Shown here in pieces: positions 1 to 64,000 of a stretch of 64,000 nucleotides of DNA; position 1 is the stretch's first letter; each line of letters opens with the position of its first letter. The notes under the pieces are model-generated. The model searched no databases, had not been told where the DNA came from, and saw only the letters and a list, made by a program, of their open reading frames with translations. Source of the DNA: Acetobacteraceae bacterium (GTDB lineage: Bacteria > Pseudomonadota > Alphaproteobacteria > Acetobacterales > Acetobacteraceae). The stretch is from positions 1-64,000 of the forward strand of contig PLSD01000030.1 in NCBI GenBank assembly GCA_003164135.1, written 5' to 3'. The translations under genes were made by a program, and so were the position numbers.

Positions 1-122
1 AATCTTTAGGGCTGCTGGTATTACAATGTTGTAAGCTTGCCGCCGCAAACCCGCCTTAAATAGAGAGTACATTCACGAGCATCGGCTGATTCGCTTGGCC
101 GGGGAATTTGAAGGAGTGTGCT

Positions 123-362
123 ATGTCTATCCGAACCATGAAATTATCGCCACGTGCACTGGGTGCGGTTGCGGCGGTGGTTCTCGCAGGCGTTTCGCTG
201 GCTGGCTGTGTGTATTATCCGAATGGCTACGGCTATAGCTACGGGCCTGGCTATTATTCGCCCGCTTATGTCGCAGCCCCGCCGGTTGGCGTCGTGGTCG
301 GTGGCGGCTGGGGCTGGGGTGGCGGCTGGGACCATGACGGCGGCGGCCGCCGCTGGCATTAA
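123..362 (+). CDS. small glycine/tyrosine-rich lipoprotein
   Basis: Encodes about 79 aa. The ATG at 123 is chosen over an upstream TTG at 108 because AAGGAG at 111-116 sits 6 nt before it. A hydrophobic stretch ends in a lipobox-like LAGC, so the mature protein probably begins at a lipidated Cys. The rest is rich in Gly, Tyr and Trp (YYPNGYGYSYGPGYY, then GGGWGWGGG) and has no recognisable enzyme domain. Such short YXPXGY lipoproteins occur in many proteobacterial envelopes with unknown role. It converges on the amidohydrolase gene, with 3 nt between the two stop codons. Confidence 0.7.
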   Translation: MSIRTMKLSPRALGAVAAVVLAGVSLAGCVYYPNGYGYSYGPGYYSPAYVAAPPVGVVVGGGWGWGGGWDHDGGGRRWH

Positions 363-365
363 ATC

Positions 366-1355
366 CTAAATACCGAGGAATCGCTTGGCGTTTTCCTCAC
401 GTAACAGCGTAATAACGTCTGGCGGCAGCCCCGTTGCCGCCAGCGCGCCAAGCGGATCGGTCTCCTGAATCTCAAACGGGTAATCCGTGCCGATCATCAG
501 TTGCGTCGCTCCGAACACATCCACCAGGTGCCGCAGCGTTGGCGCGTCATAGACCAGCGTGTCGTAATACAGCCGCCGGGCGATTTGCGCCGGCGCTTCT
601 GGTATCAGCGCCCGCACGGGTTTCAGCACTTGCCAGCCATGTTGCAGCCGCGGCAGTACCGAGGCAAACGCCCCGCCGCCATGGCTGAACGCAATTTTCA
701 GGCCTGTGAAGCGCGAGAGCGTGCCGCCGGTCATCAACCCTGAAATCGCCAGCGCGGTTTCCGTGGGGAAGGCCGCGAGCGCACCCAGCACCGGCGGCCC
801 AACCAGCCGCTCCAGCCCGGCCGGATGAAACGCATGCACAAAAATCGACGCCCCCAGCTCCTCGGCAGCGCCGAAAAACGGCGTGAAACGCGCATCGCCA
901 ATAGGCACCCCGGCAATGTTGGTGCCAATTTCCACGCCCCGGAAACGCCCGTCGCGCATCAACGCCCGCAACGCCGTCACGGCCAGGGCAGGGTCCTGCA
1001 TCGGCACCATGCCCAGCCCCGCAAATCGCTCAGGCGCCACCGCCACCATGGCGCCAATGGCTTTGTTCACCACATCCGCCATCGCCTGTGCGTCATCGGG
1101 GCTGAACTTATAAGATAGCAGCTCCGGCATGGGCGAGAGCACCTGCCGGTCGATGCCCTGCCGATCCATATCCGCCAGCCGCTCCTCCGCGACTGACGTA
1201 CAGGTCGGCACCGTGCGGAAAACCTGCCCACCGATCATCACATGCCGGTGCCCGCAGCCCGCCGCGCAGGTCGAAGGCCAAGCTGTCTCGCCCGAACGCC
1301 CCGCGTAGGCGGGAAATTCCGCCGGCACGATATGCGTGTGAATATCGGTGGCCAT
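366..1355 (-). CDS. ACMSD-like amidohydrolase (probable decarboxylase of the meta pathway)
   Basis: A 329-aa amidohydrolase-2 (PF04909) protein resembling 2-amino-3-carboxymuconate-6-semialdehyde decarboxylase. Candidate zinc ligands are in the family's places: H6 and H8 (DIHTH), H174 (IFVHAFHP), H225 (FSHGGG) and D291 (GTDYPFE). It is the last gene of the minus-strand catabolic operon, 3 nt after the aldolase gene. Known family members decarboxylate carboxylated muconate semialdehydes or hydroxybenzoates. In this setting it may remove the carboxyl group from a ring-cleavage product, which would imply an aromatic acid as substrate; that step is inference. A hydrolase role cannot be excluded. 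Confidence 0.8.
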   Translation of the reverse strand: MATDIHTHIVPAEFPAYAGRSGETAWPSTCAAGCGHRHVMIGGQVFRTVPTCTSVAEERLADMDRQGIDRQVLSPMPELLSYKFSPDDAQAMADVVNKAIGAMVAVAPERFAGLGMVPMQDPALAVTALRALMRDGRFRGVEIGTNIAGVPIGDARFTPFFGAAEELGASIFVHAFHPAGLERLVGPPVLGALAAFPTETALAISGLMTGGTLSRFTGLKIAFSHGGGAFASVLPRLQHGWQVLKPVRALIPEAPAQIARRLYYDTLVYDAPTLRHLVDVFGATQLMIGTDYPFEIQETDPLGALAATGLPPDVITLLREENAKRFLGI

Positions 1356-1358
1356 GCC

Positions 1359-2393
1359 TCAGGCCGCCGCCCCGCGTTGCTTCAAAATATCCAAGGCGAC
1401 ATCGATAATCATGTCTTCCTGCCCACCGACCATGCGGCGTTTGCCAAGTTCGGTGAGAATTTCGCGCGTATCGACGCCGTAGGTTTTGGCAGCGTTTTCC
1501 GCGTGGCGCAAAAAGCTGGAATACACGCCCGCGTAGCCCAGCGAGAGGCTTTCGCGGTCCACCCGCACCGGGCGGTCCTGCAATGGGCGCACTAAATCAT
1601 CAGCGGCGTCCATCAGTTTGAATAAATCACAGCCGGTCTCAATACCTTCGCGGTTCAGCACCGCAATCAACGCCTCCAACGGCGCATTGCCCGCACCGGC
1701 ACCCATGCCGGCGAGTGAGGCATCCACGCGCACCGCACCAGCCTTGATACCGGCAACGGCGTTAGCCACACCGAGCGTGAGGTTATGGTGGGTATGCACC
1801 CCGATCTCCGTTTCCGGCCGCAGTGCCGCGCGCATGGCGGAGACGCGCTCGTAATATTGCTCCGGCAGCAGGGCACCAGCAGAGTCGGTCACATAGACGC
1901 ATTCAGCGCCGTAGCTTTCCATCAGCCTGCCCTGTTCCACCAGCTTTTCCACGGGCGCCATGTGCGCCATCATCAAAAACCCGACCGTATCCATGCCGAG
2001 CTTGCGCGCAGCCTCAATATGCTGGCGCGACACATCGGCCTCGGTGCAATGGGTGGCGATGCGCACCGAGCGCGCACCGGCATCATACGCGGCCTTAAGA
2101 TCATGCACCGTGCCAATACCCGGCAGCAGCAGCACGGTCACACGCGCGTGGTTGCACACACTAGCCACGGCGGCGATCCACTCGACGTCATCATACGCGC
2201 CGAAACCGTAGTTGAACGTGGAGCCGGTAATGCCGTCCCCATGCGAAATTTCGATGGCGTCGACTTTGGCTTCATCCAGTGCACGCGCAATCGCGGTGAC
2301 ATTTTCCAGCGTGTACTGGTGGCGGATGGAGTGCATGCCGTCACGCAAAGTAACGTCCTGCACGTAGAGCTTATTGGGGTTTGGGCGGGCCAT
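1359..2393 (-). CDS. 4-hydroxy-2-oxovalerate aldolase
   Basis: A 344-aa HMGL-like TIM-barrel aldolase of the DmpG/BphI/MhpE family. It cleaves 4-hydroxy-2-oxoacids to pyruvate and an aldehyde. Active-site residues are visible: R17-D18 and H21 in [11 protein letters not shown], and metal-binding H200 and H202 in GVHTHHN. The length is normal for the family. The gene starts directly after the acetaldehyde dehydrogenase gene. That matches the known channelling complex in which the aldehyde passes straight to the dehydrogenase partner. Confidence 0.95.
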
Positions 2394-3335
2394 TTATGCA
2401 GCCTCCTTGGCAAGAAATTTCGCGGCCCAATGGTCTGCGGTAACCAGGGCGGCGGAGGTCATGATATCAAGATTGCCGGCATAGGCGGGCAAATAATGTG
2501 CGGCACCCTCAACTTCGAGCAGGATGGTGGTCTTGAGGCCGCTACAATAGCCAATGCCGGGGATGCGCACAGGCGCGTTGTCGCCGATCACCTCGAACTG
2601 CACTTTTTGCTTCAGCCGGTAGCCGGGCACGTATTTTTTCACCTCGGCTTCCATCGCCAAAATCGACGCCTCAATCGCCTCGCGGTCGCCGCCTTGCGAA
2701 AGCGTGAAGACGGTATCGCGCATAATAAGCGGCGGCTCCGCCGGGTTGAGAATAATCACCGCCTTGCCGCGCTCAGCACCACCCAGAACCTCGATGGCTT
2801 TGGAAGTGGTCTCGGTGAATTCATCAATATTCGCGCGCGTGCCAGGCCCAGCGGATTTGGACGAGATCGACGCAACAATCTCACCATAAATCACCCGCCC
2901 GGCGGCACGCTTCACCGCATATACCATCGGGATGGTTGCCTGGCCGCCACACGTCACCATATTGACGTTCGGCTCGTCAATATTGGCATCACCGTTAATC
3001 ACCGGAATGGTGAATGGCCCAATCGCCGCTGGCGTCAAATCAATGACCTTCTTGCCATCGCGCTGCAGAAGTTCGTTGTTATGCACATGTGCACCCGCCG
3101 AGGTGGCATCGAAAACCACCTGGATATCCTTATAATTCGGCAAAGCCAGCAGCCCGGCAATGCCCTCATGCGTCACCGGCACATTCAACCGTGCGGCGCG
3201 TGCAAGCCCATCAGAATTCGGGTCGATACCAACCATCGCGCCCATCTCCAGGTTTTTGGAGGTCCGCATAATTTTGATCATCAAATCGGTGCCAATATTG
3301 CCCGAGCCAATAATCGCGCATTTTACTTTCGCCAT
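2394..3335 (-). CDS. acetaldehyde dehydrogenase (acetylating)
   Basis: A 313-aa DmpF/BphJ/MhpF-type enzyme converting acetaldehyde (or propanal), NAD+ and CoA to acyl-CoA. The N-terminal Rossmann motif is GSGNIGTDL (about residues 10-18). The catalytic Cys is C129 in MVTCGGQA, and SKSAGPGTR lies downstream. Length is typical. The gene lies between the hydratase gene and the aldolase gene in the same direction with almost no spacing, which fits the last step of the meta-cleavage lower pathway. Confidence 0.95.
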
Positions 3336-3338
3336 GAC

Positions 3339-4127
3339 TTATTCCTTGGAAAAACTTGTGCGTACCGTACCCAGACCTTCGATCCGCGCGGTAAATGAAT
3401 CCCCCGGCTTCGCGGCCACCATCGGCCCCAGCGCGCCGGAAAGTACGGTGTCCCCCGCCTGCAGCGGCCGGCCGGCCGCCACCATCACCCGCGCCAGCCA
3501 CAGGCAGGCGGTCACCGGTGACCCCATGCAAGCAGCCCCATTGCCCGAGGACACTGTTTCCTCGCCGCGCTGCATCACCATGGCGCAGGCACAGGGGTCA
3601 AAATCCTTCAACAATACCGGCCGCGAGCCCAGCACATACAGTGCCGAGGACGCATTATCGGCGACCGTATCCGTAATCTTAATATCCCAATTGGTAATGC
3701 GCGAACCAACAATTTCGATGGCCGGCACAGCGAAGTCGATGGCACGCAACACGTCCGCCGTGGTCAGAAATTCGGCCGTCAGATCGCGCCCCAGCACGAA
3801 GGCAATTTCCGCCTCCGCCTTGGGCTGCAGCACATCGCGGTACAGCACTTCCTCGGCATCCGCCCGCGCCATATCGGCAAACAACATGCCGTAGTCAGGC
3901 TGGTCCACGCCCAACTGTTTCTGCACGGCGACTGAAGTGAGGCCGATCTTGCGCCCCGCCAACCGCCGCCCGGCAGCCAGCGCGCGCCGCGTGTTCACCT
4001 CCTGCACCGCATACGCCGCGGCCACATCGCCGAGCGGCATTTGCGTACGCACCGGCGCAATAGGTACTCCGGCCCGCTCCGCTGCGTACAGCGCGTCAGC
4101 AATAGCGCTAATATGTACCTCGCTCAT
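3339..4127 (-). CDS. 2-keto-4-pentenoate hydratase
   Basis: A 262-aa member of the fumarylacetoacetase-like hydratase family (MhpD/DmpE/XylJ). It hydrates 2-hydroxypenta-2,4-dienoate to 4-hydroxy-2-oxovalerate. Visible signatures are GRKIGLTSVAVQKQLGV and the metal-site region KAEAEIAFVLGRDL. The start overlaps the stop of the preceding hydrolase gene by 4 nt (ATGA), indicating coupled translation. Product and position agree with the lower meta pathway. Confidence 0.92.
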   Translation of the reverse strand: MSEVHISAIADALYAAERAGVPIAPVRTQMPLGDVAAAYAVQEVNTRRALAAGRRLAGRKIGLTSVAVQKQLGVDQPDYGMLFADMARADAEEVLYRDVLQPKAEAEIAFVLGRDLTAEFLTTADVLRAIDFAVPAIEIVGSRITNWDIKITDTVADNASSALYVLGSRPVLLKDFDPCACAMVMQRGEETVSSGNGAACMGSPVTACLWLARVMVAAGRPLQAGDTVLSGALGPMVAAKPGDSFTARIEGLGTVRTSFSKE

Positions 4128-4963
4128 TTACCGCTCTCCGGGGTTGAGAAGAAGTCGCGGGTCAACCGGGTAAAATCCGCACTTTTTTCAATCTGCGTCC
4201 AGTGGCCGCACTGGCCAAAAACATGCAATTGCGCCTTGGGAATAAGATTGAGAATCCGCAACGAAGATTCCAGCGGCACCACACGGTCCTCGCGGCCATG
4301 GATGAGCAACACCTCCTTGTCCAACGTGCGCAGGTCATCCTCGTCGCTCGCCAAAGCGTCCAGCCAGCGCTGGAACGGATGCGGGAACATGGTGCGGAAC
4401 GATTCCTGAAACCCTGGGCGAATACTGGCTTCATAACGCAACTGCGCCAGTTCGTCAGTGACGATGGAGCGGTCGTAGGCAAAAATATCCAACAGATTGC
4501 GCATCGCCTCAAACGATGGCTCATACCCCCAGCACGCGGCAAGCCCCGGCGTGACTTCCCATTTAACCCCGGCCGCACCCATCAGGATAATCTTGCCGAC
4601 ACGTTCGGGATATTGCAGCGCAAACGCCAAAGAAATACCACCACCAAAGGAGTTCCCGACCAGATCGGTGCGTTCGATCCCCAGTGTATCCATCAGGTCT
4701 TTCAACTGTTTTACCCAGATCTCCTTGGTGTAGGAAATATTTTCGGGCCGGTCGGTATAACCAAAGCCCACCATATCCGGCGCCACCACGCGGAAATCCT
4801 GCGCCAGTTGCGGGATAATCAACCGCCAGTTAGCCCAGGCGGTCACACCAGGCCCCGAACCATGAATAAAGATGACGGGCTTGCCCTCGCCCTGGATATG
4901 GACGTTGGTATTGTAGTCACCTGTTTTTACGCTGGTTCCGATTTCCGGTGTAATTACGCTCAT
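4124..4963 (-). CDS. alpha/beta hydrolase, meta-cleavage product hydrolase
   Basis: A 279-aa alpha/beta hydrolase close to DmpD/XylF/TodF/CmtE 2-hydroxymuconate-semialdehyde-type hydrolases. An oxyanion-hole region FIHGSGPGVTAWANW precedes the nucleophile S105 in VGNSFGGG. The acid lies in LIHGREDRVVP and the His in FGQCGHW. It would hydrolyse the C-C bond of the ring-cleavage product to give a 2-hydroxydienoate and a short acid. A 57-bp gap separates it from the extradiol dioxygenase gene upstream; this is the only noticeable spacing in the operon. Confidence 0.92.
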   Translation of the reverse strand: MSVITPEIGTSVKTGDYNTNVHIQGEGKPVIFIHGSGPGVTAWANWRLIIPQLAQDFRVVAPDMVGFGYTDRPENISYTKEIWVKQLKDLMDTLGIERTDLVGNSFGGGISLAFALQYPERVGKIILMGAAGVKWEVTPGLAACWGYEPSFEAMRNLLDIFAYDRSIVTDELAQLRYEASIRPGFQESFRTMFPHPFQRWLDALASDEDDLRTLDKEVLLIHGREDRVVPLESSLRILNLIPKAQLHVFGQCGHWTQIEKSADFTRLTRDFFSTPESGK

Positions 4964-5020
4964 GTTTTTGTACTCCCCAGTAATTCATTCATTAAAATCA
5001 AACGGCGCGCCGTAACGTAA

Positions 5021-5878
5021 TTACACCCCTGGTATAAGCCCGCCCGGCGTCGCCCCCCACATGCAGAAACTCAACGGCTCGCGCGTAAACTGCCGCGGGC
5101 GGTGCGTCGCCTCATTGGCGATCTCGCCAACACCGCAGGAATATTCAAAGATCACTCCATCCGGCCCCTTGAAATACAAAAACCGCGCGCCTGAAGTCGG
5201 ATGCCGGCCAGGGCCGAACACGATAGGCACATTGCGTTCTTTCAAAAAATAGTAGGAGCGCATAACGTCGTCGATCTCGGCAACCTGATGGTTGATATGC
5301 TGGATGCCAGGCTTGCTCGATTGCACCAGCGCGAGCGTGTGATGAATCGCATTGATGCGCATCAGCGGAATATCGCCGATCCGGTCGCTGACGCGCGCAT
5401 TGCACACCTGTGTCCAGAAGGCCTCGTCGCGCACCGGGTCGGTGGAATTCATGCCCACATGGTTGAACCCGGTAATCCCCGCATCGCGGCTCGGAAAATG
5501 CCGTTTGGCGCTCAGTTGCGGGCGAATCACCAGTTCAATCTGGTTGCCGGTGGGGTCGCGGAAGCTGATAAACTCGCTGACATAACGCTGCTCCGCCTCA
5601 CTGGCCGAGCCGCGATGCACCTTATGCTGCAAATTCTCCAACGCGGCAGCGGCGGCATTCAATGCGGCGGCACTCTCTACCTCGAAGCCAATAATCTGCT
5701 CCTCCGGCGGCCCCTCGAAATAGCACAGCGAATGCGCGCGCTGGTCCGAGCGCAGATACAGCGCATTGCGGTGGCGTTCGCGTATCTCCAGCCCGAGCAC
5801 GCCCGTTGCAAAGCTCTCGGCAGTGCCTAAGTCCCTGGTGCCCAGCCGGACATAAGTCAGGTCTTTGAGTTCAATCAT
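5021..5878 (-). CDS. extradiol (catechol 2,3-type) dioxygenase, VOC superfamily
   Basis: A 285-aa two-domain type I extradiol dioxygenase. The ATG at 5878 is chosen because it overlaps the upstream stop as ATGA and gives the normal N-terminus (MIELKDLTYVRLGTRDL). In the C-terminal domain the expected Fe(II) ligands are present: H140 (GFNHVG), H194 (IQHINH) and E245 (GVIFEYS). The second-sphere residues H180 and Y235 are also kept. It should cleave the catechol formed by the dehydrogenase upstream. It is about the length of BphC/CmtC enzymes. Exact substrate and cleavage position cannot be read from sequence. Confidence 0.92.
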   Translation of the reverse strand: MIELKDLTYVRLGTRDLGTAESFATGVLGLEIRERHRNALYLRSDQRAHSLCYFEGPPEEQIIGFEVESAAALNAAAAALENLQHKVHRGSASEAEQRYVSEFISFRDPTGNQIELVIRPQLSAKRHFPSRDAGITGFNHVGMNSTDPVRDEAFWTQVCNARVSDRIGDIPLMRINAIHHTLALVQSSKPGIQHINHQVAEIDDVMRSYYFLKERNVPIVFGPGRHPTSGARFLYFKGPDGVIFEYSCGVGEIANEATHRPRQFTREPLSFCMWGATPGGLIPGV

Positions 5879-6789
5879 GGCGTTTCCCTTTTTTGATGGT
5901 GCCGCATGTGGAATTCCCGCGCGGTGAGGGCGTTGAGTTCCGGCAGATCGTTGCAAATACTGCCCCAATCGCAAAGCGATTCAGCCGCCAGGGCAAACTG
6001 CCGTGGTGCCCGCCGCGCAGCCATGGCTGGGCTGTGGACAAAGCTCCAAGCGACATCGCCTGGTCCGGCAAACCGCACAAAACTGGCGCCGGAGGCAGGC
6101 TCCAACCCCGGCCCATGCACAATACGCACCTGTCGTGCTTCCAGCCGGTAATTATGCTGCATCAGGTAATCAAAATCCACCACGCCGAACCCGATATAGA
6201 GAAACCCAGCGCGGTCGGAGGGATACAGCGCAATGCGGTGATGCGCATCATCAAAGCCCAGATAAGTGATGTCACCAACCCGGTCGGCAACCCACGCGCC
6301 CAGAACCTCGGTCCACAGCATCACATCGCGCTCAATATTCGTGCTGCGCAGGCCGATGGTCTGCAGACCGGTAATACCACTGTCATGCGGCGGAAAAAAG
6401 CGCCTGGCAGAAATTTGCGGGCGCAGCACCAGTTCCAGCGCATTGCCTGAGGCGTCACGCACCAGCAGCGCCCGTGCCACGCCACGCTGTTCGCAAAGCT
6501 CCTGGTCTGCCCATTCACATATAAATCCATCGCGGGGCAGGGCGGCGGCAATTTCCGCTAACGCTGCTTCACAAGTAACCTCAATTCCAATGCCACCGTG
6601 CACTTCATCGGTCAGGGCAAGGCTCCAGGCCAGCGCGCCCGCACGCAAGCGGATTTCACCGGCTGTGTTCCCGCCACGCTGTAGCCCCACCACATCTTCA
6701 CCAAACGGTGCCGCAGCCGCGGGTTCGCTCACCGGCACCCGCGCATAGCACAACGCTGCCAGTCTAACCACTGGCATTGGCTTTTCCAT
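5875..6789 (-). CDS. VOC-family paralogue of the extradiol dioxygenase lacking metal ligands
   Basis: About 304 aa from the ATG at 6789 (ATG 6777 is an alternative); it overlaps the end of the tetR gene. It aligns along its length with the downstream dioxygenase (shared ITGxxxxGxxST, RPQxSAxRxFP, HGPG-type loop, RQF...SLCxWG). Every Fe ligand is replaced: T144 for H140, Y198 for H194 and S249 for E245. The second-sphere His is retained at H184. It is unlikely to bind iron in the usual way. It overlaps the active copy by 4 nt, so both are probably made together. It may be a partner subunit, a binding protein or a decaying duplicate. Confidence 0.85.
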   Translation of the reverse strand: MEKPMPVVRLAALCYARVPVSEPAAAAPFGEDVVGLQRGGNTAGEIRLRAGALAWSLALTDEVHGGIGIEVTCEAALAEIAAALPRDGFICEWADQELCEQRGVARALLVRDASGNALELVLRPQISARRFFPPHDSGITGLQTIGLRSTNIERDVMLWTEVLGAWVADRVGDITYLGFDDAHHRIALYPSDRAGFLYIGFGVVDFDYLMQHNYRLEARQVRIVHGPGLEPASGASFVRFAGPGDVAWSFVHSPAMAARRAPRQFALAAESLCDWGSICNDLPELNALTAREFHMRHHQKRETP

Positions 6790-7435
6790 TCTGCCTGTGC
6801 TTTGCGGCATAAAGCCGCACCATATCCGCCCATACCGCAAAGCAGCGGTTCCGCCATTCAGCGTTATCGTCCCACAAATTACGCACGGAATACCCGCGCA
6901 CAATCGCCAGCGTGAGGGTCAGCAACTCCAACGCAATATCCTCAGGAATCCCCGCGGCGATAAACGCCTGCTTCCACGCCGCCTCCACCGGCAGGCGCGC
7001 GCGTTGGCTGATGGCAAGCACCGCCGTGCGTATTTCGGAAGGCGGCTGGCTGGAAAGCACGAGATTCACCGCAATCAGGAAATATTCGCTAAAGAAAAAC
7101 TCCTTGGCATCGTCGATAACAGTCTCGATCAAATCCTGTTGCGAGCCACGCTGCGCCGCGCGCTGCCGGCTCGCCAGCATCTGGTCGTTAAACGCATGTT
7201 CAATCAGCGCGATCACCAGCGCTTCCTTGGTCGGGAAATGATGCTGCAAAGCGCCCTTGGAAACCCCGGCCTCCTGCGCCACATCGGCGGTGCGCAATGC
7301 GGCATAGCCATTGCGCACGGTCAGCCTCGTGGCGGCTTGCAGAATGCGCCGCTTCGTCTCCTCGCTACGTTCCTCCTGCGTCCGCCGCTTGCGCGCCGGG
7401 GCCGCGGTGGTTTCGCCTGTCTCAGGCGTCAACAT
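6764..7435 (-). CDS. TetR/AcrR family transcriptional regulator
   Basis: About 223 aa. The N-terminal helix-turn-helix reads TADVAQEAGVSKGALQHHF, followed by the KEALVIALIEH helix. The C-terminal part is a ligand domain without a clear subfamily. The ATG at 7435 is preferred to 7450 because it reduces overlap with the ferredoxin gene. The gene lies inside the catabolic operon, between the ferredoxin and dioxygenase-like genes, overlapping both. It is therefore likely transcribed with its targets and is the natural candidate for the pathway's effector-responsive regulator; that is inference. Confidence 0.9.
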   Translation of the reverse strand: MLTPETGETTAAPARKRRTQEERSEETKRRILQAATRLTVRNGYAALRTADVAQEAGVSKGALQHHFPTKEALVIALIEHAFNDQMLASRQRAAQRGSQQDLIETVIDDAKEFFFSEYFLIAVNLVLSSQPPSEIRTAVLAISQRARLPVEAAWKQAFIAAGIPEDIALELLTLTLAIVRGYSVRNLWDDNAEWRNRCFAVWADMVRLYAAKHRQNGKANASG

Positions 7436-7733
7436 ACAACACGCCCTCAATCACCTGCACGGGATAAATCCGCAAATCCCTATTGCACGGTGTCGTCAAT
7501 ACTTCCCCGGTCGTCACATCAAAACTACCAAAGTGCCAGCTGCACTCTATAATCTTTCCGGTCAAAATCCCTTCGTCGGTAAGCGAGACCTCACCATGCG
7601 TGCACAGATCATCCGTCGCGTAGAATTTTCCATCGACGTTATAAATCGCCAGCGCCCGGTCATCGGGCAACTCCAGTTTTCTCATTTCGCCCGGCGCCAG
7701 TTCGGCGGCCGTGAATGCAGCGAATTTCGTCAC
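7422..7733 (-). CDS. Rieske [2Fe-2S] ferredoxin component of a ring-hydroxylating dioxygenase
   Basis: About 103 aa with a Rieske motif: C44-x-H46 (CTHG) and C64-x2-H67 (CSWHFG). GTG at 7733 is the suggested start because AGGGAGAG lies 7 nt upstream and the length matches NdoA/BphF-type ferredoxins. A GTG at 7751 overlapping the previous stop as GTGA is possible. It should pass electrons from a reductase to the oxygenase encoded upstream. No reductase gene is found in this window. Confidence 0.92.
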   Translation of the reverse strand: MTKFAAFTAAELAPGEMRKLELPDDRALAIYNVDGKFYATDDLCTHGEVSLTDEGILTGKIIECSWHFGSFDVTTGEVLTTPCNRDLRIYPVQVIEGVLYVDA

Positions 7734-7747
7734 AGGCAAACTCTCCC

Positions 7748-8515
7748 TCACAGCATGGTACTGCCACCATTAACGCTAATCACCTGGCCGGTCACGAAGC
7801 CCGCTTCGGGCGATGCCAGATAGCTCACCATGGAGGCAACCTCGCTCATCTCCGCGGCGCGGCCCATGGGGATCACGCTAATAAATTTTTTCGCCACTTC
7901 CGGCGCCCGTGCAATATACGCCACCAGTTGCGGCGTATTCACCGCTGGCGGCGCCACCGTGTTCACGGTAATACCATCCCCCGCGAACTCGCGCGCCAGC
8001 CCGGTGGTCAACCCATGCACGCCGCCCTTGGCAGCATTATACGCGGCATGTTCCCACAAGCCGTTGCGCACGGAATCAGCGCCCATGTTAATCACGCGCC
8101 CATACCCGCGCGCCTTCATAAACGGCAGCGTCAGCCACGTCGCCCACAGCACCGTCCATAAATTGCGATCAATGGTGGTGCGCAAAGTCTCAGGCGTATG
8201 CTGCAAAAACGGCCGTATCACACCGCCGCCCGCATTATTCACCAGAATGTCAATCTGCCCGAACCGCCCTATGGCGGTATCCACCACGCGCGCCGCCACA
8301 TCCTGCAGGGACAAATCCCCAACCACCGTCACCGGCACGCGCGCCGGATCGGTGGTCAGGTTGCGCGCGGCTTCAGCCAGCCCCGCCTCATCCAAATCCG
8401 CCAGCACCAGTTGCGCGCCATCGGCGGCCAGCCGCGCGGCAATGGCATAGCCAATCCCGCGCGCCGCCCCGGTAACAATGGCGACATTCCCAGCCAGTTT
8501 CCCAACACTCATCAT
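7748..8515 (-). CDS. SDR family cis-dihydrodiol dehydrogenase
   Basis: A 255-aa classical short-chain dehydrogenase. The cofactor motif is TGAARGIG, followed by NNAGGG. The catalytic region is S(VRNGLWEHAA)YNAAKGG, with the Y-x3-K pair. An acidic residue after beta-2 (LADLDEAG) suggests NAD+ preference. Its place directly after the oxygenase genes supports oxidation of a cis-dihydrodiol to a catechol, as CmtB/BphB-type enzymes do. General SDR annotation is certain; the substrate is inferred from context. Confidence 0.9.
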   Translation of the reverse strand: MMSVGKLAGNVAIVTGAARGIGYAIAARLAADGAQLVLADLDEAGLAEAARNLTTDPARVPVTVVGDLSLQDVAARVVDTAIGRFGQIDILVNNAGGGVIRPFLQHTPETLRTTIDRNLWTVLWATWLTLPFMKARGYGRVINMGADSVRNGLWEHAAYNAAKGGVHGLTTGLAREFAGDGITVNTVAPPAVNTPQLVAYIARAPEVAKKFISVIPMGRAAEMSEVASMVSYLASPEAGFVTGQVISVNGGSTML

Positions 8516-8521
8516 CCGCGC

Positions 8522-9016
8522 CTATATGATAATGCTGATGCGGCACTGCGCACGCAGGCCGTCGGAGGCCAGCATGGAGCGCTTCTCGCGGATTTTTAAG
8601 CCCGCCTCGTCGCGCACAAACTGGTAGTAATGGTTGCCGAAATACGTGTCGGTCACAGCATCCTTCGTGCGGTAGGTAATGAACGCGGAGCTCACGCTCA
8701 GGCTATCCTCCGTCTGTGCCAAAATCCGCACATTGCTGACGAGCCGCAGGGTTTTCGAACGCGGAAACTCCACATGCGCGGTCCGCTTCATCAACCGCTT
8801 CACCCGCTCACTCAGGCGGAAATGGTCATCGGCGATGTAGAACAGGTTGTTATCCGGCGAGGCCATGGGCGCAACATCCGTCGATGGCACATAATACACG
8901 CCATCGTCGGTAAACAACGCCAGCCATTCCGGCAGCTTCCAACTGTTCAGCAGTTCCGCTTCGGTGAATAGAAAATCCTCAACATCGCTGCGTGTCAGCG
9001 GGGTTTTGTTGCTCAT
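8522..9016 (-). CDS. aromatic-ring-hydroxylating dioxygenase beta subunit
   Basis: About 164 aa of the ring-hydroxylating beta family (SnoaL-like fold). ATG 9016 is chosen because it overlaps the alpha-subunit stop (ATGA, 9013-9016) and gives the normal N-terminus with FLFTEAELLNSWKLPEWLALF. Typical features such as DGVYYVPS and the RSMLASDGLR tail are present. The subunit is structural and has no cofactor. Its short spacing to the SDR gene supports one transcript. Confidence 0.93.
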   Translation of the reverse strand: MSNKTPLTRSDVEDFLFTEAELLNSWKLPEWLALFTDDGVYYVPSTDVAPMASPDNNLFYIADDHFRLSERVKRLMKRTAHVEFPRSKTLRLVSNVRILAQTEDSLSVSSAFITYRTKDAVTDTYFGNHYYQFVRDEAGLKIREKRSMLASDGLRAQCRISIII

Positions 9017-10278
9017 GGCTGGTCTCCAAACAGGCGGCGGTTCCATTCGGTCCAAAACGACCGCGTCTGTACCTCGTCGTCATAGGCCGGGGTTTCCTTG
9101 CCCATGCCGCGCGAAATATCGTTCCACGGCGCTTCCTGCATGTTGCTGTATCCGGCCTGGCATTGCTCCAGCGCCTCGATGTCATCGGGTGTTGCAAACC
9201 CGCCTGGCCCGAGGAATTCAAGGAAATTGTACAACCGCGCCTGACGGTCATCGGCATGTTCATCTTGCGGCGCCAGCGCCCAGCCATTCACTGACATCAG
9301 ATCCGGCGTTTTCGGGTAGAAGGTGCGCACCGTCACCGCCATAATGTCGTTGACGACGAGGTTGGGGAAAATCACCAAATTGCGGTTGCTATGCGCAATG
9401 CGGTCCGCCCGCGCCTCGCCATGCCGCTCCACGAGTTTTTTGTAGATGGCATCCACACGCGCCTTGCCATCCTCGCCCCAGGCTGGAATCCATTGCGCAA
9501 TCGGCCGGCCCCACGGCGCCTTATATTCAACCACGCCATGGCCATTCCCCAGCGCGCGGCCCGTGCCGGCCAGTTCAATCGGCACCAGCCCGCCAGTCGT
9601 GGATCTCAAATAGTCTAAATACGTCGAATGATTGGTCGCGGCGTGATAGCCATCGAAACTATTCTCGGCCAGTAGCTTCCAGTTCGCGCGGATCGCATAT
9701 TCCTGCGTGCCGCCCACAATCGCCATCCCCGCTTCCGAGTGGTCGGCCACGAGTTCGAGATATTCCTTGGCATTACCAAGGTATTCGTCGAGCGAGACGG
9801 CATCCTTGTCGAAATTCACGAACACGAAGCCGCGGAAACTCTCCATCCGCGGCACATGCACCAACTGCGTTTCCGGGCGCTGCTGGAAATCCGGCTGATA
9901 CGCCTCCGCCCCCGGCAGGCCGCGCAGTGCGCCGTCGGTACCAAAAACCCAGCCGTGGTAGAAGCACTGGAAGGTTTTCGCCACACCGGAGCGCTCCCGG
10001 CAAACCTGCGCGCCGCGGTGCGGACAGGCGTTGAGCATGGCGTTCAACTGGCCCTTGTTGTCGCGCGTGAAGATCAAATTCCGCCCACCTACGGAGCGGG
10101 TGAGGAACGCGCCGGGTTTCTGCAACTCACTCTCATGGCCCAGGTATAGCCAGCAGTGGTCAAAAATTTTGTCATGTTCAGCCTGCAAAATGCCGGGATC
10201 GACGAAATTACGGCGCGCGACGTTAAACGTGCCCCGTGCAACATCTATCTTTACGGCCGGGCCAGTATCATGCGGCAT
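9013..10278 (-). CDS. aromatic-ring-hydroxylating dioxygenase alpha subunit
   Basis: A 421-aa Rieske non-haem iron oxygenase catalytic subunit. The Rieske centre is C85-x-H87 and C105-x2-H108 (CPHRG, CFYHGW). The mononuclear iron region is NWKLLAENSFDGYHAATNH, with D209 bridging and H212/H217 as ligands. Overall it resembles alpha subunits that act on aromatic acids (p-cumate/benzoate-like) as much as those acting on hydrocarbons, so substrate is open. It is the first gene of the minus-strand operon. A candidate promoter lies just upstream. Confidence 0.93.
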   Translation of the reverse strand: MPHDTGPAVKIDVARGTFNVARRNFVDPGILQAEHDKIFDHCWLYLGHESELQKPGAFLTRSVGGRNLIFTRDNKGQLNAMLNACPHRGAQVCRERSGVAKTFQCFYHGWVFGTDGALRGLPGAEAYQPDFQQRPETQLVHVPRMESFRGFVFVNFDKDAVSLDEYLGNAKEYLELVADHSEAGMAIVGGTQEYAIRANWKLLAENSFDGYHAATNHSTYLDYLRSTTGGLVPIELAGTGRALGNGHGVVEYKAPWGRPIAQWIPAWGEDGKARVDAIYKKLVERHGEARADRIAHSNRNLVIFPNLVVNDIMAVTVRTFYPKTPDLMSVNGWALAPQDEHADDRQARLYNFLEFLGPGGFATPDDIEALEQCQAGYSNMQEAPWNDISRGMGKETPAYDDEVQTRSFWTEWNRRLFGDQP

Positions 10279-10636
10279 GGGCGGTTCCTTCCAGGTTATT
10301 ATATTTCACGGAGAGCAGGTGAAGACGGTTTCATCCGGCGTTGCGCCACATACAATCCATCCAGACGGTTTGTCAAATCAAAAAGTCCCAGCATAGAGCA
10401 AATTCGCAATGTTTCCTCAATATTTTAGGCAATCTGCGGCGGAACATCTTCCGCCACCCCAGGCAAAAGTTCGGGAAAACCGGCCCAGACCGTCGAGCTA
10501 TGGGCAGCGCTGATAAATTTACGGCACCTGCCGAATTTTCTGCAACGCAGCAATCCGCGCGCCGCGGGCGGCACCGCCAGGGACCTGCAAAACCAACGGA
10601 TTATTGCCTTGAACGAAAACCAGCTAGACTCGGGGC
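10279..10636. other. divergent intergenic region between the catabolic operon and the yeiH-like gene
   Basis: No gene is seen in these 358 bases. The left part carries a candidate minus-strand promoter and a direct repeat AGACGGTTT at 10323-10331 and 10363-10371, 40 bp apart (about four helical turns). The right part, leading to the exporter gene, shows no clear promoter to my eye. Confidence 0.5.
10347..10376 (-). promoter_or_regulatory. candidate promoter of the aromatic catabolic operon
   Basis: On the minus strand a perfect -35 TTGACA (10376-10371) is followed after 18 nt by TATGTG (10352-10347), a weak -10. One AGACGGTTT repeat (10363-10371) lies in the spacer and touches the -35, so a bound regulator could act there. 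The small dyad GAC-N5-GTC (10364-10374) overlaps the same place. Assignment rests on sequence appearance only. Confidence 0.35.
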
Positions 10637-11629
10637 ATGACCAGCATCCTCCGCCTGCTTCCCGGCCTGCTGCTCTGCCTGGCGCTCACCGCCCTGGCCG
10701 AACTCCTGCAGCGGGTGGAAGTTGCCTGCACCGGGCAGGCGTATCTGGAGGCACTCGTGCTCGCCATCCTGCTCGGCCTGGCCCTGCGCAGTGTATGGAC
10801 GCCGCGCGGCCACTGGCAGCCCGGCATCATCTTCTCCGGTAAAATCCTGCTGGAACTGGCGGTGGCGTTGCTGGGCGCGGCGGTATCCGTGCGCACCGTC
10901 ATGGCGCTCGGCGGCGGGTTGCTGGCCGGCATCGCCGGCATCGTCCTGGTTGCCATCGCAGGCAGCTATGCCATCTGCCGTGCATTGCGCCTGCAACCCA
11001 AACTCGCGTTGCTGGTGGCCTGCGGCAATTCCATCTGCGGCAATTCCGCCATCGCCGCGGTTGCCCCGGTCATCGGCGCGGGGGCGGAAGACATCGCCGC
11101 CTCCATCGCCTTCACCGCCGTGCTTGGTGTGCTGGTGGTGCTGCTCCTGCCGCTGCTGGTGCCGTTGCTGGCTCTAACCCTCACGCAATACGGCGTGCTG
11201 GCGGGGCTCACGGTCTACGCCGTGCCGCAGGTGCTGGCGGCAACCCTGCCCATCGGCGCGCTCAGCAACCAGGTCGGCACAGTGGTCAAACTCGTGCGTG
11301 TACTTATGCTTGGGCCGGTCATCCTGCTGCTTTCGCTATTTTTCCGTAGCCAGGAAAAACCAAAATGGCATGAGCTGCTGCCCTGGTTCATCCTCGGCTT
11401 TTTGCTCCTGCTTGGCTTACGCTCCGGCGGGTTCATTCCCACGGTCATGCTGCTTCCGCTGAAGAACATTGCAGCCCTGCTCACAACCATTTCCATGGCA
11501 GCCCTCGGCCTGGGCGTGGACATACGCAGCGTCGCCCGTGCCGGCTTGCGCGTCACCACCGCCGTCACGCTTTCACTGCTGATGCTGGGCGGGATCAGCC
11601 TGGGGCTGATCCGGTTTCTAGGGATCTAA
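10637..11629 (+). CDS. YeiH family putative sulfate/anion exporter
   Basis: A 330-aa polytopic membrane protein of the UPF0324/YeiH (Cons_hypoth698) family, with roughly ten hydrophobic segments. Family signatures include GIIFSGKILLELAVALLGAAVS and the repeated-Gly/Asn motif CGNSICGNSAIAAVAPVI. Members are often linked to sulfite/sulfate or taurine metabolism, but transport substrate is not proven in general. It stands alone on the plus strand, divergent from the catabolic operon. Its stop overlaps the end of the convergent oxidoreductase gene by 4 nt. Confidence 0.85.
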   Translation: MTSILRLLPGLLLCLALTALAELLQRVEVACTGQAYLEALVLAILLGLALRSVWTPRGHWQPGIIFSGKILLELAVALLGAAVSVRTVMALGGGLLAGIAGIVLVAIAGSYAICRALRLQPKLALLVACGNSICGNSAIAAVAPVIGAGAEDIAASIAFTAVLGVLVVLLLPLLVPLLALTLTQYGVLAGLTVYAVPQVLAATLPIGALSNQVGTVVKLVRVLMLGPVILLLSLFFRSQEKPKWHELLPWFILGFLLLLGLRSGGFIPTVMLLPLKNIAALLTTISMAALGLGVDIRSVARAGLRVTTAVTLSLLMLGGISLGLIRFLGI

Positions 11630-12636
11630 AAACCTTCCAGCACAATCTTGCCACGAACCGAACCTTCCTCAAGCGCCGCATGCGCCCGCTTCAAATTCGC
11701 CGCGTTGATCTTGCCAAAATTCTCCGTCATCGTGGTCTTCAGCGTGCCGTTATCAACCAGGTGCGCAATCGCCTCCAGCGTGCGGTGTTGCGCCGTTATC
11801 AGCGGCGTTTTCAATATGCCGCGTGCGAACACATACTCCGTATGCAGCGTGCCGGATTTCTTGATCAGTGCGGAAATATCCACGGCTCCGGCGTCTGATT
11901 CAATAATCCCGATCGCACCTTCCGGGGCGAGCAGCTCGGTCAATTTCTTGAAATACTGGCGCTGATGCGTGACGCAGAAAATACACTCGGGCGCACTCAG
12001 GCCAAACTGCGAGAACTGCGTGGCCAGGTCGTGATGATGGTTAAGCACATGCTGCGCGCCGAGTGAGCGGCACCAATCGGCGGTCTCGGGGCGGGAGGCA
12101 GTGGCCACCACGGTCACGTCAGTCAGTTGCGCGGCAAGCTGAATGGCAATCGAGCCGACACCACCGGCACCACCGACGATCAACAGCGTCCCCCCGGCGG
12201 CATGGTCGCGCGGCAGTTTGAAACGCTCGAACAGCATCTCCCATGCCGTCAGCGCGGTCAGCGGCAGCGCCGCGGCCCCGGCAAAACTCAAGGATTTTGG
12301 CTTGTGCCCAACAATGCGGTCATCGACCAGATGGAACTCCGCATTTGTTCCTGGCCGTGTCGGCACGCCTGCATAATAAACCTCATCACCGACCGAAAAA
12401 TGCTGCACATCCGGGCCGATTTCGTGCACAATTCCGGCCGCATCGAACCCCAGCACACGCGGCTCCCCCAAAGGCTCGCCCGAGCGCCGGAGTTTGGTGT
12501 CCACCGGGTTCACCGATACGGCCTTTACTTCGACCAGCAGATCATGGTGGCGCGGCACAGGTATCGGCAAATCGAAATCAGCGAGCGCGTCAAAGTCGGT
12601 GATCGGTTTGGAGTGGGTAAAGGCGACAGCTTTCAT
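11626..12636 (-). CDS. MDR superfamily (zinc-binding alcohol dehydrogenase/quinone oxidoreductase-type) protein
   Basis: A 336-aa medium-chain dehydrogenase/reductase. The N-terminal GroES-like domain contains VNPVDTKLRRSG, and the Rossmann motif is GGAGGVGSIAIQLA. The catalytic zinc ligands of true alcohol dehydrogenases are not seen, so NADPH-dependent quinone or enone reduction is more likely. It resembles the ZADH family often labelled adh_fam_1. It is monocistronic and convergent with the yeiH-like gene. Physiological substrate unknown. Confidence 0.85.
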   Translation of the reverse strand: MKAVAFTHSKPITDFDALADFDLPIPVPRHHDLLVEVKAVSVNPVDTKLRRSGEPLGEPRVLGFDAAGIVHEIGPDVQHFSVGDEVYYAGVPTRPGTNAEFHLVDDRIVGHKPKSLSFAGAAALPLTALTAWEMLFERFKLPRDHAAGGTLLIVGGAGGVGSIAIQLAAQLTDVTVVATASRPETADWCRSLGAQHVLNHHHDLATQFSQFGLSAPECIFCVTHQRQYFKKLTELLAPEGAIGIIESDAGAVDISALIKKSGTLHTEYVFARGILKTPLITAQHRTLEAIAHLVDNGTLKTTMTENFGKINAANLKRAHAALEEGSVRGKIVLEGF

Positions 12637-12673
12637 CGGGCAGACCTTTCAAATCTTAGTTGAAGATAATGCC

Positions 12674-13381
12674 TCAACCGATCCTCAGTAGTGCCGGGCC
12701 ATGCGTGCCCAGCCATGCGCTGGCGGCAACACGGTGGGCGGTTAGCGTCTCGGTCAGGGCCCAGAATTGCCGTCCGTGGTTCATATGGCGCAGATGCGCG
12801 ACCTCATGCCCGACCACGTAATCCTGCACGAATTCCGGCGCGCAGATCAGCCGCCAGCAGAAGGCCAGCGTGCCGTCCGGCGCGCAGGAGCCCCAGCGCG
12901 AGCGTGTGTCCTTCACCCGCACGCATTTGGGCGTCAGCTCGGCCTGTTTCGCCTTTTCGGCGGCCATGGCCGTGAGTTGCTGGCGGGCCAGGCGGCGCAG
13001 GCAATCACTCACCCGGCGGCTTAAAAACTCCGGCTCGCCGGTTACCAGAATCTCATGCTCCTCGATCCAGGCACCGCCGCGCCCGGTGGCGGTGGGGCGG
13101 ATGATGTGCGGCAGGCCATGCACCGGCACCACCGCGCCGGGCACAAACGGCAGCGCGCGCGGCAAAGCGGCGAGTTTTTCCACCACCCAGGCCTCGTGCG
13201 TCTGCAACAGCGCCAGGCCGGCACGGCGCGAGGCACGCGGCGGCAGGGTAATAACAATCCCCCCCTGCGCCGGGTCGATCCGCAAGGAGATTTTAGCCGC
13301 CCGGCCGGAACGGCGGAACGCGACCTGTGTCAGCGCGCCCTGCACCGGAACCATCTCGGTGATGAGCTCGTTGCTTTTCAC
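12674..13381 (-). CDS. YgjP/M48-type zinc metallopeptidase (DUF45)
   Basis: About 235 aa of the YgjP-like (DUF45, SprT-like) family with the zinc motif HEVAHLRHMNHGRQFW (HExxH plus a downstream His) and RWGSCAPDGTLAFCWRL upstream. The GTG at 13381 is favoured over the ATG at 13411. It has AAGGG 6 nt upstream and a GTGA overlap with the ycgN-like stop. Function in the cell is not established for the family. Confidence 0.88.
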   Translation of the reverse strand: MKSNELITEMVPVQGALTQVAFRRSGRAAKISLRIDPAQGGIVITLPPRASRRAGLALLQTHEAWVVEKLAALPRALPFVPGAVVPVHGLPHIIRPTATGRGGAWIEEHEILVTGEPEFLSRRVSDCLRRLARQQLTAMAAEKAKQAELTPKCVRVKDTRSRWGSCAPDGTLAFCWRLICAPEFVQDYVVGHEVAHLRHMNHGRQFWALTETLTAHRVAASAWLGTHGPALLRIG

Positions 13382-13827
13382 CGCCGCACCCTTGGCAGTT
13401 TTCCGGGCCATTCGACGATATGGTGCTCCAGCGGCCCGGCGTCCCGCTCGCTCAGCGCCCGCCCGGCGACTCCAGCACCGGCCTCGACGACACTTTCAGC
13501 GCGGCCGGTAATCAACGGGTGCCAGGTTGGCAGGTCCTTGCCTTCCTCCAGCCGGCGGTAGGCGCAACTGGGCGGTAGCCAGTCGACGGTTTTCAGCTTT
13601 TTCGGGGTCAGTTGCACGCAATCGGGGATTTTCACCCGCCGGTTCGCGTAATCCGAGCAGCGGGAGGTTTTCAGGTCCAGCAGGCGGCAGGCGACATTGG
13701 TGAAGCTCACCTCGTCGGTATCCTCGTCGCGCAGTTTATGCAGGCAGCAGCGTCCACAGCCATCGCAGAGTGATTCCCACTCGGCCTTGGTCATTTCGGA
13801 TAGTTTTTTGGTGCGCCAGAAGTCCAT
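13378..13827 (-). CDS. YcgN family cysteine-cluster protein (UPF0260)
   Basis: A 149-aa protein with the family cysteine cluster CDGCGRCCLHKL near residues 22-33, and further Cys in VACRLLD, SRCSDYA and IPDCV. This fits the zinc/iron-sulfur-like CxxCxxCC domain of UPF0260. The role is unknown. Its stop overlaps the start of the metallopeptidase gene, so the pair is probably co-translated. Confidence 0.9.
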   Translation of the reverse strand: MDFWRTKKLSEMTKAEWESLCDGCGRCCLHKLRDEDTDEVSFTNVACRLLDLKTSRCSDYANRRVKIPDCVQLTPKKLKTVDWLPPSCAYRRLEEGKDLPTWHPLITGRAESVVEAGAGVAGRALSERDAGPLEHHIVEWPGKLPRVRR

Positions 13828-13865
13828 GCGGTCATATTACCGCGTGGCGCGGCAATTAGCACAGG

Positions 13866-14768
13866 CTATTTATACAAGGCTTTCGGCCAGCGCCGGTGCA
13901 GCCATAGCCAGGCGCCTGGCTTCTCGCGGATCCAGCGTTCCAATATGCCGTTCATATCGGCGGTCATGGTTGCCACGTCGGCATCCTTATCGCCGGTATT
14001 GGGGATGACCATTGGCGCGTCGCAGATCACCTGCAACCGTGCCGGGCCAATGCGCACCACATGCACCGGCAGCACCGGACATTTGAACTTGATGGCAAAG
14101 CTGGCCATGGCAGAAGCGGTCATCGCCGGAATGCCAAAAAATGGCACGGAAATACCGTTGTCGAGCTTCTGGTCCACCAGCATGCCCAGGTGCCCGCCGC
14201 GCGCCAGATGCGCATAGGCCTGCCGCGCACCGGAGCCGCCCTTGGCGAACATGATGATTTTCCGGCCAAAATTAGCCTCGCGCAGCCTGAGAATCATGTC
14301 GTCCACCAGTTTGTTGCTGGCGGCGCGGTACATGAAGCCGATATCCACACCGCGCGAGAAGGCCGCGGGGGGGATGATTTCCCAGTTGCCGATATGCCCG
14401 GTGAAAAAAATCGCCGGGCCACCCTTGGCCAACGCGGGGGCGACATGTTCCTCCCAGCCGGTAACGACATAGCCGGGGCCGGACTCGGTCTGGTGCAGTT
14501 CGCCGATGCGGGTGAGTTCCGCCACGGTCTGCCCGAGGTTTTCCCAGACCTCGGCAATAATTTTCTTCCGCGGCGCCGCATCCAGCTCCGGCATGGCCAT
14601 GCGCAGGTTTTTATCGGCGATTTTAGAAACAGGGATCAGCGGCCCTAGGGTACGCGCCACGCCGCCGGCGATCTTGGCGGCGGTGGCGGGCGGCAGCCGG
14701 CGGAGCAGGTTGAGCATGCAGCGTACCAGCAGTGCTTCCGCCCGGTGCGCCAGTTTCACGTCGCTCAT
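13866..14768 (-). CDS. lysophospholipid/lipid A acyltransferase (LpxL/HtrB family)
   Basis: A 300-aa HtrB/LpxL-family acyltransferase with the H-x4-E motif in FFTGHIGNWE, a GSGARQAYAHLARGG segment, and DQKLDNGISVPFFG. It should add a secondary acyl chain to the lipid A precursor at the inner membrane. It is the last gene of a four-gene LPS operon and overlaps lpxK by 4 nt (ATGA). Which position it acylates cannot be read from sequence. Confidence 0.9.
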   Translation of the reverse strand: MSDVKLAHRAEALLVRCMLNLLRRLPPATAAKIAGGVARTLGPLIPVSKIADKNLRMAMPELDAAPRKKIIAEVWENLGQTVAELTRIGELHQTESGPGYVVTGWEEHVAPALAKGGPAIFFTGHIGNWEIIPPAAFSRGVDIGFMYRAASNKLVDDMILRLREANFGRKIIMFAKGGSGARQAYAHLARGGHLGMLVDQKLDNGISVPFFGIPAMTASAMASFAIKFKCPVLPVHVVRIGPARLQVICDAPMVIPNTGDKDADVATMTADMNGILERWIREKPGAWLWLHRRWPKALYK

Positions 14769-15706
14769 TTAAGCAATGCCTCCAACGCCACCTCGTTTTC
14801 CCAGCGCAGGCGCACGCCCACCACCAGGCTCGCCGCGCGCAGCGGCGCCGGTAGTTTCACGTAGTCTTTTGCTGTTGTCACCAGCGTTACCCCAAGTTCC
14901 GATGCCTCGTTCAGCAGCCGTGCCGAATCGAGTGCACTGTACACATGATGATCGGGGAAAGCATGTTTGGAGACAATCTCCGCGCCCAGGGACAGCACCG
15001 AGTGGAAGAATTTCTCGGGCCGGCCGATGCCGGCAAAGGCGAGCACCCGGTGGTTATCCAGGCTCTTGGTGCAACTGGGGACCAGTTCGGCGCGCAACAC
15101 CGGCAGGGCGGGGGGCAGGGCAGCCAGCGCGCCGGTTTCATCCGCGCCGATGAGCACCGCCGCCTGGCAGCGGGCGGCGGCCTTGGCCACGGGCTCACGC
15201 AATGGGCCGGCAGGCAGCAGCAGGCCGTTGCCAAAGCCGTAGCCGCCGTCGATGACCAGGACGGAGAGCGTTTTCACCAGGGCCGGGTTTTGCAGCCCGT
15301 CGTCCATCACCACCACGGATGCACCTTCGGCCAGGGCCAGCTTGGCCCCGGCGGCGCGGTCGCGCGAGACGATGGTGGGGGCGGCGGCGGCGAGCAGGAG
15401 GGCTTCGTCGCCGACATCCCCGGCGTTGTGGATGGTTGGGTCCACCAGCACCGGGCCGGCCAGACGGCCGCCATAGCCGCGGGTGAGGGCGAATCGGGGG
15501 CCATGCAGGCGGTTGAGGAAATCCAGCACCACCGTGGTTTTGCCGGAACCGCCGACCCCGGCATTACCGACGCAGATTACTTTTAAACCTGGTTTGAAGC
15601 CGGGTTTGGCGATGCGCCGGGCGGTGAGCACGGCGGTGACGGCGCTGAGGGGGGCGAGGGCATAGGCCAGGATGCCGCGTTTGGCCCAGAAGCCAGGGGA
15701 TTTCAT
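14765..15706 (-). CDS. lpxK: tetraacyldisaccharide 4'-kinase
   Basis: A 313-aa LpxK. The P-loop VGNAGVGGSGKTT is at about residues 47-59, followed by LTRGYGGRLAGP and DEALLLA, all family hallmarks. It phosphorylates the 4' position of the lipid A disaccharide at the inner membrane. It overlaps waaA upstream and the acyltransferase downstream by 4 nt each, so the three are translationally coupled. Confidence 0.95.
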   Translation of the reverse strand: MKSPGFWAKRGILAYALAPLSAVTAVLTARRIAKPGFKPGLKVICVGNAGVGGSGKTTVVLDFLNRLHGPRFALTRGYGGRLAGPVLVDPTIHNAGDVGDEALLLAAAAPTIVSRDRAAGAKLALAEGASVVVMDDGLQNPALVKTLSVLVIDGGYGFGNGLLLPAGPLREPVAKAAARCQAAVLIGADETGALAALPPALPVLRAELVPSCTKSLDNHRVLAFAGIGRPEKFFHSVLSLGAEIVSKHAFPDHHVYSALDSARLLNEASELGVTLVTTAKDYVKLPAPLRAASLVVGVRLRWENEVALEALLK

Positions 15707-16935
15707 GGTATTGCCGCCAGGGCTAGCCCAGCGAGCCGGGCGGGGAGGTTTTCGGCCGCGTTGAATGCGGACTGGGCGGCGGCGCCGGCGGCGTTTGCGG
15801 CGGCGGGGTCATCCAGCCAGGTTTTCGCGGCGGCGGCGAGGCTGGGGGCGTCTTGCACTTCCACCAGGGCACCGGCTTCGCGCATGCGGGCGGCGGCTTC
15901 TACGAAGTTTTCGTTGTGCGGTCCGGTGATGACGGGGCGGCCCAGGAGGGCGGGTTCGATGACGTTGTGGCCGCCAAAACCCACCAGGGAATTGCCGATG
16001 AAGGCGAAAGGGGCGGCGCGGAAGAACAGGCCGAGTTCGCCCAGCGTGTCGGCGACGTAGATTTTGCCTGGCTGGGGGGCTTGCCTCTGGCTGCGGCGCG
16101 GGGCGGCGGCGAGGGCGGCGACTTCCGCGCCGCGCTCGGGGTGGCGGGGGACGATGATGGTGATGAGATTGGGGTAGGCTGCCAGCAGGGTTTCGTGGGC
16201 TTGCAGGAGCAAAACTTCCTCGCCGGGGTGGGTGCTGGCGGCGAGCCAGAGCGGGCCGGGGATTTGGGCCTGCAATGTTGCCAAGGCGGCTGGGTCAACG
16301 GGGAGTTTGGGGGCGAAGAATTTGAGGTTGCCCCATTCCAGCACGGTGCCGACGCCCAAAGCGCGCAGGTTGGCGGCGTCACCGGGGGATTGTGCATGGA
16401 TGGCACGGAAGCCGCCGAGCAGGCGGGTCGCGAGGCTAGGCAGCCAGCGCCATTTTGCCGCCGAGCGGGCGGAGATGCGGGCGTTGATGAGCAGGCGGGG
16501 AGTGCCGCGCGCATCGCATTGGGTGAGCATGCCGGGCCAGATTTCGCTTTCCACGAATACGGCGGCATCCGGGTGCCAATGGGTGAGGAAAGCGTCCACC
16601 CAAGCGGGGTGGTCCAGCGGGACGAACTGGTGGCGGGCAAATGCCGGCAGGCGTTCGGCGGCCAGTTTGGCGGAGGTGAGGGTGCCGGTGGTGAGCAGGA
16701 CTTGGGCGCGGCCGGCGAGGGCTTGAATGACGGGGAGGACCGACATGGTTTCTCCCACGCTGGCGGCGTGGAACCAGATGAGGGTGGTGCCGGCCGGGCG
16801 GGGCGCGGAGGCGATGCCGAAACGTTCGTTCAGGCGGGTGGGGTCCTCCTTGCCCTTGATGATCCGCTTGGTGAGCATGCGGCGCAGGGCGGGGGCGGCG
16901 AGGCGCATGGCGGTGTTGTAGAGGGGCAGGATCAT
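15703..16935 (-). CDS. waaA: 3-deoxy-D-manno-octulosonic acid transferase
   Basis: About 411 aa of the KdtA/WaaA family (GT30). The start at 16935 (MILPLYNTAM) is chosen over an upstream in-frame ATG at 17085 because it overlaps the previous stop as ATGA and gives the normal length. Visible features: WFHAASVGETMSVLP, FVESEIWPG, and PRHPERGAEV. The C-terminal donor domain has GGHNVIEPALLGRPVITGPHNENF. It adds Kdo to lipid IVA. Confidence 0.95.
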   Translation of the reverse strand: MILPLYNTAMRLAAPALRRMLTKRIIKGKEDPTRLNERFGIASAPRPAGTTLIWFHAASVGETMSVLPVIQALAGRAQVLLTTGTLTSAKLAAERLPAFARHQFVPLDHPAWVDAFLTHWHPDAAVFVESEIWPGMLTQCDARGTPRLLINARISARSAAKWRWLPSLATRLLGGFRAIHAQSPGDAANLRALGVGTVLEWGNLKFFAPKLPVDPAALATLQAQIPGPLWLAASTHPGEEVLLLQAHETLLAAYPNLITIIVPRHPERGAEVAALAAAPRRSQRQAPQPGKIYVADTLGELGLFFRAAPFAFIGNSLVGFGGHNVIEPALLGRPVITGPHNENFVEAAARMREAGALVEVQDAPSLAAAAKTWLDDPAAANAAGAAAQSAFNAAENLPARLAGLALAAIP

Positions 16936-17612
16936 AGGATTTCCGCCGCGCGGTCCATGGCGGCATTCAGGGCGGCGGTGACTTGTTCGACGCCGGATTG
17001 CCAGTTTTCGCGCGGCACGGTGATGGGGGCGCCGCAGATGAGCACGCCACGGCCGAAGGGGAGCGGGATGCGCATTTTGTCCCACGAGCGGAGGGTTTTG
17101 GCCCGCGAGGTGAGCGCGCCGCAGGGGAGGATTTGCGCGCCGCTGAGGCTGGCGAGTTGGGCGACGCCGGGGGCGGCGGTGCGGCGGGGGCCGCGCGGGC
17201 CGTCCGGCGTTAGGCCCACGTTCGCGCCGTTGGCGAGGGCTTTGACGAGGCCGCGCAGGCCGGCGGCGCCGCCGTGTGAGGAGGAGCCGGAGATGAGGCC
17301 GATGCCCATGTGTTGCACGGCTTTGCCGATGAGCTGGCCGTCACGATGCTGGCTGGCGAGGACCACGGCGGGGCGGGTCATGCCTAAGCGTTTGGCGCGG
17401 AGCCAGAAGATGGGCATGGAGGGTAGGGATTCGTGCCAGAAAACCACGATGAGGGGTTTTTCGCCGGCCATCAGGCGCAGATGGGCCTCGCCTTCCACCC
17501 GCCAGCGCAGGGTGCGCGCGACCAGGGTGAGGTAGCGCGCGGCGGCCCAGGCGAAGAAGGCCCGGGCGGTGGCGGATTTGTAGAATTTCTTCAATTTCTT
17601 CAATTTCTTCAC
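16932..17612 (-). CDS. lysophospholipid acyltransferase-like protein (DUF374)
   Basis: A 226-aa DUF374/LPLAT-like protein with VVFWHESLPSMP and SSHGGAAGLRGLVKAL, then LTPDGPRGPR. The GTG at 17612 is the assumed start; no good ribosome-binding site is seen and in-frame TTG codons follow, so the N-terminus is uncertain. The first codons consist of three copies of a 9-nt repeat (MKKLKKLKKF). It heads the LPS operon with waaA, lpxK and the lpxL-like gene. Confidence 0.88.
   Translation of the reverse strand: MKKLKKLKKFYKSATARAFFAWAAARYLTLVARTLRWRVEGEAHLRLMAGEKPLIVVFWHESLPSMPIFWLRAKRLGMTRPAVVLASQHRDGQLIGKAVQHMGIGLISGSSSHGGAAGLRGLVKALANGANVGLTPDGPRGPRRTAAPGVAQLASLSGAQILPCGALTSRAKTLRSWDKMRIPLPFGRGVLICGAPITVPRENWQSGVEQVTAALNAAMDRAAEIL
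17584..17610. repeat. three tandem copies of a 9-nt unit
   Basis: AATTTCTTC occurs three times in a row on the plus strand, encoding the KKL/KKF N-terminus of the DUF374 protein. A change in copy number would stay in frame but would alter the basic N-terminus and spacing of candidate start codons. Confidence 0.8.
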
Positions 17613-17795
17613 ATGGGCGCGGTAGCATTAAGCGCGGGGAACGCCAACCGGGGCGGTGCGGGGGTGGGGGTGTTCCACGTGGAGCATTTGTGAAGAAAGT
17701 GTTGTAGTAAGTTGTTATTGCGGGTTAATTATTTACTTGCACCCCAATTTGTGCGAGTCCGTGTCGGAAAAGGAATGATTCTGGGTTAAAGAGTT

Positions 17796-18335
17796 TTACA
17801 GGTCCTCGATTTGGCGGGTGACGGCGTCCAGCAAATCGGCGATTTTGCGGATGGTTTCAATGGTGCGCGCGGGGCCGGAGAGTTTCAGGCGCAGAGCGGT
17901 TTTCAGGTTTTCCGTGGCGCGCAGGATGGGGGTTGCCGGTGGCGGCATGATTGCGAGGCGGGCGAGCAAGGTGTCGATGGCTGGTTGCGCCTCGGCCAAG
18001 GCGGATGTGCCGGTGGGGGTGATGTTGAACAGCTTGCGGGTGCCCTCGGCGGTGCTTTCCACCTGGGCGAGGTCTTCGAGCAGGGTGAGGGTGGGGTAGA
18101 TGACGCCGGGGCTGGGGGTGTAGGCGCCGCCGGCGAGGTCCTCGATGGCTTTGATGATCTCGTAGCCGTGGCGGGGTTTTTCGGCGATGAGGTGCAGCAC
18201 GAGGAGGCGCAGATCGCCATGTTCGAGAAAGCGCGCCATGCGGCCGCCGCGGCCGTGGCGGGTGTGCGGGGTGTGGTCGTGCTCCGGGTGGGCGAAACGG
18301 CGGGAGCCGGGGTGGTGGGTGTGGTTGGGATGCAT
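17796..18335 (-). CDS. PadR family regulator with His-rich N-terminus (YqjI-like)
   Basis: About 179 aa. The start at 18335 (MHPNHTHHPG) is preferred: a GGAGAAG-type site lies upstream. The first ~32 residues hold many His (HPNHTHH, HPEHDHTPHTRH), then a PadR winged helix: HGDLRLLVLHLIAEKPRHGYEI and GGAYTPSPGVIYPTLTLLEDL. This architecture matches E. coli YqjI, a nickel-responsive repressor of the ferric reductase gene yqjH. No yqjH-like gene is adjacent here. Metal sensing is inferred from the His-rich tail. Confidence 0.88.
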   Translation of the reverse strand: MHPNHTHHPGSRRFAHPEHDHTPHTRHGRGGRMARFLEHGDLRLLVLHLIAEKPRHGYEIIKAIEDLAGGAYTPSPGVIYPTLTLLEDLAQVESTAEGTRKLFNITPTGTSALAEAQPAIDTLLARLAIMPPPATPILRATENLKTALRLKLSGPARTIETIRKIADLLDAVTRQIEDL

Positions 18336-18350
18336 AATTTTTGTCTTCTC

Positions 18351-18397
18351 CTTGATTAGATAGTATTTAGATATATCTAAATGCAATCTAAGTCAAG
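18351..18397. promoter_or_regulatory. palindromic operator candidate upstream of the padR gene
   Basis: A perfect 18-bp palindrome ATTTAGATATATCTAAAT lies at 18365-18382. It is flanked by an outer imperfect dyad (CTTGATTAGAT on the left, ATCTAAGTCAAG on the right). It sits 30 bp upstream of the regulator's ATG, as expected for autoregulation by a dimeric PadR protein. Confidence 0.6.
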
Positions 18398-18581
18398 GGG
18401 GGAGTTTTGGGATGGGTGAGGTGGCAATTGTGCAAACGGCGTTTCCATGAAAGTGCCCAAAGCTGTCTTAGCTGCCGATTAATAGTAGACTAGGTTATCG
18501 CTAGCCGGTGAATGGATGCCCGGAAAGGGTAGACATCTTCGACGCTTATGCCCCATACACCAATTCAAAGGGGCGAATTAT

Positions 18582-19412
18582 ATGGCGAAACGAACTGGCG
18601 GAATTTTGCCGTTCTTAAAGTGGGCGGGCGGAAAGCGCTGGCTTTCTTCGGCTTTAACCCCGTATTTGCGCGAGTGCCGTGGTACGTATTTTGAACCCTT
18701 CCTAGGTTCTGGAGCCATCTTCTTCGACCACCTACCCCAAGTGGCACACTTATCAGACACCAACGACGATCTAATTGAGTGCTATGAGGTGATGCGGGAT
18801 CAGCATGAAATTGTTGAGCGGGAGTTGAAGGTTCTCGCGAACCGGGAGCCAGATAAGTACTATTATGACGTGCGTGCGGAACGGCCTTCATCTGCGGCCG
18901 GACGGGCGGCTCGCTTCATTTATCTGAATCGAACCTGCTGGAACGGCCTCTATAGGGTAAATCTCAAGGGCGAATTCAACGTTCCCCGCGGTACCAAGAC
19001 CCAGATAATACTGCCGACAGACGATTTTTCGAAGGTCAGTCAAGCGCTTAAGGCGACCACGCTGAGAACTTCCGACTTTGCGGACACAATCTCGATGGCC
19101 GGAAGGGGTGATGTTGTCTTCGCAGATCCGCCTTATACTGTTGCCCACAACATGAACGGATTTGTGAAATATAATCAGAAGATTTTTGGGTGGGACGATC
19201 AACTGCGTCTAGCGAGTGCGCTAAAAGATGCGGCCAAAAGGGGTGTACTGGTAATTTCGACCAATGCGGACCATCCGGAAGTAAAGGCACTTTACGAGCC
19301 TATTTTTGAGGTTCAATCCATAGCTCGCGCGAGCATTATCGCTGCGGCGTCGGGCAATAGGCGCAAGACCACAGAGCTTTTTATTACTAACTCGGCAATG
19401 GTGGGCGTATGA
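18582..19412 (+). CDS. D12-class DNA adenine N6-methyltransferase (Dam family)
   Basis: About 276 aa. The start at 18582 follows AAAGGGG at about 10 nt and gives the family N-terminus. Motif order is that of Dam/DpnM enzymes: X-like LPFLKWAGGKRWL, motif I FEPFLGSGAIFF, and motif IV DPPYT. GATC methylation would be the family default, but the specificity is not shown. No restriction endonuclease gene adjoins it. Base composition is AT-richer than the flanking genes, suggesting transfer. It overlaps the next gene by 4 nt (ATGA). Confidence 0.92.
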   Translation: MAKRTGGILPFLKWAGGKRWLSSALTPYLRECRGTYFEPFLGSGAIFFDHLPQVAHLSDTNDDLIECYEVMRDQHEIVERELKVLANREPDKYYYDVRAERPSSAAGRAARFIYLNRTCWNGLYRVNLKGEFNVPRGTKTQIILPTDDFSKVSQALKATTLRTSDFADTISMAGRGDVVFADPPYTVAHNMNGFVKYNQKIFGWDDQLRLASALKDAAKRGVLVISTNADHPEVKALYEPIFEVQSIARASIIAAASGNRRKTTELFITNSAMVGV

Positions 19413-19987
19413 GCATGTCTAAGAGTCGGCTCGAGAAATTTCCCATATTAAAGACACTCGTTGTATGTCCTGAAATTTCTAAACAACACGCTCGGATAGA
19501 GCTCCTCTGGACAGTTGGCTTTGCATTTGTCGCTATACCAATTGTGTTTATCATTACGTTGTATACCCGACCGCTGCAACAAGTACCTGCTCAGTTGTTT
19601 GATGTAGCAAGTCGAGGTGAGTTGATGGTATATGCTATGACGGTTTGTGGGTTGGCTCTTTATAATATTCGCCACAACATCAGCGAAACGATACCGGATG
19701 CATTAAAGCAGAGTGTTACGGAACGCGGGACACTTACCGTTTGGATATCTCTCATTCTGGCCGTCGCTATTATATCATACGTCGTTCGAAGAATGGGTGA
19801 TATAAATAACGTTCAAATCAATGAAAATTTGCTAAACGCAGCGTCGATTGTTGTCCTGATAGCGTCGCTCACATTCGCGTATGTCGTTTTGTCTCTCAAG
19901 TTCGCGCTTAACAGTGGTGCAGTTTCGGCGTCACATGAACAGACTGCAGACTTTGCTAAGACGTGGGAGGCCGAGCGTGACGCTTAA
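19409..19987 (+). CDS. four-helix membrane protein of the methylase cassette
   Basis: 192 aa, not recognised. Four hydrophobic segments are seen: about residues 28-47 (WTVGFAFVAIPIVFIITLY), 66-83 (LMVYAMTVCGLALYNI), 110-127 (WISLILAVAIISYVV) and 145-170 (ASIVVLIASLTFAYVVLSL). The N-terminal ~27 residues and a short charged tail are soluble. Start overlaps the methylase stop and its end overlaps the next gene's start by 11 nt, so all three are coupled. Function is unknown; an effector or anchor role would be speculation. Confidence 0.8.
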   Translation: MSMSKSRLEKFPILKTLVVCPEISKQHARIELLWTVGFAFVAIPIVFIITLYTRPLQQVPAQLFDVASRGELMVYAMTVCGLALYNIRHNISETIPDALKQSVTERGTLTVWISLILAVAIISYVVRRMGDINNVQINENLLNAASIVVLIASLTFAYVVLSLKFALNSGAVSASHEQTADFAKTWEAERDA

Positions 19988-21146
19988 TCTTTCCTATCCT
20001 GTCGATCCCGATAAGATCGTGCTTGATGTAATCGCCTTACGCGCACGTCAACCGATTGGCGACCTCTATTTCGGCTCTATAGACTCCAAAATGTTGGTCC
20101 ACATCACTGACTTTGATGTTAGGCGCGTTATCGAAGAGGAACGCGATGTAGAGCGATATCTTGGCATTCAGCGTCCATTAGATAGAAACCGAGTTTCTCA
20201 GCTCAATAATTATGTAAATTTTATAGATGCAACATTCCCTACTGCGTGTATTCTCGCGATCGACGCAGATTATGCAGATTACGATGAGGATCAAAAGAAA
20301 CTCATAATTAGGAATTACCGTGAAGGTGACGATGAGCCTACGAAGGCGATACGCTACATCGCTAGAGTGCTTGATGGACAGCACAGGATTGCTGGCCTCA
20401 GAAGTTTCACGGGAGACGTTTTCGAAGTGCCGGTCGTTTTTTTCGTTGGAGCAGACTTGGCGGAGCAGGCGAATATATTTTCGACAGTCAATCTTGAACA
20501 GAACAAGGTCGGACGTAGTTTAGCCTATGATCTATTCGCGCTTGCCAAGACAAGAAGTCCACAAAGGCTTGCGCATGAAATCGCGGTCGCATTCGATTCA
20601 GATTCAGCCAGTCCGTTCTATAAGCGCATCAAGCGGCTTGGTGTAGCGACGCCCGGTAGATATCAGGAAACGCTTGCCCAATCGCAATTCGTTGAGGCGT
20701 TGCTCGCGCTCATTACTCGCGATGCGAAAGTTGATCGTGATATACTGCTGCGAGGGAAAGTCATACCCAAACCCTCTGCCGATGAACTAGAGCGGCTTAT
20801 CTTTCGTGGTATGTTTGTAGCTGGACGCGATATTGATATTGCAAAATCGATAGATGCATTTTTTAAAGCTGTTAAGTGGAAATGGCCTGACGCATGGGAT
20901 GCTTTCGGTAAAGGCTTTGTTCTCAATAAGACAAGTGGCTTCAGAGCTCTGATGCGCTTGCTTCGCGAGGTGTATCGGAATCAGTGCGGTCCCAACGAGG
21001 TCCTCACCTTCGATCGGGCTCAGTCTGTAGTTTCGCGATCGACGCTGGAGGGTGATCAGTTCAATACTGATATTTATAAGCCGGGATCTTCGGGAGAAGC
21101 GCAACTGTTCAGAGATTTGCGTGATTCATGCGGGCTGCCTGAATGA
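19977..21146 (+). CDS. DGQHR domain protein (DndB-like)
   Basis: About 389 aa. GTG at 19977 is the start because GTGGGAGG ends 6 nt before it; upstream in-frame codons overlap the membrane-protein gene. The DGQHR motif is in RVLDGQHRIAGLRSF, followed by VPVVFFVGADLAEQANIFSTVN, typical of DGQHR/DndB relatives. DndB is a regulator linked to DNA phosphorothioation systems, but no dndACDE genes are here. AT-rich composition matches the two genes upstream. It is the last gene of the cassette. Confidence 0.85.
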   Translation: MTLNLSYPVDPDKIVLDVIALRARQPIGDLYFGSIDSKMLVHITDFDVRRVIEEERDVERYLGIQRPLDRNRVSQLNNYVNFIDATFPTACILAIDADYADYDEDQKKLIIRNYREGDDEPTKAIRYIARVLDGQHRIAGLRSFTGDVFEVPVVFFVGADLAEQANIFSTVNLEQNKVGRSLAYDLFALAKTRSPQRLAHEIAVAFDSDSASPFYKRIKRLGVATPGRYQETLAQSQFVEALLALITRDAKVDRDILLRGKVIPKPSADELERLIFRGMFVAGRDIDIAKSIDAFFKAVKWKWPDAWDAFGKGFVLNKTSGFRALMRLLREVYRNQCGPNEVLTFDRAQSVVSRSTLEGDQFNTDIYKPGSSGEAQLFRDLRDSCGLPE

Positions 21147-21254
21147 TCGATTAGCCCCATGACAGGAGATGCCAGCGGGCACGGGCATGACCATGATGGA
21201 GTGGAGATGGATTGCTGCGTCGGGGTTCGCGCGGGTCGCGATGATGGCGGCTTG

Positions 21255-21297
21255 CGAGGTATCGGTGGGTTGCGCTTACGCTTACCCGCCCTACGGG
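21255..21297. repeat. short imperfect inverted repeat after the methylase cassette
   Basis: GGTGGGTTGCG and CGCTTACCCGCC face each other in the region between the DGQHR gene and rlmN, resembling common intergenic GGTGGGTT-type hairpins. It could end transcription from either side, but no T-run follows. An ORF drawn across it has no family resemblance. Confidence 0.3.
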
Positions 21298-21322
21298 CTG
21301 CGGCCTGAGTTGGCGGCGCAGG

Positions 21323-22480
21323 TTACGCCGCCGGTTGCACCAGGCTTTTTAGCTGTCCGCAAGCCGCCAAAATATCCTGGCCGCGGGGGGTGCGGATGGG
21401 GGAGGCGTAGCCGGCTTCCATGATGATGTCGGCGAATTTGCGCAGGGCGGCCGGACCAGAAGATTCGTATTTGCTGCCGGGCCAGGGGTTGAAGGGGATG
21501 AGGTTCACTTTCGCGGGCAGGCCGGCGATGAGGTAGACCAGGGCGCGGGCGTCGGTTTCGGAATCGTTGATGCCTTTGAGCATGATGTACTCAAAAGTGA
21601 TGCGCCGCGCGTTGGAGGCGCCGGGGTAGCGTTTGCAGGCGGCGATGAGGTCTTTGATCGGGTATTTGCGGTTCAGCGGCACCAGCTCGTCGCGCAGATC
21701 GTCGCGCACGGCGTGCAGGGAGACGGCGAGGTTGACGCCGAGTTCGGCGCCGGCCTTGTCCATCATGGGGATGACGCCGGAGGTGGAGAGGGTGATGCGG
21801 CGGCGCGAGAGGCCGATGCCTTCGCCGTCCATGACGATCTTCATGGCTTTGGCCACGTTCTCGTAATTATACAGCGGTTCGCCCATGCCCATGAGGACGA
21901 TGGTGGAGAGCAGGCGCGGGGTTTCGCCTTTGGGGCTCGGCCATTCCTTGTAGGCGTCGCGCGCGGCCATGAACTGGCCGACGATTTCCGACGACGAGAG
22001 GTTGCGGGCGAGTTTTTGCGTGCCGGTGTGGCAAAAGCGGCAGGAGAGGGTGCAGCCGACCTGGGATGAGATGCAGACGGCGCCGCGATCTTCCACGCGG
22101 TCGGGGATGTAGACGGTCTCGACCTTCTCGTTGTCACGGAAGTTGAAGAGGAATTTGCGGGTTTCGTCTTTGGAGAGCTGGTCGAGGGCGACCTCGGGCC
22201 GGCTGATGACGAAGCGCTCGGCGAATTTCTCCTGCAGCGGGCGGGCGATGCTGCTCATGGCGGAGAAGTCGCGCACGCCTTGGTGGTAGATCCAGTGCCA
22301 GAGCTGTTTGGCGCGGAAGGGGGCTTCACCCGCCTCGGCCACGGTGGCGAGCAGTTCCTCGCGCGAGAGGCCGACGAGATCGGTCCGGCCGTCGGGCAAG
22401 GTGTTGCTGGGGGGTGGGAAGAGGGCGGCTTTGGCGAGAATGCGCTCGGCGTCAGCGGCGGTGAGGTCGTTCATGGACAT
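21323..22480 (-). CDS. rlmN: 23S rRNA (adenine2503-C2)-methyltransferase
   Basis: A 385-aa radical SAM RlmN. The 4Fe-4S motif is CTLSCRFC (CxxxCxxC, about residue 140). Further family features: SSQVGCTL upstream, VLMGMGEPLYNYENV, and RRITLSTSGVIPMMD. It methylates A2503 of 23S rRNA and A37 of some tRNAs. ATG 22474, which overlaps the upstream stop as ATGA, is an alternative start. Confidence 0.96.
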   Translation of the reverse strand: MSMNDLTAADAERILAKAALFPPPSNTLPDGRTDLVGLSREELLATVAEAGEAPFRAKQLWHWIYHQGVRDFSAMSSIARPLQEKFAERFVISRPEVALDQLSKDETRKFLFNFRDNEKVETVYIPDRVEDRGAVCISSQVGCTLSCRFCHTGTQKLARNLSSSEIVGQFMAARDAYKEWPSPKGETPRLLSTIVLMGMGEPLYNYENVAKAMKIVMDGEGIGLSRRRITLSTSGVIPMMDKAGAELGVNLAVSLHAVRDDLRDELVPLNRKYPIKDLIAACKRYPGASNARRITFEYIMLKGINDSETDARALVYLIAGLPAKVNLIPFNPWPGSKYESSGPAALRKFADIIMEAGYASPIRTPRGQDILAACGQLKSLVQPAA

Positions 22481-22965
22481 GCTTTGGCAATCGCGTTGTA
22501 GGCGCCGGAGAAGCCGGTGAGGGAAAAGTCGTCGGTGACGGGGTGGCCGTGCGGGCCGCTGGAAACGGCCTCGGCGGTGGCGCCGTTTTTGAAGGCGGCG
22601 ACGGCGTCCGTGCCGGAGCTGGTGAAGGCGGTGCCGCCCTGGGTGTAGAAATCAATCGCGGTGGTGCCGATGGTGAGGGTGACGGTGGGTTTGGCGGGGT
22701 AGGTGTAGCCGGCGCTGAGAGTCACCTCGTCGCGGTTGCCGGTGCGCTCGGTGACGGTGAGCATGACGGGGCCGCGCTTGTGGATGTCCGGCTTGGAGGT
22801 TTGGGCGGTGGTGAAGGCGTAGCAGACTTTGGCGCCGCCGGTGCCATAGATCGCGGCCGTCCAGTCGCCGAATTTGCCGCCGTTGCTGCCGAGGGCCACG
22901 GGGCCGCCGGCCGCGGCGGCGAGCGCGGGGATGAGCAAAATGATTGCCGTGGCAAGGTATTTCAT
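22471..22965 (-). CDS. invasion-associated locus B (IalB) family periplasmic protein
   Basis: A 164-aa protein with a cleavable signal peptide (MKYLATAIILLIPALAAAAG). The mature part has FGDWTAAIYG and VCYAFTTA, typical of the IalB family, and one Cys pair (VCYAF and the C-terminal KACP) that may form a disulfide. Function in free-living alphaproteobacteria is unclear. It precedes rlmN with a 4- to 10-nt overlap, so both may share a transcript. Confidence 0.8.
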   Translation of the reverse strand: MKYLATAIILLIPALAAAAGGPVALGSNGGKFGDWTAAIYGTGGAKVCYAFTTAQTSKPDIHKRGPVMLTVTERTGNRDEVTLSAGYTYPAKPTVTLTIGTTAIDFYTQGGTAFTSSGTDAVAAFKNGATAEAVSSGPHGHPVTDDFSLTGFSGAYNAIAKACP

Positions 22966-23044
22966 GGGGCATCACATAGCGTAGTCCGCCCTTGCGTCAC
23001 AAGCGGAGAAGGGTGGCGGCTGGTATCCGCAATGCGGGGGCGCC

Positions 23045-24307
23045 TTAGTGTGCGCCGGGCAGGGCGAGGGTGGCCAGGCTGATGGCGGCGCCGAGGATGA
23101 AGCCGACCAGGGTGCCGTTGACGCGGATGTATTGCAGGTCCTTGCCGACGCGCAGTTCCAGCTTGTCGGTGATGGTGGCGGCGTCCCACGCGCCGATGAC
23201 GCGGCCGATGAAGGCGGCGAGTTCGGACTGGGCGGCGGGGAGGAGGTTGAGGGCCAGGGTTTCCACCGCGGCGTTGACGCGGGCGCGAGCGGCTTCGTCC
23301 TTGCCGAGGATTTCACCCAGGGAGGCCAGCGCGCTTTCAATGACCGTGACGGAGCGGCCGTGGGGGAGGACGGCGTCGGCTTCCAGGGCGCGGCGCAGGC
23401 GGGCCCATACATCCCACGCCCAGGCTTGTACGGTGTCATGCGCCAGAACGCCCTGCATGGCGCGGCCGAGTTCGGCGGCGTGGGCGGGGTCGGTTTCCAG
23501 GCGGGTGATCTCATGGCGGACCCATTCGTCGAAGGCGTCGCGCATTTCGGAGCTGTCGGGGCTGACGCGCTCCAGCTCGGTGTTAACGGCGGTGAGGACG
23601 CGCTTGGCGACGGTGGCGCCAATGGCCCAGCCGACGAGGCGGCCGCCTTGTTCGCGTACACGTTCCTTGATGGCGGCCTGGAGGACTTCCTCACGCGCGG
23701 TAAGGGTTTCCTTCAATTGGTTGAGGATAAAGGAAAAGACTTCCTGGTGGCGGCCGCCTTCAACCAGGCCGCCGAGGGCGCGGGCGATGACCACGCCGGC
23801 CGCTTTGCCGCCGATGAGTTTGGGCAGCATGCGGGCGAGCAGGCGGCGGGCGCGGCCGTCCTCGATGCTGGCGAGGAGCTTGGGCAGCATGCCAGCCAGA
23901 GCCTCGGCGGCGGGGTGGGTGGCGGTGGGGTCGGTGAGGAAGTGGCGCAGGATGCCGGGCGAATCGAGGTTGCCGAGGAATTTGCGGATGTCGGTCTCGG
24001 TGAACACGTGGTTGGCGACGAAACGGCCCAGGGCGTTGCCCAAGCGCTCCTTTTGCGCCGGGATGATGGCGGTGTGGGGGATGGGCAAGCCCAGCGGGTG
24101 GCGGAATAGCGCTGTGACGGCGAACCAGTCCGCCACGCCGCCGATGAAGCCGGCTTTGGCGGCGTCGCGCAGGAGGGTGGTCCATAGGCTGGGGGGCAGC
24201 GCGTAGGTGCCGGCGGCGAGGGCGGCCATGAGCCCCAGCAGTGAGGATGCGAACAGTTTGTGGCGGTTGAGGGAGGCGCGCAGGGGGGCGTCTGGGTCTG
24301 TGGTCAT
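23045..24307 (-). CDS. DUF445 family membrane protein
   Basis: About 420 aa. The ATG at 24307 (MTTDPDAPLRASLNRHK) is preferred over 24343. DUF445 signatures: GFIGGVADWFAVTALFRHPLGLPIPHTAIIP near the N-terminus and a C-terminal hydrophobic anchor (GFILGAAISLATLALP). Hydrophobic segments occur at both ends with a long helical soluble middle. Function is not established for the family. Confidence 0.9.
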   Translation of the reverse strand: MTTDPDAPLRASLNRHKLFASSLLGLMAALAAGTYALPPSLWTTLLRDAAKAGFIGGVADWFAVTALFRHPLGLPIPHTAIIPAQKERLGNALGRFVANHVFTETDIRKFLGNLDSPGILRHFLTDPTATHPAAEALAGMLPKLLASIEDGRARRLLARMLPKLIGGKAAGVVIARALGGLVEGGRHQEVFSFILNQLKETLTAREEVLQAAIKERVREQGGRLVGWAIGATVAKRVLTAVNTELERVSPDSSEMRDAFDEWVRHEITRLETDPAHAAELGRAMQGVLAHDTVQAWAWDVWARLRRALEADAVLPHGRSVTVIESALASLGEILGKDEAARARVNAAVETLALNLLPAAQSELAAFIGRVIGAWDAATITDKLELRVGKDLQYIRVNGTLVGFILGAAISLATLALPGAH

Positions 24308-24457
24308 GGGGGTAGCGTACAGGGCGGGGGCGGGGGGGCGCAATATACGTATTTTTGTTGCTTTTTGGGGGAGTTCGGGCGCAGAATTACGGCCGGAGAT
24401 GATCCAGGGAGCCCCGCCAGGAGAAGACGGGGTGGCTTCGAAGTTTCGAGGTGTAAG

Positions 24458-24625
24458 ATGATGAATATAAAAGATTTAGAGACTGTGAATGTGCAGCCGT
24501 CTTATGGCGGGCGGCGGCGGATGTCGCAGCCGGTCTCCAACCCCACATTTGCCGAGGCGGTGTTTGGTGTGTTGTGTGTGATCGGCGTGTTCGCTGTGCT
24601 GGGGCTGCTGTATTCCTTCAAGTAG
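24458..24625 (+). CDS. small single-pass membrane protein
   Basis: About 55 aa. GAGGTG lies 4 nt before the ATG. The soluble N-terminus (about 30 aa, basic near GGRRRM) leads into one hydrophobic segment AEAVFGVLCVIGVFAVLGLLY at the C-terminus. No family is recognised. It stands alone between the DUF445 gene (divergent) and the MBL gene. A good ribosome-binding site and a clean helix support it as real. Confidence 0.6.
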   Translation: MMNIKDLETVNVQPSYGGRRRMSQPVSNPTFAEAVFGVLCVIGVFAVLGLLYSFK

Positions 24626-24670
24626 GGTGTTGCCGTTTACAGGATGGATGTTTGCAAGGCATGATGCGCC

Positions 24671-25621
24671 ATGCCTTTTTTAACAGAACCGGAGCCGCAA
24701 CGCGGCATCCCGCTTTCCGTCTTGCCGGGTATCCGGCGTGTTGTCGCCCGCAACCCCAGCGTCATGACCTATCAGGGGACGAATACATACCTGATTGAGG
24801 TGGATGACGCGCTGGTGGTGATAGACCCCGGGCCGAAGGATATGCAGCATGTGCAGGAAGTGCTGGCGGCGGCCGGAAGTACGCCGATCCGCCATATTGT
24901 GCTCACACATACGCATAGCGACCATTGGGGAGCGGCCGCCGCCCTGGCGAAAGCCACCGGGGCGCCGATTGCCAGCTATAAAATAAGTGAAAAAGCAGGT
25001 TTCGAGCCGGATATCGCGCTTGATGACGGGGAAACCGTGGCCGGCCTGACGGCGTTGCACACCCCCGGCCATGCGGCGGACCATTTGTGTTTTGAACACT
25101 TCCTGCCCGATGGCACGAAAATACTGTTCAGCGGTGACCATGTAATGTCCTGGTCGTCCTCCATCGTAAGCCCGCCAGACGGCGATATGCTGGCCTATTA
25201 TCGCTCGCTGGAACTGCTGCTCGCGCGCGACGAGGTGGTTTACCTCGGCGGCCACGGCCCGCTACTGGCCGACCCGCGCGTGCTGGTGCGCGAATTGCTC
25301 GAACACCGGCAGTTCCGCGAACGCACCATCCTCGCCGAACTGAAACAACAGGAGTGGGTCGTCGCGGCACTCTCCGCCAAACTTTACGACAAAACCGACC
25401 CCTTCCTGAAAGCCGCCGCGCAACGCAACGTGCTCGCCCATATGCTAAAACTCAAAGCCGAAGGCTTCGTCGAAGAGCACGAACCTGACACCACCCCACA
25501 CCCCGACACCATGCTCCTCACCCCCCCACCCGGCGTGCAGGACGAAAGCGGCGGCGAATTCGCCGCCATGCGCGCCGACGCCCTGCGCCGGTTCGGCATG
25601 GCCGGGATGAGGGCCTTGTGA
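24671..25621 (+). CDS. MBL-fold metallo-hydrolase (LACTB2-like)
   Basis: A 316-aa metallo-beta-lactamase-fold protein. Metal motif THTHSDHWGA (HxHxDH), then HTPGHAADHLCF, FSGDHVM and GGHGPLL. A C-terminal ~70-aa part resembles the winged-helix domain of LACTB2/glyoxalase-II-like nucleases. Substrate is not predictable; RNA/DNA or thioester hydrolysis are options. Its TGA stop is the first three bases of a palindromic repeat element. Confidence 0.9.
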   Translation: MPFLTEPEPQRGIPLSVLPGIRRVVARNPSVMTYQGTNTYLIEVDDALVVIDPGPKDMQHVQEVLAAAGSTPIRHIVLTHTHSDHWGAAAALAKATGAPIASYKISEKAGFEPDIALDDGETVAGLTALHTPGHAADHLCFEHFLPDGTKILFSGDHVMSWSSSIVSPPDGDMLAYYRSLELLLARDEVVYLGGHGPLLADPRVLVRELLEHRQFRERTILAELKQQEWVVAALSAKLYDKTDPFLKAAAQRNVLAHMLKLKAEGFVEEHEPDTTPHPDTMLLTPPPGVQDESGGEFAAMRADALRRFGMAGMRAL

Positions 25622-25792
25622 CTGATTTAAAAGCCACCCTAGCGGCCCCTGACGCGCGATTTTCTGCGGTTGCGAGTGCGCGCCACTGGTTCGAGCGCGC
25701 GAAGCAACGGGCTCACGTACTGAAGTACGCGCTGCTCCGGTGCTCGAAAATCACCCGTCATCGGCTCACCAGGGCGACTTTTAAATCAGTCA
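25619..25792. repeat. palindromic repeat element, copy 1 (174 bp)
   Basis: Perfect 15-bp terminal inverted repeats: TGACTGATTTAAAAG at 25619-25633 and its complement at 25778-25792. The interior shares blocks with the element at 38820-38962, for example GCTCACGTACT, a GTACGC half, CTCGAAAA and CTCACCAG. It starts exactly on the stop codon of the MBL gene. No open reading frame for a transposase is inside, so a MITE- or REP-like element is likely. Confidence 0.65.
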
Positions 25793-25801
25793 CTTAAAGC
25801 G

Positions 25802-25859
25802 GGGAGGGGGTAAGCAAGACGAGGGGGCTTTGCACCCCTCGTCTTGCTTACCCCCTCCC
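25802..25859. repeat. perfect 25-bp inverted repeat with 8-nt loop
   Basis: Left arm 25802-25826 and right arm 25835-25859 are fully complementary; the loop is GCTTTGCA. The arms begin GGGAGGGGGTAAGC. It lies directly after the stop of the convergent ABC transporter gene and could stop transcription from both sides, although no T-run follows. Confidence 0.75.
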
Positions 25860-25861
25860 GT

Positions 25862-27610
25862 TTATGCATCAACCAGGGCCCCGCCGGACAGGGTGAGGTG
25901 GCGGTGGGTGGGGGCGATGGTGGCGTGGTGGCTGATGGAGACGATGGTTGTTGCCGGGAGTTTTGTTTTGAGGGTTGCCTGGATTTTGGTGACGGAAGGG
26001 GCGTCCAGGGCTGAGGTTGCTTCGTCGAGGAAGAGCCAGTCTGGTTTGGTGATGAGGGCGCGGGCGATGGCGAGGCGCTGTTGTTCGCCGCCGGAGAGGA
26101 TGAGGCTCCAGTTGTCGGTATCGAGGAGGCGGGGGATGAGGGATTCCAGGCCGGCGTCGGTGAGGGCGGTACGGACGGCATCGTCGGCGACGTTTTGTTC
26201 GATGGCGGGGTAGGTGACGGTGCGTTTGAGGCTGCCGAGCGGGAAGTAGGGTTTTTGCGGCAGGAAGAGGATGGTGCCGGTGGGCGGGGTGACGCTGCCG
26301 TGGCCGAAGGGCCAGATGCCGGCGATGGCGCGGAACAGGGTGGATTTACCCGCGCCGGAGGGGCCGGTGAGGATGATGGGTTCGCCGGGGGGCAGGGTGA
26401 GGCTGGCGTGATCGAGCAGGCAGCGGCCGTCCGGCAGGGTGAGGGTTAGGTTTTCCAGCGTGAGGGCGGCGCCGGGCGTGCCACGCTGCGGGCCGGCGGC
26501 GCTGGCGATGCGGGCGGCGGAGACGGCTTCGCGGAAGCCGTAAAGACGCGAGACGGTGGCGCGCCAGGTGACGAGTTCCGGGTATGAGGTGACGAACCAG
26601 GAGAGCGCGCCCTGGACCTGGCCGAAGACCATGGGAATTTGGCTCAGGCCGCCGAGGCCGATGGCCTTCGCGAAATAGCGCGGCAGGATGACGACGAGCG
26701 GAAAGATGTTGGCGATCTGGGTAAAGCCGATGGTGAAGAAGTTCAGCAGTTTGGTCCGGCGCATGATGGCCCAGAAATTATCCCGCAAGGCCTGGAAGCG
26801 TTCGTTGAGTGTGATTTGTTCGTCGGCTTCGCCGCGATAGAGGGCAATGGCTTCCGGGTTTTCGCGCACGCGGACGAGGCTGTAACGGAAATCGGCTTCC
26901 AGGCGTTGCTGGTTGAAGGAGAGCGGCACGAGTTTGCGGCCGATGATCTGGGTGAAGAAGGTGCCGACTATGGAATAGAGCACGGCGACCCAGAGCATGT
27001 AGCCGGGGATGGTGATGCCAAAGAGTTTGATCGAGCCGGAGATGGCGTAGAGCACGAAGACGAAGCTGAGCAGCGTGACGACGTTAGTGATGAAATCCAT
27101 GCCCAGTGCCAGGCTGTTGGTGGTGAGGTCGCGCAGATCCTCGGAGATACGCTGATCCGGGTTGTCGATGACGGCGCTGCGGCTCTGGGACAGGCTGATG
27201 TTGTAATAGGCGCGGTCGGAGAGCCAGTTTTCAACGTAATGCGTGGTGAGCCACTGCCGCCAGCGGATTTGCAGCATCTGGTTGAGGTAGAAGGCGTATA
27301 CCGCGATGAGGATGTAGACCACGACCAGTTGGGCAAAGCCGGGCATGGGCAGGCTGGAGCCCTTGATGGGCACCAGGAAGTAATACAGCAGGTGCAGAAC
27401 CGTGGGTTCGTCATAGACCTGGATGGCGTTGAAGAAGTCGCGGTTCCAGTAGGTGAGGACCACATTGAGGGCAACCAGCAGCAGGTTGAGGCCGATGACG
27501 GCGCCCAGCAGGCTGTAGGCGCGCCAGCGTTCCTCGGAACCGAAATAGGGTTTGGCAAGGCTCCAGGCCTCGGCGAAGCCGGTGATGAAATTGGTCATGG
27601 AGCGGCGCAT
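25862..27610 (-). CDS. ABC transporter, fused permease/ATPase (YddA/SbmA-like)
   Basis: A 582-aa half-transporter. The N-terminal membrane domain carries the family signature DNPDQRISEDLRDLT. The C-terminal ATPase has Walker A GPSGAGKST, signature LSGGEQQRL and Walker B WLFLDEATSALD, with an SHH switch. It resembles the YddA/BacA-related exporters that act on peptides or cobalamin-like compounds; substrate unknown. A second ATG at 27598 is possible. It follows the DUF3253 gene by 2 nt. Confidence 0.9.
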   Translation of the reverse strand: MRRSMTNFITGFAEAWSLAKPYFGSEERWRAYSLLGAVIGLNLLLVALNVVLTYWNRDFFNAIQVYDEPTVLHLLYYFLVPIKGSSLPMPGFAQLVVVYILIAVYAFYLNQMLQIRWRQWLTTHYVENWLSDRAYYNISLSQSRSAVIDNPDQRISEDLRDLTTNSLALGMDFITNVVTLLSFVFVLYAISGSIKLFGITIPGYMLWVAVLYSIVGTFFTQIIGRKLVPLSFNQQRLEADFRYSLVRVRENPEAIALYRGEADEQITLNERFQALRDNFWAIMRRTKLLNFFTIGFTQIANIFPLVVILPRYFAKAIGLGGLSQIPMVFGQVQGALSWFVTSYPELVTWRATVSRLYGFREAVSAARIASAAGPQRGTPGAALTLENLTLTLPDGRCLLDHASLTLPPGEPIILTGPSGAGKSTLFRAIAGIWPFGHGSVTPPTGTILFLPQKPYFPLGSLKRTVTYPAIEQNVADDAVRTALTDAGLESLIPRLLDTDNWSLILSGGEQQRLAIARALITKPDWLFLDEATSALDAPSVTKIQATLKTKLPATTIVSISHHATIAPTHRHLTLSGGALVDA

Positions 27611-27612
27611 GG

Positions 27613-27876
27613 TTATTCAGCCTGGGTGAGGCGCAGGCGGATGACGCCGCGGGCTTCCGCCGGGGGGACGGGTTTGCCTTTGCGCAGCAGCTCGATGACG
27701 CCGGCTTTGGCGAGACGCTGGGCCGCGAGGCGGATGGGCGAGAGACTGGCGCGCCATGCCTCGCCGGGCGGGTTGCCGGCCAGGGCGCGGGCGGCATCGG
27801 TGGGGGAGATGGATTTTTGCGCGTCCTTGCCGGTCAGCAGGGAGAGAATCGCTTTTTCGGCGGGGTCTGTGGTCAT
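27613..27876 (-). CDS. DUF3253 domain protein
   Basis: About 87 aa from the ATG at 27876 (MTTDPAEKAIL). The sequence AILSLLTGKDAQKSISPTDAARALAG, then RLAAQRLAKAGVIELLRKGKPVPPAEARGVIRLRL, follows the DUF3253 pattern, a small winged-helix-like fold. Role unknown. It sits just before the ABC transporter gene on the same strand and is likely co-transcribed. Confidence 0.8.
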   Translation of the reverse strand: MTTDPAEKAILSLLTGKDAQKSISPTDAARALAGNPPGEAWRASLSPIRLAAQRLAKAGVIELLRKGKPVPPAEARGVIRLRLTQAE

Positions 27877-27916
27877 GGGGCTCTTATGCCCAAAGCCGGG
27901 GAAGAGTGGAAGGCGG

Positions 27917-28819
27917 TTAGCCTGGGGCGAGCATGGCGGCGATTTCAGCGGCGGTGATGGGCTGGTTGAAATAGGGGCCCTGGCCTTCGTCGCAGCCGAT
28001 TTCGGTGAGGCGTTGGAACTGCGATTCGCACTCCACGCCGTCAGCCAGCACGGCGCAGCCGAGCGCGTGGCCGGCGTTGATGGCGGCCTGGACGATGGCG
28101 GTGCCGGTGCCTTCATCGAGGTTATGGATGAGGGTGCGGTCCAGCCGCAGGGTGGTGATGGGCAGGCGCTTGAGGGCGCTGAGACTGGCGTAGCCGGTGC
28201 CGAAATTGTTGAGCGCCATGCGTACGCCCAGGCCTTGCAGGGCTTTGAGGGAAAACACGGTGTCGTCGTTGTCGTCGATCAGCATGGCTTCGGAGAGTTC
28301 CAGTTCCAGGCGGTCTGGGGACAGGCCGGAGGCGCTGAGGCATTCCAGGAGCTGGCGGACCAGCCGGCCGCTTTGCACGTGGCGCTGAGAGAGGTTGAGG
28401 GCGACTGACAGGGTACCGGGCCACGCGGCGGCTTCGGTGCAGGCCTGATGCAGCATCCAGCCGCCGATGTCGGTGATGAGGTCCGAGCGCTCGGCGATGG
28501 GCATGAAGTTGGCGGCGGCGATGAGGCCGCGGCGGCTGTGTTGCAGGCGGACGATGGCCTCGGCGCCGCGGATGAAGCCCGATTGCAGCGAGACCAGGGG
28601 TTGGTAGTGCAGCTTGAGGCCGCCGGTGACGAGCGCCTGGCGCAGGTGCTGGGTCGTGCGGCGGCGCTCGGTGACTTCACGGCGGGCGGTGCGCTGGCGC
28701 AGCTCGCGCGCGGTGTGCGCGGCGGGGGTCTGCGCGTTCACTTGCGTGTCCGCTTGCCTGTCCGCGAGGAGCTCAGCGGGGGAGTTTGATGCGTGCGGCA
28801 TGGGGGCGGTGCTGGTCAT
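27917..28819 (-). CDS. EAL domain protein, probably catalytically degenerate
   Basis: About 300 aa with one EAL domain after a ~60-aa linker. EAL is EAI (AEAIVRLQH). The NLS and ELSE segments keep N and E. However, the DDFGTGY metal pair is NNFGTGY, the Lys before the IDR-like motif is Arg (LRLDR), and AEGVE reads ADGVE. With these losses c-di-GMP hydrolysis is doubtful; it may bind c-di-GMP or a partner instead. No GGDEF or sensor domain precedes it. Start is uncertain (GTG 28834 is an alternative). Confidence 0.88.
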   Translation of the reverse strand: MTSTAPMPHASNSPAELLADRQADTQVNAQTPAAHTARELRQRTARREVTERRRTTQHLRQALVTGGLKLHYQPLVSLQSGFIRGAEAIVRLQHSRRGLIAAANFMPIAERSDLITDIGGWMLHQACTEAAAWPGTLSVALNLSQRHVQSGRLVRQLLECLSASGLSPDRLELELSEAMLIDDNDDTVFSLKALQGLGVRMALNNFGTGYASLSALKRLPITTLRLDRTLIHNLDEGTGTAIVQAAINAGHALGCAVLADGVECESQFQRLTEIGCDEGQGPYFNQPITAAEIAAMLAPG

Positions 28820-28946
28820 GGCGGGAAACTGCACCGGAGAAAGTTAAAGAGAGGAAAACGTTATTTTTATATATTTAGGCAAAGAATTGGGGGTGAATCC
28901 GATAGAGCGGAGGTAAAAAAGCGCCGGTGGGGGGCCGAGGTTGCCG

Positions 28947-30170
28947 TTAGACGGCGGGTAAGGTTGCGTGACCCTTTTGCGGCAACAGCGCCTGGGCGAG
29001 GCCGGCGAAACTGGGGCCGGGACCGTAGTGGCTGGCGATGTAGGCCAGGGCGGCATCGGGCGGCGGCGGGGATTTTAGTTGTTTGATGATGGCGCGGGCG
29101 AAAGCCTCGGGCGTTTTGGCCTCGATGAAAGGGCTGTCGGGATCGTGCGCGAAACCTTCCAGGCTGGCGGGGGTGGCGATGGTGAGCAGGCCGTGGCGGG
29201 CGTAGTCGAGCAGTTTGATTTTGAGACCCGAGCCGACGCGCAGAGGGGCGATGGCGAGTGCTGCACGGTGGAGCAGGGGGGCGATGTTGTTCACGCGGCC
29301 GAGGCGGGTGACGCCTTCTGGCACCAAGCGCAGGGCGGGGCCGCAGTCACCGATGAGGTCCAAGGTGACGCCCCGGCCGCGCAGGCGGGGCCAGACTTCG
29401 GTGAAAAACCAGCGCAGGCCGTCAAGGTTTGGCAGCGAGGCGCTGCCGATGAAGACCAGGCGGTGGGGGAGTTTGGCGGTGCCCGGCGGGGGCGGGGCGG
29501 GGGTGGCCGGCATGGGGAGCAGGAAGACGTCGCGGTCCGGGCACATGGCGGTGAGGATTTTGGCTTCCTCGGGCTGGATGGCGGCGATGTGGCGCGCGGT
29601 GGCGGCGAGTGCGGCTTCATCCTCGCGGCTGAGGTGTTCGGGTTGCACGCTGTAGCCGGCGCTACGCATGGCGCGGTGGCGGCGGTGGAACAGATCATGC
29701 GTGATGAGCACGCTGTTGAGGTTGGCGAGACCGGGGGCGGCCAGGATGGGGGTGCGGAAGATGGTGTCGACCAGCACGGCGTCCGGCGGGTTTTTGGCGC
29801 AGTGGCGGGCGCACCAGGCGGCGTCGGCGGCGGAGGTGAAGCTGCCGAGCACTGTGTCAGCGCCATGGCGGCGGTTGCGGAGTTTGGTGGCCAGGGAGGG
29901 GGGGAGGCGGCGGAGCAGCGTGTGCCCCACGCTGCTGGCCAGGGCACGCGGGAAACTGGCCACGATGTAGCCGCCGAAACTGTGGATGTGCGGTCCGGCG
30001 ACGGTCACCAGACCGTAGCGTTCCACCGGCCGGGGCAGCCGGCGGCCCACAAGCACCACTTCAACCTCATGCCCCAGGCCGCGCAGCCATTCGATGATGG
30101 CGAAGTTCAGCGCCAGATGACCGGCGGTGCCGGGCCTGGGGAGTTCGTCGGTGACGAAGGCAAAGCGCAT
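28947..30170 (-). CDS. glycosyltransferase family 4-like protein
   Basis: A 407-aa GT-B glycosyltransferase. The N-terminal domain starts MRFAFVTDELPRPGTAGHLALNF. The C-terminal donor domain has FIGSASLPNLDGLRWF, APLRVGSGLKIKLLDYARHGLLTI and a SPFIEAKTPEAFARAI tail. These are group-1 features. Acceptor and sugar cannot be predicted. It is monocistronic on the minus strand, upstream of the EAL gene. Confidence 0.85.
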   Translation of the reverse strand: MRFAFVTDELPRPGTAGHLALNFAIIEWLRGLGHEVEVVLVGRRLPRPVERYGLVTVAGPHIHSFGGYIVASFPRALASSVGHTLLRRLPPSLATKLRNRRHGADTVLGSFTSAADAAWCARHCAKNPPDAVLVDTIFRTPILAAPGLANLNSVLITHDLFHRRHRAMRSAGYSVQPEHLSREDEAALAATARHIAAIQPEEAKILTAMCPDRDVFLLPMPATPAPPPPGTAKLPHRLVFIGSASLPNLDGLRWFFTEVWPRLRGRGVTLDLIGDCGPALRLVPEGVTRLGRVNNIAPLLHRAALAIAPLRVGSGLKIKLLDYARHGLLTIATPASLEGFAHDPDSPFIEAKTPEAFARAIIKQLKSPPPPDAALAYIASHYGPGPSFAGLAQALLPQKGHATLPAV

Positions 30171-30192
30171 CGCGGGGTGATGCGCTAAAACA

Positions 30193-30531
30193 TCAGGCGG
30201 CGCTGTCTTGCGCGATGCCTTTTTCGTTCAGCAGGGCTTCCAGTTCGCCGGTCTGGTACATCTCGGTCACGATGTCGCAGCCGCCGACGAACTCGCCCAG
30301 GACGTAGAGCTGGGGAATGGTCGGCCAGTTGCTGAAGCTTTTGATGCCGTCACGGATTTCCGGGTTTTCCAGCACGTTGACGGTTTTGAAGGTGACGCCG
30401 GAGTGCTTGAGGATTTGCACGACGCGGGCGGAAAAGCCGCATTGCGGGAACAGCGGCGTGCCCTTCATGAAGAGCAGGACAGGGGAAGACTCGATATGCG
30501 ACTGAATTTCAATGAAAACGGGGTCGGTCAT
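30193..30531 (-). CDS. grxD: monothiol glutaredoxin, Grx4/Grx5 type
   Basis: A 112-aa monothiol glutaredoxin with the CGFS active site at residues 31-34 (PQCGFSARV), then WPTIPQLYV and [13 protein letters not shown] glutaredoxins bind a 2Fe-2S cluster with glutathione and work with BolA proteins in Fe-S delivery. The bolA gene immediately upstream supports this pair. Confidence 0.95.
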
Positions 30532-30546
30532 GGGCGGTAATTTTCC

Positions 30547-30780
30547 TTAATCGGGGGCTGCGGTTTGCAAAGCCAAGGCATGGAGCGCGCCGCCCATGTT
30601 GCCCTGAAGTGCCGCGTAGACCATCTGGTGCTGGCGCACGCGGGAAACTCCGCGAAACGCCTCGGAGATGACCGTGGCGGCGAAATGGTCGTTATCACCG
30701 GCAAGGTCTTCGATTGTGATGACCGCGTCCGGGAATGCGGACTTGATCAGGGCTTCGATTTCGCTAGCTGGCATGGCCAT
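30547..30780 (-). CDS. BolA family protein (YrbA/IbaG-like)
   Basis: 77 aa, a complete BolA domain: PASEIEALIKSAFPDA, DHFAATVISEAFRGVSRVRQHQMVYAAL. It carries the conserved His that would bind a cluster with Grx. Lies between purL and grxD on the minus strand with tiny gaps, a common alphaproteobacterial arrangement. Confidence 0.93.
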   Translation of the reverse strand: MAMPASEIEALIKSAFPDAVITIEDLAGDNDHFAATVISEAFRGVSRVRQHQMVYAALQGNMGGALHALALQTAAPD

Positions 30781-30792
30781 GTCTTGTATCCT

Positions 30793-32964
30793 TCAGGCGA
30801 ACCAGGTTGGGAAAAACCCCTCGTTGGCGTCGCGCAGTACAGTCAACGATATGGCGACGCCGCCGGGCAGAGTCAAACATTCGTCGATGGTGGTGTGGCC
30901 AATTTTTTGCGCGGGGATGCCGGCGGCGAAGGCGGCGGTGAGCAAAACCTCGGCGTCCTCGACCGCCAGGATGTAGCGGGCCTGGTCTTCGCCGAAGCAG
31001 AAGGCATGCGAGGTGTCCACCTGGGTGACGTCGGCGCCGGTGTTGCTGGCCAGCGCCATTTCGGTGACCGCGACGAGCAGGCCGCCGTCGGAGAGGTCAT
31101 GGCAGGCGGCGATTTTGCCGGCGAGGATTTGCTCGCGGACGAAATCGCCGTTGGCGCGTTCGGCGGCGAGGTCCACCAGCGGCGGGGCGCCGGTCTCCAG
31201 GCCGCAGATTTCACGCAACCAAATGGAACGGCCGAGTTCGCCGGTGGTGGCGCCTATGAGCACCAGGTCCTGGCCGGGGGCGATGGCGATGCCGCGGGCG
31301 AGGGAGGCGTCTTCCAGCACGCCGACGGCGCCGATGGCGGGGGTGGGGAGGATGCCTTTGCCCTCGGTCTCATTGTACAGCGAGACGTTGCCGGAGACGA
31401 CGGGGAAATCCAGCGCGATGCAGGCGGCGGCCATGCCTTTGATGGCGCCGACGAACTGGCCCATGATTTCCGGCTTTTCCGGGTTGCCGAAGTTCATGTT
31501 GTCAGTGACCGCCAGCGGCGTGGCGCCGGTGGCGGTGATGTTGCGCCAGGCTTCGGCCACGGCTTGCGCGCCGCCTTGTTCCGGGTCGGCCACACAGTAG
31601 CGGGGTGTGCAGTCGGTGGTGATGGCGAGCGCGCGGTTGGTGCCTTCCAGGCGGACAATGGCGGCGTCCGACTCGGCGGGACGTTTGACGGTCTGGCCGC
31701 CGACGGTGGAGTCGTACTGGTCAAAAATCCAGCGGCGCGAACAGAGGTCCGGGCAAGCGATGAGTTTGAGCAACGCCGTGCTGAGACTGGTGTCGGAGGA
31801 GATGGGGCCGAGCGGGGCGGGTTTGGGTGTCTCGGTGTAGGGGCGGCGGTAGAGGGGGGCGGCGTCGGACAGCGGGGCGAGGGGGATGTCGGCTTCGATG
31901 ACGCCCTTGTGGGTGATGACGATGCGGCCGGTGCCGGTGATGTGGCCGATGACGGCGTAGTCGAGGTCCCATTTTTCGATGATGGCGCGGGCCATTTCGG
32001 AGCGTTCGGGTTTGAGTACGAGGAGCATGCGCTCCTGGCTTTCCGAGAGCATCATCTCATAGGCGGTCATGCCGGTTTCGCGCTGGGGGACGTTGTCGAG
32101 CGTGAGTTCGATGCCGACACCACCCTTGCCGGCCATTTCGACCGAGGAGGAGGTGAGGCCGGCCGCGCCCATGTCCTGGATGGCGACGATGGCGTCGGTC
32201 TGCATGAGTTCCAGGCAGGCTTCGATGAGCAGTTTTTCCGTGAACGGGTCGCCGACCTGCACGGTGGGGCGTTTTTCCTCCGAGGACGCGTCAAATTCCG
32301 TGCTGGCCATGGTGGCGCCGTGGATGCCGTCGCGGCCGGTTTTGGAGCCGACGTAGACGACCGGGTTGCCGATGCCGGCGGCGGCGGAGAGGAAGATTTT
32401 GTCCTGTGCTGCGATGCCGACCGTCATGGCGTTGACCAGCGGGTTGCCATTATAGGCGGGGTGGAAGTTGACCTCGCCGCCGACGGTGGGGACGCCGACG
32501 CAGTTGCCGTAGCCGCCGATGCCGCGGACCACGCCATCAACCACGCGCTTGGTGACGGGGAGGGCGGGATCGCCGAAACGCAAGGCGTTGAGGTTGGCGA
32601 TGGGGCGGGCACCCATGGTGAACACATCGCGCAAAATGCCGCCGACGCCGGTGGCCGCACCCTGGTAGGGCTCGATGAAGCTGGGGTGGTTATGCGATTC
32701 CATTTTGAAAATCGCGGCCATGCCCTCGCCGATGTCGATGACGCCGGCGTTCTCGCCTGGGCCGTGGATGACCCAGGGGGCTTTGGTCGGGAGTTCCTTC
32801 AGCCAGACGCGGGAGGATTTGTAGGAGCAATGCTCCGACCACATGACGGAGAAAATGCCGAGTTCCGTGAAGCTGGGCGTGCGGCCCATGATTTCTATAA
32901 CTTTGGCGTATTCCTCGGCGTTGAGGCCGAAGGATTTGGCGAGGGTGGCGTTTACTTCAGTCAT
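30793..32964 (-). CDS. purL: phosphoribosylformylglycinamidine synthase subunit PurL
   Basis: A 723-aa small-type PurL, needing PurS and PurQ partners. [10 protein letters not shown] holds the catalytic His region, and [19 protein letters not shown] and [13 protein letters not shown] are present. It makes FGAM from FGAR, ATP and ammonia. Its start overlaps the purQ stop by 4 nt (ATGA). Confidence 0.97.
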
Positions 32965-33620
32965 GCTGCTGCCAGTGAGTCAAAGAGGGGTTTGCCGTCG
33001 GTGCCGCCCATTAGCGGGTCCACCAGGTCTTCCGGGTGCGGCATGAGGCCGAGCACGCGCAGATTGGGCGAGTAGATGCCGGCGATGGCGCGGGCCGAGC
33101 CGTTGCGGTTTTCGTCATGGTAGCGGAAAGCGACCAGGCCTTCGCCTTCGAGGCGGTCGAGCGTGGCGTCATCGGCGGTGTAATTGCCGTCGCCATGGGC
33201 CATAGGGGCGCGGAAGACTTCGCCTTTGCCGTATTTGGAGGTGAACACGGTGTCGTTGCGCTCGACCTTCAGTAGGGTGTCCATGGAGAGAAACCGTAAT
33301 CCCGCGTTGCGCAGCAGGGCGCCGGGGAGCAGGCCGGATTCGGTGAGGATCTGGAAGCCGTTGCACACGCCGAGCACGTAGCCGCCGCGCGCGGCGTGGG
33401 TTTTCACCGCCTGCATCACCGGGCTTTGCGCCGCCATGGCGCCGCAGCGCAGGTAGTCGCCGAAGGAGAATCCGCCGGGGATGATGACAAGGTCCAGCCC
33501 GGAGAGGTCGGTCTCCTTGTGCCAGATGATCCTGGGTTCGGTGCCAAAAGACTGGCGGACGGCCAGCACCATGTCGCGCTCGCGGTTGATGCCGGGGAAG
33601 AGAAGAATGCCTGCTTTCAT
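32961..33620 (-). CDS. purQ: phosphoribosylformylglycinamidine synthase subunit PurQ
   Basis: A 219-aa class I glutamine amidotransferase with the nucleophile Cys in [10 protein letters not shown] and MAHGDGNY downstream. It supplies ammonia to PurL. Its upstream neighbour purS, which would normally be adjacent, is 3.1 kb away on the other side of a plus-strand Hint gene. Confidence 0.97.
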
Positions 33621-33720
33621 GGGCCGGTTCTGCCGGAGAAGCGGCGAGGGGGCAATATGTTACTGTGCAAGGCGGCCGCGCGCCGGTAGGGTGAGGGCGT
33701 AATGAATTGCGGGTGGCAAA

Positions 33721-36654
33721 ATGTCGGGCATTACGATCACCGGAACTGTGTTCAACACCGTTACGGTAGGCGGCGGCTCCTCGTACTACAATGTTGGCTA
33801 CATCAGTGGTCCTGACATATACATACTTGATCTTGGTCACTTTGTTACCGGCGAATATGGTGTGGAGCTATATGGCGGCATGATGACCAATGCCGGCACG
33901 GTGACTGGAGGAGACATCAGCACCGGTCTCGACATGACTGGCGGAACGTTCGTGAATGAAGGCTTGCTCTCAGGAGGATTCGCCGGCCTGAACTTTTCTT
34001 ATAGGGCAGGTTCTGCTGCGCTGCTGCATGGTGGCGTGCTGAGCAACTCTGGCACAATCGAAATACGGATAGGCAGTCATTCAGCGTCCTCCCAAGTCGG
34101 TTATCCCGAAGCCGTTGAAATTTTGGGCGGAACGCTCATCAACACCGGTCTTGTTTCCATGCCCGGCCTTTACAGCGGTACCCAACCGGGCATCGTACTG
34201 TATAAAGGGCAACTCAACAATTATGGCTCAGTTGCCAACGGCGTCAGATTTGTCTCGGGTACGCTCGTCAATTCAGGTATGATCGGTGGCCCCATCACGA
34301 CTACCATAGCCTCGATTGATGGCCCCAACGGCTACTATGTCATCACGGGTTCTGTCAGTCTGGTCAATACGGGTACGATCGACGGCGGGGTTACCCTGGG
34401 CACCCCTTATACCGAACCTGTGTATGTCACGGATTCAGGGCCGATCAACGGCAATGTTGAACTTGGTGGCAATGCCGTGCTGAAGCTGGAGCCGGGGGCA
34501 AAGATCAATGGCTCAATCAGCGCATCGCCCGATAGTTTAACGCTAGCGCTGGCCGGTAATGGCGGCAGTCTCGATGTGAGCGAGTCTTTCTTCGGCCTTG
34601 GCGTGATCCAGTTCGACCCAGGGGCCGCCTGGACGCTGGGCGGCACCGCGGCGGAATTGGCGGCGGGACAGTCCATCACCGGCTTCACCCTGGGTGACAC
34701 CATCGTCCTCGACGGCTTCAGCGAAGTAGGTGCGGCTTTTACCCCGGGCATTGGTTTGGTGCTGTCCACTTTCGGCGGCCCCAACGTCACCCTGGATATC
34801 GCAGGCAGCTTTGGCGCCGGGACAGGTATTGTGGAAACCACGTCCGGCGGTAACACCACGCTTGCGGTGGCGCCGGTCGTCGATACCCTCTCCACCAGCA
34901 TCAGCCATGGGCTTTATCTCGATAACCCCGTTTATGGATCGCCGTTCACCATTACCAGCACCGGCACGATAATGGCGCAGCCGGAAAAATATTTAGGCGC
35001 GGGTTTGCTGATAGGTTTCCGCGCCGTCACGGTAACGAACATGGGCGCCATCTATGGCGCAACGGCGCTCCAGCCGCCGGTTTTGCTGAATGAGTATGGG
35101 AGTTCCGACGGCATCCTGCTTGTAAGCGCCTCTGATGTCTTGATCGACAACAGCGGCAGAATCACAGGCGGCCAGGGCGAGGCGGGCGTTTATTTTGCGG
35201 CGTATAATACGTTCATCAATACCGGCATCATATCCGGCGGCGCGGGCGGTACGATTAACGCAAATGGCGGTTACGGCGTGGGTGGTTTTGAGGATTTGAT
35301 CATCAACGCCGGAACCATCGCCGGGGGGGCTGCGGGCAGCGGTCCTTCCGCAACATCCGGCTATGCGCTGCGGATTAAGAGCAGCACGCTGGTCGTCGAA
35401 CCAGGGGCCGTGTTCATCGGGGCGGTGGGCGGTGACGGGCCGCTCAGCGGGCGAGATGAACTGGTTCTCGCCGGCAGTACGTCCGGCAGCCTCGATATGG
35501 GCGGCTCGTTCTCAGGGTTCGACAGTATCAGTTTTGCTCCCGGCGCGGCTTGGACTTTGGAGGGAACAGCGGCGGCGCTGGCGGCGGGGCAGACAATTAC
35601 GGGCCTCGCGGTAGGCGACACGCTGGTGTTGGATGGGTTTTCCGATACTGCAAAAAACTTCGTCACCGGCACCGGGTTGGAACTCGGTAGCGAAACAATT
35701 GACATCACCGGCAGCTTCACCACCGCTGATTTCACCGTTACCACCGACGGCACCAACACCACCATTACCACCGATTCGGCCCCTTGTTTCTGCGCTGGCA
35801 CGCGCATACGCACGCCAGGCGGCAAAATTCCGGTGGAAGAGTTACGCATCGGCGATCTGGTGAAGTCGATGCATGGTGGTTTTTCGGCGGTTAAATGGAT
35901 CGGGCGGCGCGATTATGAAGGGCGGTTCATTGCCGGCAACCATCTGGCGCTGCCGGTGCGTATCCGTCGGCATGCGCTGGCGTTCAACGTGCCGTCGCGC
36001 GACCTGTTCGTCTCGCCGGACCATGCGATCTGCGAGGGCGGGGTGCTGATTTACGCCCGGCGGTTGGTGAATGGCGTGAGCATCGTGCAGGTGCCAGAGG
36101 TGGAGCGCGTTGCGTATTTTCATGTCGAGCTGGAAAAACATGATGTGATTTTTGCCGAAAACTGCCCGGCGGAGAGCTTTTTGGACGCGCGGTGTCGCGA
36201 CAGATTCCAGAACGCGGCGGAATTTCACGCGTTGTATTCGCAGGATGAAGTGGCGGCGGCGGCCTGCCTGCCGCGCGTGGACGGCGGGTTTTACTTGCAG
36301 GCCATTTGGGAGCGCATTGCGCGCCGGGCCGGGGTTGTGGTGCCGGTGGCGGAGAATGGCCCGTTGCGCGGGTTTGTGGATGAGGCGGGACCGTTGCTGG
36401 TGCGGGGCTGGGCACAGGATGTTCTGGCGCCCGAAGTGCCGGTTTGCCTGGATGTTTGCGTGAGTGGAACGCGGGTTGGCCGGGTGCTGGCGAATTTGTA
36501 TCGCGAGGATGTGCGCGCGGCGGGGCATGGCAACGGGTATCAGGGGTTTGAGTTTGTGTTGCCGGAAGGCTGCGCCGGGGTGGTGGAAGTACGCCGCGCG
36601 GCGGATGGTGCCGGTTTGTCCATGGCGGATGGAATTGCTGTCCGGGCTGCCTGA
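33721..36654 (+). CDS. Hint-domain protein with repetitive beta-rich passenger
   Basis: 977 aa. The first ~680 residues are Gly/Thr/Asn-rich and repeat patterns such as LINTGLVS and TNAGTVTGG, like adhesin beta-helices. A ~65-aa module occurs twice (about 280-345 and 589-655): GSLDxxxSFxG, PGAAWTL, AAGQxITG, GDTxVLDGFS. A Hint_2 domain begins at C689 (CFCAGTRIRTPGGKIPVEEL) with FVSPDHAICEGG. About 150 C-terminal residues follow. No signal peptide or RTX repeats are seen. Hint domains can self-cleave; activity here is unproven. It interrupts the purine gene cluster. Confidence 0.88.
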   Translation: MSGITITGTVFNTVTVGGGSSYYNVGYISGPDIYILDLGHFVTGEYGVELYGGMMTNAGTVTGGDISTGLDMTGGTFVNEGLLSGGFAGLNFSYRAGSAALLHGGVLSNSGTIEIRIGSHSASSQVGYPEAVEILGGTLINTGLVSMPGLYSGTQPGIVLYKGQLNNYGSVANGVRFVSGTLVNSGMIGGPITTTIASIDGPNGYYVITGSVSLVNTGTIDGGVTLGTPYTEPVYVTDSGPINGNVELGGNAVLKLEPGAKINGSISASPDSLTLALAGNGGSLDVSESFFGLGVIQFDPGAAWTLGGTAAELAAGQSITGFTLGDTIVLDGFSEVGAAFTPGIGLVLSTFGGPNVTLDIAGSFGAGTGIVETTSGGNTTLAVAPVVDTLSTSISHGLYLDNPVYGSPFTITSTGTIMAQPEKYLGAGLLIGFRAVTVTNMGAIYGATALQPPVLLNEYGSSDGILLVSASDVLIDNSGRITGGQGEAGVYFAAYNTFINTGIISGGAGGTINANGGYGVGGFEDLIINAGTIAGGAAGSGPSATSGYALRIKSSTLVVEPGAVFIGAVGGDGPLSGRDELVLAGSTSGSLDMGGSFSGFDSISFAPGAAWTLEGTAAALAAGQTITGLAVGDTLVLDGFSDTAKNFVTGTGLELGSETIDITGSFTTADFTVTTDGTNTTITTDSAPCFCAGTRIRTPGGKIPVEELRIGDLVKSMHGGFSAVKWIGRRDYEGRFIAGNHLALPVRIRRHALAFNVPSRDLFVSPDHAICEGGVLIYARRLVNGVSIVQVPEVERVAYFHVELEKHDVIFAENCPAESFLDARCRDRFQNAAEFHALYSQDEVAAAACLPRVDGGFYLQAIWERIARRAGVVVPVAENGPLRGFVDEAGPLLVRGWAQDVLAPEVPVCLDVCVSGTRVGRVLANLYREDVRAAGHGNGYQGFEFVLPEGCAGVVEVRRAADGAGLSMADGIAVRAA

Positions 36655-36697
36655 CTAAAAAGCCGGAATGATGCCCACATTATTCCGGCTTTTTAGT
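36654..36697. terminator. bidirectional intrinsic terminator
   Basis: A perfect 16-bp inverted repeat (arms 36654-36669 and 36682-36697; left arm ACTAAAAAGCCGGAAT) with a 12-nt loop. T-runs occur on both strands, so it should stop both the Hint gene and the convergent purC-purS transcript. It means that purS and purQ are probably not on the same message. Confidence 0.85.
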
Positions 36698-36714
36698 CGT
36701 TCCGTTCGGGCGGT

Positions 36715-36954
36715 TTAAGCGATGGCGACGGAATAGCTTTCGATCACGGTATTGGCCAGGAGCTTTTTGGCCATTTCCTCGGCCGCGGCTTGTGCTGCGG
36801 CGGGGTCGGTTTCGGCGAGTTCAAGTTCGATGATTTTGCCGGCGCGGACTTCGCCAACCTGGGCGAAGCCCAGATTGTTCAGGGCGTGGCCGATGGCTTT
36901 GCCTTGGGGGTCCAGTACGCCGTTTTTCAGCATGACGGTAACAACAGCCTTCAT
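36715..36954 (-). CDS. purS: phosphoribosylformylglycinamidine synthase subunit PurS
   Basis: 79 aa from ATG 36954 ([29 protein letters not shown]), overlapping the purC stop by 4 nt (ATGA). It is a normal-length PurS, the small structural subunit linking PurL and PurQ. In this genome it stays with purC, while purQ and purL lie beyond the inserted Hint gene. Confidence 0.95.
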
Positions 36955-37715
36955 TGCATCATCTCCGGGCCCTTCATGTCGCGGGTGCCGGCTTCGGGCA
37001 GAATGCCGAGGCGGCGGGCGACTTCCTGGTAGGCTTCCTCGATTTTGCCAAGGTCGCGGCGGAAGCGGTCCTTGTCCATCTTTTCGTTGGTCTTGGAATC
37101 CCACAGGCGGCAGTTATCGGGGCTGATCTCGTCGGCCAGGACGATTCGCATGTCCTCGTTCTCGTACAGGCGGCCGAATTCGATTTTGAAGTCGACCAGC
37201 GTGATGCCGACGCCGAGGAACAGGCCGGTGAGGAAATCGTTGATGCGCAGGGTGAGGTGCACAATGTCGTCCATGTCCGGCGGGGTGGCCCAGCCGAAGG
37301 CGGTGATGTGCTCCTCGGCGACCATCGGGTCGTTGAGCTGGTCGTTTTTGTAGTAATATTCCACGATCGAGCGCGGCAGGCGGGTGCCCTCGGGGATGCC
37401 AAGGCGCTGCGACAGGCTGCCGGCGGCGACGTTGCGGACCACGACCTCGATAGGGATAATCTCAACTTCTTTAATAAGTTGCTCGCGCATGTTGAGGCGG
37501 CGGATGAAGTGCGTGGGGATGTTGATTTCCGCCAGCTTGAGCATCAGGAACTCGCTGATACGGTTATTCAGCACGCCCTTGCCGGTGATGGTGCCCTTTT
37601 TCTGGGCGTTGAACGCGGTGGCGTCATCCTTGAAATATTGCACGAGGGTGCCGGGTTCGGGACCTTCGAACAGGATTTTTGCTTTGCCTTCGTAGAGCTG
37701 CCGGCGGCGGGCCAT
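36951..37715 (-). CDS. purC: phosphoribosylaminoimidazole-succinocarboxamide synthase
   Basis: A 254-aa SAICAR synthetase. Signatures: [37 protein letters not shown]. It ligates CAIR with aspartate. It heads the two-gene purC-purS transcript and is divergent from the GGDEF gene. Confidence 0.97.
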
Positions 37716-37855
37716 TTTGTAACCTTCAGAAATTTAACAGGCTCGGTCTATACCAACCAACCGCGTGCAGCGCCATGGCTGCTATCGCATGGAAGACGTG
37801 TTTGCGCGGTTGTTGTCCGGTCTTTAAGTTTTTCATGGGAAGCTGGCGTGGCCTC

Positions 37856-38821
37856 ATGACAGAACTGATCGATACCGTTGCCGACCTTACTGATCTGCGG
37901 AACAGAGATGTTCTGGAGGCGGCGCTGGCACGGGTTATTTTTGAGCTGGCGGAAGTGTCGCGGCTGTCGCTTTGGCGTGTGGCCGGGGACGGGGCGGAGA
38001 TAAAACTGCGGGAGCGGCTGTCGCTGCCGATGCGGGAAGGGCCGATGCGGGAGATTTGCTTGCACGAGGCCCGGAAGGAATGGCGCGAGTGCCATGCCGG
38101 CCGGTGCTACGTAAGTGGCCCGGAGGATGAGAACGGTATGTCCCGCCATATTTTTCCGCTGTGTAACGAGCGTGAGGTGATCGGGCTGATGCAGCTGCTG
38201 CGGCCCTCGCGGCTGGCGCGGATACAGGAGCATACTGTGCAGGGGCTGCTGCGGGTTTACCGCAACCATCTGGGATTGCTGGATTATGGTGACCGCGACG
38301 AGCTGACCGGATTGTTGAACCGGCGGACCTACAGTGCGTTCTTCAAGCAGATTGTCTGTGAAACTGCCGTGCATGCCGCCATCGCGGTCGTGGACGTGGA
38401 TTTTTTCAAGCGGGTCAACGACCAGTTCGGCCATACGTATGGAGACGAGGTGCTGATTCTGCTGGCACGGTTGATGGCGGAGTGCTTTGCCGGGATTGAT
38501 GGGTTGTTTCGCTTTGGCGGGGAGGAATTTCTGCTGGTGCTGCCAGACACGACGCAGGAGGAGGCATGGGTGGCGCTGGATTGTTTCCGCGCCGCAGTGG
38601 CGGAGGCGAAGTTTCCGCAGGTTGGGCGGGTGACGGTGAGCGTCGGGTTCAGCATGATCCAGCCGGGCGACAGTTCGGCGGCGGCGTTCGGGCGCGCGGA
38701 CGAAGCGCTGTATCTGGCCAAGCACAGCGGGCGCAACCGGGTGAAATGCTATGAGGAACTGGTGCTGGAGGGGTATCTGCCGGGGACCAAGCACTCCGGC
38801 GGCGAGATGGAGTTGTTTTAG
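37856..38821 (+). CDS. GGDEF-domain diguanylate cyclase
   Basis: About 321 aa from the ATG at 37856 (37835 is an alternative). The N-terminal ~145 residues are GAF-like, with several Cys (EICLHEA, ECHAGRCYVS, FPLCNER). The C-terminal GGDEF domain has DELTGLLNRRTY, DVDFFKRVNDQFGH and the active GGEEF in FRFGGEEFLLVLP. The inhibitory RxxD site is absent: the aligned residues read AGID. It should synthesise c-di-GMP without that feedback. Cysteines hint at redox or metal sensing; inference only. Confidence 0.88.
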   Translation: MTELIDTVADLTDLRNRDVLEAALARVIFELAEVSRLSLWRVAGDGAEIKLRERLSLPMREGPMREICLHEARKEWRECHAGRCYVSGPEDENGMSRHIFPLCNEREVIGLMQLLRPSRLARIQEHTVQGLLRVYRNHLGLLDYGDRDELTGLLNRRTYSAFFKQIVCETAVHAAIAVVDVDFFKRVNDQFGHTYGDEVLILLARLMAECFAGIDGLFRFGGEEFLLVLPDTTQEEAWVALDCFRAAVAEAKFPQVGRVTVSVGFSMIQPGDSSAAAFGRADEALYLAKHSGRNRVKCYEELVLEGYLPGTKHSGGEMELF

Positions 38822-38962
38822 AGTCTGTTTGAAAACTCTACTCTGGCGGCCATTCGGCGCGGCTTTCTGCGCTTCCGGTGCTCACGTACTTACGTACGCT
38901 GCGCGCCGGTTCTCGAAAACCACGACGACTGACTCACCAGAGCGAGTTTTGAAACAGACTCT
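38820..38962. repeat. palindromic repeat element, copy 2 (143 bp)
   Basis: Terminal inverted repeats of 19 bp with one mismatch: 38820-38838 (AGAGTCTGTTTGAAAACTC) and 38944-38962. The interior shares GCTCACGTACT, GTACGC, CTCGAAAA and CTCACCAG blocks with the copy at 25619-25792. It starts in the stop codon of the GGDEF gene, as copy 1 does in the MBL gene. No coding content is seen. Confidence 0.65.
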
Positions 38963-38993
38963 GGGTGGCGTGTGGGACGCCACCCTAAACAGT

Positions 38994-40058
38994 TTAAGCC
39001 AGCGCGGATTCCAGCGCCGGGTAGTCGGTGTAGCCTTCGGCGCCGCCGGCGTAGAAGGCCGACGTGTTGGGCTCGTTGAGCGGGGCGCCGGATTTGAAGC
39101 GCGCCACCAGGTCCGGGGTGGCGATGAACAGCTTGCCCCAGGCGACGGCATCGGCGTCGCCGGCGGCGAGCACGGCCTGGGCGGTTTGCAAGGTAAAATT
39201 CTCGTTGGCGATGAAGGTGCCGCCGAAAATCTTTTTCAGGCGGGGGCCGAGTGAATCCGGCCCCTGGTATTCGCGGGCGCAGATGAAGGCGAGGCCGCGC
39301 TCACCCAGTTCAGCCGCTACATAGCTGAAAGTGGCCAGCGGATCTGAATCGCCCGCACCATTGCTGTCCATGCGCGGGGCGAGGTGCATGCCGACCTGGT
39401 CGGCTTCCCACACGGAGGTGACGGCGTCGGTGACTTCGAGCATCAGCCGGGCGCGGTTTTTGATCGAGCCACCGTATTCGTCGGTGCGGTGGTTGCTGCC
39501 GTCCTGCAAAAACTGGTCGAGCAGGTAGCCGTTGGCGCCGTGCAGCTCCACGCCGTCAAACCCGGCCATCTGCGCGTTCATTGCCGCCTTGCGGTAGGCT
39601 TCCACCACGCCGGGGATTTCATCGATATCAAGCGCGCGCGGGGTGACGTGTTCCTGCTTGGGGCGGACCAGGCTGACATGGCCGGCGGCGGCGATGGCGC
39701 TGGGGGCAACGGGGAGTTCACCGTTGAGGAACATCGGCGCGGAAATGCGGCCGACATGCCAGAGCTGGGCGAAAATGCGCCCGCCTGCCGCATGCACCGC
39801 CTTGGTGACCAGCTTCCAGCCCTGCACCTGCTCGTCGGACCATAGGCCGGGCGTATCGGCATAGCCCACACCTTGCGGACAGACTGAGGTGGCCTCGGAA
39901 ATGATCAGCCCGGCGGTGGCGCGCTGCGCGTAGTATTCCGCCATCAGCGCGTTGGGCACGCGCGAGGCGCCGGAGCGCGAACGGGTGAGCGGAGCCATGA
40001 TGATGCGGTTGGGCAGGGTGAGGCCGCCGAGTATTAGGGGGTCGAACAAAGTGGGCAT
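38994..40058 (-). CDS. old yellow enzyme family alkene reductase
   Basis: A 354-aa FMN-dependent OYE. Signatures: NRIIMAPLTRSRS, HVGRIS, and HGANGYLLDQFLQDGSNHRTDEYGGS. It would reduce activated C=C bonds such as quinones, N-ethylmaleimide or nitrate esters. It lies 24 nt after an ArsR gene on the same strand, an arrangement seen when the regulator senses electrophiles. Confidence 0.93.
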   Translation of the reverse strand: MPTLFDPLILGGLTLPNRIIMAPLTRSRSGASRVPNALMAEYYAQRATAGLIISEATSVCPQGVGYADTPGLWSDEQVQGWKLVTKAVHAAGGRIFAQLWHVGRISAPMFLNGELPVAPSAIAAAGHVSLVRPKQEHVTPRALDIDEIPGVVEAYRKAAMNAQMAGFDGVELHGANGYLLDQFLQDGSNHRTDEYGGSIKNRARLMLEVTDAVTSVWEADQVGMHLAPRMDSNGAGDSDPLATFSYVAAELGERGLAFICAREYQGPDSLGPRLKKIFGGTFIANENFTLQTAQAVLAAGDADAVAWGKLFIATPDLVARFKSGAPLNEPNTSAFYAGGAEGYTDYPALESALA

Positions 40059-40082
40059 GGGGACTCCTTGGATTGGCTGGAA

Positions 40083-40403
40083 TTAGATGGTTTGGCTTAG
40101 CCGCGCCAGAAAGGCGGTGATCGCGGGTTCGTTGCGTCTGTAGAAAATCCATTGGCCGACGCGGTGGGTGGTGACGAGCCCGGCCTGGAGCAGCACCGCC
40201 AGATGCGCTGAGACGGTGGATTGGGAGAGGCCGCAGGCGTCGTCGATTTTACCGGCGCAGACGCCAAGCTCGTATGAATGCTCCTGGCCGGGGAAATTTT
40301 TCTCCGGCTCCTTCATTTGCGCGAGGATTTTGCGGCGCACCGGATTAGCCAGGGCTTTCAGGGTCTCGTCGAAGGTCTCGGCGTCTACGTCGTTCATCGT
40401 CAT
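40083..40403 (-). CDS. ArsR-family regulator
   Basis: A 106-aa winged-helix ArsR protein: LKALANPVRRKILAQM, then the recognition region LSQSTVSAHLAVLLQAGLV. One Cys pair occurs in VCAGKIDDACGLS, which may sense electrophiles or metals. It likely autoregulates and controls the OYE gene downstream. A TA-rich dyad (CGATATATAGATCG, 40408-40421) lies just upstream of its start. Confidence 0.9.
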   Translation of the reverse strand: MTMNDVDAETFDETLKALANPVRRKILAQMKEPEKNFPGQEHSYELGVCAGKIDDACGLSQSTVSAHLAVLLQAGLVTTHRVGQWIFYRRNEPAITAFLARLSQTI

Positions 40404-40407
40404 GTGA

Positions 40408-40421
40408 CGATATATAGATCG
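40408..40421. promoter_or_regulatory. possible operator upstream of the arsR-OYE operon
   Basis: CGATATATAGATCG forms a small dyad (CGAT...ATCG) 4 nt upstream of the ArsR start codon, where an autoregulatory site would lie. Support is by position only. Confidence 0.25.
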
Positions 40422-40454
40422 ATTGTTGACGATATTAAAGGGGCGAGGGGGCGT

Positions 40455-41492
40455 TTAGCTGATTTTTGGCGTGCTCCGCCCGGCGCGGGTGATGACGACA
40501 ACGCCGTCGCCGGGTTCGATGACCGTTGACGGGTCGGGGCGGGTGAGGGTTTCGCCGTTTTTGCGGTTGATGGCGATGATGAACAGGCTGCCGATGGCTT
40601 CGTGTTCGGCTTTTTCGATGGTGGTGCCCGCGAGCGGAGAGTTGGCGGCCACGGCCATTACTTCGAGTTCCAGTCCGAGCGTGCGCAGGCCAGCGCTAAA
40701 CGTGCGCATGCGCGAGGAACCATCGGTAAAGCTCGACGTGCGGGGGTAGAGGATAAGCTGAGCGATGCGCTCGGCGCCGATATGGGTGGGTTCCACCACG
40801 GAGTTGGCGCCGGCCTGGAGCAGCTTGCTCTTGGTGCTGGTGGCCTCGCCGCGGGCGATGATTTCCAGGTTTTTGTTGAGGTTGCGCGCGGAGAGGGTGA
40901 TGAAAACGTTCACGGCGTCGTTTGGCACCACGCTGGCCAATGCGCGGGCGCGCCGTATGCCGACAGCCTCCAAAACACTCTCGTCGGTGGCATCCCCTGC
41001 CCAGGTGAGGTGGCCATGGGCCGCGGCCTCGGCCAGACGCGCCTCGTCACGGTCGACGATGATAAAATCCGCCCCGCCGGCGCGTAGCTCACCGGTCAGC
41101 ATCTGGCCGATCCGGCCGTAGCCGCAGATGATCACATGGCCGCTCATTTTATCAATCTGCGACTTCATCCGCTTGACCCCCAGCAATTGCTGAATTTGTG
41201 TGAACGTAATGAATTGGACGAAGGCGGCGGCGAGGAAAGTGATGCCGAGCCAGCCCAGAATAATGGTGGAAATGGTGATGGTGAGGAGTTCAGGTGTTTG
41301 GATCGGATGCACCTCGCCGTAACCAACGAGGAATACTGTGTTGATAACAAAGTAAAATGACTCGCTCCAGGTCCAGCCGTTATGGACAAAGGCGCATGTG
41401 GACAGCGTGATGACCAGCAGCAGGTAGAGCGTACCGCCCAGCAGGTTGCGCCAGGGGTTGTCCGCCAGGCGGGATTTGTGGTGCGGGGGCAT
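40455..41492 (-). CDS. two-TM potassium channel with TrkA-N/TrkA-C domains
   Basis: 345 aa. N-terminal two transmembrane helices flank a pore with LVGYGE, a slightly changed TVGYGD filter. A Rossmann TrkA-N (RCK) domain follows (HVIICGYGRIGQML), then a TrkA-C domain near the end (GDGVVVITRAG). It is probably a ligand-gated K+ channel. Confidence 0.9.
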   Translation of the reverse strand: MPPHHKSRLADNPWRNLLGGTLYLLLVITLSTCAFVHNGWTWSESFYFVINTVFLVGYGEVHPIQTPELLTITISTIILGWLGITFLAAAFVQFITFTQIQQLLGVKRMKSQIDKMSGHVIICGYGRIGQMLTGELRAGGADFIIVDRDEARLAEAAAHGHLTWAGDATDESVLEAVGIRRARALASVVPNDAVNVFITLSARNLNKNLEIIARGEATSTKSKLLQAGANSVVEPTHIGAERIAQLILYPRTSSFTDGSSRMRTFSAGLRTLGLELEVMAVAANSPLAGTTIEKAEHEAIGSLFIIAINRKNGETLTRPDPSTVIEPGDGVVVITRAGRSTPKIS

Positions 41493-41501
41493 TTAAAAAA
41501 C

Positions 41502-41534
41502 AAAGGCCAGGGGGAGTTTATCCCCCTGGCCTTT
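41502..41534 (-). terminator. intrinsic terminator of the citrate synthase gene
   Basis: Perfect 14-bp stem (41502-41515 and 41521-41534, left arm AAAGGCCAGGGGGA) with a 5-nt loop. On the minus strand it is followed by TTTGTTTTTT. It lies between gltA and the downstream K+ channel gene, so it ends the gltA message. A T-run is also present on the plus strand. Confidence 0.85.
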
Positions 41535-41554
41535 TTCAACGGTGAAACCGCGCA

Positions 41555-42868
41555 TCAACCCCGTTGGTCGATGGGCGTATAGTCGCGGGCGGGGGCGCCG
41601 GTGTAGATCTGGCGCGGGCGCCCGATGCGCTGTTGCGGGTCTTCGATCATTTCCATCCACTGGCTGATCCAGCCGACGGTGCGGGCCAGGGCGAAGATGG
41701 GGGTGAACATGGTGGTGGGGAAGCCCATCGCCTTGAGAATGATGCCCGAATAGAAATCAACGTTCGGGTAGAGCTTGCGGGAGACGAAGTATTCGTCTTC
41801 CAACGCGATCTTTTCCAGTTCCATGGCGAGGTCGAGCATGGGCTCGTCCTTGATCCCCAGGGCTTCGAGGACTTCGTAGCAGGTGGCCTGCATGATTTTG
41901 GCGCGCGGGTCGAAGTTTTTGTAAACCCGGTGGCCGAAGCCCATGAGTTTGACGTTGCTGTTTTTGTCTTTCACCTGCGCGATGAAGGCCGGGATGTTAT
42001 CCTTATGGCCGATTTCGGCGAGCATTTTCAGCACGGCCTCGTTGGCGCCGCCGTGCGCGGGGCCCCAGAGGGAGGCGATGCCGGCGGCGATGCAGGCAAA
42101 CGGGTTGGCGCCAGTGGAGCCGGCTAGGCGCACCGTGGAGGTGGAGGCGTTCTGCTCATGGTCGGCGTGCAGGATGAAAATGCGGTCCATCGCGCGGGTG
42201 AGGATCGGGTTCTGCACATAGGGTTCGGCCGGGACGGCGTGGAACATATGCAGGAAGTTTTCCGAGTAGGTCAGATCGTTGCGCGGGTAGATCAGCGGCT
42301 GGCCGACATTGTACTTATGGGCCCAGGCGGTGATGGTCGGGATTTTCGCGATCATCCGGTAGGCGCTGATTTCGCGTTGGCGGGGGTCTTGGGTGTCGAT
42401 GCTGTCCGGGTAGAAGGCGGACATGGCGCCGACGACGGAGCAGAGCATGGCCATCGGGTGGGCATCGCGGCGGAAACCATCCCAGAAGCGGCGGATCTGC
42501 TCGTGCAGCATGGTGTGTTTGGTCACGCCGTTGGTGAAATTGTTCAACTCGGTCGTGGTTGGCAGGCTGCCGAAGAGGAGCAGGTAGGCGACTTCGAGGA
42601 AGGTGGATTTTTCCGCCAGCTGCTCGATCGGGTAGCCGCGATACAGCAGAATGCCTTCATCGCCGTCGATGTAGGTGATGGAGCTTTCACACGAGGCGGT
42701 GGCGCCGTAGCTGGGGTCGAATGTGAAGATACCCAGGTCGTTCTGGAGCTTACGGATGTCGACGCAGGCGGGGCCGAGAGAACCTGTCAGAACGGGCAGG
42801 GTGGCCGTTTTGCCGTCATGGGTCAGCGACGCTGTGCCGGCCTGCTTGCTGGTTGCGGAATGAGGCAT
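41555..42868 (-). CDS. gltA: citrate synthase
   Basis: A 437-aa type II citrate synthase. Catalytic His regions: [11 protein letters not shown] and [14 protein letters not shown]. The usual N-terminal acidic-loop domain is present ([18 protein letters not shown]). It condenses oxaloacetate and acetyl-CoA. It stands alone, with a strong terminator downstream. No gene is found in the ~200 bases upstream. Confidence 0.97.
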
Positions 42869-43077
42869 GCGGATTCACCTTCTGATTGGTTCGAGGGAGC
42901 GTTCGAATAAGATAGAATAGCCTGGCATGGCGCTGACTAAGAGAGCGTTATTAAATCATGCGTCATATGTAAAGTCGGGCATTCGCGGTTGCAGCATTCT
43001 GGCCGCATCGCTGTCCTGTTGCTTGCGCGTGGCCGCGCGTGAGGTGGACCGCCGGACGAGTGTGTCAGACAAGCGCC

Positions 43078-43599
43078 TCAGACGATATCAGCCGGTTTGA
43101 TGAAGCGTTGCAGGCTGGCCCCGCGTGCGCCCAGGCGCCGCCAGGGGCTGGTGACGAGAAATTCGGCCAGGGCGGCGGTGGGGAAGCCATCGGTCAGGCG
43201 GACCAGGTCCGGTTTGGAGCTGGATGGGCCGGCCAGCGACACGGCGAGTTCGTGCAGCCCCGGATTATGGCCGATCACCAGCGCGCTGCGCACGGTTTCC
43301 GGCAGGTCGCGCAGTAGGTCGCGGATTTGGTTGGGGGTGGCCATGTACAAAGCGGGCAGGGAATCCATATTCGGCCATTCATCCCACACGCCGGCGGCTT
43401 CCAGCGCCGCGAAGGTCTCCTGTGTGCGCAATGCGGTGGAAACCAGCACGACATCCGGCGCCAGCCCGGCTTTGCGCATGGCATGGGCTATGGCGGTGGC
43501 GGCTTGGCGGCCGGCGTCCGTCAGGGGGCGGTCGTGGTCCGAGGGAGCGGAGTTCTCAGGGGCCGCTTTGGCGTGACGGAGTAGAATCAGCTGATGCAT
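43078..43599 (-). CDS. SixA-like histidine phosphatase family protein
   Basis: About 173 aa from ATG 43599 (MHQLILLRHAKA). The phosphoglycerate-mutase-like RHAKA motif, DVVLVSTALRTQETFAA and VIGHNPGLHELA (the second catalytic His) are present. SixA dephosphorylates histidine-phosphotransfer proteins, but other substrates are known in this family. Confidence 0.88.
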   Translation of the reverse strand: MHQLILLRHAKAAPENSAPSDHDRPLTDAGRQAATAIAHAMRKAGLAPDVVLVSTALRTQETFAALEAAGVWDEWPNMDSLPALYMATPNQIRDLLRDLPETVRSALVIGHNPGLHELAVSLAGPSSSKPDLVRLTDGFPTAALAEFLVTSPWRRLGARGASLQRFIKPADIV

Positions 43600-43771
43600 A
43601 TTGGTATTCTGCCATGGCAAGTTGTGGATGTCGCCCCTATCCAACGGGCGGAAGCGGTTTTAGCGAGAACGCCCTGCGGCGGCTGATCCGAGGCTCAAGC
43701 TTCATCGTATATTCAAGCAGCCGGAAGTGATCGGATGCTAGATAATTTTCACCGGAGAGGTGGGACTAAGG

Positions 43772-44455
43772 ATGGAACGGCGGCGGTTTTTAACGGGAGC
43801 CACGGCGATGGCCATGACGGGGCCGGTGTTCGCAGAGGCGTTGCCCGTGCCGCCGGGGGGGCAGATGGCATTTCAGGTGCTGCGCAATGGCACGCCGATT
43901 GGCGAACACCATCTGCGTTTCACCCGTAGCGGCGATGAGCTGGTGGTGGATATCAACATAGCTCTGCTGGTGACGTTCGCCGGGATTACGGTGTTCCGCT
44001 ATGGTGCCACCGTGACGGAACGGTGGTCGGGCGGCGTGTTCCAGAGCCTGGAGAGCCAGGTGAACGACAACGGCACCCAGCTTGAGGTGCATGCGCATAA
44101 AACCGCCGCCGGTTACGATGTGGTGGGGGTCAACCACACCTACCCGGCAAAGAGTTACCCGGAATATACTGCGCCGCCGGACAGCATGCCCTTGACCTAT
44201 TGGAACAAGGCGATGCTGAACGGCACGATCATCAACGTGCAGACCGCGCATTGCTATCCGGCGATTGTGAACTCCGCGGGCTGGAGCAAGCTGCCCACTG
44301 CCGGGACTGGAGCCGGGAACGGGTTTATTGTGGCGCAGCGCTTCGATGTTACGGGCAAACTGCATTTAAGCGTGTGGTACGACCAGTTTGCCCAGTGGTC
44401 CGGGCTGGCGTTTCATCTTGGCGGTGACGAAAGCTACGAGAAAATAATTACCTGA
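43772..44455 (+). CDS. exported protein of DUF6134 family
   Basis: About 227 aa. ATG 43772 follows GGAGAGG by 11 nt. The N-terminus MERRRFLTGATAMAMTGPVFAEA looks like a Tat-type signal (RRRFL). The mature part is beta-rich with FRYGATVTERWSGGVF and LTYWNKAMLN, matching DUF6134. Function unknown; no neighbour suggests a role. Confidence 0.75.
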   Translation: MERRRFLTGATAMAMTGPVFAEALPVPPGGQMAFQVLRNGTPIGEHHLRFTRSGDELVVDINIALLVTFAGITVFRYGATVTERWSGGVFQSLESQVNDNGTQLEVHAHKTAAGYDVVGVNHTYPAKSYPEYTAPPDSMPLTYWNKAMLNGTIINVQTAHCYPAIVNSAGWSKLPTAGTGAGNGFIVAQRFDVTGKLHLSVWYDQFAQWSGLAFHLGGDESYEKIIT

Positions 44456-44482
44456 CTCCGGCTGGGTTTAGTCGAACTGGGT

Positions 44483-44764
44483 TCAGCCGAACTTCTTTTC
44501 CGGATGGCGCAGGTGCCAGAGGCGCTCATGCGCGGCCACCAGGCTCTCGATGCTTTTACGGCGGTTGGCATCCGGCGGCACGGTGCGGCGGGTCAACATG
44601 GCTTCCAGAATACGCAGCAACTGTTCGGCGATTTCATAGTCGCCCTGGTCGCAGGCGTGGTGGAAGGCGATGAGAATTTTATCGGACAAACGACGGCTAT
44701 AGCGTGGCACCGCAGCGCCTGCCTTGACCTGGGTCTCTATGTCGTCCTCGGGTACACTTGCCAT
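44483..44764 (-). CDS. conserved hypothetical small protein
   Basis: About 93 aa from ATG 44764 (a TTG at 44779 is possible). It is helical and charged, with RRLSDKILIAFHHACDQGDYEIAEQLLRILEAML and a basic middle, and no signal or membrane segment. I do not recognise a named domain. It is on the minus strand between the DUF6134 gene and nrdB. Confidence 0.6.
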   Translation of the reverse strand: MASVPEDDIETQVKAGAAVPRYSRRLSDKILIAFHHACDQGDYEIAEQLLRILEAMLTRRTVPPDANRRKSIESLVAAHERLWHLRHPEKKFG

Positions 44765-44992
44765 GTTGCGATAGTCCAAAATAAAGCCGCCAAATCCAAT
44801 AAGACGCTGATCGATCTGCTAATTAGGCGGGCCGAACGCGGTAACATCCCCAGATATGGTGATTATTAGAATAAATACAGGTGCCGCGCTACGGAAAAAG
44901 CGGCAACCCTTTGATTGCACTTAGCTAGTTACGGCTAGTTACGTTTATCCAATACAACCTCAAGGTTAATAGATGTTAATGATGCCAGGATT

Positions 44993-46018
44993 TTATTGTA
45001 CCGGCAAGCTGCCGTCCGGCTCGGCGGCGGCAAAATCGGAGAAAGCGTCTTCCCAACTTCCGGTGGTGGAGGCCTTGCTGTATTCGGTGGAGCGGTTTTC
45101 GAAGAAATTCGCGTGTTCCACCGCGTTCAGCATCTCGTCCAGCCAGGGTAGGGGGTTTTTGTCGACGTGGAACAGCACGTTCAGGCCGAGCTGGGTGAGG
45201 CGGCGATCGGCGATGTAGCGGATGTAGCGCTTCACCTCTTCCGCGGTCAGACCCTCCACGGCGCCCAGTTCGAAGGCGAGGTCGATAAAGGCGTCCTCGT
45301 GGTCGACGATGGTGGCGCAAGTCAGGTAGAGGTCGCGGCGCAGTTCCTCGGTCCAGATTTCCGGGTTTTCCTGCACGAAGGTGCGGAACAGCTTGATGAT
45401 GGACTCGCAATGCAGCGATTCGTCGCGCACCGACCAGGTGATGATCTGGCCCATGCCCTTCATTTTGTTGAAGCGCGGGAAGTTGAGCAGGATGGCGAAG
45501 GAGGCGAACAGCTGCAGGCCCTCGGTGAAGGCGCCGAACGCGGCCAGGGTTTTGGCGATGTTATGCTTATTATCGACCGAGAAGCCGTGCATAAAGTCGT
45601 ATTTATCCTTCATTTCCTTGTACTTAAGGAACGCGGTGTATTCGACCTCGGGCATGCCCACGGTGTCGAGCAGATGCGAGTAGGCGGCGATGTGGATGGT
45701 CTCGATGTTCGAGAAGGCCGAGAGCATCATCAGCACTTCGGTGGGTTTGAACACCTGGGAATACTGCTTCATGTAGCAGTTGTTCACCTCGACATCCGCC
45801 TGGGTGAAGAAGCGGAAAATCTGCGTGAGCAGGTTGCGCTCGGCCAAAGTGAGATTTTTGTGCCAGTCCTTCACGTCATCGGCGAGCGGCACTTCCTCGG
45901 GCAGCCAATGCACGCGCTGCTGCGTCAACCAGGCGTCGTAGGCCCAGGGGTAGCGGAACGGCTTGTACACCGGGTTTTCTGTGAGCAGGTCGATTTTGAC
46001 GGGCAGATTTTCGCTCAT
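44993..46018 (-). CDS. nrdB: ribonucleoside-diphosphate reductase beta subunit
   Basis: A 341-aa class I R2 subunit. Di-iron ligands are visible: Asp in FTQADVEV, Glu and His in NIETIHIAAY, Glu in FTEGLQL, Glu/His in RDESLHCE. The radical Tyr is in IHIAAYSH. The C-terminus would contact NrdA. It lies downstream of nrdA with a GC-hairpin cluster between. Confidence 0.95.
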   Translation of the reverse strand: MSENLPVKIDLLTENPVYKPFRYPWAYDAWLTQQRVHWLPEEVPLADDVKDWHKNLTLAERNLLTQIFRFFTQADVEVNNCYMKQYSQVFKPTEVLMMLSAFSNIETIHIAAYSHLLDTVGMPEVEYTAFLKYKEMKDKYDFMHGFSVDNKHNIAKTLAAFGAFTEGLQLFASFAILLNFPRFNKMKGMGQIITWSVRDESLHCESIIKLFRTFVQENPEIWTEELRRDLYLTCATIVDHEDAFIDLAFELGAVEGLTAEEVKRYIRYIADRRLTQLGLNVLFHVDKNPLPWLDEMLNAVEHANFFENRSTEYSKASTTGSWEDAFSDFAAAEPDGSLPVQ

Positions 46019-46058
46019 GGTCTTAAGGCCTTGAAGTTATGTTTTTTATTGGACAGGG

Positions 46059-46142
46059 CCAAGGGGCGCCGCCCCTTGGATCCCGGCCAGGGCTCTGCCC
46101 TGGGTCCGCTGGGGCCACGGGCCCCAGACCCCGATAATGGGG
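46059..46142. repeat. cluster of GC-rich hairpins between nrdA and nrdB
   Basis: Consecutive small perfect stems: CCAAGGGGC/GCCCCTTGG (46059-46079), CCAGGGC/GCCCTGG (46087-46103), CTGGGGCC/GGCCCCAG (46109-46127) and CCCC/GGGG (46129-46142). Multi-hairpin intergenic elements of this kind recur in Acetobacteraceae genomes. Here they could lower nrdB expression or protect the upstream message. Confidence 0.7.
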
Positions 46143-46159
46143 CCTGGGGCCTTAACTGG

Positions 46160-48034
46160 CTACTGGCAGGCCAGGCATTCCTCGTAATTCGTCGAGGCCG
46201 GCACCTGCACGACGGGGGCGGACTCGACTGGAATGCCCGTGAACTCATCCGGGCGGACGGCTTTCTCGGAAACGGTGTCAGCCCGCTGGATCGAGAGCGA
46301 ACGGCAGTAATACAATGATTTTACGCCTTTTTTCCAGGCCTGGTAGTGGTACTGGTGAAGGTCGCGCTTGTTCACATTGGCCGGGACGAAGATGTTGATC
46401 GACTGGCTCTGGCAGATATAGGGCGTGCGGTCGGCGGCGTGTTCGATGATCCAGCGCTGATCCAGCTCGAACGCGGTTTTATACACGTCCTTCTCGTGCG
46501 GGGTGAGGAAGTCCAGATGCTGCACGCTGCCCTTGGTGGTGGTGATGGAGGACCAGGTCTCATCGTCGTCACGGCCGTATTTGGCCAGCAGTTTCTGCAA
46601 AGGCCGGTTGCGCACGGAAAAGCTGCCGGAGAGGGTCTTTTGCAGGAACACGTTGGCGGCGATCGGCTCGATGCCCGGCGAGGTGTTGCCGGTGATGATG
46701 GAGATCGAGGCGGTCGGCGCGATGGCGATTTTGTGCGAGAAGCGCTCCATGACGCCGTAGTCGGCGGCATCCGGGCAGGGGCCGCGTTCTTCCGCCAGCT
46801 TCTTCGAGGCAGCATCAGCGCCGGCGCGTAAGTGCTTGAACATCTTCACGTTCCACACTTTGGCCATCACGCTTTCCCATGGCACGTTCTGGTCCTGCAG
46901 GAAGGAGTGGAAGCCCATGACGCCGAGGCCGACGGAGCGCTCGCGCATGGCGGCGTATTTCGCCTTTTCCATCAGGTCCGGCGCCTTGTCGATGAAATCC
47001 TGCAGCACGTTGTCGAGGAAGCGCATCACGTCCTCGATGAACTGCTCGTCCTTGTGCCACTCGAACCAGGTTTCCAGGTTGAGCGAGGACAGGCAGCAGA
47101 CCGCGGTGCGCTGCTTGCCGTATTGGTCAATGCCGGTGGGCAGAGTGATTTCGGCGCAGAGGTTGGAGGTTTTCACTTCCAGCCCGGCGAGTTTGTGGTG
47201 TTCCGGACGGGCGTTGTTTACGTGGTCGGAGAAGATGAGGTACGGCTCGCCGGTTTCGATGCGGGCGGTTAGGATGCGCACCCACAGCGCGCGGGCTGAA
47301 ATGCTGCGCACATGGGCGCGGTCCTTCGGCGAGGTGAGGACCCATTCGGAGTCCGATTCCACGGCACGCATGAAAGCGTCGGAGATCAGGATGCCGTGGT
47401 GCAGGTTGAGCGCCTTGCGGTTGGGGTCGCCGCCGGTGGGGCGGCGGATTTCGATGAATTCCTCGATTTCCGGGTGCCAGACCGGCAGGTACACCGCCGC
47501 CGAGCCACGGCGCAGGCTGCCCTGGCTGATGGCGAGCGTGAGGCTGTCCATGACGCGGATGAAGGGGACGACGCCGGAGGTTTTGCCGTTCTGGCCGACT
47601 TTTTCGCCGATGGAGCGCAGATTGCCCCAGTACGAGCCGATGCCGCCGCCCTTGGAGGCAAGCCAGACGTTCTCGTTCCACAGGCCGACGATGCCATCGA
47701 GCGAATCGGAAGCCTCGTTGAGGAAGCAGGAGATCGGCAGGCCGCGATCCGTGCCGCCGTTGGAGAGCACCGGGGTGGCGGGCATGAACCACATTTTGCT
47801 GATGTAGTCGTAAAGGCGCTGCGCGTGCGCGGCGTTGTCGCCGTAGTATGAGGCGACGCGGGCGAACAGATCCTGGTAGCCCTCGCCGGGGAGGAGGTAG
47901 CGGTCATCCAGCGTGGCGCGGCCGAAATCGGTCAGCAGCGCATCGCGGGAACGGTCAATATGCACCTGATGGCGGCCTCGCATCTGGACGCCGTCGTCGA
48001 GCAGGACTGCTTCAGGCTTCGTCATCACATTCAT
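46160..48034 (-). CDS. nrdA: ribonucleoside-diphosphate reductase alpha subunit
   Basis: About 624 aa from ATG 48034 (MNVMTKPEAV), preceded by AGGGG on the minus strand; an upstream in-frame ATG at 48079 would run into the regulatory region. The R1 barrel has NLCAEITLP and CCLSSLNLE cysteines, RSVGLGVMGFHSFL, and the C-terminal EECLACQ redox pair. No long ATP-cone is seen at the N-terminus. Confidence 0.95.
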   Translation of the reverse strand: MNVMTKPEAVLLDDGVQMRGRHQVHIDRSRDALLTDFGRATLDDRYLLPGEGYQDLFARVASYYGDNAAHAQRLYDYISKMWFMPATPVLSNGGTDRGLPISCFLNEASDSLDGIVGLWNENVWLASKGGGIGSYWGNLRSIGEKVGQNGKTSGVVPFIRVMDSLTLAISQGSLRRGSAAVYLPVWHPEIEEFIEIRRPTGGDPNRKALNLHHGILISDAFMRAVESDSEWVLTSPKDRAHVRSISARALWVRILTARIETGEPYLIFSDHVNNARPEHHKLAGLEVKTSNLCAEITLPTGIDQYGKQRTAVCCLSSLNLETWFEWHKDEQFIEDVMRFLDNVLQDFIDKAPDLMEKAKYAAMRERSVGLGVMGFHSFLQDQNVPWESVMAKVWNVKMFKHLRAGADAASKKLAEERGPCPDAADYGVMERFSHKIAIAPTASISIITGNTSPGIEPIAANVFLQKTLSGSFSVRNRPLQKLLAKYGRDDDETWSSITTTKGSVQHLDFLTPHEKDVYKTAFELDQRWIIEHAADRTPYICQSQSINIFVPANVNKRDLHQYHYQAWKKGVKSLYYCRSLSIQRADTVSEKAVRPDEFTGIPVESAPVVQVPASTNYEECLACQ

Positions 48035-48070
48035 TTGGCCGACCCCTGTAAATCTTAAACGCAGGTAACT

Positions 48071-48115
48071 ATACAACATCTAGTCGTGAATGAAAGCAAT
48101 CAATACTAGATGTGT
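48071..48115. promoter_or_regulatory. candidate NrdR-box pair upstream of nrdA
   Basis: A perfect 9-bp inverted repeat, ACATCTAGT (48076-48084) and ACTAGATGT (48105-48113), with 20 nt between. Each arm lies in a sequence resembling half of the NrdR box (ATACAACATCTAGTCG on the left). The paired arrangement upstream of nrdA is what NrdR sites show, though the spacing does not fit the consensus exactly. Confidence 0.45.
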
Positions 48116-48271
48116 CTGGCAGAGATTTTTTTCTTGGTCCGATTCTAAGCGAGTCACCGGCCAGGCAATCTGTCTATGTTTCTATTATGTTCTTAACAGG
48201 CTGCCCTCCGCAAGTACAAAATACCTCGGTTCTGGCGTGACGACTCCGCATGGGCAGGGTAGCGTTCCCGC

Positions 48272-49636
48272 ATGACGGGGGCGCAAAAGTTTACGCACGA
48301 AGAAATTCTCCCCGTCATTCGTGGCGTGGCGCTGTGCATTCTGCTCGCGGCGCTGGACCAGACGATTATTGTGCCGGCGGTGCCGCGCATGGCGCGCGAT
48401 TTGGGCGGCGGGGCGCATATCGCCTGGATTATCTCCGCATACCTGCTGACCGGCACGGCGGCGACGCCGATTTTCGGGCGGCTTTCGGATATTTATGGGC
48501 GGCGGCGGCTGATGCAGCCGGCAATCCTCGTGTTCGCGGTTGCCTCCCTGGGCTGCGCGGCGGCGGGGCATTTCTGGGAGATTACGCTGTGGCGGGCGGT
48601 GCAGGGCATCGGCGGCGCTGGTTTGATGGTGATCGCGCAGACGGCGATTGCCGATGTGGCGCCGCCGCGCGAGCGGGGCCGCTACCAGATATATATGAGT
48701 GGCATGTGGGGCATCGCCAGCATTGCCGGGCCCATGCTCGGCGGAGCGCTCACCGATAGTGTTTCCTGGCGGGGGATTTTCTGGATCAACCTGCCGCTTT
48801 GCGCGTTGGCCTGGGTAATGAGCAGCCGGGCGCTGCGGCGGCTGCCGCCGCACACCGGCGGGGGGAAGAAGATCGACTTCCTCGGCGCGGCGCTGCTGGT
48901 GAGCGCGATTACCGCCTGGCTGGTGCTGTGCGCCTCGGGCGGGCGGGATTTCGCCTGGGACTCGCGGGCAACGCTGATCCTGGTGGTAGCCGGGGTGGTG
49001 TTTACGGGGCTGACCGCCTGGGTTGAGCATCATGCGTCCGTGCCGATGCTACCGCTGCGGCTATTCAGCAATGGCACGGTGCTGGGCGGGCTGCTGCTCT
49101 CGGCCACCAATTCGCTGTGCACGTTTGGCGGCTCGCTGCTGCTGCCGCTGTTCTTCCAATACATAAAGCATACCAGCGCCGCTGCCTCCGGCCTGTACAC
49201 CACGCCGTTCCTGCTGGCGTTCGTGGTACTCTCTTATATAGGCGGTAAAATTTCCCGCGCGCTGGGACGCACCAAGCCAACCATGCTGGTGGCTTTGGCC
49301 GTATGCGTGCTGGGGCTGGGATTGCTGGCGACCATGGATGCCGGCACGCCGCTGGTATTGTGCGAAATCTACAGCGTTTGCCTGGGCGGGGGCATCGGCC
49401 TGGTGCAGCCCAACATTACGGTGGCTATCCAGAACGCGGCGGAGCGGGGGGATGTTGGCGTTGCCACCGGCTGCATGCTGCTGTTCCGCGCCATTGGCGG
49501 TGCATTTGGCGCGACGCTGGCGGCGGTGATGCTGATGGCGCACGGGTTTGGCGCGGGATTTGGCGCCTGCGCGGTGGTGGCACTGCTGGCGGTGGGGATC
49601 GCCGCGGTAATGCGCGATGCGCTGCTGCGCTCGTAG
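48272..49636 (+). CDS. MFS multidrug exporter, DHA2-like (14-TM)
   Basis: A 454-aa drug:H+ antiporter. Motif A GRLSDIYGRRRLM follows the second helix, and motif C-like GIASIAGPMLGGALTD is present. The many hydrophobic segments fit a 14-TM (EmrB/QacA) type. It is divergent from nrdA with a ~240-bp gap. Substrate unknown. Confidence 0.9.
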   Translation: MTGAQKFTHEEILPVIRGVALCILLAALDQTIIVPAVPRMARDLGGGAHIAWIISAYLLTGTAATPIFGRLSDIYGRRRLMQPAILVFAVASLGCAAAGHFWEITLWRAVQGIGGAGLMVIAQTAIADVAPPRERGRYQIYMSGMWGIASIAGPMLGGALTDSVSWRGIFWINLPLCALAWVMSSRALRRLPPHTGGGKKIDFLGAALLVSAITAWLVLCASGGRDFAWDSRATLILVVAGVVFTGLTAWVEHHASVPMLPLRLFSNGTVLGGLLLSATNSLCTFGGSLLLPLFFQYIKHTSAAASGLYTTPFLLAFVVLSYIGGKISRALGRTKPTMLVALAVCVLGLGLLATMDAGTPLVLCEIYSVCLGGGIGLVQPNITVAIQNAAERGDVGVATGCMLLFRAIGGAFGATLAAVMLMAHGFGAGFGACAVVALLAVGIAAVMRDALLRS

Positions 49637-49721
49637 CGTTTGATGTAAATCATTGTCCGGCACCTGCTGGCCGGGATTTAAAGATGCGGTTAAGCTGGAT
49701 GCATCGAAGAGGAGTGGTCGC

Positions 49722-50654
49722 GTGGGAATTCTTGGTACCATCAACAAGATTTTAGGCCGTCAGACCAGCGCCGAACCGGCTCCGCCAGCCGTGCCGGCGG
49801 TTCCCGCCGCGCCCGTGGTCCGGTTTGCCGATGTTGCGGAATACCCCGACGAGAACCTGATCCCGTATCTGGACCGCAGCGATGTGGACGAGACCAAGCT
49901 CACCCCCACGCAACTGGAATGGCGGCGCGATGGCGTGCTGAACCTGCCCGGCTTTATCCCCGATGAGGTGACGGAGCCGTATCTGCAGCGCCGCATCGAA
50001 CATAAGAAGAAGCATGGCTGGCTGATCGCCTCACCTTATATGTACGTGCCGGAGATGCGCGACCTCGCCCTCTACCCGCCGATGATGGCGAAGATGAAAG
50101 AGGTGATCGGCGAGGACATGATGCTGCACCTCTGCCTCACCGGCTGGATGAGCTCGCAGCGCGGCTGGCACCAGGACGACTACCTCAACCCGCCCTTCGT
50201 GAACTCCTGGTACGCGGCGGTGTGGATCGCGCTGGGTGATATCGACCCTGACAGCGGACCGTTCGAGTATATTCCCGGCTCGCACCGCTGGCCGCTGCTG
50301 CGCGGTGAGAAAGTGCGCCAGTTCCTCACCGAGGAAGAACTCTCCCGCCGGGCGCCGGGTACTGGCATCAACCACTGGGAAAAATATGCCGAGCGTTTCC
50401 TCAACCCGGCAATCGATACGCAGATCAAGGATTTTGGCCGCCCGCCGGTCAGCTTCCTGGCCAAGCGCGGCGATGTGCTGGTGTGGCACGGGCGGTTGAT
50501 CCATCGCGGCTCGAACCCGAAGGTGCCGGGCATGGAGCGCCGTTCGCTGATTGCGCATTACTCGGGCGTGAACCACCGGCCGGACATGCCCGAACGCGCG
50601 CAGGACCAGAACGGCGAGACCTACGCAGTGTTTCATACGCCGCTGGTGGATTGA
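49722..50654 (+). CDS. phytanoyl-CoA dioxygenase (PhyH) family protein
   Basis: About 310 aa. GTG 49722 has AGAGGAG 8 nt upstream; upstream in-frame codons run towards the MFS stop. It is a Fe(II)/2-oxoglutarate oxygenase with H150-x-D152 (GWHQDDY), the distal His in GRLIHRGSNPK (H261) and SGPFEYIPGSHRW. Substrate unknown. It ends convergently with the methyltransferase gene with a 22-nt overlap. Confidence 0.88.
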   Translation: MGILGTINKILGRQTSAEPAPPAVPAVPAAPVVRFADVAEYPDENLIPYLDRSDVDETKLTPTQLEWRRDGVLNLPGFIPDEVTEPYLQRRIEHKKKHGWLIASPYMYVPEMRDLALYPPMMAKMKEVIGEDMMLHLCLTGWMSSQRGWHQDDYLNPPFVNSWYAAVWIALGDIDPDSGPFEYIPGSHRWPLLRGEKVRQFLTEEELSRRAPGTGINHWEKYAERFLNPAIDTQIKDFGRPPVSFLAKRGDVLVWHGRLIHRGSNPKVPGMERRSLIAHYSGVNHRPDMPERAQDQNGETYAVFHTPLVD

Positions 50655-51361
50655 GCCTCTCGTAAAATCGCTTGTGCCGCGCCGGTAATTCCGGCGGCGT
50701 CATGCAAAATCAGCCCGGGCAGCACGCGGTCCGGGCTTTTTGCTGCCCGGCGGGCGGAGAGGATGATGATTTTGGCCGGCTCCCCGGCGCGCGGCCAGAG
50801 CGGGAACAAGGTGACGGCGCCGCAACCCGCGCCACGCAGCGCCGCGCTGGCGGTGGCGAATGAGGCGGCGGGCAGAACCAGCGTGATGCTGCCTTTGGGG
50901 CACAGCACGCGGGTGAGCGAGGCGATCCACCCCCCGAGCAGCTCCGGCCCCGCCTGATGCGCCAGGGCGCGGCGCGCGTCCGGCGAGGCGGTGCTTGCGG
51001 CATCGAACCAAGGGGGGTTGGCCATTACGTGGTGGAACGCATGGCTGGGGAAGGGGAGGCGCATGGCGTCGCCCTGGATGCAGAAATTTTGCGCAAATCC
51101 GTTCGCCTGAAAATTCTCGGCGGCGAGGCGGGCGAGGGCAGGCTCGTACTCAACCCCGATGCCGGTAATGCCGGGCACACGCGCCGCCAGGCACAGCAAA
51201 GCCGCCCCGGCGCCCGTGCCTGCCTCCAAAACCAGCTCACCTGCATGGGCCGGTACCGATGCGGCCAGCAGCACCGGCTCGAACCCCGTGCGGTGGCCGG
51301 AGGAAAGTTGCCGGTAGGTCACGCGGCCGCCTAATAATCCGCCTGAGGTGATGTCATTCAT
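50633..51361 (-). CDS. tRNA1(Val) (adenine37-N6)-methyltransferase-like (TrmN6)
   Basis: A 242-aa SAM-dependent methyltransferase: GTGAGAALLCLAARV (SAM loop) and the catalytic NPPW motif in VMANPPWFDA. SGHRTGFEPVLLAA near the start fits TrmN6/YfiC relatives. It is likely to methylate an adenine or a protein glutamine; the former is favoured by NPPW. Its 3' end overlaps the phyH gene by 22 nt. Confidence 0.85.
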   Translation of the reverse strand: MNDITSGGLLGGRVTYRQLSSGHRTGFEPVLLAASVPAHAGELVLEAGTGAGAALLCLAARVPGITGIGVEYEPALARLAAENFQANGFAQNFCIQGDAMRLPFPSHAFHHVMANPPWFDAASTASPDARRALAHQAGPELLGGWIASLTRVLCPKGSITLVLPAASFATASAALRGAGCGAVTLFPLWPRAGEPAKIIILSARRAAKSPDRVLPGLILHDAAGITGAAQAILREAQSTSGV

Positions 51362-51397
51362 GCCAACCGCCTTGACCCTTTTTTGCGTCCGCCCGAT

Positions 51398-52444
51398 ATG
51401 GGGCGTAACGCAAATTACGTTCTCAGGTTAGGCCTAAAAAAATTGGATGGTGCGACGCCTTTGACGACTGACGCTCTGGGCCGGCTCACAGCATTGCTGG
51501 AGCCGGAGCTACAGGCCACCAACCGGGCGATTGTTGCCCGGATGGACAGCCCGGTGGCGCTGATCCCCCAACTGGCCGCGCATCTGGTGGCGGCGGGCGG
51601 CAAGCGCCTGCGTCCGCTGCTCACTTTGGCGGCGGCCAAGCTGTGCGGTTACGAGGGCACGCGGCAGGTCCAGCTCGCGGCCTGCGTCGAGTTCATCCAT
51701 ACCGCGACCTTGCTGCATGACGATGTGGTCGATGAATCCGTGTTGCGGCGCGGTTTTGCCAGCGCCAACGCGGTGTTCGGCAACAAGGCGTCGGTGCTGG
51801 TGGGGGATTTCCTGTTTGCTCGCGCGTTTCAGTTGATGGTGGGCGATGGCTCGCTGGAGGTGCTGCGCATTCTCTCCGACGCCGCGGCCACCATCGCCGA
51901 GGGTGAAGTGCTGCAATTGACCACGCAGAATGACCTCGCCACCACCGAACAAAAATATTTCGACGTGATCCGCGGCAAGACGGCGGCGCTGTTCGCGGCG
52001 GCCTGCGAGGTGGGGGGCGTCATCGCCGACCGCCCGGCGGCGCAATGCGCGGCGCTGGCGCAGTTCGGCATGGACCTCGGCATGGCCTTCCAGTTGGTGG
52101 ATGACGCGCTGGATTATTCCGCCGACGAGGCCGAACTGGGCAAAACCGTGGGCGATGATTTTCGCGAGGGCAAGCTCACCTATCCGGTGTTGCTGGCCAT
52201 TGCCGGGGCTGACGGCAAGGAGCTGGAGTTCTGGACCCGCACGATCGGCCAGGGCGAGCAGACCGAGACCGACCTTGGCACAGCGCTGGCGCTGATGCAG
52301 CAGCATAAGGCGACGCAGCGCAGCGTGGAACGGGCCGATGCCTTTGTGGATTCAGCCTGCGCGGCACTGGCGGCGTTTCCCGCAAGCCCGATGCGCGCGG
52401 CGCTGGAAGATGTGGCGCGCTACACGACAGCGCGGCGGTTTTAA
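51398..52444 (+). CDS. polyprenyl diphosphate synthase (octa-/decaprenyl)
   Basis: About 348 aa from ATG 51398; the start is uncertain because no good ribosome-binding site is seen. First Asp-rich motif DDVVDES and second DDALDY are present, with GGKRLRPLL upstream. Long-chain trans-prenyl synthases of this type supply the quinone side chain. Confidence 0.9.
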   Translation: MGRNANYVLRLGLKKLDGATPLTTDALGRLTALLEPELQATNRAIVARMDSPVALIPQLAAHLVAAGGKRLRPLLTLAAAKLCGYEGTRQVQLAACVEFIHTATLLHDDVVDESVLRRGFASANAVFGNKASVLVGDFLFARAFQLMVGDGSLEVLRILSDAAATIAEGEVLQLTTQNDLATTEQKYFDVIRGKTAALFAAACEVGGVIADRPAAQCAALAQFGMDLGMAFQLVDDALDYSADEAELGKTVGDDFREGKLTYPVLLAIAGADGKELEFWTRTIGQGEQTETDLGTALALMQQHKATQRSVERADAFVDSACAALAAFPASPMRAALEDVARYTTARRF

Positions 52445-52475
52445 GCCGGGAGCCAGCGGCCCCCGGCTGTATTTG

Positions 52476-52811
52476 TTAGACTTTGTCGTTTGCGGGCTCG
52501 GGCGTCAGCACCGAGGTGATGGTTGAGCGCACCACGGCCACGATGACGTTGGGGGCGATTTCCACGTCCACCTGATCGGCGCCGTCAGCGGCCTTTTTCA
52601 CCACACCCACGATGCCGCCGGCGGTGACGACCTTATCGCCGCGCTTGATGGTGGAAAGCCGCGCCTTGAGCTGCTTCTGCTGCTTCTGCGACGGCATGAT
52701 GAGCAGCACGTAGAAAACGCCGAACATGAGCACCAGCGGCGCGAACTGGAAAATGGTGGAATAGGTGCTGCCACCCGTGGCGGCCTGCGCGAAAGCTGGT
52801 GAGATAAACAT
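52476..52811 (-). CDS. yajC: preprotein translocase subunit YajC
   Basis: About 111 aa from ATG 52811 (MFISPAFAQA). One transmembrane helix (FAPLVLMFGVFYVLLIMPSQ) then a basic Lys/Gln-rich stretch and the conserved GDKVVTAGGIVGVV. It is part of the SecDF-YajC holotranslocase. secD is not seen downstream here. Confidence 0.93.
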   Translation of the reverse strand: MFISPAFAQAATGGSTYSTIFQFAPLVLMFGVFYVLLIMPSQKQQKQLKARLSTIKRGDKVVTAGGIVGVVKKAADGADQVDVEIAPNVIVAVVRSTITSVLTPEPANDKV

Positions 52812-52885
52812 ATGGGCTCCTGGTTGCCGTGGATTGCGGCGGACCATAGGTTGCGGCGCGACACAGTCAACTAGGAGACCGATGA

Positions 52886-53737
52886 ATGGACGAAACGCTG
52901 CTCCGCCGCATTGCCGAGGCGCTGGAGCGTCTGGCCCCACCCGTGCTGGCGCCGCCGGACCTGGGCGCCGCGGAGGCGTTTGTGTGGCACCCTGAACGGC
53001 TGGCGCTGACCCCGGTGGTAAAGGTCGCGAGGGTGGACCTGGCGCTACTGCAAGGCATCAGCCAGCAGAAGGGGATATTGCTGGAGAACACGCAGCGATT
53101 CGCAGGCGGGCTGCCGGCCAACAACGCCATGCTGTGGGGCGCGCGCGGCATGGGTAAATCCTCGCTGGTGAAGGCGGTGCATGCGCAGGTGAACCAGGAA
53201 CGGCCCGATTCGCTGGTGCTGATCGAAATTCACCGCGAGGACATCCGCACCTTGCCGGTGCTGCTGAACATTCTGCGGACACAGACGCGCCGCTGCGTGA
53301 TCCTCTGCGACGATCTCTCTTTTGAGCGCGAGGACGCCGACTACAAGGCCCTGAAATCTGTGCTGGATGGGGGAATCGAGGGGCGGCCGGACAATGTGCT
53401 GTTCTACGCGACCTCGAATCGGCGGCACCTGATGCCGCGCGACATGACCGAAAACGAACGCGCCGTGGCGATTCACCCCGGGGAGGCGGTGGAGGAGAAG
53501 GTCTCCCTCTCCGACCGATTCGGCCTATGGCTAGGCTTCCATAACGGCGACCAGGATATTTTCTTCGCGATGATCGAGGGGTATGCCGCCGCCTATAGCC
53601 TGCCGATTACGCCTGAGGCCCTGCGGGCCGCGGCGGTGGAATGGTCGGTGACGCGCGGCGGGCGCTCAGGCCGGGTGGCTTGGCAGTTTATCCAGGATAT
53701 CGCCGGCCGTTTAGGCGTGCGGCTGGGCGGCGAATGA
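52886..53737 (+). CDS. DUF815 family AAA ATPase
   Basis: 283 aa. CTAGGAGA precedes the ATG. Walker A is GARGMGKSS and Walker B-like ILCDDLSFE. NVLFYATSNRRHLMPRDM is the sensor-1 region. The family role is unknown; it is common in alphaproteobacteria. A terminator follows within 40 bp. Confidence 0.9.
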   Translation: MDETLLRRIAEALERLAPPVLAPPDLGAAEAFVWHPERLALTPVVKVARVDLALLQGISQQKGILLENTQRFAGGLPANNAMLWGARGMGKSSLVKAVHAQVNQERPDSLVLIEIHREDIRTLPVLLNILRTQTRRCVILCDDLSFEREDADYKALKSVLDGGIEGRPDNVLFYATSNRRHLMPRDMTENERAVAIHPGEAVEEKVSLSDRFGLWLGFHNGDQDIFFAMIEGYAAAYSLPITPEALRAAAVEWSVTRGGRSGRVAWQFIQDIAGRLGVRLGGE

Positions 53738-53756
53738 AAGCCAGAGACGCACAAAC

Positions 53757-53779
53757 CCCATGATTTTCATGGGTTTTTT
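53757..53779 (+). terminator. intrinsic terminator of the DUF815 gene
   Basis: CCCATG/CATGGG stem (53757-53762 and 53768-53773) with loop ATTTT, then six T. It ends the plus-strand transcript before the minus-strand tRNA-Asn. Confidence 0.8.
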
Positions 53780-53806
53780 GTGTTTAACCGTGGATTGGAA
53801 GGGGGC

Positions 53807-53882
53807 TGGCTCCCGAAGTAGGACTCGAACCTACGACCGAGCGATTAACAGTCGCTAGCTCTACCAACTGAGCTATTCGGGA
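53807..53882 (-). tRNA. tRNA-Asn(GTT)
   Basis: A 76-nt cloverleaf with CCA encoded in DNA. Acceptor arms TCCCGAA and TTCGGGA pair, the D-loop is AGCTCAGTTGGTAGAGC, the anticodon loop CTGTTAA carries GTT and GGTTCGAGTCC forms the T-arm. Confidence 0.97.
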
Positions 53883-53971
53883 CCAGTCCCGGCGCTATAG
53901 CCAAACCTGGGGGCGGGTGCAAGTCGGCCGGTTGATTTCATTTTGTACCTCCCGTACATACTGGCCGGGAC

Positions 53972-54058
53972 GCGGGCGTGGTGGAACTGGTAGACGCGCC
54001 GGACTCAAAATCCGGTTCTGGTGACAGAGTGTCGGTTCGATTCCGACCGCCCGCACCA
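53972..54058 (+). tRNA. tRNA-Leu(CAA)
   Basis: An 87-nt long-variable-arm tRNA: acceptor GCGGGCG/CGCCCGC and anticodon loop CTCAAAA giving CAA. Terminal CCA is encoded. The spacing of the variable arm (GGTTCTGGTGACAGAGT) fits Leu. Confidence 0.97.
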
Positions 54059-54173
54059 TTATTACGGGAACACAATACCGTGATAAGGTCTTCCAGCGAC
54101 GCGGTCACTATGGTTAAAAACTCCATTGCGTTAACTAATAAGTTAAGACGCTATTTTATGTGAGGATGTTTCC

Positions 54174-54377
54174 ATGGTCCTGAGCCAGCTTGGGCAATAT
54201 CTAGGATACGGCTGTATCCGGATTAAGCATCTGGCGCTGTGGCGTGAGCGCCGGGCCGTCACCTCCGTGGAATATTCGATGATTGCACTCATTATTGTGC
54301 TCGGCATTCTTTTGGGTGTCACTGCAATTGGTCAGGATCTGGTCGTTCCTTTCAACTCGGTTTCGTCCGAACTCTAA
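54174..54377 (+). CDS. Flp-type pilin, divergent copy
   Basis: A 67-aa Flp/Tad pilin (GAGGA at 54162). Processing region is RRAVTSVEYSMIALIIVLGILL, with the conserved Glu and hydrophobic helix after it. It differs clearly from the two downstream copies. Processed pilins would form thin adhesive fibres. It is the first Tad gene of the cluster. Confidence 0.88.
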   Translation: MVLSQLGQYLGYGCIRIKHLALWRERRAVTSVEYSMIALIIVLGILLGVTAIGQDLVVPFNSVSSEL

Positions 54378-54520
54378 ACAGGTTTGATGGCGTTTTTTAG
54401 CGTCGGGTAGCTTGGCGCACGGCTAAAAACCCTTCCCAAGTGAAATCATATTCCACTGCGAAAAAGGCCGGAAACGCACTCGCCTTAGTATGATGCGGTA
54501 ATGTGTTGCTGCGGGAATGC

Positions 54521-54622
54521 GCTGGACTGGTTAGAGGAAAGTCCGTTCACGAAGGTTTGACCGGACCGTAGGGCGGCGTTCAAAAAAAACGACAGCCACC
54601 AAAAAACTTAAATCAAAGGTGG
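54521..54622 (+). ncRNA. RNase P RNA-like fragment or switch-like leader
   Basis: GAGGAAAGTCCG (54534-54545) is the conserved core string of bacterial RNase P RNA, with GCTGGAC just before it as at some rnpB 5' ends. ACGACAGCCACC lies 44 nt after. AGTCC can pair with GGACT (54524-54528) or, as GTCCG, with CGGAC (54562-54566), so two exclusive hairpins are possible. A CCACC/GGTGG hairpin closes the segment. It is too short for full rnpB; relic or leader RNA. Confidence 0.3.
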
Positions 54623-54796
54623 TTTCTTGAGTAAATAAACAAACGTTAATGCAAAATAAGTAGTTTGGTTCCATTTAACAGAAAATATAATAATCTTTTA
54701 TGGAAAATGAGTTGCTTTGTGGTGTGCATTAGGACCGTATTCCAAAGATTTGCTGCCCGGCATCCCGTTTGCTTGATCCGTGCGGTAAACGATTGT

Positions 54797-54825
54797 TTGA
54801 CAAAATCTTCTAATTTCCGTGTAGT
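54797..54825 (+). promoter_or_regulatory. candidate promoter of flp copy 2
   Basis: TTGACA (54797-54802), 17-nt spacer, TGTAGT (54820-54825). The same architecture with near-identical flanks (TTGACAAAAT and TTTCCGTGTA) occurs at 55630-55658. The pilin ATG is 122 nt downstream, leaving a long leader. Confidence 0.55.
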
Positions 54826-54946
54826 GGCGAACAACCCTAACGGGGTTAATATGTTGGAGGAAACTTTAGATTGTTTTTTCTTTCGTATCTATTCTACGCC
54901 ACTAGCCGTCTTGCCGCGGCATTTTGAACGCCAAAAGGACCCTGCC

Positions 54947-55135
54947 ATGCTCGTCAATTATGTACGCTCCGCCGTCGCTCTCAAGCTCAACGAACTGAAG
55001 TTCGACAAGCGCGCTGTCACCGCGATTGAATACGCGCTGATCGCCTCGCTCATCGCCGTCGTCATCATCGGCGCCGTGACCTCGCTCGGTAAGGGCGTGT
55101 CTGGCACCTTCAACAGCGTCGCATCCGAACTCTAA
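54947..55135 (+). CDS. Flp/Tad pilin, copy 2
   Basis: A 62-aa Flp pilin with the processing region KRAVTAIEYALIASLIAVVI, preceded by AAGGA. It is nearly identical to the next gene at protein and DNA level, with differences clustered near the N-terminus (RSAVALK against RTVLALK). A recent tandem duplication or gene conversion is likely. It forms the structural fibre of Flp pili. Confidence 0.93.
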   Translation: MLVNYVRSAVALKLNELKFDKRAVTAIEYALIASLIAVVIIGAVTSLGKGVSGTFNSVASEL

Positions 55136-55171
55136 TATCTGTCAACGACTCGGGATAGGAAAGGATCTGTC

Positions 55172-55360
55172 ATGCTCGTCAATTATGTGCGCACCGTCCT
55201 CGCGCTCAAGCTCAACGAACTGAAGTTCGACAAGCGCGCGGTGACCGCGATTGAATACGCGCTGATCGCCTCGCTCATCGCCGTTGTCATCATCGGCGCC
55301 GTGACCTCACTTGGCAGCGGCGTCTCCGGCACCTTCAACAGCGTCGCATCCGAACTCTAA
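55172..55360 (+). CDS. Flp/Tad pilin, copy 3
   Basis: 62 aa, almost identical to copy 2 (KGVSGTF becomes SGVSGTF). AGGAAAGGA lies before the ATG, 36 nt after the copy 2 stop, so both probably share a message. A strong terminator follows. The CpaA peptidase encoded downstream would process it. Confidence 0.93.
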   Translation: MLVNYVRTVLALKLNELKFDKRAVTAIEYALIASLIAVVIIGAVTSLGSGVSGTFNSVASEL

Positions 55361-55390
55361 TATCTAAGAGCGTAGCGGCTTTTTGTTAGA

Positions 55391-55423
55391 CAAAACGGCC
55401 GGTGGTCTCCACCGGCCGTTTTG
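55391..55423 (+). terminator. intrinsic terminator after the tandem pilins
   Basis: A 15-bp perfect stem (CAAAACGGCCGGTGG, 55391-55405, with 55409-55423) and loop TCT. The right arm ends in a T-run. It would separate pilin expression from the cpa/tad genes. Confidence 0.85.
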
Positions 55424-56027
55424 CCGTGCGGAGGGGCGGGGCTTAAGGCTGGATTGTGTTGAGGTTCCGTGGAGTAACCACGGCTGTTCGGGGGGCAATT
55501 CAGGTCCCATGTTTGTGTTTCCCAAGGTGCCCTGAGCAACGTATTTTTTTAACTGGAAGCAAGCCAAGGTGTTGCCAGTGTGTCCAACTCCGCCGCATTG
55601 AGATAAGTCAGCGGGACGTGAAAGAATAATTGACAAAATTCCATAAATTCCGTGTATTGCGATGCAACCATAAGAGGTTCACCCGGCAGCACGAAGATTA
55701 AGGTCTCTTTAGGTCTGTTGGCAATCGCGATTGATACGTTGGGGGCAATTTTTGACTGCGGGGCTAGAAAACGATTTTGGAGCACATGGCTGGTTGGCCG
55801 GCGAGTTTAACTGCAAAGGGCTTCTCTTGGCAGCTAGTTCGAGTCGATGTGCTGCTGTCGGCAATAAAACTCCGCGGGCGGGAAGTTTTTTCGATTTTTT
55901 GAGGCTTGTATAGTCTATTGTTACGAAAATACGTTGAATATCTTGGTAAAGATGCAATGATGCAGCCTAGAATTAAGATCGGTTAAGGGGCTTTGCAGGT
56001 AATGGGGCGGTTTTTAGGGGGAAGAAC
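55424..56027. other. non-coding region upstream of cpaA
   Basis: No gene is supported in these 604 bases. It carries the second TTGACA-17-TGTATT promoter-like unit and an AT-rich stretch with T-runs around 55885-55900. Parts resemble the region before flp copy 2, suggesting that it arose by duplication of a pilin upstream region. Confidence 0.5.
55630..55658 (+). promoter_or_regulatory. candidate promoter upstream of the cpa/tad genes
   Basis: TTGACA (55630-55635), 17-nt spacer, TGTATT (55653-55658), similar in sequence and spacing to the unit before flp copy 2. The cpaA start lies about 370 bp downstream, so another promoter nearer cpaA cannot be excluded. Confidence 0.4.
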
Positions 56028-56546
56028 ATGTTGACGGCAGTCCTGGCGATCGGGGCGGCGGGTCTACTGGTTTATGCCGCACTCCACGATCTTGCTGCCC
56101 GGACCGTTCCCAACTGGCTGCCTATAGCATTGCTTTTGCTTGGGCTTTGTGCGCGGCTCAGCGATCACACCCTTTTCAGTGGCCTGATTGTGGCTGGATG
56201 TACGTTCGTGGTGCTCTTCGTTATTTGGCTTCTCGGTGCCATGGGCGGGGGCGATGTAAAGCTCTGGGCAGCCACGGTTCTATTGATCCCCCCCCTGTTG
56301 CAGCCTGAGCTGGATTTCTTCCTCCGAGTCGTGGTTTTCGGCGGCGTTCTAGCTGTTCTGTATCTCTCACTAGGTCTGTTTGTGAGTAAGCCAAAGGGGG
56401 CGCATGGTGGCGGTCTGCTGCGGCGGCTGCTCCGCGCGGAAGCCTGGCGCATCAGCAAACGGGCGCCGCGGGCACCGCTGCCTTATGCCTGCGCGATCGC
56501 TAGTGGTGCTATCGTGACCCTCTTACCTCTTTCCTTACAGCGTTAG
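56028..56546 (+). CDS. cpaA: prepilin peptidase CpaA/TadV (A24 family)
   Basis: A 172-aa polytopic aspartyl peptidase. The catalytic Asp residues sit in HDLAARTVPNW and in MGGGDVKLWAA (GxGD motif). AGGGGGAAG precedes the ATG. It cleaves the Flp leader. Residues after ~120 are basic with a C-terminal helix. Confidence 0.92.
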   Translation: MLTAVLAIGAAGLLVYAALHDLAARTVPNWLPIALLLLGLCARLSDHTLFSGLIVAGCTFVVLFVIWLLGAMGGGDVKLWAATVLLIPPLLQPELDFFLRVVVFGGVLAVLYLSLGLFVSKPKGAHGGGLLRRLLRAEAWRISKRAPRAPLPYACAIASGAIVTLLPLSLQR

Positions 56547-56553
56547 GTAGAAC

Positions 56554-57393
56554 ATGGTTTTCCGTCTGGGAATATTTGGGGTTCTGGTCGTGGCGCTGAT
56601 AGCGGTTGCGCTGTTCGGCCTCTCCATCCTGAATCAGTCGAAGCAGCAGCAAGCCATTGCGCCGCCGGCGACTCAACAAGTTTTGGTCGCTGCCGCGCAA
56701 TTGCAGGCTGGCAGCCTGTTGCAACCCACCGATGTTTCCGCGGCAGCCGTCCCAGTCAATGGCCTGCCGGCTGGTGCCGAGCAAGACACGCCGCAAAACC
56801 GGTCGGCGCTGCTCGGCGCCATGGTTCGCACCTCGATTGCGCCTGGAACACCCATTCTGGATACGGCGGTGATTCACCCTGGGGACCACGGTTTTCTCGC
56901 GGCGGTGTTGCTGCCTGGCATGCGGGCGGTTACGGTTTCCGTGGATTTGATCTCGGGCGCTAACGGGCTGATCTGGCCAGGCGATAATGTGGACGTTCTG
57001 TTGACTCAGACCATCGCGGGCGCGCCGGACGACAAAAGCATCGCCGCTGAGGTTGTACTGAGCGATGTGCGTGTCATCGCCACCGGCGCTGAACTTATCA
57101 AGAACGCCCAAGTCGACGTTAACGGCACGGAACCCGCCCGGACTGTGACCTTGGAGGTGACGCAAGACCAGGCGGCGCGTTGCCTGGTTGCGTCCAATCT
57201 CGGCAAATTGTCACTGATTGTGCATTCATCACAGGCGCAGGCTGGTGCGGCACAGATCAACCAGCCGCTGCCACAGCCGGTCTGGTCCGGTGATGTCTCG
57301 CCAGCTCTGGCCAATCAGCATCCCTCCGTGCCTCAGGTTTCTACCGTCAAAGTATTCCAGGGTACCCCCAGCGAACAGGATTACAGTTTCTGA
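56554..57393 (+). CDS. cpaB: Flp pilus assembly protein CpaB/RcpC
   Basis: 279 aa with an N-terminal helix (GIFGVLVVALIAVALFGLSIL) and a SAF-like domain (VLVAAAQLQAGSLLQPTDV). RcpC/CpaB domain features: GMRAVTVSVDLISGANGLIWPGDNVDVLLTQ. It is a periplasmic part of the Tad channel. Its stop overlaps the cpaC start. Confidence 0.92.
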   Translation: MVFRLGIFGVLVVALIAVALFGLSILNQSKQQQAIAPPATQQVLVAAAQLQAGSLLQPTDVSAAAVPVNGLPAGAEQDTPQNRSALLGAMVRTSIAPGTPILDTAVIHPGDHGFLAAVLLPGMRAVTVSVDLISGANGLIWPGDNVDVLLTQTIAGAPDDKSIAAEVVLSDVRVIATGAELIKNAQVDVNGTEPARTVTLEVTQDQAARCLVASNLGKLSLIVHSSQAQAGAAQINQPLPQPVWSGDVSPALANQHPSVPQVSTVKVFQGTPSEQDYSF

Positions 57394-58832
57394 TGACCGC
57401 CCCAGCAAAACGCGGATACCTTCGACTCGTCCTTACGGCTGCAATCGGGCTTGCCCCCGCACTGGCCGCGGCGCAGCAACAACCAACCCCGCTTGACGGT
57501 TCGGCATCTCCGGGCGTCTCCCAACAGGTAACAACCGTGGCGCCGGCTGTTTACAGTGGCATTACTGTGAGCGAGGGTTCGGGCAAGCTGGTTAAATTGC
57601 CACATGTGGTCGCCAATATCTTTGCCGCGGATCCGAATGTTGTTGAAGTTCGCCCCGCAAGCCCCGACACGATGTTCGTGTTTGGCAAGAAATCCGGGAA
57701 CACCACGATTGTCGCCACCGATACGGCGGGCAACCCCATTGTCCAGTATTCGGTTACGGTGAATCCCTCACTGTATAACGCGCAGAGGCTACAATCTAAG
57801 TCTCAAGGGGCCGCTCCCGGCAGCAGTGTATCCGCTGAGACCGAAGTGGGAGGCATGGTTGTAAGCGGTACGGTGCAGACGCCCGAACAGGCCAACAACG
57901 TTATGGAACAGGCCAAGCTGATTTCGCCTGGCACGGTGGTTAATGACCTGCAGGTACAGGAGCCAATCCAGGTCGAGCTCAAAGTTCGTATCGCGGAGAT
58001 GTCCCGTACCACTACCCGCGAACTGGGTATTGACTGGGGTGCCGCTACGGCTTCCGGTTTCAAGATCGGTAGGTTTCTGCTGACAGGCCAGACAGGCTCG
58101 GCGGCAGCCTCACTTTCCCCGGCGATTCAGGGGTCGCTCGGCGTCACCTTCCCGGGGGGCACGTTTGAGGGCGTTATCGATGCGCTGGCCACGGATAATC
58201 TGGCGCATATCCTGGCTGAACCAACGTTGACGACACTCAGCGGCACGCAGGCAAGTTTCCAGGTCGGTGGTCAGTTCCCAATCCCGGTCAGCGAAAGCAA
58301 CGGCGAGGTTACCGTCTCATTTAAAAATTATGGTGTGCTGCTAACATTTACCCCCACCGTGTTCTCCGATGGCCGCATATCCCTGCAGGTCGCGCCAGAA
58401 CTCAGCTCTCTCAGTACGGCGAATTCGGCAATTGTTTCTGGTAGTGGTTCGACTTCTGTGCTCGCAGTGCCGTCGCTTAACGTCACGGCCGCGTCAAGCA
58501 CGATTATCCTGGGCAGTGGGCAAGGTATGGCCATCGCCGGGTTGCTGGAGGATAATACCAACCAGGTCGATAACGGGGTGCCGGGGTTGAGCGAGGTGCC
58601 GCTGCTTGGCGCTTTGTTCCGTGGCGATGCTTTCCAGCGTGAGCAACAGGAACTTGTGATTACGGTTACGCCCTATCTGGTCAACCCCGTCAGCAATCCG
58701 GGGCTGCTGGCCTCACCTGATGATGGCTGGACGCCGGCGAATGACTTGCAGCGCATTCTGTTGTTGCGTGATAATGGTACCAACATGGCCAGCACGACGA
58801 TTCCGGGTGATGCCGGGTTCATAGTTCAGTGA
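57393..58832 (+). CDS. cpaC: Tad secretin CpaC/RcpA
   Basis: A 479-aa type II/III secretin. Signal peptide LRLVLTAAIGLAPALAAAQQ, pilus-N domain GKLVKLPHVVANIFAADPNVVEV, BON-like middle and secretin domain with QFPIPV, FKNYGVLLTFTP and PLLGALFRGDAFQREQQELVITVTP. ATGA overlap with cpaB. It forms the outer-membrane pore. Confidence 0.95.
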   Translation: MTAPAKRGYLRLVLTAAIGLAPALAAAQQQPTPLDGSASPGVSQQVTTVAPAVYSGITVSEGSGKLVKLPHVVANIFAADPNVVEVRPASPDTMFVFGKKSGNTTIVATDTAGNPIVQYSVTVNPSLYNAQRLQSKSQGAAPGSSVSAETEVGGMVVSGTVQTPEQANNVMEQAKLISPGTVVNDLQVQEPIQVELKVRIAEMSRTTTRELGIDWGAATASGFKIGRFLLTGQTGSAAASLSPAIQGSLGVTFPGGTFEGVIDALATDNLAHILAEPTLTTLSGTQASFQVGGQFPIPVSESNGEVTVSFKNYGVLLTFTPTVFSDGRISLQVAPELSSLSTANSAIVSGSGSTSVLAVPSLNVTAASSTIILGSGQGMAIAGLLEDNTNQVDNGVPGLSEVPLLGALFRGDAFQREQQELVITVTPYLVNPVSNPGLLASPDDGWTPANDLQRILLLRDNGTNMASTTIPGDAGFIVQ

Positions 58833-58846
58833 GAGGACTACTATCT

Positions 58847-59170
58847 ATGCGTTCACTGACTTTCTTCTCTTTATGCGTGCTCATTTTAGGTCTGACCGGC
58901 TGTGCAGGCTTGAAGCAGAAACCGCACCTCGACCCATTTCTGCGGAGAGGTGATTGGTCTGCTACCGGGGCCGCCAACGAGACGATCGCGGAACAGGCTG
59001 CGAATCGGTCTGACCTGATATACGGAAAGTCCGACGCCACCTCCAACGGTGTCGCCGCTTCGGCGGCTCTGGATAAAGCACTCGGCGCCGCCGGGGCTGG
59101 GACCGCGGCCGGTCTCCAGACACCGGTGAACCCGACTGCCGTATTCACCAGCACGTCAACGGGTGATTGA
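58847..59170 (+). CDS. Tad-locus lipoprotein in the CpaD position
   Basis: About 107 aa from ATG 58847 (GAGAGGA upstream). A signal with lipobox LTGC is clear. CpaD lipoproteins are usually about twice as long, so this may be a short or separate family. Place between cpaC and cpaE suggests a role in secretin assembly; inference. Confidence 0.75.
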   Translation: MRSLTFFSLCVLILGLTGCAGLKQKPHLDPFLRRGDWSATGAANETIAEQAANRSDLIYGKSDATSNGVAASAALDKALGAAGAGTAAGLQTPVNPTAVFTSTSTGD

Positions 59171-59216
59171 TAATGTTTGACGTTGCCGCAAGAAATTTTA
59201 ACACAAGGACTTCTGA

Positions 59217-60479
59217 ATGAGCCAACAGGGTCCACGCGCAACCAATTCTGACAGCGGGCTGGTAAATCGCCCTGATCGTCTGACGGTACTCGCTTTTCTG
59301 GGAGACCCGGCGACCGAACAGGTGTTGCGCGACGGTCTCGGCGATCAGGTCGCGAACGGCATAGACATCCGCCGCGGCACGGTCCGCACCGCCATCGCGG
59401 CCATGGCCAAGCTGCAAACACCGGAAGTGCTGATTGTCGATATTGCGGGGGAGGAACAACCCCTGCATGCGCTCGGCGAACTTTCCGACGTGGTGGAGCC
59501 CGGTGTGCGGGTGCTGGTCATCGGCGACACGGACGATGTGGATTTCTACCGCCACATTACGCGCGGCATGGGGGTGATGGAGTATATCTTCAAACCCATT
59601 ACGCGTGAGGCGGTGGCACGTTATTTCGCGCCGCTGGTCACACGTAAAACTGTCGGGCAGGATGCTACTCGTGGCGGCCGTGTTGTCGCCATCATGGGCG
59701 CACGCGGCGGTGTCGGCTGCACTACCATTGCCGGCAATCTGGCGTGGCTGCTTGGTGTTATCGCCAAACGCCACACCGTTTTCCTGGAATCAGATCTGCA
59801 TATGGGCTCAGGCGCGTTGTTGCTGGGCGCCAAAACCGGGCCTGGCTTGCGCATGGCGCTGGAAACGCCGGATCGTATCGATCCGCTGTTCGTTGAGCGT
59901 GCGGCGCAACCCGTGGCTGAGCGTCTTCAAGTCCTCGCCTCCGAGGAAAAGCTCAGCGATCCGTTGAACTATGCGCCGGGAGCCGCGCGCCGGCTGATCG
60001 AAACCCTGCGCGTACGCTACAACTTCATCATCATGGACGTGCCTTTCCTGCCCATGCCTTGCAACCGGGAACTGATCGAATACGCGCACCACCGCGTCAT
60101 CGTCATGGACCCTTCGCTGGCGAGCGTGCGCGATACCTTGCGCTTGCTCGGCCTGCCCAATGGGCCGTGGCAGCCGCAAAGCCCGACCATTGTGCTCAAT
60201 CGCCAGGGGCGGCCGGGCGGTCTGACGCGTAAGCAGATCGAGGAAGCACTGAAGGTGAAGATCGATGTCGTGATCCCCGACATTCCCAAGCAGCTTAACG
60301 AAAGTGCGAGCTTTGGCGAGCCGGCGGTTGCGTCTTCCGGGCCGTTCCGTCAGGCGATTATCGACCTGTCGCGTGAAATTGGCTTTGTCGGCAACAGGGA
60401 GGACACAGCTAGCCCGGGCGGCGCGCCATCTGGCAGCGTGTCCGGTTTATTCAAGATGCTCGGACTGCAAAAAGGGTAG
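59217..60479 (+). CDS. cpaE: CpaE/TadZ-like ATPase
   Basis: A 420-aa protein: an N-terminal receiver-like domain (VLIVDIAGEEQ, VLVIGDTDDVDFYR) and a MinD/ParA-type ATPase with deviant Walker A GARGGVGCTTIAGN, ESDLHMGSGALLLG. It should place the Tad apparatus at the pole. AAGGA precedes the ATG. Confidence 0.9.
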   Translation: MSQQGPRATNSDSGLVNRPDRLTVLAFLGDPATEQVLRDGLGDQVANGIDIRRGTVRTAIAAMAKLQTPEVLIVDIAGEEQPLHALGELSDVVEPGVRVLVIGDTDDVDFYRHITRGMGVMEYIFKPITREAVARYFAPLVTRKTVGQDATRGGRVVAIMGARGGVGCTTIAGNLAWLLGVIAKRHTVFLESDLHMGSGALLLGAKTGPGLRMALETPDRIDPLFVERAAQPVAERLQVLASEEKLSDPLNYAPGAARRLIETLRVRYNFIIMDVPFLPMPCNRELIEYAHHRVIVMDPSLASVRDTLRLLGLPNGPWQPQSPTIVLNRQGRPGGLTRKQIEEALKVKIDVVIPDIPKQLNESASFGEPAVASSGPFRQAIIDLSREIGFVGNREDTASPGGAPSGSVSGLFKMLGLQKG

Positions 60480-60483
60480 AGCG

Positions 60484-61935
60484 ATGACTGACGGCAATAT
60501 TCCCGTTTTTGGACGGCGCCGGAACGAGCAGCAGAGCAATCCGCCGGTCGTTAACGGCTTCCCCACTCCTGCAGCGGCGCCGATTGTGGCGCAGTCAGCC
60601 TCGGCCCGCACCACGGCCGATGCGGCGGCCAATGCCACGATTTTGGCTGCTGCGGCCAGCGCCGCCGCCGTCACTACCAGGGCGGACATTGCGGAGCTGC
60701 GCGCGCTCTGCCTTGCCCGCATGGACGCCACCGCAGTTGCCACGCTGCACCCGGACCGGCTGTTGATCGAGGTTGAACGGCTGATCTCCGACCTGGCGAC
60801 GGAACGGCGCGTGCAACTAAACGGCCGTGAGCAGCGTAGCTTGGCCACCGAGTTGGTTGACGACATGCTCGGCCTGGGGCCGCTTGAGCCTTTGCTGCTC
60901 GATGACACGATCAACGACATTATGGTCAACGGGCCCGACCATACCTTTGTGGAGCGCAACGGCAAGCTCGTCCAGGTGCCGGTCCGCTTCCGGGACTGGA
61001 CGCATTTAACGAACATCTGCCAGCGCATCGCGGCCTCGGTCGGCCGGCGTGTCGATGAAGCCAGCCCGATGTGCGACGCGCGCCTGAAAGACGGGTCGCG
61101 TGTTAATATTATTCTGCCGCCATTGGCGATTGACGGTCCTTCGCTCTCTATCCGTAAGTTTTCCAAAAAGCCGATCGATTTCGAGAAGCTGATCGGCTAC
61201 GGCTCGCTCACGCCGCCGATTGCCCGCATTCTGGAAATTGCAGCGCGCACCCGCCTCAACATCATCGTCTCCGGCGGTACGGGCTCGGGTAAAACCACCA
61301 TGATGAACGCCATGAGCCGCTTCATCGATCCGTCGGAACGTATCGTTACGGTAGAAGACGCGGCTGAATTGCAGTTGCAACAGCCGCATATCGTGCGCTT
61401 GGAAACCCGCCCGGCCAGCCTGGAAGGCAAGGGGGAAATTAACGCCCGCGACCTCGTGCGTAACGCCCTGCGTATGCGGCCCGACCGTATCATCATCGGT
61501 GAGGTCCGCGGCGCCGAGGCATTCGACATGTTGCAGGCCATGAACACCGGCCATGATGGTTCAATGTCCACCATTCACGCCAACAACACGCGCGACGCGC
61601 TCGCCCGTATCGAGAACATGGTGCAGATGTCGAGCATGGGCCTCTCACCGAAGGCCATTCGGACCCAGGTGGTGGCGGCCGTTAATATCATCGTGCAGGT
61701 GGAGCGCCAACGCGATGGCGGCCGGCGTGTCACCCAGGTGACCGAGATTGCCGGCATTGAGGGCGAGACCCAGCTGCTGAACGACATCTTCAAGTTTGAA
61801 GTCACGGGTGAAACCGCAACAGGAAAACTTACAGGCCGTTATGAGGTCAGCCGCATCCGCTCGGCCTTTCACGAGCGGCTGCAATATTATGGTCTGGACC
61901 GGTCCTGGATGGCTGCTTTGGACGATATCGGATGA
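60484..61935 (+). CDS. cpaF: Tad pilus assembly ATPase CpaF/TadA
   Basis: About 483 aa from ATG 60484. An Ala-rich N-terminus leads into a type II/IV secretion ATPase: Walker A SGGTGSGKTTMMNAM, Asp box VTVEDAAELQL, Walker B RIIIGEVRGAEAFDML and His box DGSMSTIHANNT. It powers pilin polymerisation. Its start lies 4 nt after the cpaE stop. Confidence 0.95.
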   Translation: MTDGNIPVFGRRRNEQQSNPPVVNGFPTPAAAPIVAQSASARTTADAAANATILAAAASAAAVTTRADIAELRALCLARMDATAVATLHPDRLLIEVERLISDLATERRVQLNGREQRSLATELVDDMLGLGPLEPLLLDDTINDIMVNGPDHTFVERNGKLVQVPVRFRDWTHLTNICQRIAASVGRRVDEASPMCDARLKDGSRVNIILPPLAIDGPSLSIRKFSKKPIDFEKLIGYGSLTPPIARILEIAARTRLNIIVSGGTGSGKTTMMNAMSRFIDPSERIVTVEDAAELQLQQPHIVRLETRPASLEGKGEINARDLVRNALRMRPDRIIIGEVRGAEAFDMLQAMNTGHDGSMSTIHANNTRDALARIENMVQMSSMGLSPKAIRTQVVAAVNIIVQVERQRDGGRRVTQVTEIAGIEGETQLLNDIFKFEVTGETATGKLTGRYEVSRIRSAFHERLQYYGLDRSWMAALDDIG

Positions 61936-62921
61936 TCGTCAGAGAGCTTATTGTCCTTTTTGTCGTTCTTGTTGTCCTGCTGGCTCTGTGTGGCGTCGTT
62001 CTGATTGCAATTCTGCAAGATTACGACCGCCGGCAGAAGCTTGAGGCCCGTATGCAGGATGTTGTTACACCTGCGGACCGGCATCCCAATCCAGTTGAGG
62101 AAGAGCTTTCACTTACCCACAAGGTATCGAAAACCCAGGAGCTAAAGGAAAGAGCCGCCGGGTTCATTGGTGTCGACCTGCGGCAGGCGGAGACCTATCC
62201 GATCAAATGGTGGCTGGTGCCGCCTATGACGTTGGTTTTAACCGTTGTGATAATCTTCCTGGCCTCGCATCCGCTTGGCAGCTATAAAACTGTCCTGTTT
62301 CTGCTTACGTATTTTGGCTCGCCGGTAATCTGGCTGCTGCTGACGAAATTTGTCTTCAATTGGTTCACAAACCGCCGCAACGCCAAACTACTGGAGCAGT
62401 TTCCGGATTCGCTAAGCACCATCGTACGTTGCGTGCGTGTGGGCATTCCCATGGGTGAAGCCCTGCGTATGGTTGCACGCGACGCGCAGGAACCAACCAA
62501 AGCTGAGTTCGAAATTCTCGCGGACAAGGTCTCGATCGGCATTCCGCTCGATATTGCGCTGCGGGAACTTTCGCAGCGGATTAAACTTACTGAATATCAG
62601 TTCTTTGCAACGGCGATTACCCTGCAAGCCCGTTCCGGTGGCGGGATTACGCAGACATTGGAAACACTGGCTGAAGTGATCCGCAAGCGTGTTGGTTTGA
62701 AGGCGCGTGGCTACGCCCTCACCGCGGAAGCACGTACCAGTGCGATGATCCTCTCGGTGCTCCCTTTTGTTGCCGGTGGTGCCATTTTCGTCATGCAGCG
62801 CCCGTATATTGTTCTGCTGTTTACGACCAAGAGCGGAGAATCAATTCTTGGCTTGGCCATTCTGCTGATGGGCATGGGCATGGGCATTATCCAATATATG
62901 ATCAGCAACGTACTGAAATAG
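61932..62921 (+). CDS. tadB: Tad inner-membrane protein TadB
   Basis: A 329-aa T2SF-type membrane protein. Hydrophobic helices lie at the N-terminus and near 90-140 and in the C-terminal ~80 residues. T2SF features: LLEQFPDSLSTIVRCVRVGIPMGEAL and SGGGITQTLETLAEVIRKR. ATGA overlap with cpaF. Confidence 0.93.
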   Translation: MIVRELIVLFVVLVVLLALCGVVLIAILQDYDRRQKLEARMQDVVTPADRHPNPVEEELSLTHKVSKTQELKERAAGFIGVDLRQAETYPIKWWLVPPMTLVLTVVIIFLASHPLGSYKTVLFLLTYFGSPVIWLLLTKFVFNWFTNRRNAKLLEQFPDSLSTIVRCVRVGIPMGEALRMVARDAQEPTKAEFEILADKVSIGIPLDIALRELSQRIKLTEYQFFATAITLQARSGGGITQTLETLAEVIRKRVGLKARGYALTAEARTSAMILSVLPFVAGGAIFVMQRPYIVLLFTTKSGESILGLAILLMGMGMGIIQYMISNVLK

Positions 62922-62930
62922 TTGAATAAT

Positions 62931-63872
62931 ATGTCAACAACCTATGTTTTTGCCCTCATTGTTTTCCTGTTCCTCCTGGTTGTGGCGGCAGGATTTTATC
63001 TGGCAAACGAGCTTGCCCGCTCCGGGCGGCTCGCCAACCGGATCGAATTTGTTAGGTCTGGCGGTGAGGTACAACAGGTAGAGGCGCCCAAGCCGGATGG
63101 CGCGATGCTGCTCCGCTTCCTGTCCGCCTTTGGTATGTTGATTGCCCGCAGCGGGTTGCTCTCCGGTAAAACCCTGGCGGAAATGACCGCAACGCTGGAA
63201 GCTGCGGGCTTCCGGGGCGGGCGCGGACTCGGGCTGTTCATTGGCGCGAAAATTCTTCTGGGGGTTCTTGTCCCGCTGGTAGTGTTCGTTTTGCTGCGAA
63301 ATGTCGGCACCAGCCTGTTGTGGGAAGTGGTTAAGGTTGGCGGTGGGTGTATGGTTGGCCTGCTGCTGCCGGAAACCATAGCCACAAACATCCGCAACAG
63401 GCATCTGACGCAGGTTGAGGCCGGCGTGGCAGATGCGCTCGACATGCTGGTGATCTGCGCCGATGCAGGTCTGGCCCTGGAAGCAGGGCTGGCACGTGTG
63501 GCGCAGGAATTGGATGGCTTGAATCCCGCTCTGGCCAAGGAACTGACCCAAACCTCGCGCGAATTACAGATCGGCTCGGATATGCGTCAGGCCATGGATT
63601 CGCTTGGGCAACGCACTGGCCTGAGTCCGTTGAAGCGATTGGCCACCACACTCACCCAATCCTTGCAATACGGTACGCCGCTTACCGCGGCACTGCGCTC
63701 ACTTTCAGCTGAATTGAGACAGGAAGCCCTGGTCTTATTTGAAGAACGTGCCGGGCGTTTGCCGACGTTGATGACCATCCCGATGATTATATTCATTCTA
63801 CCCTGTGTTTTTCTCATCGTGGCAGGGCCCGCGATCATCAACGTGTTGGCAATGCTGCACGCAAAAAAGTAG
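62931..63872 (+). CDS. tadC: Tad inner-membrane protein TadC
   Basis: About 313 aa from ATG 62931. T2SF domain: EAGVADALDMLVICADAGLALEAGLARVA, SLQYGTPLTAALRSLSAELRQE. Several transmembrane segments. It partners TadB in the inner-membrane platform. No strong ribosome-binding site is seen. Confidence 0.92.
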   Translation: MSTTYVFALIVFLFLLVVAAGFYLANELARSGRLANRIEFVRSGGEVQQVEAPKPDGAMLLRFLSAFGMLIARSGLLSGKTLAEMTATLEAAGFRGGRGLGLFIGAKILLGVLVPLVVFVLLRNVGTSLLWEVVKVGGGCMVGLLLPETIATNIRNRHLTQVEAGVADALDMLVICADAGLALEAGLARVAQELDGLNPALAKELTQTSRELQIGSDMRQAMDSLGQRTGLSPLKRLATTLTQSLQYGTPLTAALRSLSAELRQEALVLFEERAGRLPTLMTIPMIIFILPCVFLIVAGPAIINVLAMLHAKK

Positions 63873-63880
63873 AGTAAACA

Positions 63881-64000
63881 ATGGTAAAATTTTACAGAGC
63901 CGGATTGTTTGAAATGACATCGTTCCGAGGTACGAGATTAAAGCGGCCGGGGGCTATATGGCTGGTTCCGGCATTGCTGCTGGCTTCCTGCGCGCACCAA
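63881..64000 (+). CDS. partial lipoprotein, probable TadD (truncated by window end)
   Basis: Opens with MVKFYRAGLF; a hydrophobic stretch PGAIWLVPALLLASC resembles a lipoprotein signal with Cys at its end. It is next after tadC, where tadD (TPR lipoprotein) is usual. Only ~40 codons are visible. ATG 63914 is a possible later start. Confidence 0.55.
   Translation, partial: MVKFYRAGLFEMTSFRGTRLKRPGAIWLVPALLLASCAHQ

Follow-up and report, generated by a model that had tools for sequence, protein, structure and literature searches.

The described systems closest to the three-gene cassette reported here are type II restriction-modification such as DpnII and BglII, the Dnd and Ssp systems (DndB, DndI, SspE), RexAB of lambda and Pseudomonas putida, and a set of ParB-CTPase fold proteins with a switched nucleotide (PMC12704722). 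With type II restriction-modification the cassette shares a Dam/DpnM-like methylase, the presumed self-marker, on mobile DNA, and related pairs of a membrane (TM) protein and a DGQHR protein lie near BglII/BstYI-family endonucleases on some plasmids. Unlike those systems, it has a membrane protein plus a ParB-like one where the endonuclease would be, no endonuclease being recognised by eye beside the methylase in the cassette or in the reading frames read at six genome relatives, which were searched for the BglII type only. The BglII model found no match in the genome (G000), nor in any control genome. With Dnd and Ssp the cassette shares a ParB-superfamily protein, bearing a DGQHR/DGQQR motif, close to genes that mark DNA; DndI itself is presented, in the part of the source available, as a ParB-superfamily reader of a DNA mark that uses its ATPase (PMC11662687). 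The cassette differs in carrying a methyl writer in place of DndCDE, and no HNH domain was found. RexAB likewise combines a membrane protein with a DNA-binding sensor, and three of the loci described below stand just after a CI/S24 repressor; in contrast to RexAB, the cassette has a ParB-like sensor and a linked methylase, and a Pfam search with its membrane protein, at E 1, lists no RexB. The ParB-CTPase fold set resembles the DGQHR protein in fold and P-motif and includes a DndB-like member that bound ATP and GTP, whereas the trio is not described in the accessible part of that study (PMC12704722). This combination matched no system known to the original prediction, and our literature searches found no description of it either.

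The cassette lies within the window, by which we mean the whole stretch of 64,000 nucleotides analysed, and is laid out as follows.

18400-21323, no strand: inserted segment, ends approximate, between a PadR-like gene and rlmN, absent in close same-genus relatives
18582-19412, plus strand: Dam-family (D12 class) DNA adenine-N6 methyltransferase, 276 aa, activity predicted from TIGR00571 and PF02086
19125-19136, plus strand: codons of the methylase DPPY motif
19409-19987, plus strand: small membrane protein, 192 aa, proposed effector, from hydropathy and a GEL..Y motif
19977-21146, plus strand: DGQHR (DndB-superfamily) protein, 389 aa, proposed NTP-gated sensor of a DNA mark, from TIGR03187, PF14072 and an AlphaFold2 model
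20373-20387, plus strand: DGQHR motif codons, for residues 132-136 in the numbering of row A4; the motif is unchanged across 24/24 aligned homologues

As originally predicted, these three plus-strand reading frames have overlapping ends. The methylase and membrane genes share an ATGA at 19409, and the membrane and DGQHR genes overlap by 11 nt if the GTG at 19977 is the start; the in-frame ATG at 19938, also a possible start, would lengthen the protein to 402 aa and the overlap to 50 nt. The sequence is also AT-richer than its neighbours, as had been claimed: GC is 48.4% in the cassette versus 60.9% in the window, GC3 is 50% versus 79-86% in four genes nearby, and over stretches of 2,565 bp the window reaches its highest AT content in this region. 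The statement that no endonuclease, dnd gene or integrase is adjacent agrees with our reading by eye of the frames of 14-26 kb, and inspection by eye of the surroundings of the window copy revealed no further defence genes.

Both family assignments in that prediction exceed curated cut-offs. The methylase scores 221.4 bits against the Dam model TIGR00571 (cut-off 114.85) and 147.7 bits against PF02086; the nearest solved relative of its profile (A3) is DpnM (2dpm, E 2.5e-71), DpnM and EcoDam are nearest by sequence, and the DPPY motif is invariant in 25/25 aligned rows and intact in the window protein. The DGQHR protein scores 180.5 bits against TIGR03187 (cut-off 58.85) and 38.5 against PF14072 (29.1). 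Its invariant residues, Q64-R65, D132-R136, F167 and N171, make up the QR, DGQHR and FxxxN motifs of the DGQHR/DndB superfamily (PMC4619093). Its profile found no match among PDB sequences at E 1. Structural alignment of the AlphaFold2 model (mean pLDDT 80.9) placed ParB, Noc, KorB, PadC and Srx on top, above unrelated rows, and the model predicts a ParB/sulfiredoxin-like N-terminal half followed by a helical C-terminal half.

The middle gene had been described as a four-helix membrane protein. Its membrane character stands; as to the number of helices, hydropathy gives three clear hydrophobic segments in the window protein and probably one weaker, and among 24 homologues the count ranges from 3-6 at a looser threshold and 2-5 at a stricter one. 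The GEL..Y motif lies around the second segment. The protein reached no family cut-off in Pfam or NCBIfam, gave nothing in PADLOC at E 1, and matched PHROGs only in weak rows of unknown function.

The trio of a Dam/DpnM-like methylase, a membrane protein of 3-4 segments and a DGQHR protein was found at 6/6 genome loci from several phyla, each with the membrane gene in the middle. The original prediction had proposed a survey of synteny; the order proved to be kept in other phyla, which argues that the arrangement is not due to chance. At viral-contig loci the methylase is present in 21/21 cases and the membrane gene in 20/21, the one exception ending at a contig end, with the look-alike copies L030/L031 and L023/L035 (alike in length, position and score) counted separately. 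The membrane and DGQHR genes lie no more than 20 nt apart in 23/23 loci and overlap in 21, with starts as chosen by the analyst. Evolutionary distances also correlate across the 23 loci common to all three sets (0.38 between DGQHR protein and methylase, 0.49 between DGQHR and membrane proteins; 0/500 permutations as high). Accidental neighbourhood was ruled out by this synteny, by the partner counts and by the single methylase clade described below.

A function is suggested by context, namely the partners of the methylase clade and the membrane-DGQHR pairs beside Dnd genes and BglII-type endonucleases, and we lean slightly towards regarding the cassette as a mobile defence module, similar to restriction-modification and ending in the membrane. 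Such a module, borne by prophages and plasmids and found in chromosomes too, would mark resident DNA through a Dam/DpnM-like enzyme that methylates adenine, probably at GATC or a close relative. The DGQHR protein would act as a nucleotide switch of ParB/sulfiredoxin fold with a helical C-terminal domain that loads on DNA and tells marked from unmarked molecules, its decision gated by NTP binding or hydrolysis. The direction of gating would be such that unmarked incoming DNA leads it to activate the translationally coupled small multi-span membrane protein, which may then damage or depolarise the membrane and abort a phage infection. If this is true, restriction-modification extends past DNA cutting, and mark-based recognition of self and non-self is coupled to membrane-based abortive infection.

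The arrangement of viral loci bears on a methylation-independent alternative. The methylase is convergent in 8/21 of them, which makes its separate transcription possible, and CI/S24 repressors lie directly upstream of the membrane-DGQHR pair in L020, L029 and L033, the position occupied by rexAB. If the cassette served RexAB-like superinfection exclusion, its DGQHR protein would sense phage DNA or DNA-protein complexes and open the membrane protein, while the methylase would serve the prophage separately, for example by shielding its DNA from host restriction. Pairing of a DNA-binding sensor with a membrane partner is established for RexAB, as given in the available part of PMC12894663. We nevertheless consider this explanation unlikely: one methylase clade accompanies DGQHR proteins of three architectures, which is unexpected for an independent passenger, and the missing RexB row may also speak against it.

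The window copy is an AT-rich insertion of ~2.9 kb between the PadR-like gene and rlmN (gene labels assigned by eye), and the closest relatives have no cassette at this site. In the nearest of them (G009/L037) the homologous flanks are 73 bp apart, versus about 2.9 kb in the window. No repeat of 9-14 bp, whether direct or inverted, was found between the two insertion flanks. Elsewhere, the cassette is carried by bacterial chromosomes, plasmids and virus-derived DNA, some of the viral contigs being clearly prophage, and an integrase adjoins it in L021, L024 and L034. The three genes are a conserved, mobile unit, in keeping with the self-contained mobile module originally proposed.

The window copy itself sits alone in a chromosome-like stretch, no mobile-element gene being recognised beside it. 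The reading as a phage core gene was rejected: P0003 matched none of 50,697 phage records, and the L022 homologue gave three weak matches. A DNA search with L022 among 5,426 E. coli genomes, by which diverged copies would be missed, found no match.

Noc is a membrane-binding relative of ParB. The ParB/Noc fold matches of the DGQHR model, together with cassettes on plasmids and in viral contigs, would fit a segregation or retention module, in which a membrane-tethered ParB-like clamp at a site marked by methylation stabilises prophages and plasmids. We regard this as very improbable, given the solitary, chromosome-like setting of the window copy and the nuclease-like and HerA-like partners that the methylase clade also has.

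Membership of the cassette in Dnd was ruled out, since the DGQHR protein scores 159.8 bits against DGQHR_dnd_1 (TIGR04172, cut-off 450) and 13.1 against DndB (TIGR03233, cut-off 328), and DndC (TIGR03183) and DndD (TIGR03185) had no match in the genome at E 0.001, the controls giving sub-cut-off matches only, in 5 and 9 of 14 genomes. The original hint at DndB and phosphorothioation was apt in an unexpected way: membrane-DGQHR pairs also stand beside Dnd phosphorothioation genes in plasmid loci. Among the plasmid DGQHR records, 18 of 23 were opened (all except H3, H10, H20, H21 and H22), and the Dnd-type loci opened carry a membrane protein of ~4 segments directly upstream in 7/7 cases, annotated merely as hypothetical. 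Further pairs lie near BglII/BstYI-family endonucleases on rhizobial plasmids, at three loci that are nearly identical, and on the Acinetobacter plasmid pTR3_1.

These neighbourhoods weigh on the idea that the DGQHR protein is a modification accessory which targets or controls the methylase, the membrane protein only anchoring it, so that genes of the prophage or the host would come under epigenetic control. In the available parts of the sources, DndB represses its own operon (PMC4507180) and DpdB is described as an ATPase for base insertion (PMC12839542); the window protein matches the DpdB model (NF041060) at 70.6 bits, below the cut-off of 300. Against this, the pairs accompany writers of differing chemistry (Dam type and Dnd, and, in the vicinity, BglII-type restriction-modification), and the same methylase clade also adjoins HerA-like genes in flanks that lack a DGQHR gene; we judge the accessory role distinctly unlikely. 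In extension of the defence reading, the portable pair of membrane effector and ParB-fold NTP switch may, tentatively, represent a new class of modification-gated immunity that plugs into adenine methylation, phosphorothioation or BglII-type restriction-modification and responds to unmarked DNA with an attack on the membrane of its own cell, no nuclease taking part. On the defence reading, DGQHR proteins, including those labelled 'DNA phosphorothioation-associated', would gain a testable role with a partner gene.

The DGQHR-linked methylases form one dedicated clade, 29 rows being split from 30 other Dam-family rows by a 100/100 branch. On viral contigs a DGQHR gene lies in the flank of 38/45 close methylase homologues versus 0/35 distant ones, these being the best 80 of 264 relatives, with the 43/41% line placed at a gap in the list and L158/L159 and L169/L170 counted separately. 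In a phylum sample of 31 genomes with a methylase match, 3/3 top methylases have a DGQHR partner versus 0/27 others within flanks of up to 1.5 kb (27 inspected of the 28 below the top three, G719 yielding no locus). A frame at L100, one of these 27, fits the loose pattern DG[QH][HQ]R with no profile match. Partners change within the clade, which can serve as bait for further effector types: three methylases are each paired with a HerA-type ATPase gene (one scanned, two read by eye) and lack a flanking DGQHR gene, six stand beside a DGQHR protein paired with a protein of ~430 aa, and six beside DGQHR fusions 775-813 aa long. Of these fusions two were scanned, and one gave PD-(D/E)XK-like and HEPN-like matches.

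The trio of adenine methylase, membrane protein and DGQHR protein (a family of the DndB superfamily) is real, conserved and mobile, and its function, judged from sequence, is probably modification-based defence. The three open reading frames of the original prediction are borne out by ORF coordinates in the window:

18582-19412, + strand: methylase (MT), TIGR00571 (Dam family) 221.4 bits, PF02086 147.7 bits
19409-19987, + strand: membrane protein (TM), no family above its cut-off in family-model scans
19977-21146, + strand: DGQHR protein, start uncertain (GTG 19977 or ATG 19938), TIGR03187 180.5 bits, PF14072 (DndB) 38.5 bits

GC content is 48.4% in the cassette against 60.9% in the window, and GC3 is 50% against 79-86% in four adjacent genes. 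The cassette is flanked by a PadR-like gene and rlmN, both labelled by eye from translations. An RlmN search of 37 genomes of the genus gave matches in 34 and returned 30 loci, 29 of them other than the window's own, and among the 30 cassette DNA was matched only at the window's own locus. Of the 29, 14 have a PadR-region match in one short locus with RlmN: in four of these (L037, L038, L039 and L041) homology on the two sides is ~45-75 bp apart, in L040 the gap is partly masked, and the remaining nine carry 0.7-1.0 kb of different sequence between PadR region and rlmN. The other 15 lack a PadR-region match within the flank, so the PadR-rlmN setting is kept in closer relatives only. At the nearest relative (L037, RlmN 95% identical), homology ends at window position 18399 and restarts at 21324, a gap that measures 73 bp in that relative. 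The insertion showed no flanking repeats of 9-14 bp; query protein P0003 had no match at E 0.001 among 60 relatives, nor had profile A1 at E 1e-20 among 384 other genomes of the class. A palindromic TTAGATATATCTAA-like stretch at 18341-18399, upstream of the PadR-like gene and retained in several same-genus relatives, is possibly the operator of that gene.

The trio is rare, occurring in two of 398 genomes of the phylum, the window's own included. A scan of genome contigs yielded six DGQHR relatives (51-71% identity), with record titles naming Alphaproteobacteria (two), Sphingomonas, Rhodobiaceae, Phycisphaerales and Candidatus Binatia. At all six, the DGQHR gene follows a methylase (52-57% identical) and a membrane-protein ORF, as in the window; by BLAST, the membrane proteins are similar in L002 and L003 and weakly so in L005 and L006, and those of L004 and L007 were assigned from position and hydropathy. 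Viral contigs yielded 21 trio loci, or 19 if two pairs of near-copies are each counted once. Every one of the 21 has the methylase (in L032 via its longer copy, L134), which lies upstream and co-directional in 13 and convergent downstream in eight; 20 have the membrane gene, the exception (L019) ending at a contig edge; in L033 the DGQHR gene is split in two. With analyst-chosen start codons, at most 20 nt separate the membrane and DGQHR genes in 23/23 loci, and they overlap in 21. Among ten neighbouring genes scanned with Pfam, an integrase adjoins the trio in L021, L024 and L034, a CI or S24 repressor stands immediately upstream in L020, L029 and L033, and a portal gene lies near L028; the others were a second D12 methylase (L015), a TPR protein (L018) and a neighbour in L016 for which Pfam found nothing. 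The filamentous Pf phage PfAC19 (L123, 3366-5345) carries a DGQHR gene and a hypothetical gene right behind its repressor.

The methylases linked to DGQHR form a group of their own. Maximum-likelihood analysis of 59 methylases gave a tree in which a 100/100 branch parts 29 DGQHR-linked enzymes (27 from trios, two from other architectures) from 30 other Dam-family enzymes; trio methylases alone are not one clade, since the two from other architectures are placed within or next to them. In the phylum sample, methylase matches reaching E 1e-50 came from 31 of 398 genomes. The three best-scoring (358-428 bits) are all DGQHR-linked; the other 28 score at most 222 bits, with no DGQHR profile match in the flank of any of the 27 open to inspection. 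Of the 25 methylase matches listed from 2,442 plasmid records, five are above 50% identity, and a DGQHR match is present in each of those five records, four of them near-copies from Zymomonas; no DGQHR was found in four opened controls with methylases at 32-41% identity (Marinobacter, Geobacillus with AlwI, Streptococcus with a type II restriction enzyme, and Fels-2). Taken from the methylase side, the best 80 of 264 viral-contig relatives divide by identity: a DGQHR protein lies in the flank of 38 of the 45 homologues with at least 43%, and of none of the 35 with at most 41%. Across 23 loci, Spearman distance correlations were 0.38 (DGQHR-MT), 0.49 (DGQHR-TM) and 0.23 (MT-TM), equalled or exceeded in 0, 0 and 5 of 500 permutations. 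The window's genome (G000) has a second D12 methylase on contig C38 (216-914, L067; PF02086 79.5 bits).

The 38 DGQHR-flanked viral methylases fall into three architectures:

Architectures of DGQHR-flanked viral methylases
n=26: membrane protein and ~390-aa DGQHR protein (membrane gene cut off in one)
n=6: 775-813-aa DGQHR protein, no match to the membrane profile
n=6: ~500-540-aa DGQHR protein and 424-448-aa protein

Both long DGQHR proteins scanned have a DndB domain: that of L138 (4305-6629) has PADLOC (defence-gene model) matches to CARF_PDDEXK at its N-terminus, PDC-M34B at its C-terminus and, weakly, HEPN, and that of L142 (1099-3498) has otherwise weak matches only. A third, from the genome sample (L076, 838-3123), has a NERD match below its cut-off. 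In all three, which are fused proteins of 760-800 aa beside a methylase of this clade, the nuclease-like matches at the N-terminus are weak; the C-terminal end in L138 is HEPN-like. Seven viral methylases lack DGQHR (L141, L147, L164, L132, L155, L163 and L173). In L141 (4301-7625), L147 (4319-7733) and L164 (4270-7636) the methylase is followed by ~680-aa and ~445-aa proteins; the former is DUF87/HerA in L147, as scanned, and alike by eye in the other two, and the latter has no Pfam match above cut-off in L147 and none at all in L164. L132 has a protein resembling, by eye, the ~430-aa one, L155 a phosphoesterase ~0.5 kb from the methylase, and L173 is a cut locus. Partners of this one marker enzyme thus range from membrane proteins to nuclease-like, HerA-like and unknown proteins, as would be expected if effectors were interchangeable.

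The membrane-DGQHR pair is also found next to other DNA-marking systems. A DGQHR match occurs in 23 plasmid records; of the 18 opened, 12 have a protein with at least three hydrophobic segments (looser threshold) immediately upstream of DGQHR: one Roseateles trio, four BglII-type loci and seven Dnd-type (phosphorothioation) loci. In the other six, the upstream protein has two segments and 260-273 aa (H14, H15) or 145 aa (H18), the layout is DGQHR, ~430-aa protein and methylase (H19, H23), or the record is without annotation (H12). Zymomonas pZZM405 (L087, 3509-7171) and a Rhizobium tumorigenes plasmid (L088, 3509-7434) carry DGQHR, a ~430-aa protein and an adenine methylase. Annotated dnd/dpt genes flank six of the seven Dnd-type loci, H17 being the exception; in all seven the upstream protein has 171-228 aa and at least four segments (looser threshold), with spacing from a 4-nt overlap to 77 nt. 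In the phylum sample, a membrane-protein frame precedes all five matches to TIGR04172 (DGQHR_dnd_1), of which two exceed the 450-bit cut-off, G670 scores 377 bits and two trios 151-160 bits. At three near-identical rhizobial plasmid loci and on one Acinetobacter plasmid, a BglII/BstYI-family restriction enzyme and another methylase lie a few kb at most from the pair, whose membrane proteins match the trio membrane profile (E 6e-16 and 9e-20). The pair on the Ri plasmid pRiA4 (L008, 4336-9215) has an MT-A70 methylase and a BglII/BstYI-family endonuclease in its vicinity.

In the mechanism that we infer, down to its methylation site, sensing, direction and outcome, the methylase would be the writer, DGQHR a reader switch and the membrane protein the effector, replaced elsewhere by nuclease-like modules. 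The switch would most likely be held active by unmarked DNA and, once active, most likely open or insert the membrane protein. The closest working analogue is the abortive-infection system RexAB (PMC12894663). The trio would be a variant of modification-based defence, with a credible route to something categorically new.

Within the open-licence literature, the trio is apparently undescribed: the text available there, supplements apart, yielded no description of it, or of a membrane partner of Dnd-type DGQHR. Papers under PF14072 mostly concern, by title, malaria parasites. That a DGQHR protein accompanies Dnd systems was already known (PMC3226654). In the accessible text of a reappraisal of these systems from 2024 (PMC10853773), 'transmembrane' and 'membrane' each occur once and '4TM' does not occur, and the main text of the P2/P4 hotspot paper, as available, is without 'methyltransferase', 'DndB' and 'ParB' (PMC9122126). 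PADLOC 2023 matched none of three membrane proteins scanned and a fourth at chance level (E 0.042).

Farther along the window, at 54665-58832, an AT-rich dip near two tRNA genes opens a run that by eye resembles Flp/tight-adherence pilus genes (pilin, prepilin peptidase, CpaB and CpaC).
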